Origin: Petrosia ficiformis
Taxonomy: Eukaryota > Porifera > Demospongiae > Haplosclerida > Petrosiidae
Direction of reading: 5' to 3'
Length of the DNA stretch: 64,000 nucleotides
NCBI GenBank assembly: GCA_947044365.1
Contig: OX345647.1
Span: 1,898,001 to 1,962,000 of the forward strand
The translations under genes and the position numbers were made by a program. The notes beneath the pieces are model-generated. The model made no database searches, had not been told where the DNA came from, and saw only the letters and a program-made list of their open reading frames with translations. Positions 1-64,000 of this stretch are shown in pieces. Numbering within the stretch: position 1 is the first letter of the stretch; each line of letters begins with the position of its first letter.

Positions 1-1774
1 CACTTCGATATATCCATCCTGGTTGGTGATACCGTGATTCTTCATCACCTAATGCATTAAATGGTAAATTCATATTAGGTACTTCATATCCGGGACTGAT
101 TGGTATAGACTGTGATATGTTACACGGTGTAAGATATTCCTGTTCTTGTGACAAGTGATCTGGACTACCACTGTTAATCACATGAGATGGCACTTCGTAA
201 ATAGCACTGACTCTTTCACGAGTGTCGAAATTTGAAATAATTTTTGATTTAGCGACTGTAGAAATAGGTTCAAGATAATCGTATGGATCGTAGCATGTCT
301 CGTACATGTGTTCTGATACAATTCGTCCATTTAGATGTGGAAATGAAACTGTAGATGATAATTCCATATTATATGCAGGATTATTACTCAAGACAATTGA
401 GGGAGGGCAATAAGCATTTCCTTTGGTTCCATATTTGGAATAGACATTATAAATCGGATTGTCAACTCCTTTTTGCTTATATTTCATCCTGGTTTTGATG
501 CACATACTAATCACAAAAGATAATGTAACAAACGCAATAACAAATGCAATTACTACTGCAATGACAGGAATAACAATTGTAATTACTGTGTCTGTTCCGC
601 GTTCATCAGGATCACTAGAAGTAGGTGATACAGTAGTGGAGATGGTAGTAGTACTAGCAGAGCTCATGATTACAGCATCACTAGAAGTGGAGATGGTAGT
701 AGTACTAGCAGAGCTCATGATTACAGCATCACTAGAAATGGGTAACATTGTAGTGGAGATGGTAGTAGTACTAGCAGAGCTCATGATTACAGCATCACTA
801 GAAATGGGTAACATTGAAGTGAAGATGGTAGTAGTACTAGCAGAGCTCATGATTACAGCATCACTAGAAATGGGTAACATAGTTGAAATAACAGTGGAGA
901 CAGTAGTAGAGCTCATGATTATAGATGTAACTTGTGTAATTGATGGTTTGATGGACTGACTAGTGGTTGCTGTGTTGACTATAATGATGAGTAGAAAATA
1001 TTATTATTTTGTTATAATTATAAAATTTTAAGTTGCTTACCTACAAAAGGAGCAACAAGTGGGAGAACATAAACTTGTATTTTCCGTTGATCATCAATAT
1101 TCAATGAAGAATTCTCTTCCAATCCTGAATATGGGTAGTAGTATGTCACAACTTGAGGATCAGCTAAACTAACTCGCACACCATACTCGCTTTCGTTGAG
1201 ACTTTCTGAAGAATTTGTATAAAACCCAATAACATTCCCTGGGTTTACAAATATTTGATCTTCTTCATTTACTGTGAGGTTGTACAAGTTAACATTTTCC
1301 AAATAGTTGAGTATTAGCTGATTCTTTCCAACTAAAGTGTATTGTTTATTTTCTAAATCTGGTTGCCATACTGTGAAAGTGATTTGAAATGACTCATTGT
1401 GTTTGCCGTTAAACACAACTAGCCAGTTAGATATATTACCCTCACAATCAACACGATAATGAGGCATTAGAACTAGTACCTCTGGAGGGGCTAACGATAC
1501 ATTTTTTTCTTGAGTGAATAGAGATTGATTTATGGTAGCACACTCTGACTGGGTCATACCTATAAATATAAATTTTAAAATAATTATTATTGTCTTGCAT
1601 AGATATATGGATGAATATGGAATTTACTAGCTCCAAAAAAGATGATTATACATGTATTGTAATTATAAAATTGTAGTATTACATTGAGAGAGAAGGAAGC
1701 ATCAACTCACATGTTTGCAGATGTATAGTCAGAAGTAGCATTGAAAGTACAATATAAGAATAAGAAAAAGACAT
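1..1774 (-). CDS. Receptor-like single-pass membrane protein (3' end beyond the window)
   Basis: Three minus-strand exons join in frame: 1774-1711, 1559-1041 and 978-1 (open at the edge), with GT donors and AG acceptors. Exon 1 encodes a start Met and a hydrophobic signal peptide (MSFSYSYIVLSMLLLTIHL). Exon 2 is an ectodomain of about 170 residues with many N-x-S/T sites; I do not recognise its fold. Exon 3 begins with Ser/Thr-rich repeats (a mucin-like stalk), then a membrane span near 485-600 (VITIVIPVIAVVIAFVIAFV), a basic stop-transfer stretch, and a long cytoplasmic tail. The tail carries NPIY, NPAY, YEVP twice, EYLTP and a cluster around YETCYDPYDYLEP, which look like PTB/SH2 docking sites once phosphorylated. 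This suggests surface signalling through tyrosine kinases, but the ligand is unknown. No kinase domain lies inside the window; one could follow beyond the edge. Confidence 0.75.
628..885 (-). repeat. In-frame tandem repeat encoding Ser/Thr stalk
   Basis: Four near-identical units of 51 or 66 bp each contain gtagtactagcagagctcat and encode SSDAVIMSSASTTT-type residues. The length difference is an optional five-codon block (TMLPI type), so copy changes keep the reading frame. Probably an O-glycosylated spacer whose length may vary between alleles. Confidence 0.85.
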
Positions 1775-2344
1775 TGTCTCCAGCTAATAATACTGCAGAT
1801 CTCTCTCACTTAGTGCTAATTATACTAACAGTGTGAAGCCAAACTACAGCTCAAATGTGGTCAAATAAACATGTAATTTAATCAGACCAATTATCCCACC
1901 TTCATAAAACAGTTGAATTAACATTTTTGGACATATTGTAAATTTGGGCTTCTCCCAAAATGGATATACATAGAGCCAAAAATAGTAAGCTCTATCGTCT
2001 TTGATAAGGGACATTATATTTGACCTAACAAACAACACACTCCAAAGATACAAATGGTTACTAAGATACATGTAGTTATTTTGGAAATTATATTTATAAG
2101 TGGGTAGTTATCATGGCCATCTTGTATAATAACTACCAAGTGTTGACTCACATATTTTTACTTGTAAGGAAGCAAGAGAATGTTGCATCTAGAGTGCATA
2201 TCCATAAAGTCACAAACAAACTATAAAGATCTACTACAGACATGCATATAGTATTCATTTCTTATAACATCCAATAATTGATACTTCTTTAACAAGAAAT
2301 ATAATATCAGTGCATTAATTTAAAATCCAAAAATTGTATTAATT
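1775..2344. other. Intergenic stretch, no gene seen
   Basis: Lies between the start of the receptor-like gene and the stop codon of the next minus-strand gene. It should hold the receptor promoter. I see no recognisable coding exon, RNA gene or repeat family copy. Confidence 0.5.
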
Positions 2345-5300
2345 TTAAGTTGAATTATACGGGAATTTTGTAGTTCCAATTTCTATAATTGCTTTTATCA
2401 CTTTAGCTTCAGTAAGTACAGGAGGGAAATTTTCCAGAGCAGATCGAACTGAGTGCATACAAGGCAAAGGTAATTGGTAACATATTGATAACGGATTTAC
2501 AGACCAGCCTATAAAGTGAAGAATATATGGAAAGTTCTCTAAGTGAAAAAGTATTCGTAGTTTCTGTTTCATTATTTTAATACTCTCCCAATTAAGTCCA
2601 GGAGCGGTCTGATCAAAAACACAACGAACAAGAAAGTTTTTACGAAGGTTTCTTATTGCGCGAACATAAGGATCACCCAAGGTTCTCTTGGATAGGAAGG
2701 TATCAATATGAGGCATTAATATTTGTTTCTTGTTGAATGCCTCAAGTAAATAAATCAAAAAATCAATATCGTAATGACTGAAGAAGTTGTGAAGTACAAG
2801 AGGTAGCAACACACCATCAATAGATGTCTTGTAACGAATCAGATTTGAATCTATCATAGGTGAGGCATCAGGACAGCATAAGGTGTTGACGTAAAATGAT
2901 ACTGTATAGCTTGAAGGTGAGACAGTAAATTCATCAATGACTTCCATTAAGAGATCACCAAAAGGTGAGTCATCTCCTTTTCCATATAAGTCTGTTATTT
3001 CTTCTTCAGATATTTTGTGTCGTTCACCTGAGACTAAAATTTGGAGCAAAAATGTCAAATGAAAGGTAAATACAATTCTTAAAATTCAGTCTTAGTGATA
3101 GTGTTTTAATTGTTAACAAATAACTGAAAAATTAAAGACATTTTTGTTATGTAGATGCAAGGATTATTGCACAAGGCTTATGCAAAGTGACTATGAATGT
3201 AGGCATGAGAGAATTAGACACAAAGGAAAACTGAAAAATCAAAAATCTGGCTAGGGATTAGGACCCAGGAGCTTCTAATATCTAGTCATCCAAACACTCT
3301 TACCAGTGGCTCAGACAGCAAGAATGTCTGACTGGATATCAGAAGCTTCTAGCCAGATTCTGTTGTCAGCTTTCCTTTGTTTCTAATTCTCCCATGCCTG
3401 CATATTATATTAAACATATTTGTTAAAAATAACAATACTAACTGCATTTATCAAGTCAGCTGTAACTAAAAGGTAGTACATTTAGTACTACATATATCTA
3501 TTAGTTATTCTTTTCTTAATTAACTTATTAGTACTATAATTAACTCAACTTTGCACAAATATATCAGTAATTGTGACCACGTTTGAAAAAATCCACCATT
3601 TCATAGAAAACAAAGCTTATCGCTTTTTGTGCATTTTGTAAATTTGGTATCCATGAAGATCACTCATTAGGCTTCATAGATACCAAATTCCAATGGCTTC
3701 CTGTACAAATTTATCAAGCAGGCAACAATCCCCATGATTGCTTTTCACAGGTTTAATGTTACGCATGTGCATTGTATTAGAGCTGGGCTCAGAAATATTC
3801 CTTAACATCTTTGCATGTTGTTATTCACATGGTTGTGGATATGCTGAGGCAAGGCAACGTCAAATGCACATGCTCGTAACCATATGTCCATTATCACGAC
3901 AGTAGTTTTTAGCTATCACTGTCGCGATAGTAATACTATCACTATCACCCAGCTCTACATTGCATACATAGTTTAGTAATTCCCTATTAATGGGCGTGGC
4001 ACATAATAGAGTGCTCGCCCAAGCTCTACAGATCAGTAGGAAGAAAGCTGCTTGTAGCCTATATAGAAACTGAAACTAATAACTGTTCCAGGCAAAATAT
4101 ATTCCTAATGTCCTACGAGATCCTTTAAAAAGTAAGGAGAGTAGATAATCAAAATAATAAGCATGCTAGGCTGTTGTGTTTCAGGCATGAGAAAATCAAG
4201 TAAGCAGTATTGATAAACCAATTTAGATGAGATAGTACTATAGTCCATTATTTTTGTTACCACAATATAAATATTTTCATGATACAATTATCAGAGGAAC
4301 ATTTAATCACAATAATGGCAATGCCAGTGGTATTATGTACTCACAAACCTGGTTGTGTCAGAAGTGGATTAGGAATATCAGATAAACCTAATATACCTTC
4401 GATACGGTCAGCATGTACCGGATCCAAGAGTTTGTATCTCAACACATAACATATAAGCTCCCATGAGGGTTTGGGATCTCCCTGTTGAAACCACTGTCGT
4501 GAAGCCTCATACATGCAAACCTTTGGGTCCTTAGCATATTCGTCACGCATGTATTCCAGTTTTTTTCTGTCAAGCCCAAGAGCTTCAAATAATTCAAACC
4601 ATTGTGGATAATAATCATCTCTCATTTCTAAATTTACTAGCTCTGAACTGATTTTCCTTTCAGATTCTAAAAAAATGATGTAATCAATAACATTTTCACC
4701 ATAAATGCCAATCAATTGATCACTATTTAGACTACAGTATGTTTGACTACCCACTAACTTAGAGTAAAATAGTGTTGTTATAGTTAACTACATGTATAAC
4801 AAAAACAGCTTATATGGTCCACCATTGGCCCAAAGAGCTTCTTATTTGGCACTGCACAGTTCTCTCTTCGGCCCACATAGCCCGGTTAATTATGATTATA
4901 TCAGGATCAATTGGCTCAAGATGCATTCCCAATGGCACATACACTGACCATTGTTGAGCCAATTTGGCCAGTGCTTCAAAACGCATCATAAACTATAAAA
5001 GATAATATGATAAATGGCCAGCTATGAACACTTTTAGCTAACTAAAACTAAAACCATTTTAGTAAGCCTAATGTTAATCAAACGTTTGGGAAAACTATAA
5101 CTATAACTACACTGAAACAACTATTAATTGGTCAGTGCAGTTGAAAGCATTTAACAATTAGTTATTCTTCACATGCTAATATCGTAACAATGTAACTACT
5201 TTGTACTAATTATATTCAATTAGTTGAAGCAGCATAATTTTAGGGTGCTGTCTACTCATATTTCATAACAATACATAGCAATTAACTACAAAAGGGGTTT

Positions 5301-6455
5301 GGAAACCTGCGAACACATAATTTAATTTATTCTAGCGTACATTTTTACACTTGGTACACGTTATGTCATAGTAACATAATGTATGTAGCCACAACAACCT
5401 GAATGACAAACTAAACTGAGCTATTCCTTGTAACTGTATAACCAATAAATTGGTTATTTTAACAATTTAGTTTTTACAATATAAAAGTGGTCATTGTTGT
5501 CATAATAAAACAACACCACAGTAAACTAAAAGTCAACTGCTCACATTCACTAACTCTAGTTTAGAATGATCAACAAACTTTAGTTTTGAATGCACATGAT
5601 CAACAGATAATTAGATGTTTGTCATGTTATATTCAATCTATTGCTTCACTATTGTACATGTACATAAATTAAGCTATACATATAGCATCATTTTGAGGTC
5701 ATTGTAAATGTATCAATCTCAAGTAGTGATGGACAATTCGATACTTTGATGCCACGTCTGATATCGATACTGATCACCACACCTCTATTATAATCAGTCA
5801 CATCTATTTAACAGCTCATAGCACTTCCCTGAATTTGTGTAATATGTCACGTCCATGTAAGCACATGTACTATCAAGTATCAGTATCGAACTCAATACAA
5901 TCAATACTGATTCCCAAACTACTCGGTATTGTATTGAAATGAAAATTACTGGTATCCCCCACCATTAATCTTTAGTGTAGTGATTTACCAAATTGATATA
6001 AAGTGTAGAACTAACAATTGACCTTTGACCCATAATCAACTAAAGTAGATTTGTTAAATCTCCACAAAGGTGGTCATTTTAGTTAACTCCACATTTAGTC
6101 TAACATTGTCACCACTTTACATAGAAGTGGGCGGCTATGCCAGATTACTCCATGAAAATGAATTGGGGGGCAATCCCAGTAGATAAACATATGACGTCAT
6201 TATTTAGGGGACATAGGGACTATACTTCATAACACTGTAGTGCATACACAATATATATATATATATATACACAAAGAAATACAAATAATTATCTATGCCT
6301 TCTGTACGAACGCTTGTTTCTCTCAACTTCATATACAAGTACAAGTCACATACAATATTTGAATCCATACATGTACATAAGGACAGTAAAATTGTACTTG
6401 CAAACACGTATCCAGTACTTAAATCTTTACACTCACGTTTCCTTGGAGCCGCCAT
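2345..6455 (-). CDS. Death-domain protein
   Basis: Three exons give 368 residues in one frame: 6455-6437 (ATG GCG GCT CCA AGG AAA C, donor GTGAGT), 4753-4349 and 3027-2345 (stop TAA). The second exon starts at an AG acceptor and has no ATG of its own, so the 19-nt first exon was chosen because it has a good start context and the matching phase. Residues about 45-125 look like a Death fold: WFELFEALGLDRKKL, then C..EASRQWFQQGDPKPSWELICYVL and a closing D..RIEGIL. Death folds bind each other in apoptotic and immune adaptor complexes. The last 228 residues are acidic then helical and unfamiliar to me. The donor at 4348 (GTTTGT) is weaker than GTGAGT four bases later, but only the former keeps the frame with the exon 3 acceptor; AG at 3034 would add two residues. 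Confidence 0.68.
3185..3405. repeat. Inverted-repeat element with tRNA-like core
   Basis: The ends read gcatgagagaattagacaca and its approximate reverse complement (tctaattctcccatgc). The inside has a degenerate tRNA-like box A (gccactggtaagag on minus) and box B (gggtcctaatccc). A related copy lies at 48590-48720. Located in the last intron of the Death-domain gene. Confidence 0.55.
3990..4290 (-). repeat. Family C element
   Basis: Reverse copy of a family recognised by attaattgaccaagcccc, ctcaagctctatagacc and aggatcttgtagaac. Other copies occur at 6830-7160, 17690-18110, 46145-46460 and 47735-48120. Non-coding; the small ORF through it is incidental. Confidence 0.6.
4803..4999 (+). mobile_element. 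Family A (hAT-type) MITE, degenerate copy
   Basis: Carries the family A body (caccattggcccaaagagc, caattggctcaagatg, gagccaatttggcc). The ends have decayed and no duplication is visible. Confidence 0.7.
5030..5150. repeat. Family E element fragment
   Basis: Contains aaccattttagtaagcctaa and ataactacactgaaacaac, diagnostic of family E, a low-complexity inverted-repeat element built from variants of ttagttaactaaa. Confidence 0.6.
5151..6436. other. First intron of the Death-domain gene, no exon seen
   Basis: AT-rich sequence with short direct repeats, scattered palindromic gtacatgtac words and an (AT)n run near 6250. I found no coding exon here. Confidence 0.45.
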
Positions 6456-6607
6456 CTTTCCAAGACACAACTTTCTGCCCACCCACAATGACACTTAATT
6501 AACATTAAATTATAATTAATTTTAATCTGATATGGATAATAACATGATGACAATGATTATGATATATAGGATTAATATTTAAGAATTTTCCACTTAGAGA
6601 AATAGTT

Positions 6608-36067
<29,460 letters not shown>

Positions 36068-36084
36068 ATCCCAAACACGATAGA

Positions 36085-36100
36085 GGTACCACGTGGTACC
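36085..36100. promoter_or_regulatory. 16-bp perfect palindrome with E-box, upstream of DDX43
   Basis: ggtaccacgtggtacc reads the same on both strands and centres on CACGTG (36090-36095). It ends 18 bp upstream of the DDX43 start codon. CACGTG is bound by bHLH-zip factors (MYC/MAX, USF, MITF/TFE). Its promoter role is inferred from position. Confidence 0.55.
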
Positions 36101-36573
36101 CGGTCGTTAACTGGAGACCACGCCTTATCCAATTTCGCGCCACGGTTGTTTTTACTGGGCACTTAGTCTTTAATTAAATAATTACGGTATATATCAAATC
36201 ATACTTAGCAACCAACCAACAATTTTTCATAGCGTTGCTATGGACGCTCCTCCTTGGTAATCATATTCATAGTATAAAAACACATTCCAACTACACATTA
36301 TACATCTCTAAGGCAACATTGAACATACATACAACCACGCATGCATAACTTGTGGTTTGAAGAACTGCACATTGTTCCAGCTGCTCCAATATTTTGAAAG
36401 TGTTGCAAGTGGGTCCTGTTTGCAGCCATATACCTCAAACCACAAAGTTTTCACAACTGTAATTCACATTGCAGATCAAAGATAGAAGGTAACACTATAC
36501 ATATATACTAAAATTACATTGCCACTTATTTTATTTAAGCTGCAAATGAACATATCATTAATACAATAATAGA

Positions 36574-39500
36574 ATGGAGTTAGATGACCATATGGAGGCC
36601 TTGGAAAAGTTATGTCGGGTGTGTGGTGGAAACATCAACAAATACAGAGTCAAATATGTTTGTGAAGAACATGCTGACAATCTTGGAATCACATTTCATC
36701 TTTCCATCTTGACTGATCAACCAGACATTCATCCTAGACTGTTCTGTGACTGTTGTTACGCCGTGATGAAGCGAAAAATTACTGCAATGGAAAACAACAA
36801 AGTGTACCTTCCATCAATAGATCTCTTTGTATGGGAACAACACACACATACACACACATGCACTACATGTAATCAAGTTAAATCAGTTAAGAAAGGAGGA
36901 AGACCAAAAAAGGGTAGGAAGAATAGAAGGAAACCACAGCTTGACAGCTGTCATGATCTTATTGCCCATACCAAACAAATCTCTCCTGAAGCATTCTATC
37001 ATACTGATCAGTTTCTCACATACAATATCCCTCTTTCCATTGATTTATCTAAGTCTGATATTGAATGCTCTATCTGTTGCAATCTCTTAAATAGTCCCGT
37101 TCAGTTGATCTGTCAACAGCCATTTTTTTTGTGTGCATCGTGTCTCATATGTTGGTTTGAGTCATCACAGTCAACACGTTGTCCATCATGTGACAAATAT
37201 CACTCCCTAACAACAAAGGAAATCACACCGATCAATCCCATGCACTTTAGAGTCTTGGAGAGTGTTGTAGTTAAGTGCAACTTCAAAGGGACTTGTGGGA
37301 AAAGGGTTCGACTGAAAGATCTTCATCAGCATACTAACAGCAACTGCTCCCAGTACTATACATCTGATCATCAACCTAATACAGTGTCTCTGTCAGATAT
37401 CCTATCTCAGCCAATCACCTCAACAACTTCTGTGACAGAGAAACAAGTAGCTACACATCTTGTGAAGAGAATGATGATTGATAATCATCTAACACTTCAA
37501 ACTGGAGGACAGGTATATAGTTTATAAATAATATTCCTATTCATGTTATGTACTGTGTAATACTTAATTATAGCCTCTCACCTTTGTCCATATACCATCA
37601 CCACGTGTATCGTCATGTGATGCCTCATCGAGAACCATCAAGAGAAGATCTTTGGAAATGATGGAAGTTAGAGCATCTCTAAGTGGTAATTCTGAAAACC
37701 AGCAATTTCAGTCCGAAATCAGCCAACTGAATAAGGAGGATAGGCAACAGCTACTTAAGTCATTAGATATGACAACGGAAATAAGTACCAACCAAGGCCT
37801 AGCTATGAAGGCAGATCTATCAATACCCTGGAACAAATTGAGAACTATGAGAAGGTACCACAGGTGTTAATTGCATTCCCACTTATATAATATTACAACA
37901 TAGATGGATGAAGGAGTGGGGGATACAAATTGCAAGTGAGAAAAAGCTTAGAAAAAGAGCAGCAGAACTCATAGACAATGACCTCATAGGAGAGACAGCC
38001 ATGTTCTCTTTTTCATTGAAGTCTGGAGGTGAAGAAATGAAGTCCTCACCAATCGTGTACATTCCACATCTAAAAAACAAAATAATTGATTTACTTGAGA
38101 AGAATGACAGGTTATATATATTGTAATTACACAGTCAGTGTCACTTATTCTTGTAATTGTAGATTAAACAAACTGACCTGGCATAGTGACAGGATTCCTT
38201 CCAACGAAATCTGGGTTAAACTTGGAGGTGATAAGGGTGGTTCATCCTTTAAAATGAACTTTCAAATCCTAAATGTTGAAAATCCAAATTCTGTTCACAA
38301 CACCTGTGTTTTTACAGCATTTCAAGCTGTAGATACACTTTTTAATCTCCATGTAGCTCTTGATCGCTACAGTGAACAGGTTGACAAACTACAACAAACA
38401 GAATGGAAGTATGTTTTATCAATATGTTTAACAATTCTCTAAAATTATTATAATTATAAGGGGAAAGCAGTTTCGAGTATTTCTTAGTGGAGACTATGAG
38501 TTCCTGTGTAAGATGTACGGAATCTCAGGAGCTTCAGGTATCTTACCCCTTATTGTCTAAATTATCACTATTTAAATAACTTATTCAGGGCGGCATTGCT
38601 GTTTATGGTGCCTAGCTCCCAGAGAAAAATTTAAAGACAATGAGTCCTTTCCTTTACGATCCCTATCATCAATGGAATCTGACCATCAAAAATTCCTCCA
38701 ATCTGGAGGAAACCCGAAAAGCGTAAAATTTTTCAACAATGTTCTACAGAAACCATTTTTCCAAATTCCCCTACTACAGGTATAAATACATACATAATTG
38801 TTATAATAGTGTAAATGGTAGATTAATTATCTTCAAAAGGTTTGTTTACCTGGTCTTCATATCTCACTTGGTCTGTTCCATCGTATGTTTACTCTTCTTG
38901 AAGACGAATGTCATACATTAGATTTGATGTTGGCAAGCAGAGACATGTCAGTTATTAATGAAACATGCACACCCATACCCTTCCAAGAATACAGATCAAA
39001 ACTGGAACAAAAAACATCCCTTCTAAATGACAGAGTCACTGCTGAGAATGAGGTAATGGCAGCAGAACAATTTATCACTCTACTATCAGTACTTGGTGAA
39101 AGTCCACAAATCAAATCTCTTGAAGAAATTGCTTTGTACAACAGGAGACTAATTGCTGAGATAGTAAGTTTAACTTGTCGATATTATAGTAACCTGTATG
39201 AAATCAATGCAAAATTATAGGACAAGCGAATACAAGTATTGGAAAAAAATTTAAAACTATTTGCTAGGGAAGAAGGGCCATTTGTCCATTGCCTGGATGA
39301 GACACTAGCTACATTTAATGTACAACGGCAAGCATACTATTCCGGAACATTTGTTGGAAACCATGTACATAGAACTCTTAAGGTACAAGACTGTGCATAA
39401 TTATATTCTAGCATACACGTTACACAACAATCTCTATAGCCTGAAAACATCACTATTCTATGTGACGCACCTGTACATCTTGCCAATTCAATATGTCCAA

Positions 39501-39987
39501 CTCTCACCCCTGAATCGCAAAGAATTTGTACTAAATTCTCAAAAGCATTCAATCTTCTGAGTGAATGTCACTCTTTCTATAACAGCAAAGAAATAGAAGA
39601 AGACAATTTACAGAAGTTAGGTAAAACAAAACAACGTAAATACAAACATAAGTGTTACTATATCCTTTCTTTTTAACAGAAATCTCTTTAGTCAACTTCA
39701 TGACTTACTATCGTAAGGAATTTCCTGATGCATCTGTTACACCAAAGATGCACATGATGGAAAATCATCTTATTCCACAAATACAAAAATGGAAATTTGC
39801 TATGGGATTCCTTGGAGAACAGGGTGCTGAAAGTATCCATGCATCTTTTAATTCAATCGAAAGATCGTATGTCTCTATTCCCAACAAGGTTGATCGATTG
39901 CTTAGAGTTATGCAAGAGCATCTCCTTCGAATTGATCCAGAGAACCGACACTTAGCACCACAACCACCAAAGAAAAAGCAGTTGTAA
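36574..39987 (+). CDS. RAG1L: RAG1-like protein: ZDD/RING region plus DDE transposase core
   Basis: Ten exons join without a stop into 971 residues: 36574-37512, 37574-37854, 37904-38110, 38163-38408, 38461-38537, 38589-38779, 38840-39163, 39221-39382, 39440-39620, 39680-39987. Introns are only 49-61 bp. Residues 14-99 match the RAG1 zinc-binding dimerisation region (C14xxC17, HPRLFCDCC at 53-61, WEQHTHTHTCTTC at 87-99). Residues 165-206 are a RING (CSIC, C180, CASC, CPSC), where Gln replaces the usual His after C180. Residues 235-258 are the following zinc finger. The core has LGGDKGG (D499), SGDYEFL (D569), CLWC (C588, C591), MHMMENHL (H894, H899) and GFLGEQGAE (E916). These align with RAG1 D600, D708, C727/C730, H937/H942 and E962; the D708-C727 gap (19) and the HxxxxH spacing are identical. 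I infer a DDE-type DNA recombinase/transposase with an E3-like N-terminus. N-RAG-TP elements are the nearest described type I know. No RAG2 partner is seen. Confidence 0.85.
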
Positions 39988-40429
39988 ACTATAATTTTAA
40001 ATTATCATTTAACATTGCACACATTACATTCACAACACACAGTAACTTTGTCCTCGATTTTAGTGAGGAAAGAAAAAACGTGGCATCATAGCTACACAAA
40101 AACATTTTAGTATTAACAAAACACCACTATAATACATACCTATTTTACTTGAAAAAACTTCTGGAACTCCAGTAAAGTGTCTTCTGTGGTAGTCATTCTC
40201 AATTACTTCCGTGTTCATAACTCCAGAAAGGAAAATCACATAGACGCACAACAAAGTTTGAGCGAAAGCTCTAGACGTGACCTCTTGAAAGAAGGTCAGA
40301 AAGGCCACATGGCTATAATCATATTCATGATATAAACCAGTTTTGTTGTTGCTATGAAGCATTACAATCGCGTTACTATGGATAATTATGACATCATTAC
40401 GTAACTAAGTTTCCACATTTCAATTACGG
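39988..40429. other. 3' flank inside the candidate transposon
   Basis: No clear gene. A 100-codon minus-strand ORF (40362-40060) with two hydrophobic stretches starts with ATG but has no recognisable family or splice-linked partner, so I leave it uncalled. Confidence 0.4.
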
Positions 40430-40446
40430 AAAACAACCGTGGCGCG

Positions 40447-40535
40447 CACGTGGCACGCAAATTAAATTGCGCTTTAATCACTTGCGTCACATGCGCTGCA
40501 CCTGCACCACGTGCTTACGTAAGTACGTCCACGTG
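40447..40535 (+). promoter_or_regulatory. MAN2B1 promoter with three CACGTG E-boxes
   Basis: CACGTG occurs at 40447-40452, 40508-40513 and 40530-40535, within 150 bp upstream of the start codon, in a GC-richer island. In vertebrates CLEAR elements (GTCACGTGAC) recruit TFEB to lysosomal genes. The third site reads gtccacgtgg, close to but not identical with that consensus. Regulation by a TFEB/MITF-like factor is an inference. Confidence 0.55.
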
Positions 40536-40596
40536 GCCACACATGCGTGCACTCCTCTAAAAAGGAGTGGCTGGCAAGCGAGACAAAAAAAAAAAG

Positions 40597-43500
40597 ATGA
40601 TCACTCTTCTCTTCTGCCTGTTTGGGTCATTTTTATTTGCTGAGGGAAAAGACAAAATAAATGTCCATCTTGTTGCACACACCCACGATGATGTTGGTTG
40701 GTTGAAGACGATTGATGAATATTACTATGGAGGTATGTGTATACTGATGGCTCCTGCAAATCTCACCACTTCATGTAATCCCACTTTGTTCTAATAAAAT
40801 ATTTTGTTTAAAATCACCGTTTGAACCAACCATGAGATGAAGTATTATAATATTATTTGCAACCATGCAAAAGAAAAGAGTTGTTTTTAACTTTTCCAAA
40901 ATCCTTCTGTTCATTTTCAGCTGTCTTATAAGAAAAAGAAATGAAACTTTCAATTATTGAAGATACTGAATTTTGTTTTTGTTAGTCTCAATGCCAGACG
41001 TTGGCGAGTAAGGGACGGAATGTCTGGACAAACTCACTCTGAGGAACATGTCGCAGAAAGTCGCATAACTTTCCGTGCACTACGTATGGTAATTTGAAAT
41101 GACTGTGTGTTTGTGCATCTGTCCCTCCCTCATGAACGTCTGGCCTCGAGATTATGTTTTTGTTGGCTTTTTTGCAAATGCAAATAAGCGATTGATCTTG
41201 GACATTTGGAAAAAACTTGAAAATCAAACAAGATTATAATTCCTAAACTCACAATTGAGAATCACTTTACCAAATACACAAGCATTACATTTCTATCACT
41301 GTATAGAGGTGATGCTGGTGATATAGTGTGAAGAAAGAACCAGTAGGCCAGGTCACTCAGGGAAGTGCCTAACAATATTTGAGAGCTTCATTTAGAGTAC
41401 TCTAAACACCCTACCTGGCAGTAGAAAGACTCTCAGACTGACTTTCTGGCTTTTAACCATATGAACATCACAAAATCTTAGTTAGAAAGGCTATTGAAAT
41501 TTGACTTATTTTTGGTAAAAGTCGTTCATCATGACCTCAGAAAAATGTTTATAACTTTAGTTTGGAATGACCAACAGTCTTTTTACCAACTCATTTTCAT
41601 ATAATTATCCTTTCCATTCTTTTTTTGCATATGTCAAATTTCAATTCATTACTTCATTACAGTATAATCATGTATGACATTAAACTATACATATAAAGGC
41701 ATCACATCCTAATTTTGAGGTCACTGTGAATGCAAGTATCCAGTTTTTCTGATTGCATTTTGTATTGATTTAAATGAAGCATTATCAACACAATTCCATT
41801 CTGAGTGATGGGCAGTAAGCAGTTATTATACCATAACTGCTTACTGCCCATCACTTAGTAAGGAATTGTGTTGATAATGCTTCATTTAAATCAATACAAA
41901 ATGCGATCAGAAATAATACGTGGTTAATCATAATATATACCATATTATGATTAACCACGTAAATATTAAATTCATGAATTTTATTATACTAATAGCTGAC
42001 AAAAACATCCAAGATGCTGCAGTTCAGTACATATTGGACACTGTAATGAATGAACTTGGAAAAAACAAAGATCGTAAATTCATCTATGTAGAAATGGCTT
42101 TCTTCATTCGATGGTGGAATGAGCAGACCGATGACATGAAGAATAAAGTTAGTTAATGAATAATTAATTTTACTATTCTACCAATTTATCACATCCCTCC
42201 ATTTTCTGGATAAGGAAAGAAATAAAAATTAACATGTATATTTATCAGTTGTCTTGTAATAGAATGTGTTACTAAAAATAGCATCAATGTAAATCTATTA
42301 ATAGACTGTTACTAAAAATAGTATTAATTGTCTAGTAATAGAATGTGTTACTAAATATAGCATCAATGTAATAGACTGTTACTAAAAATAGTATTAATTG
42401 TCTAGTAATGGAAAATGTTTTAATAATAGTTACTAAAAGATATTTTCTCATTTATAATTGTATGTACATTTTGCAGAGCCCATTGATCATTAAATCTCAT
42501 TTATGATAGAAAATACATGTATTGTGATAGATTTTCTTGTATTAGGTGAAGGATTTTGTCAAAAATGGTCAGTTGGAGTTTATAAATGGTGGATGGTGTA
42601 TGAATGATGAAGCAGCCACACACTATAATGCCATTATTGATCAGATGACAGTTGGATTGACATTTATTGAGAAAACGTTTGGGAAAGAAGCTCGCCCTAC
42701 TATTGGATGGCATATTGATCCTTTTGGTCATTCAGCTGAACAAGCTAGTCTCTTTTCGCAGGTCAGATAATACGTTCTACCTGTGGTCATTACTAAATGT
42801 GTTGGATGTTATATGATCGGATTGTAAATGTATAATACATGTACTTTAATTGTGGTCTTTGGTTTAGGATTGCATGATTACCCTCATCACAATGTGACGA
42901 GAATTTTAGATTCTTTTGCCTCTTTGAAACAATTTGTAAATACCATATGTATATACACTATCTAACATGCACTTGACCCGCAATATTTATCTATCTATCT
43001 ATTTGTCTATCCATTCTATCTATCTGTCTAACTATCTATTCATCTGTTGATATATCTATCCATATATCCATTCATTTATCCATCCATTCATTCATCCGGC
43101 CATCTATGCATATATTGATCTATCAAACTATCCATCCATCTGTTGATCTAACAATTCAGCCACTGTAACATTCAAATTGCCACCGTATATTCATACTGGT
43201 TTAATGTGTTATTCATTATTAAGATGGGCTTTGATGGATTTTTCTTGGGTCGTATTGACTATGATGATAAACATTTGAGATTGAATACAAGTACTATGGA
43301 AATGATATGGAGAGGAAGTCAAAGTTTAAAGGATGCCTCTGATATATTCACTGGTGTTCTTTATAATAATTATGCAGCTCCTGAGGGGTTTTGTTTTGAT
43401 GCTCAATGTGGTGTTCCTCCTATTCAAGTGAGTATATGTGTATATACTTATGTGGTAGGTGTAACAGTTAGTAAAAAATCACCATACAGTACAATCAGTG

Positions 43501-44329
43501 TTTTTGATAAGCTCATATGGTACACCATTGGCCCAAAGAGTTTCTTATTTAGCACTGCACATTTCTCTCTTTGGGGCCAGTGGCGCAGTTAATTATGATT
43601 ATATTTTCACTATATAACAGCATTAGCTCTTTGTTAATTGGCTCAAGATGTATTCCCAATGGCTCACACACTAACCATTTTTGAGCCAATTTGACCCATG
43701 CTTCAAAACGTATCAAAAACTCTGAGTACAATACAGTACCTACTCACTATTACATGTATTTGTATAGTACAGTATAGTACAGTATAGTACCTACTCAGCA
43801 TTACAATGTACATGTACACATATTTGTAGTATTTTGTACAGTACATTGCATGTACCGACTCAGTATTACATGTATTTGTGATTATATCTTTTCAGGATGA
43901 TCCTAATCTATTTGATTATAATGTGGATGAAAGGGTTGATGCATTTATTAAAGCTGTTAATGATCAGGTAGGCAGGCATTGAGAACTGATATCATTCATG
44001 TTCAAGTTGACCTCAGAATAATGATCATTACTTTAGTTTGAAATGACCAACAATCTTTTTACTACACTATTTTCATATAATTATCCTTCCCTTTCTTTTT
44101 TGTGTATGTCAAATTTCAATCCATTACTCCATTATTGAGTTACAGTATAATCATGTATTAATATTATGACATTAAACTATACATTATAAGGCATTACAAG
44201 AGGTTATCGTGAGATTTTGATCTCATATACTTGGACAGAGGGATGCAATCTGCCATTTGTGTTAAGTCTGTCTACTTATGGCAACCTGCTTACCTACCAC
44301 TATATAATATGTCATATTGTGGTGTTTCA

Positions 44330-44417
<88 letters not shown>

Positions 44418-47400
44418 ACACGAACACACACACACACTCATACCCACACATACACAAACACACACATACACACACGAACACACACATACACAAACACACA
44501 CACATAGGCCAAACATTACAGTACTAATAACATCATGATGACAATGGGTGAAGACTTTCAATATGGCAATGCTGTTAAGTGGTTTAAGAACCTGGATAAA
44601 CTAATTCATTATGTCAATAAGGTCAGAAGATTAATATTTTCAAATTACATGTACATGTACCTGTAATTATATTCATTTAATAGTGGGATATAACTTAACC
44701 AGATAAGCTCATATGATGTACCATTGGCCCAAAGAGCTTCTTATTTGGCACTGCACAGTTCTCTCTTTTGAATATGATTATATTGTCACTAACAGCATTA
44801 ACTATTTGTTAATTGGCTCAAGTTGTATTTCCAATAGCTTACACACTAACCATTGTTGAGCCAATTTGACCTAATGTTAAAAACTCTGGACCTAACATTT
44901 ACAGAACAAGTCTTACTGCCATTTATTTAAAAGTGGGAATCTAATACATTTCATTTTTAGAAGTTTAGTATTATTGTCAATATACATAATGTAACTATTG
45001 ATAAAAATGTTAGAGCTTGTGCGCTCATTCTTTTACTTGCTACACCCATCAATTGACCAAGCCCCCCAGAATGATACAACTTGCTTAACTACACATGCAA
45101 CACATATGTGACACAGTATATAAGATTCATCCCTGTTGGCCATGAAAATTGTACAACGTTTTTGAATGAAAGTTAAGTTACATAATTTCAAAATTACCCT
45201 CATCACAATGTGCAGTGGATGTGTCTGGTAATCATATTGTGTGTCTATGTATCTGTTATGGAATACTAAGACAGTTGGTAATTGAAACTAGTTATTTTTA
45301 TTAGTCTATATTTTTTTACTTTTCAGAATGGTAGTGTTAATGTGATGTACTCTACTCCTTCAACATATCTTGAATATGTACATCGTGCTAATTCCTCATA
45401 CAAAATTAAGACTGATGATTTCTTTCCATATGCTGACCTGCCATGGAGTTTCTGGACAGGTAGATTTACAATAAAGATCATTCCATTCACCTTGATCTCA
45501 GAATACTATTCATAAGTTTAGTTTGGAATGATCAAAAATCTTTTTTCCTGGACCATTTTCATTGAACAAAATATCTGTAGTAAATATGTGTTTGTATTAG
45601 TGCTGTTTTAGTTTGACAAAATTAACTACTTTTAGTTATAGATATATATACATGTACATGTAGTATGCCTGGATTCTCAAATGTTTCGTTTAGTTACAGT
45701 TTAATGATATTAGGCTTACTAAAAGGGTTTTAGTTTTAGTTAACTAACTAAAAGTGCCAATTTTCATTTTAGTTAGTCATAGTTATTAGTTATTACAATA
45801 GACTTGAAGTTGTTATGTAATTACATTTGAAGTGTTATATGTTTGTTGATTCTTGCAGGATATTTTACAAGTCGTCCTGGATTGAAAGGTTATGTAAGAC
45901 GATGTAATAATCATTTGCAAGCATGTAAACAACTTGAAGCTATAAATAATGGATTCCAAGATAATAAACCATCATCAATGTTGCTAAGTGAGTGGGTATA
46001 ATAATCATAGTCTCTGTACATTCAATCTCTGTTTGTTTTCAATCACTAAGGCTGGAATGAGTCCTGTCTTCAGGTATTCCAGCTGCTGTTCATAATAGTT
46101 AGGCCTAAGTCAGCTTTCTGGATAACTTTCTGAACCTTGAAAACAAGATATATACGGAGAAAAAAGTATCCCTATGATTGCTTGTGGTGTCCAGCATTCA
46201 GTAATCATGGCTGACATTCTCACGTCTGAAACACAATATACTGTTATAGTGATTATTACTTTTTAGAGGTTCTTGTAGAACTTTAGGAATGTACATGTAT
46301 TGTACCTAGAACAGCTATTAGTTCCGGTTTCTACGTAAAGCAACAAGCAGCTTATTTTCCTAGAGCTCGACCACACATTCTATTACATGTCGCGCCTATT
46401 AATTGACCAAGCCCCCTGGAATGACGCAACTTCCTTCACTACATATACTTGTCTATTTAGTGCTCTACAAGTCTATAACACATACCATGAAACTATTGCA
46501 ATTATATTTAATTATATGTTCAGTTTTTGCACAAATGCCAAATGCATGATCATAAGTAATTATATGTACATTATATACACATACACATATTCATACAACA
46601 TTCCTAAAAACTTAGTATTATGTACATGTGATTACAATGAGGGGAGATATCACATTAGTTACATTAATCAATTGAGATCGAGCCTGGCTGTGTCTAAAGC
46701 ACTGTATCATTGACCTTATGCTATAAAAAATTTCTTAATAAAGAGCATTTATAGTGGAGACATTTTTCTTCAGTTCTCTTCTTTCATTATTTAACAATCT
46801 TTCTATCATTAATTGACAATAACTTGAGAGACTGTTCACTTTATTGGAATATTTTTACTTCACTTCAAAAGACAGGCAGAATCTCCATTCTACTGTACCC
46901 CTAAAAATTGCGAAATAATTTACTCTTAAGTGGTCATTACTGAGATATGAATTTTTACATGATCTGTCAAAAAAATGTTTGCTTGTAACTTGCAGTCTTG
47001 ACTGATAGCACACACTCACTGTATTATATTCTGTTACTATGTGCATTAAACATGTAATATACCATCGTGTGTTATTGTTTATACAAGTGAGTGCATTTTT
47101 ACATCTCCATTCCACTCATATACTTTATGTTATTAGAAATGGCAATGGCTGTGGCTCAACATCATGATGCTATAGCGTAAGTATATATTGCAAGTACAAA
47201 TACATATCTGGCATACGACCACATTTATACATGTATATTGTACATACTATACATACATGTACATACCTTAAGGACACGTTTAAAAACGGGTACTAAATTT
47301 AGCGTTTTTAGCGAGAAGCATCAAAGCGCTAATTTTAGTAATCGCAAAAATAGAATTTACTATAGTGAAAATTTCAAAATTTCGTATAATTACATAATTT

Positions 47401-50400
47401 CCATCAGAGCTAGAGTTCTAGTCTTCGTCCTCGGGAACGATCTCGTCTTCTCCATGATCAGCGTTTATTCTTCTGAGAATATCTGCAGTAGCATCTTCAA
47501 ATCTTCCTTCTACTGGCTCCTTGTACTTCTCGCTGACCAAAGATTCATACTTCTTGATGTTAATGTTTCATACAATTGTTGTTAATAATGGGAATTATGT
47601 AACACCAAAGTTAAAATAGCTAAAATTAGTACCAGCCAAAAGTAGTAGGTCCCAAAACCGCTAAATTTAGTACCCGTTTTTAAACGTGTCCTTAAGGTAT
47701 ACCTATACATATACATCCTCATTACCACACCTATGACGAGATATACAGAGAAAAAGTATCCTTGTGATTGCTTTGTGGTGCCGCCATTAATCTTTGCCCA
47801 ACAACCTATGATGTTTTCTACTCTCCTTACATTTTAAAGTACTTTCACAACCTTTGCAATTTACTTTCAATTATAACAGCTACTTCCTAGTAGTTGCAGT
47901 TTTTACAACCTGTTTGGTCTGTAAATGACTAATATAGACTGTACTGTAGCTTGAGCACTCATTCATTTACATTTCGCACCCATTAATTGACCTTGCCCTC
48001 GAAGTGACATAACTTCCCTAACCATGTATATAGCATATATATGACACAAGCATTATATATATATATATATATATATAGTTTGAACCTGTGGGAAAGCAAT
48101 CATAGGGATGACGCTGCAGGCCATACTAATATGCTATATGCACACAAAGTGCATGTACATGTACATGTACAATGTACATGCACATGCACATGTACATGTT
48201 GCATGTACATGTACATGTACAATGTACATGTACATGTACATGTTGTAGTATTGATTATATATATGCAATATACATGTGTATTCATGTACACTGTATCTTT
48301 TATGGGTGTGATATAGAGGTACAGAGAAGCAACATGTCGCTAATGACTATGCGAAAAGACTTCATATTGGTGAAGTAGAATGTCGTGATGTAATGAGTAA
48401 AACACTTAATAATCTTGCTGTTAAAAAACATGCCAAGGCAATGGATTTGAAGTTTTGTGAATATTTGAATATCAGTGTTTGTCCACCTTCTGAAACTGGA
48501 AATGTAAGTTAATTGAATATATGGATTGAGAATTATTCAACTATCATCATATCACAATTAATTATAAAACTATAACCTTATTATATGATGGCATGAGTGA
48601 ATTGGAAACAAAGGAAAACTGAAAAAGTCAGGAATACAACTAGGAATTAAACCCAGCACCTTATATTCAATCCCTAGACTGATTCAGTTTTCCTTTTTTT
48701 CTAATTCTCTTGTCCCTACAGATCATAATAACGCATTGTATAAGACTTATGCAATAAATCTTGCAATAACCTTATTGAGAATATCACAATAATAATAATA
48801 TTGCCATTTATATTGTTGATCCTGTCTATTCAGAAGAAAAAAATACCTACAAAGTATTTTAAGTGCAGTTTGTACAGTTTGTGCTATGACAGTGTTCTGT
48901 CCAGGATATATAGAGTGGTGTTGAATTTTACATTGCATTAGTAGCCTATATATGCATTATCTGATAGTTAATTCATCTGAGTGGTGGTTAATTCATGCTA
49001 AGTGATGGTTATTCCCAACCAGTGCCGACCAGTGTGGGCAGAACACTGCTCTGATAATTGCAGATCTGATGTCCTGTAGTCTGTTCATATTCATGATGAC
49101 CTCCAAATTAGGATGTGATGTCAATATATGCTATAATGTATAGTTTAATATCATAACATTAATACATGGTATACTATAACTCATTAATGGAAGTTAGTAA
49201 TGGATTGAAATTTGACATACACACAAAAAGAAAATGATGTAGGAAAAAAAGATTGTTGGTTCTTTCAAACTAAAAGTTATAAACATTTTTTCTGAGGTCG
49301 AAGGTGAACATGAATGATCTTTAGTAATAATCTTGCATTACATTATTTAATGATATTACCTAATTAAATGATTGTTGGATGGGTTGGGGTGAGAGACTCA
49401 TGGATTTATACAGCATATTTTACACTCATGTTTCAGTTTATTTGAAATGTATTTCATTCTTATAGTTTAATCTTGTGGTTTATAATCCACTGGCTAGAGA
49501 ATGGAATTGGTATCTGAGATTTCCTGTTAACCACTCAAAGATTTCAGTTTTAGGAACTAATGGGAAAAGTTTACCAGTACAGGTGAACATTATATAGACT
49601 TTATTGTTGTAGTAATTCTGTACTGTATTGCCAATTGTGACCATCAATATGTTTACTACTTAGAAGTACAGTTAACTATCACCTTATTAAAGTGTAGCTC
49701 CGTATGTAAACTTAATAAAGCCAGGTACTGTACTTCTATAGTACTACTTAGAAGTACAGTTGACTATCACCTTATTAAAATGTAACTCCCATCATAGTAT
49801 GTAAACATAATGAAGACAGGTACTGCACTTCTATAGTACTACCTAGAAGTACAGTTGACTATCACCTTATTAAAGTGTAAATCCCATCATAGTATGTAAA
49901 CTTAATAAAGGCAGGTACTGCACTTCTATAGTACTACTTAGAAGCACAGTTGACTATCACCTTATTAAAGTGTAGCTCCCATCATAGTATGTAAACTTAA
50001 TAAAGTCAGGTACTGTACAATTGTATATTATAATCGGATGAGGATTAATAATGTTGCTTTTATTGGTCGTAGGTTGCATGGTTATACATGTACATGCAAT
50101 GCCATGATTGCATACTGATTGAACCATTGAAATTAATCACATGTATGTAATAATTAATGAGAAAATCAATACTATTATATACGCCTGCAACTTCATTAAT
50201 TACTGAAGTACCATTACTGATTGACTATTGATATACATGTAGTGATGTTGTTCTATATCCTGTTATTATAATATTAGATATTCCGTGTATCAAATGCTAC
50301 TATGAATGTTCGTGGTAACATGTCAACTGCTGGATACGAGGCAGTTGTTGACATTGCCAGTAGTCCAATACCTCCATTAGGGTATAGTGTGTTTACTGTG

Positions 50401-52709
50401 AGATCAAGATCAAGTGAGTTGACTGTTCATCACTAAACTAATGTATATGTGTACGTGTACACATATTATAACATTAAATAAGAAACATACACATGTTCAT
50501 AACAATAAAAAACATTTTATAAAAAATGATAGGGATTTACAAACCTCAAAAGTATGCATGTACATACAAGGTCGAGATGGTATGACAATCCCAAAAGGTA
50601 TGCAAATAAGATCAGGCTGGGTAACACAGGACTTCCATAAGTACAGCTACTTTATCTTTTGCTTTTTTGTGATGTAGGTACGTATGTAAGGTTATATGGA
50701 AGTCGTTTGTCTTGTGTCACCCATCCTGATCTTGTTTGCATACTTTTTTGGTTTTTATTAGTGCTGTTTTAGCTAATTATAACTATATAACTAAATTATA
50801 GGTCTATAGCAATAATTATAACTAACTAAAATAGAAATGTGCCAGTAATGGGCACTTTTAGTTTATTAACTAAAACTAAAACCCTTTTAGTAAGCCTGAA
50901 ATTGATTTAGCTATAATTAACTATAACTATACATGTATATATATAACTAAAATTGTGATAAACTAGGCATACTATAAGGTCATGATTGTCATACTAACAC
51001 AACACTAGTTTTTTACATCCTTACATCACAACTAATGGTTATTCTATTAGTTTGCTATGCATACAGAATGTCCATATAGAAGGCAAACATTTATGTACCA
51101 AATAATACCAAATAATACCATATAATATACATAATATGTTTAGAGTAGTTATAGTTATTAATTCATTATATATCAGGTCATGCTAATATGTCGTATGCTA
51201 AACCATTGAAGAATAGAAAGCCTACAGATGATGTTACAATATCTAATGAGGTATAGTTGATTTGTATTGGATTATACACATACGTTTAATATGTGATTTC
51301 CATATATTTAGTACTATCAAGTGGAATTTGATGGTGTATCTGGACAAATAAAAACCATTAAGAATGTTAAGACTGGTATTCAGACTGCAGTGAACCAATC
51401 GTTCTACTGGTATAATTCCAGTATCGGTAATAATATCAACTCTTCACAAGTAAATCAAATATATTATCATTGTATGTGGTATGATTCATACACCAGGAAC
51501 ATGTCCTATGGACTCCAGTCATCTCAGAGGGTATACATGTACATGTATCAATATAAACATAGAGTTACAATAAACTACTGGTTGTTTGTGTCATATAGAT
51601 AGATTGATCTGGCTTGTAATAGTATGAGTTAATTAGTGATGCACCACTAATCGAATCTGTATTCAGTATCAGTCATTATTGGCCATTATTTCTAGTATTG
51701 GTATCAGTTGTTTATGAATATGTAACCGATATTGTATTAATAATGTCATTTCTTTTGATTATAATTATAATACTTGAAATAATCAGAAACCAGAAGGTAG
51801 GTGTAATATTGGATCAGTATTGGTTATCGGTACATATCTAAAGTAATTATCAGTTTATTGTAAAATATCTCATCAGTTCATCACTAGAATTAATTATCGT
51901 TTGATAACTTGATTATCTAGTTTGACAGATGGTATGGTCACTGTATGGTTTGATGAAATAGAATATGTTGTTTATGTTGTTGATACACCTACATGCTCAT
52001 AGTTGTATGTAGTCTTACAGTTATGTTTTATTCTTCAGGCATCAGGTGCTTACATTTTTCGTCCAAACAGTTCAAAAGTGTTTCCAGTAAACTCTAATGA
52101 TAACAAAGCCAAGATAGTTAACATGTATGAGGTATGTATATATTCATACATGTACATGTACACAAGTCTTGATATACAATTTAGTACATGTACATGTACA
52201 CTAAATCTATTTGAGTACATGTACACTAATTCTTAATATATATTTGAGCACATGTACACTAAGTCTTAATATATATTTGAGTACATGTACACTAAGTCTT
52301 AATATACAAGTACATGTACATGTGCATTTAAGTACATGTATCTAAGTATTCCAAATGGAAATAATAGAAAACAGAGCATAATTGTCCAGTATGTACATAC
52401 TTCTTTACATATACTCAATGAATATTATACTGCGACATACTGTGAATGTATTTTCTGTTATGCTCTTCGTGTATACAGGAATTATTTATTGTATTTTGTG
52501 TCTATCTATACTATACAGAATGACCTGTTATCTGAAGTACATCAACAGTTTGCACCTTGGCTTACTCAGGTAAATAATTATGTATATTGTGTGAAATGCT
52601 ATAATATAATGAGTTTACTAGTAAAAATGTTGTTTCAACTACTATATAAATTATATACATAATTATACGTGTAATGAAACATGTATATACAAACATGTAT
52701 AATAATTAT

Positions 52710-52751
<42 letters not shown>

Positions 52752-53068
52752 TATATATATATATCCCGATACGGTGAAACATCAAAGTAAATCACAGGTT
52801 TATAAAGCAGATATAGCACCCTGTGGTCAGATATAAAACCTGCTGTCGAAACAGACTACAAGAAAACAACGCTTACCTTCTCCAAAGTGTCGACAAAAAG
52901 GTAGGAGAAGCATCAGACATCAACAAAGGTTTTGTCTTTCGTAAAATATATTAATTATAACACGCCTACTCGTGCTATATCAGAATTATAATCACCTCGC
53001 CCTCGGGCCTACAGCCCTTGTGCTCGGTGTTTATAAATCTGATATAGCACTCATAGGGTGTATATAAC

Positions 53069-53121
<53 letters not shown>

Positions 53122-54695
53122 GATACGGCGAAACATCAAAGTAAACCACAGGGATATATATATATATGATATAGCACTGCGGTCAGATATAGCACCTGCC
53201 ATCGAAACAGACTACAAGAAAACAACGCTTACCTTCTCCAAAGTGCCGACAGAAAGGTAGGAGAAGCATCAGACATCAACAAAGGTTTTGTCTTTCGTGA
53301 CATATATTGGTTATATCACAGCCACTCATGCAATATCAGATTTATAAAAACCTCGCCCTCGGGCTTGGTTTTTATAAATCTGATATAGCACTCGTGCTGT
53401 GATATAACCTATACATATATATATATATATATATATAATATATATAAATTATATATATATATATATATAGATAATTAATTAATTATTATACATGTTTGTA
53501 TATATCCCCTCTAAAACTTCACACCCCAATCCATTGCCATGCTGTCTTGAATATTCAAAACAGACAAAAGGTATGTATATACATGTACATATCATTCAGT
53601 GATTTAAACTATAATGCCACCTGTATAGAACACTTCCTCTGGAGTCTAGACATGTAGTTATTTTTATTGTTACTGTTTGTTGAATTAAAGTATTGTCCAG
53701 AAATGTGCTGCAGATAGAATGATTTAGAATTCAAATATTTCTTGTTGCTTTACACCCACTCAATAGCATACTGGTGAATGTTATAGTTGCTTCATAACTT
53801 CCTTTATAATATTCCTGTCTCATTCGAGAATTGAGTCTTGGGAACTTTTGCTATGCATGTACAAGCCTATAGACATATGTACATATCAATACATTTATAC
53901 AGTGCTAAATCATTCTCCCTCGCACTTTAATTCATATTAATTTTAGGTTGTTCGATTGTACAAAAGAATACCGGCAATTGAACTGGAATATACTGTAGGT
54001 CCAATACCTGTCAGGTGAGAATCAGACAAGCTGCACTTTATGTAACACATTTCATTAGTCACATGATGTAAAGTTACATATGTCAAAATATGGTACACAT
54101 TGTATTGAATCTCCACATGATTTAGAAAAATTATTTTAATTGGATACCAATATCCAGTAATGATAGCTTATCATAATTATAGTAACTAACATTATATATT
54201 ATCTATTAGTTGTTTGCTTAGTTGGCAGTTAGAACATGAAGCATGTGTTAAAGTTCTACCTACATGTGTAAGTTCTAGTGGGTGTTATGGGCTTGCGACA
54301 CCTTTGGAAAAAGTGGTCAAGGGTGAACCCAATACTGATTTTTCCAAGGGTGTATAACACACAGTAAGCGTTTGAGTTAAACAATGCTTGGGGTCTGCAC
54401 TTCACAGGAAACAGTGTCAAAACGTTTGTTCAGTGATCAAGGTTTAGTAGAGTTAGTGGGCACTTGGAACAAGTGTTACAGGCTTATAACTCCCACAGTA
54501 CATGAAACATAACCATGGAGATATGTTATAGGCATAGTTTAAAGAACTTATATCATGTTACAAATGTATTAACCCCAAGGTAAATTTTAATTTCCGTGAT
54601 GTAGAAGAACATATTAAGCAGTGTACATTTGGTGACCAATCCTAGAACTTGCTTAGTATATTATTTTCTGGATACATGATAACACTTGAGATGGA

Positions 54696-54739
<44 letters not shown>

Positions 54740-57700
54740 AATAAAGAAAGACAGACACCTGGGCAAATGAAAAAATGCAAATGAGTTGCCTCAGGTGGGA
54801 TGTACATGTATCAATATTTGTTATAATTATTATAGAGATGGTCTTGGTAAAGAGATTATAAGTCGATTTAACTCTGATCTGTCATCAGATTCTGTTTGGT
54901 ATACTGATGCAAATGGAAGAGAGATGCAAAAGAGAAAGTAAGTTGAGCAACATAACTTGCAAAACAAAGTTGACTCTTTATAACATTCGCTAAACTGGTA
55001 TTTCATACAAGAAACTATCAATATTTCTTACACAGGAAAATATGTATTTATATAAAATTTAATTTCATAATTTTCTTCAGACGGAATTATCGTCCAACTT
55101 GGAATTATAACAACACAGCTCCTGTTGCTGGTAACTATTATCCTGTTAATAGTAGGATATTTATAAGAGTAAGTTACCATAGCAACTTGTATAGATAATT
55201 TTATAACCATTTAGAATGGTAAAACTATATGTTTTAACACATATCATTGTCTTATTTAATCAAATATTTGCTAATCCACTGTATGTAGTTACAGATATCA
55301 TCGTCTGTTTTTTGTTAAATTAGAACTTTAACTAAAATATTTGTCTGCAAGTTGCATCAGGAGAGACTAACTTTACAGAATCAAATTCAATTTGCAATTC
55401 CTGTTTATGGGAAGGGTACTGTTCTCTCAAATAGAATGTATTTATTGAGAGTGGCTGCCAAAAGAAAAGCTCAAAACATGGAAAAAGGAATTAGAATGTA
55501 TTTAGAAACGTGGGATTGTTTAAATCAGAAATATTGCAATACTTATATAGAAGAAGTAAAGAATAATTATCACATGATGTCTATATGAGGTGTTACTATG
55601 ATATACAGACATGAGAGAAATCAGGAATCCAACTATGGGGAATTGAACCCCATTCTGATATCTATTATACTACAAACCATTCTGATGTATAGCAGAATTT
55701 TACAATACTACTGTACTGTATTATATATTCGATTACTAATTATATTTTTATAGGATGAAAAGAAAAAGACACAATTCACAGTGCTAAACGACAGGTCACA
55801 AGGAGGATCTAGTATGGTTGATGGTAGTGTGGAGTTGATGGTATGCCTGTTTTGTATATATCAATCTATGTTTATCATAGAATGGTCTGATCCTTTTTAT
55901 AATTGTACTTTTGCATTGAATACCAGGGAGGTAAATTAAAATAGTTCTGTCCAACTACATGTGTATATTGGGATGGATTGTTTATTACAACCATTCTTGG
56001 ACACATCAAAACATTAGCACGACAAAACAACTAAATTTTAGATGTTTAGTGAACATACAGTGAAAATTACTTCCTACATGGATGGCCACATGTATAAACA
56101 GATATTGAAGAGATAACTAAAACACAACTAGATCTGAGTAATCTGATAGTAGGGATGTGGATGGGGGTAAATGGTTTTCTTGTTGATTCATAAATTGGCT
56201 ATTTGTAGGGAGAGAGAGGAATATGAGTGCTCTTGGAGTATCATTCATTGTCTAAGGAGCATTATATTTTACCATTATGATACATTCAATATTACTAGCT
56301 GAGCAAGCTTGCAAGCTATCCTATGCAGTGATTGAGTATTCATACATAATTTATCATAATTGCTTTCTTTCCAGAATACCCCTTCCTGAGCTTATATACT
56401 CCTATTTGAATTGTTAGCACTCGTCGCATTACTCATCAAAATTAAATTTCAATATCTATAGTTATTTATAAGTCCTTTAAAACAGACAGTAGTGGTCATT
56501 GATGCTGAAATGCTCAGGATGTCGTAGGCTTAATTTTACATCCTAGTTTAGTTACATTGTGTGTCTCATTTCATAATTTCATTACAGATACATCGTCGTA
56601 CTCTTAAAGATGATAAACGAGGAGTGAACGAGCCTTTGAACGAGACAGGACAATATGGAGATGGTTTAATAATCAGAGGAAAACACTATGTTATATTTGA
56701 TAACTACACTTCATCAACTTACATTCATCGGATAGTTGCTGAAATGATGATGTTAGAACCAGAACTTGTATTTGATGAGAGTAATAGTTCATTTGATGAT
56801 CTTAAAAGCAATTATAATCTCCAGGTTGGTATCATGATACTCACTACAGTACAAAACCTACTTACATTCCAAATACTCACTAAACCTAAAACCCTTTTCG
56901 TAAGCCTGAAATTATTTTAGTTAATTAAACTATAACTAGTTTTGAAAAACTAGTTATAATTATAACTAAAAGCAGTCACTATTGTCAAACTAAAACAGCA
57001 CTACCATCATGCATGTATAAATTTAATTAGTTTGACGTACTGTTATATATCTGTATGGGGTATATATAGTTATTACTGATAATGCGTCACATGATTAAAC
57101 ATTAAATCACTTATTTCACACTTTTGCATGCAATAAGTTAGTTATTGCACACTTTGCTCACCTCTACTAACGAAGCTGCTCCAACAACAGTGGTAGTTCA
57201 CCAGACCATCAATAAATCACTTATAACACACTTGACAGTGCATTGTGTGTTTCAATGTAGCACTTGGGCGGTCAATAAAGGTCTCATTTACATAACACAC
57301 TCGCCTTCGTCTCGTGCATTATGTAAACTCAACCTTTATTGACCCACCCTCGTGCTACATTAAAACACGTAATCACAGTAAAGTGTGTTCTAACTATTAC
57401 TTATCGGTCACTTGTAGTAATGTACATTGTGTTATGTCTATAACTTGACTATTCTTTCTGTTGGAAGTATATTGATTTAGTTCTTAATTCTATTACAAGT
57501 TTGTATAAAATTTTTGTTTTTTCTAGTATTCTGCATTAAAGAAGTCCTTACCTGACAGTATTCACCTCTTGACATTGGAGTACTTAGAAAGAGATAAAAT
57601 GCTCTTGCGATTGGAACACCAGTTTGAAGCCTCTGATCCTGTTAGGAGTAATGATGTGACTGTTTCTCTCAGTGTAAGTATAGTGTCATACCAAATGATG

Positions 57701-60700
57701 AATCGATGATAGTGTGTATATGTTTGTACAAGTCAAGTAAATATGGCATGGTAGTCAATGGGAGTTTCTTCATATAGCAGTCATTATTATAAATAGTAAC
57801 AAAACCACAACTCATCCACTATTTATAGTAGCTAAACAGCACACAACCCTTACAATGATACTGCCTAAGGAGTCTAGTATGATGTAATGCAATGCAACGA
57901 CTGCTCCATGAAGAAGCAGCCCTACTATTAGGGTGCTCCATGAAGAAGCAGCCCTACTATTAGGGACAGGGTCAATTATAAAACATCAAATTGCAAAACT
58001 ATAATTATCATTATCAAAATCTAGGAAAATTTCGACCCAATCTAAAAAAGTTTATTTTTTAGTACTAAAATGAGTACTAAATCTATAACTCACGGTTCGA
58101 TTTCAGTTTCTAGAGAACATCAAAATGCTCACGGTTCCTACAAATGACATGTTTAATCAGTAAATCTAACAAGGACATCTTTACATAACTAGAAAATGTT
58201 TCAGCCAAATCTGAAAAGGTTTTTGTTTTAGTACTAAAATCAGTGCCAATGCTCTTCTAGCCCGTGGTCAGATTTGAGTTTCTAGAAAACATTAAAATGC
58301 TCACATATGACCATTTTAATCAAAAAACGTTTGAAGACAACTCTAAAAAACATTCGGCCATATTCTGATATGCAGTCATGCCCACTTGTATGAGGGTGTG
58401 ACCATAGGCGTATCTAGGGTTCAGAACATACCAGGGCTCATTAATTATTCATGAATTAATTGCAATCAATAAAGGTTATTAAGTGGTTATTAAAGTTATT
58501 AGTGGGAGTGATATATAATTACTATTATAACTGACATACTGATATAACTGATAAAGTCGAGTGCATCAAAGAAGAGTTATTCTGGCATTCTTGTGAGTCT
58601 GGGCAAATTTAACATAATAATTATTTTCTGTACTGTTCTTTTTAGTACATGTTCTACGTTCCAACATCATTCTGATTGTTTGTAGTCACTTCAGCTATTG
58701 ATTTTTACTCACTCATCCTCCCTTTATAGCTTGAATATGGATCCTCAAAGGCCACCAATCATCAATCATTAATCATTTGCAGTATACGTATAAACTGTGG
58801 TTATTATGTATAAACAAAAGGGTTTTCCCTCTTCCTATATGTAGGCGCGTTGCGCAGTACTGCAATTCAATTAAATAACGCGCGTACGCGCCTATATATA
58901 GACACGTGGTTCGCAACGAGACAAAATAAACAACTTACCCGAGCAATGCCTGTGCCTGCCCGGGTATAAATACGCCTATGGGTGTGACTGCATATCAGGA
59001 TTTGGCCGAAACATTTCCTATAGTGTTATTTATGCCTGTACTGTTAGGTGTGTTAAAGGCCACGAAGTCTCTTAGTCAATGGTCTTTAATTAGTTTACTT
59101 GTGAGCTATTTTAGCCTGGACCCTTCTCATTTAAAATACGCTCCCGCAATTTTTAATTATGTGGTTTATTAAAATTGTAACCAGGTATTGCAAAGTTTGA
59201 AAATAAAAACGCAGTTCACAGAAATATACATGTTTTACTATTAATTGCAGTTGTAGTTGTAATTACAATTGACTCAAATGTAACAATTTTAAACAAATTT
59301 TAGTAAATTTAACATGTATTATTGTAATATTCATTTAGGATTTGTTTGATCCTTTTAAAGTAAAGAATGTGAAAGAACTTACTCTAGGAGCTAATGCTGA
59401 TATCAAAGATATTAAAAAGTTGTCTTGGAGAACTGTGAATGGAGAAGAAACAGGTATATACATGTACAGTGTACTAGTGTTGTTTTAGTTTGACAATAAT
59501 TAGTTAATGACCACTTTTAGTTATAGTTATAGTATGACTAGTTTCTGAAACATTTAGTTTTGCTATAGTTTAATTAACTAAGACAATATTAGGCTTACTA
59601 AAAGGGTTTTCATTTTAGTTAGTCACAATTATTACAATAGACTTGTAATTTAGTTATAGTTAAAATTCACAATGCCTTACTAAAAGGGATTTTAGTTATA
59701 GTTATAGTTAACTAAAACAACACTATAGTGTACACATACATTTTTGTAGCACTTCATAGTTTATACTTATTTCAGTAATATGCCATTACACTATACAAAT
59801 CAAATGGTGAATTCCACTACACTGTTCACCATTTTGTTCAGTGCTGAAACAAAAAGTGCTTTTTAGTTTCAAAAAATCTTTCTCCTTAATGAATTCATTA
59901 AGGAAAAATCAATTGATTGTTTGCTCGTTTTCTTGACATAACTTTTTTCTGGTGAAAATGAAATAATAATCAGCTTGCTGTTTCACTTGCATGTAACATG
60001 ATAGATGTTTATAACATCAGCCTTTAGTATTGGTGCTGAAATGAATATTTGTATTGATTCATTATTATTTTGGCATTCAAGTATATTTCAGGTATTCAAA
60101 TTCTTTTAATGTTTGCACATGAGCATAAACTGAATACTTATTAGAGGCAATGGATAAGTTTAGGCTTATAGAGAACAGAACAGATAATAGATAATGCTTA
60201 AATTTATTCCAAAAGCCTGATTTTGTTGTTCCAATTTATCAAGCTTGTGAAAAGTAATTGTGTACTAATTACCTTCGCCAAAAAGCGTAGGCATAAGGGC
60301 ATGGTAATCACATTGTGTGTCATGCAGTGTGTCAGTGTATTGGCAAAATGTCTGGAAATCTATGAACATTGGCACTTTGAAAGAGGTTACCACCACATTT
60401 CATTCTAAAATTAATACATAATTCATATAAAATTAAAAATTAATCATCGAAGAAACCTTTTGAAAATAGCCAGCTGAGATACCAAGCCTTGTTGAGTTCA
60501 TAAAAATAAGTAGTCAGGCAAGGCTGTGTAACACATGATAGTACAATCATGTCACTAATCCCTTGTTTATTTGTAGCACCTATTTATTCATTTTGATTTG
60601 CGTATATAGTTGACAATTCAAGCATCTTTCTCTTGCAGGATCTACAGTGCATTTCAAACCTGTTGTTGCTCCATATTTTGATGTTAAACTATCTCCAATG

Positions 60701-60757
60701 GAAATATGTACCTTCAGTGTTACTATAGAAACTGACATGAAGAGGTATAACATGTAA
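40597..60757 (+). CDS. MAN2B1: Lysosomal alpha-mannosidase, GH38
   Basis: 24 exons yield 984 residues: 40597-40732, 41996-42147, 42546-42761, 43224-43427, 43896-43967, 44508-44621, 45327-45459, 45859-45987, 47137-47176, 48317-48503, 49466-49582, 50278-50413, 51177-51250, 51312-51449, 52039-52131, 52519-52569, 53947-54014, 54836-54937, 55081-55168, 55754-55840, 56588-56824, 57527-57673, 59339-59453, 60639-60757. A signal peptide ([17 protein letters not shown]) precedes [15 protein letters not shown]. By family alignment the zinc ligands are H30, D32, D117 and H395 (QHHDA); D117 in GGWCMNDEA is also the nucleophile. WHIDPFGHS follows at 151-159. Later exons carry [18 protein letters not shown] and [10 protein letters not shown], typical of this family. 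The enzyme removes alpha-linked mannose from N-glycans in lysosomes. Human MAN2B1 is about 1010 residues, so this is full length. The start is the first ATG after the E-box region; the codon at 40567 is GTG and was not used. Exon 14 was ended at 51449 to match the family (SSQ-ASGAY). Confidence 0.95.
41519..41735 (+). mobile_element. Family D MITE
   Basis: Has gtcgttcatcatgacctcag, tttagtttggaatgaccaac and ttttgaggtcactgtgaatg in mannosidase intron 1. Confidence 0.75.
41747..41960. repeat. Two adjacent long palindromes
   Basis: Arms of about 75 bp (tctgattgcattttgtattg and its complement, 41747-41913) surround gcttactgcccatcac inverted copies. A second near-perfect hairpin (acgtggttaatcataatata, 41918-41960) follows and ends 35 bp upstream of mannosidase exon 2. 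Confidence 0.9.
42980..43150. repeat. Degenerate TCTA/TCCA microsatellite
   Basis: Imperfect tctatcta and catccattcattc units just upstream of exon 4. Confidence 0.75.
43496..43724 (+). mobile_element. Family A hAT-type MITE with perfect 8-bp duplication
   Basis: CAGTGTTTTTGATAAG to AAAAACTCTG, flanked by agtacaat at 43488-43495 and 43725-43732. The best evidence for the family's mode of insertion. Confidence 0.9.
43996..44205 (+). mobile_element. Family D MITE
   Basis: Carries tttagtttgaaatgaccaac, gtcaaatttcaatccattac and gacattaaactatacatt. Confidence 0.7.
44330..44505. repeat. (CA)n microsatellite forming the 3' end of an intron
   Basis: More than 80 CA units with a few TACA, CGAA and CTCA variants. 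The run leads straight into the acceptor ACATAG of mannosidase exon 6 at 44508, where a pyrimidine tract would normally be. Confidence 0.95.
44702..44889 (+). mobile_element. Family A MITE, degenerate
   Basis: Contains accattggcccaaagagctt and gagccaatttgacc. The middle is shortened and the ends are eroded. Confidence 0.65.
45000..45125 (+). repeat. Family C fragment
   Basis: Has tcaattgaccaagcccccca, gaatgatacaacttgcttaa and the acacatatgtgacaca end. Confidence 0.55.
45595..45830. repeat. Family E element, nearly complete
   Basis: Runs from agtgctgttttagtttgaca through attaggcttactaaaagggt to cattttagttagtcatag. Confidence 0.65.
46145..46460 (+). repeat. Family C element
   Basis: agatatatacggagaaaaa and tatccctatgattgctt begin it; attaattgaccaagccccct and gaatgacgcaacttccttca mark the other part. 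Confidence 0.65.
47264..47700. mobile_element. MITE with about 41-bp perfect terminal inverted repeats
   Basis: Both ends start taccttaaggacacgttta and continue to gtactaaatttagcg with no mismatch. TTAA sits at 47268-47271 and 47692-47695, which would fit a TTAA-targeting family such as piggyBac or Kolobok. The near-identical ends suggest recent activity. The interior has no transposase-sized ORF. Confidence 0.85.
47735..48120 (+). repeat. Family C element with both ends
   Basis: Left end tatccttgtgattgctttg and right end aaagcaatcatagggatgac are inverted relative to each other, showing that family C is an inverted-repeat element. An (AT)n run sits near 48055. Confidence 0.65.
48590..48722. 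repeat. Inverted-repeat element related to 3185-3405
   Basis: Ends ggcatgagtgaattggaaac and ttctaattctcttgtccc. The inside has aattaaacccagcac, a box B-like piece on the opposite strand. Confidence 0.55.
48890..49049 (+). mobile_element. Family B inverted-repeat MITE
   Basis: cagtgttctgtccaggatat at the left and gtgtgggcagaacactg at the right. CAGTG ends again point to hAT. Confidence 0.75.
49077..49323 (-). mobile_element. Family D MITE
   Basis: gttcatattcatgatgacct to gtgaacatgaatgatctt with ggattgaaatttgacatac inside. Confidence 0.75.
49655..50025. repeat. Minisatellite of about 95-bp units, four copies
   Basis: Each unit contains ctacttagaagtacagttga, ctatcaccttattaaagtgt and gtatgtaaacttaataaag. 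The unit is the other half of family F compared with the 13605 array. Located in the mannosidase intron after exon 11. Confidence 0.88.
50755..51005. repeat. Family E element
   Basis: Begins attagtgctgttttagctaa, has acccttttagtaagcctgaa and ends catactaacacaacacta. Confidence 0.65.
52700..53480. repeat. Two direct copies of a foldback element separated by AT runs
   Basis: Copy 1 (about 52762-53070) and copy 2 (about 53117-53412) both start cccgatacgg.gaaacatcaa and share cgaaacagactacaagaaaa, ggtaggagaagcatcagaca and the end hairpin around ctcgccctcggg. Long (AT)n tracts flank and separate them. All lie in the mannosidase intron between exons 16 and 17. Confidence 0.85.
54676..54803 (-). 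mobile_element. SINE-like element with long GAAA tail
   Basis: Same 3' body as 27541-27652 (gagttgcctcaggtgggat), with a longer (GAAA)n tail; the box B-like part is cut off by tgtacatgta. It ends about 30 bp before exon 18. Confidence 0.65.
56870..57003. repeat. Family E fragment
   Basis: Has aacccttttcgtaagcctga and gtcaaactaaaacagcacta. Confidence 0.6.
57235..57385. repeat. Foldback palindrome
   Basis: Arms caatgtagcacttgggcggt and caataaaggt pair with acctttattgacccaccctc and gtgctacatt. The centre is cacactcgccttcgtctcgtg. Confidence 0.75.
57902..57965. repeat. Perfect 32-bp tandem duplication
   Basis: Two identical copies of a unit that begins tgctccatgaagaagcag and ends ctattaggg. 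Intronic; no known family. Confidence 0.9.
57966..59338. other. Rest of the intron before mannosidase exon 23
   Basis: Contains a repeated theme (gtactaaaa...gagtttctagaaaacat..aaaatgctcac, twice near 58060-58310) and a GC-rich palindromic patch near 58850-58890 (gcgcgttgcgcag, gcgcgtacgcgcc). A 64-codon ORF at 58978 has no family match I recognise. Confidence 0.4.
59470..59735. repeat. Family E element, complete copy
   Basis: agtgttgttttagtttgaca at the left and gttaactaaaacaacacta at the right are inverted ends. The body has aggcttactaaaagggtttt. Confidence 0.7.
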
Positions 60758-61042
60758 CACCATTCAGTAATCCTAATAATTATTTATAATTTCTGCTACT
60801 GCAACTGCTCGGTAATACTCCCAATAATAATCTTGTTCAAATAATACATGTGTATATGATTAGTATTGTATTTTACGAATTGTTGTAGTATTCTAAATCC
60901 ACAACCAAATGGTACATTTTGAAAGATCCAACAAACTTATTTTCTCATTTTGTAAAAAAATATAGCAATGTTAGGATTAAAAGTATTCAAACATAGTAAT
61001 GACTATAAAAATCTATAGTGGGAAGTCTATGTAAGTTCTTAA

Positions 61043-63911
61043 TTAATGCTCAGGATCAACTTCATAGAGGAATCCAGTATTTGGCATAAGCACTCTGTTG
61101 TAGGATGTGCTCTGTACAAACACCCTCCATTTCTCCAGAGATGCAGGTTTAATTCGTCCAGAACCACCAGCTCCAATAAGATTACAAGCCTCAGGTCCAG
61201 TGTACATATCACCAGTAACCTAAGATTAGAATACAGTCAAATGATATCATATATTATAATCATTACTCATCCAATGCAGTCTGCTGGCCATGACATAATT
61301 TGTGACTACATCAGGGTTGCATACAGAGGGGAGGATGGGGTGAAGTGTCCACTCCACAGCAAGTTTGACCCCTACCCCCAGCCCCCCGGAATTCCCAATG
61401 TTTAATACTGAATATTTGGCTATCATGTCTAAGTAATTTTGGGGCCACAGAAGTCAGCCAAAATGTATAAGTTTCAGAAGCAATACTAAACAGGGCCAAA
61501 ATGTCATGGGGAGCATACCACTACACCCCATAGAAGCAGTGCGTTTCAAACTGAGTGACAGCACTGCTGTGGAGATGTCCCTTCCACACCAGTGTGTTTC
61601 AAACTGATTGATAATGCATGAAACCCTGTGCCTGGAACTGTAAAAGGAAAGCATTCCTAGACAATAATTTCAAACAAACATTTGACTTCATATAGTGGCA
61701 TAGAGTCTGAAATACCTATGTAGGAAGCACAATCAATGAGAATCCTGGATACCAAATATCAAAGGAATTTTAGATACACACAAAATTGTACACAACAATT
61801 GTGACAGTAAATGAGAAAACATGCTACAGTAACTCTTCATGGTGGTATAATTGGTTTTGAAATCTGATGCATGGTTGCTTAGATATAAGCTTTTATGTTG
61901 ATAAATTTGTAGTAGCAAAATCTTGTGAAATTTGGTTGACAACTGCAAATACATTTTTGTTATTTGTGGCACGTTTTCTCACACTCGGTCACATTTAGAT
62001 TATCAATTATGATTTCGTAAAGGAGTCTAAAATATTGACTGTTTTCTCTTTTGGTTATTGGAGAAGATCAATCATTTACAGCTTTTAGCTAACTAAATAT
62101 TACAGTAGACTTATATTTATGTTGATTGGATCATATTCCAAAGTTTTATTGAAAGCAGCTCCACATGACGTTTCAGTTTAATAGACTTCTTCAGGTTAAA
62201 AAGAAGGCTATTGAGCCAAAACATCGTGTAGAACTATTTTTCTTTCAGTAAAACTTTGGAATATGATCCAGTCAACATAAATATAAGTCTACTGTAATAT
62301 TTAGTTAGCTAAAAGCTGTAAATGATTGATCTTCTCCAATAACCAAAAGAGAAAATAGTCAATTTTTTAGACCCCTTTACAAAAACATAATTGATAATCA
62401 AGTCAACATAACTACAAGTCTACTAAATACAATGGACAAGGATGATGAAGGCATTAAAAGAGATTCTCAACAAACATTTCACAGTCCCATACTAAAAGCA
62501 GTTTTATGACTATAACAATTAATTTTATAACATACATGTTATATTTCAGCCTCTTTGCTGGGAGTGTATGATGTAAATTAATACACACTGTACCTTGTCA
62601 ACTAAAACCACTTCTTTCTTATCAGAAACTTTCTCTGGTTTGGTGAATTCATAAAAACCACGTCCTGTCTTGAATATGAGACTGTGCTTTTCAACAAATG
62701 TACGTATATCACATCGTTCATCAATGTCTAGCACTTGGAAACGAGATGGATCAACAGGGGTCAACTCATCAGATCCTGCATCAACTATGATTGGAAGCAA
62801 TGCATGATGCAGTAATGCTATTATGTGACTTAATCCAAACACACACATATATACATGTACATAATACATCAGTGAAAAAGGGTCTTCTGGAACACAAAAA
62901 TTTGAGCACTTCTTTGAGCTCAACTGCTCACTATTCTAACTGCTACATGTATTTTGCAAAGAAAATAGACAAACTTTGGTGTGCAGTGTAACTCAATTAT
63001 TTCACATCCTGAAATTAAATTTGGACAACCAGTGTACTCTCTGTGCTCTTTCAGAGTGGTGCAGTACTCCCTTGTAGATATAATATACCCTCTTGTCAAT
63101 TATAAAGACATACAGTGAGATTTGATATTTTAAATGCTTTGAAAAAGTAGAAGAATTTATTGTACATGTATATATCTGCCTTAAACTGCACCAACTCGTT
63201 TAGTTATTTAGTAAACATACCAATATAAGGAGGTAATTATATATAGCAAGCTACAGTAGTCAAGAGCAACCAGATTACCTGGATATATGCAAGGTTCACC
63301 TACCCGATATACTCGTAATTATTAACTGGTGCAGTGGTTGCTATTTATCTTCTATAGATTAATGTGAAAATTTTAGAACATCAGTTGGGAAAGGGGGTGT
63401 GTCACACTCCTGCTGCATTTCATGTACCCAAACTAAAGTGATCCACATATAGGGCTAACTAATAGTGATTTCAAACACACATTGACCTACCAGAATAAGC
63501 AGTTTCCCCTCTTCCTGCCAGTGTGTCAAACAGTCTATGGAGGGATCTGTTCACACCAGTTCCTTTTGTGCGCATCTCATCTTCATAAGCCTATATTACA
63601 CAATACATACATAATTATTCATGTAAAACTATATATACTAGTAGCAGATTTAAATAAATAATTATTAATTTAAACTATACATACATAATTATAGTAGAAG
63701 ACAACAATTATTCTATTAGCTAAATGCTAGCAGTTAAAAGGGTTTTTGTATACATGATTAGTACCTGAAGTTGATCCATAGACTGTTCCCTGAAACAGAT
63801 TGCCATTATGAACTGTGTAATGGATGAGAACTGGTCCAGGTGGAGATGATAGCCTGATGTTAGGTCAGCTACAGTACGGTAGAATGAGGTACTAGCTGAG
63901 TTATTGAGAGC
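61043..63911 (-). CDS. C-terminal part of a vWFA-like protein (5' part beyond the window)
   Basis: Four exons join in frame: 63911-63765, 63590-63491, 62775-62594 and 61219-61043 (stop TAA), about 202 residues. The first encodes SFYRTVADLTSGYHLHLDQF, which resembles the last strand and helix of von Willebrand A-type domains where a threshold phrase about T-x-G-G/Y is common. The later exons give DPSRFQVLDIDE, GRGFYEFTKPEKVSDKK and SLEKWRVFVQSTSYNRVLMP, a conserved-looking C-terminal domain I cannot name. It vaguely recalls animal proteins annotated as circularly permuted Ras/vWA types, but that is a weak impression. The gene is convergent with the mannosidase; the stop codons are 285 bp apart. 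Confidence 0.7.
61311..61629. mobile_element. Possible inverted-repeat element between the last exons
   Basis: Begins cagggttgcatacagag and ends ttgataatgcatgaaaccctg, so the ends pair imperfectly (cagggtt / aaccctg). It sits in the last intron of the vWFA-like gene. Confidence 0.5.
61998..62400. repeat. Very long foldback palindrome
   Basis: Arms of about 170 bp: gattatcaattatg, ttctcttttggttattggag and cagtagacttatatttatgt on the left each recur inverted on the right. The roughly 65-bp loop contains cgtttcagtttaatagactt. The arms are almost identical. Confidence 0.88.
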
Positions 63912-64000
63912 CTGCAGAAATGACACAAAAAATTCTGTGAGTATACTGTGGAAGTGACAAAAGCACAAAAAATGTGAATAAATTTCTTACAATCACAATT

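Follow-up and report, generated by a model that had tools for sequence, protein, structure and literature searches.

Introduction

In vertebrates, the enzyme RAG1 rearranges antibody genes. The origin of its N-terminal half is disputed, with fusion to N-RAG-TP proposed in one account (PMC8355894) and an ancestral fusion followed by later loss in another (PMC4411706). Chapaev transposons are marked by target-site duplications of 3-4 bp, 5'-CAC/GTG-3' ends and a transposase with DDE, C(2)C, LH and H(4)H motifs (PMC4079192). The protein family DUF1280 corresponds to Chapaev transposase and shares one clade with RAG1 in a tree of RNase H-like proteins (PMC3985635). In two Chapaev subgroups, a RAG1-like zinc region named Chapa is followed by a RING (Kapitonov and Koonin 2015, PMC4411706).

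The window analysed here is a stretch of 64,000 nucleotides from the sponge Petrosia ficiformis (contig OX345647.1, positions 1,898,001 to 1,962,000), in which a preliminary description had recognized an intact RAG1-like gene encoding a RAG1/Transib-type recombinase. We are confident that the locus is instead a 4301-bp Chapaev DNA transposon with one ten-exon gene for a predicted RAG1-like DDE transposase. This assignment follows from 4-bp target duplications in all seven two-ended copies, a match to DUF1280 and the existence of sister copies. The element likely belongs to the RING-bearing Chapaev subgroup, and its transposase is likely a distant cousin of RAG1 rather than a RAG1 gene.

The transposon and its insertion site

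The feature first reported was the gene at 36574..39987. That gene stands, but its limits are not those of the feature, which is the whole element as defined by the limits of similarity to sister copies, its ends and its target duplication:

36141..40441, + strand: whole Chapaev-type transposon, 4301 bp
36137..36140, unstranded: left target-site duplication GCGC
36141..36152, + strand: left terminal inverted repeat CACGGTTGTTTT
40430..40441, - strand: right terminal inverted repeat (AAAACAACCGTG on the + strand)
40442..40445, unstranded: right target-site duplication GCGC

Among sister copies reaching the ends, similarity stops at 36138-36142 on the left and at 40441 on the right, and the inverted repeats are bordered on both sides by GCGC. 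Their 5'-CAC and GTG-3' termini are a Chapaev hallmark; with the 4-bp duplication and the predicted DDE, C(2)C, LH and H(4)H motifs, every Chapaev mark is present. Both ends were found at 7 of the 19 loci examined (the window and 18 other stretches), where each end was scored with at most two mismatches to the repeat and one edge was placed by hand (the left edge of L032, set by eye beyond a 7-bp duplication within its repeat). All seven copies are flanked by a duplication that extends to 4 bp and no further (GCGC, TTCC, AGCC, AACC, ACAA, TACA and CAAC).

Within the ends, 433 bp on the left and 454 bp on the right lie outside the transposase gene, and the longest other stop-to-stop frame of the element encodes 114 amino acids (40060-40404, minus strand). 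This agrees with the earlier view that the element carries no RAG2 partner. Searches of the genome with RAG2 Pfam models were empty, as were the controls.

To the right of the element lies a GH38 alpha-mannosidase-like gene (window 40597-40731; Pfam, 1.9e-6), whose predicted start is about 155 bp past the right end, and the insertion is therefore probably in the promoter region of this gene. A possible minus-strand first exon was noted by eye just left of the element, at about 36010-36067, so that the insertion may separate two head-to-head genes. At window positions 31865-32431, on the minus strand, there is also a repetitive SFGRGSSRYDRPDTG protein stretch that is weakly nucleoporin-FG-like, under the Pfam cut-off.

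The transposase gene and its relatives

Joining the ten exons predicted from the sequence yields a single frame of 971 residues, as previously reported, which runs from an ATG at 36574 to a stop codon ending at 39987 and is interrupted by nine predicted introns, all GT-AG and 49-61 bp in length. The open frame, the splice sites, relatives covering up to 100% of the query and a low pN/pS support this splicing. All features are on the + strand:

36574..37512: exon 1, with N-terminal zinc region, RING and a zinc-finger-like segment, C235-C258
36613..36870: RAG1-like N-terminal zinc region, C14-C99 (Pfam RAG1_imp_bd; PDB matches to RAG1 only)
37066..37191: RING finger, C165-C206
37574..37854: exon 2
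37904..38110: exon 3
38163..38408: exon 4, with D499
38230..38232: D499, predicted first catalytic acid (RAG1 D600 in the alignment)
38461..38537: exon 5, with D569
38492..38494: D569, predicted second catalytic acid (RAG1 D708 in the alignment)
38589..38779: exon 6, with C588 and C591
38600..38611: C588-x2-C591, C(2)C motif (RAG1 C727/C730 in the alignment)
38840..39163: exon 7, with L653-H654
38855..38860: L653-H654, LH motif
39221..39382: exon 8
39440..39620: exon 9
39680..39987: exon 10, with H894, H899, E916, E920 and the stop codon
39751..39768: H894-x4-H899, H(4)H motif (RAG1 H937/H942 in the alignment)
39829..39831: E920, predicted third catalytic acid (RAG1 E962 in the alignment), with E916 four residues earlier

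The residues named in the preliminary description (D499, D569, C588, C591, H894, H899 and E916) occupy the expected positions in the joined protein. Its proposed catalytic triad is retained for D499 and D569, but the alignment to RAG1 E962 makes E920, rather than E916, the more likely third acid.

To assess conservation, the window protein was aligned with 33 of 40 identified relatives (34 rows), and counts are given for rows that carry a letter at the position. D499 is kept in 32/32, D569 in 23/26, C588 and C591 in 20/20, L653 and H654 each in 22/25, and H894, H899 and E916 each in 28/29, while E920 is kept in all 28. The zinc region, RING and core occur together in 10 of the 34 rows, including that of the window. 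Most relatives (32/40) derive from the sponge Ephydatia muelleri, 14 by species name and 18 by 'Em' gene names; because many copies exist in that species, these do not amount to 32 independent votes. The remaining relatives include proteins of a sea cucumber, a crinoid, an acorn worm, a lancelet and a coral. The predominance of Ephydatia is what a sponge host would give; as transposons also move between species, it is no proof of one. Exon 1 is 97% identical to an ENA protein (P0042), which indicates that public data include this species or a close one.

The N-terminal half resembles that of RAG1

The RAG1-type zinc region and RING proposed from the sequence were borne out by domain and structure-database searches. 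Pfam RAG1_imp_bd matches residues 2-113 (7e-8), and when residues 1-105 alone were compared with the PDB at E-values up to 10, all three distinct sequences matched were RAG1 (best 6.6e-8, mainly over residues 35-99). In a profile search, RAG1 tops a list of 215 sequences, and the remainder among the matches listed are RING proteins. For the N-terminal part of the crinoid relative P0018 alone, the best match is the RING of RNF213 (9.6e-4), with RAG1 weaker (0.004 and 0.07), and for this protein alone the match is thus not special to RAG1. A Chapa-type zinc region followed by a RING is present in the window protein, where the label 'Chapa' is set by position, by homology to RAG1 and by the likeness to the RAG1 N-terminal region described in PMC4411706.

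After the zinc region, residues 107-120 (36892-36933) form a KGGRPKKGRKNRRK stretch, which by eye we take to be AT-hook-like. A KGGRP stretch recurs in three relatives (P0018, P0022 and P0039).

It is possible, if on the unlikely side, that the element belongs to the N-RAG-TP lineage, first reported from Aplysia, and that Chapaev elements bearing a zinc region and RING represent this lineage in full. N-RAG-TP is described as a transposon sequence that is RAG1 N-terminal-like throughout (PMC8355894), comparable to exon 1 here, which favours this link. Against it, no protein with an Aplysia name appears in the three homologue lists (40, 6 and 7 entries), several of whose members are nameless. 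The N-RAG-TP and Chapaev readings are mutually compatible rather than exclusive.

Sister copies and protein-level constraint

Six further near-full copies of the window family share 97-99% DNA identity with it. The frame is broken by deletions or insertions in all six, and the window copy alone is open. Comparison of the window copy with five sister copies gives pN/pS values of 0.17-0.29 in 5/5 cases, with codon changes mostly silent per site, which shows protein-level constraint among the copies. Together with the Pfam RAG1_imp_bd and DUF1280 matches and the conserved residues, this low pN/pS indicates a gene signal beyond chance. The left 80 bp occur at no fewer than seven places in the 191-Mb genome and the right 81 bp at no fewer than nine (two partial), the window included, and the family looks small.

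The genome holds 15 DUF1280 stretches, and four of the seven two-ended copies belong to related families with CACGGGTGTTT ends. These related elements (L040, L041, L042 and L043) likewise have 4-bp duplications. Between L041 and L042, which occupy different sites, identity reaches 99.6%, a sign that they moved recently. Two window-family copies, L034 and L035 (contig C6:227000-230400 and 247700-251100), lie 20.7 kb apart in surroundings that are 99.8% identical over at least 9.6 kb, a segmental duplication (or an assembly duplicate) that carries the element.

The open frame, the sole uninterrupted one among seven near-full-length copies, would also fit a domesticated RAG1-like host gene that performs a cellular task and is no longer mobile, as might the low pN/pS and the position just upstream of the GH38 gene. 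We regard domestication as very unlikely. Purifying selection is expected among transposon copies anyway, and the intact matching ends, the target duplication and the near-identical sister copies are as in recently mobile elements; the same genome also holds the related family with its nearly identical pair at different sites.

The core has a predicted RAG1-type fold

DUF1280 (PF06918) matches residues 332-554 of the window protein (3.8e-20; 72.9 bits against a gathering cut-off of 25), and a RAG1 core match was absent from its Pfam results. Single-sequence and profile searches of the PDB gave no match for the core, whether among chains of RAG1, of amphioxus RAG1L, of Transib or of other proteins. 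With hhalign, the probability of a core match to RAG1 was 2-4%, and a forced global alignment to RAG1 failed, with 7 columns only (score 4.0). Taken alone, sequence evidence for a link between core and RAG1 is weak. The C(2)C and H-x4-H spacing had been read as a RAG1 marker; because C(2)C and H(3-4)H motifs are common to EnSpm, Mirage, Chapaev, Transib and RAG1 (PMC12730594), they cannot by themselves point to RAG1.

The Foldseek comparison with RAG1 and Transib proposed earlier did return a predicted RAG1-type core fold, spanning RAG1 459-1007, in a model not of the window's own protein but of its crinoid relative P0018 (30% identical), whose gene model has an insert resembling a retained intron. 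RAG1 and amphioxus RAG1L rank over Transib in structure searches with this model, at large rmsd values (9-19 Å) over the long alignments. We suggest from this model that the transposase core has the RAG1 fold, which would lend structural support to a kinship between Chapaev and RAG1 that is barely visible by sequence. The three acids and four zinc ligands could be aligned to RAG1, with E920 as the third acid; for D499, D569, C588 and C591 this pairing depends on an alignment set to keep low-confidence columns.

If the element were instead genuinely and closely related to RAG1, as a transposon of the RAG-like (RAGL/ProtoRAG) or Transib type, or what is left of one, in a basal animal, this would accommodate the structural ranking and the RAG1-only PDB matches of residues 1-105, but this reading is extremely improbable given duplications of 4 bp rather than 5 bp in all seven two-ended copies, a family match to DUF1280 and not to the RAG1 core, a core that lacks sequence matches to RAG1, RAG1L and Transib chains, and an element that lacks space for a RAG2-like gene.

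Proposed mechanism

The predicted Chapaev transposase would excise the element at its CAC ends and insert it elsewhere. A dimer may bind the two CACGG ends, with D499, D569 and E920 holding the metal ions used to cut the ends and join them to target DNA, and with C588/C591 and H894/H899 holding a zinc. Joining with a 4-bp stagger, followed by repair, would produce the 4-bp target duplication. By analogy with RAG1, the zinc region and RING might serve dimerization, ubiquitin ligation or contact with host factors, and might be dispensable for catalysis as such. A RAG2-like partner is likely not required by the transposase, since the 433 and 454 bp outside its gene leave no space for one.

Implications

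This kind of element is already known, since a RAG1-like zinc region and RING in Chapaev have been published (PMC4411706). In the accessible portions of the literature on Chapaev in sponges or Amphimedon and on RAG1 in Ephydatia, we found no description of such elements in sponges. The present analysis contributes an element together with its ends, structural support for the presence of a RAG1-type core in this family, and a corrected assignment of the probable third acid.

We offer as a tentative and rather doubtful proposal that the whole RAG1 layout (zinc region, RING, and RAG1-fold DDE core with zinc clasp) existed before RAG2 in Chapaev elements of the earliest animals. If so, RAG1 would have received its N-terminal half and core together from a Chapaev-like ancestor, and a merger of Transib with N-RAG-TP would be unnecessary. 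With an open frame, an entire RAG1-like layout, intact ends and an identified target duplication, this Chapaev element is an object for testing RAG2-independent action. The same element suits asking what role the RING plays and whether cut ends form RAG-like hairpins.

Comparison with known systems

Transib differs from the window element in lacking the RAG1 N-terminal region, according to PMC7204232 and PMC8355894, and in producing 5-bp duplications (PMC8355894), where those of the window element are 4 bp.

With vertebrate RAG1, the window protein shares the order of N-terminal zinc region and RING, a predicted core fold over RAG1 459-1007, and alignable catalytic and zinc residues. Unlike vertebrate RAG1, its gene resides in a mobile element with inverted repeats and without RAG2, its duplication is 4 bp rather than 5 bp, and its core is missed by plain sequence search. 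A RAG1 nonamer-binding domain was not detected in the window protein, the real score being reached by 28 of 100 shuffles.

The window protein is a member of DUF1280 (PF06918), which Pfam still labels as of unknown function. The CAC...GTG ends, a duplication within the 3-4 bp range and the C(2)C, LH and H(4)H motifs are those of Chapaev, and the order of zinc region, RING and DDE core is that of the RING-bearing Chapaev elements (PMC4411706). Unlike those published elements, the one described here has a ten-exon gene, and the nearest relatives found are mostly sponge proteins.
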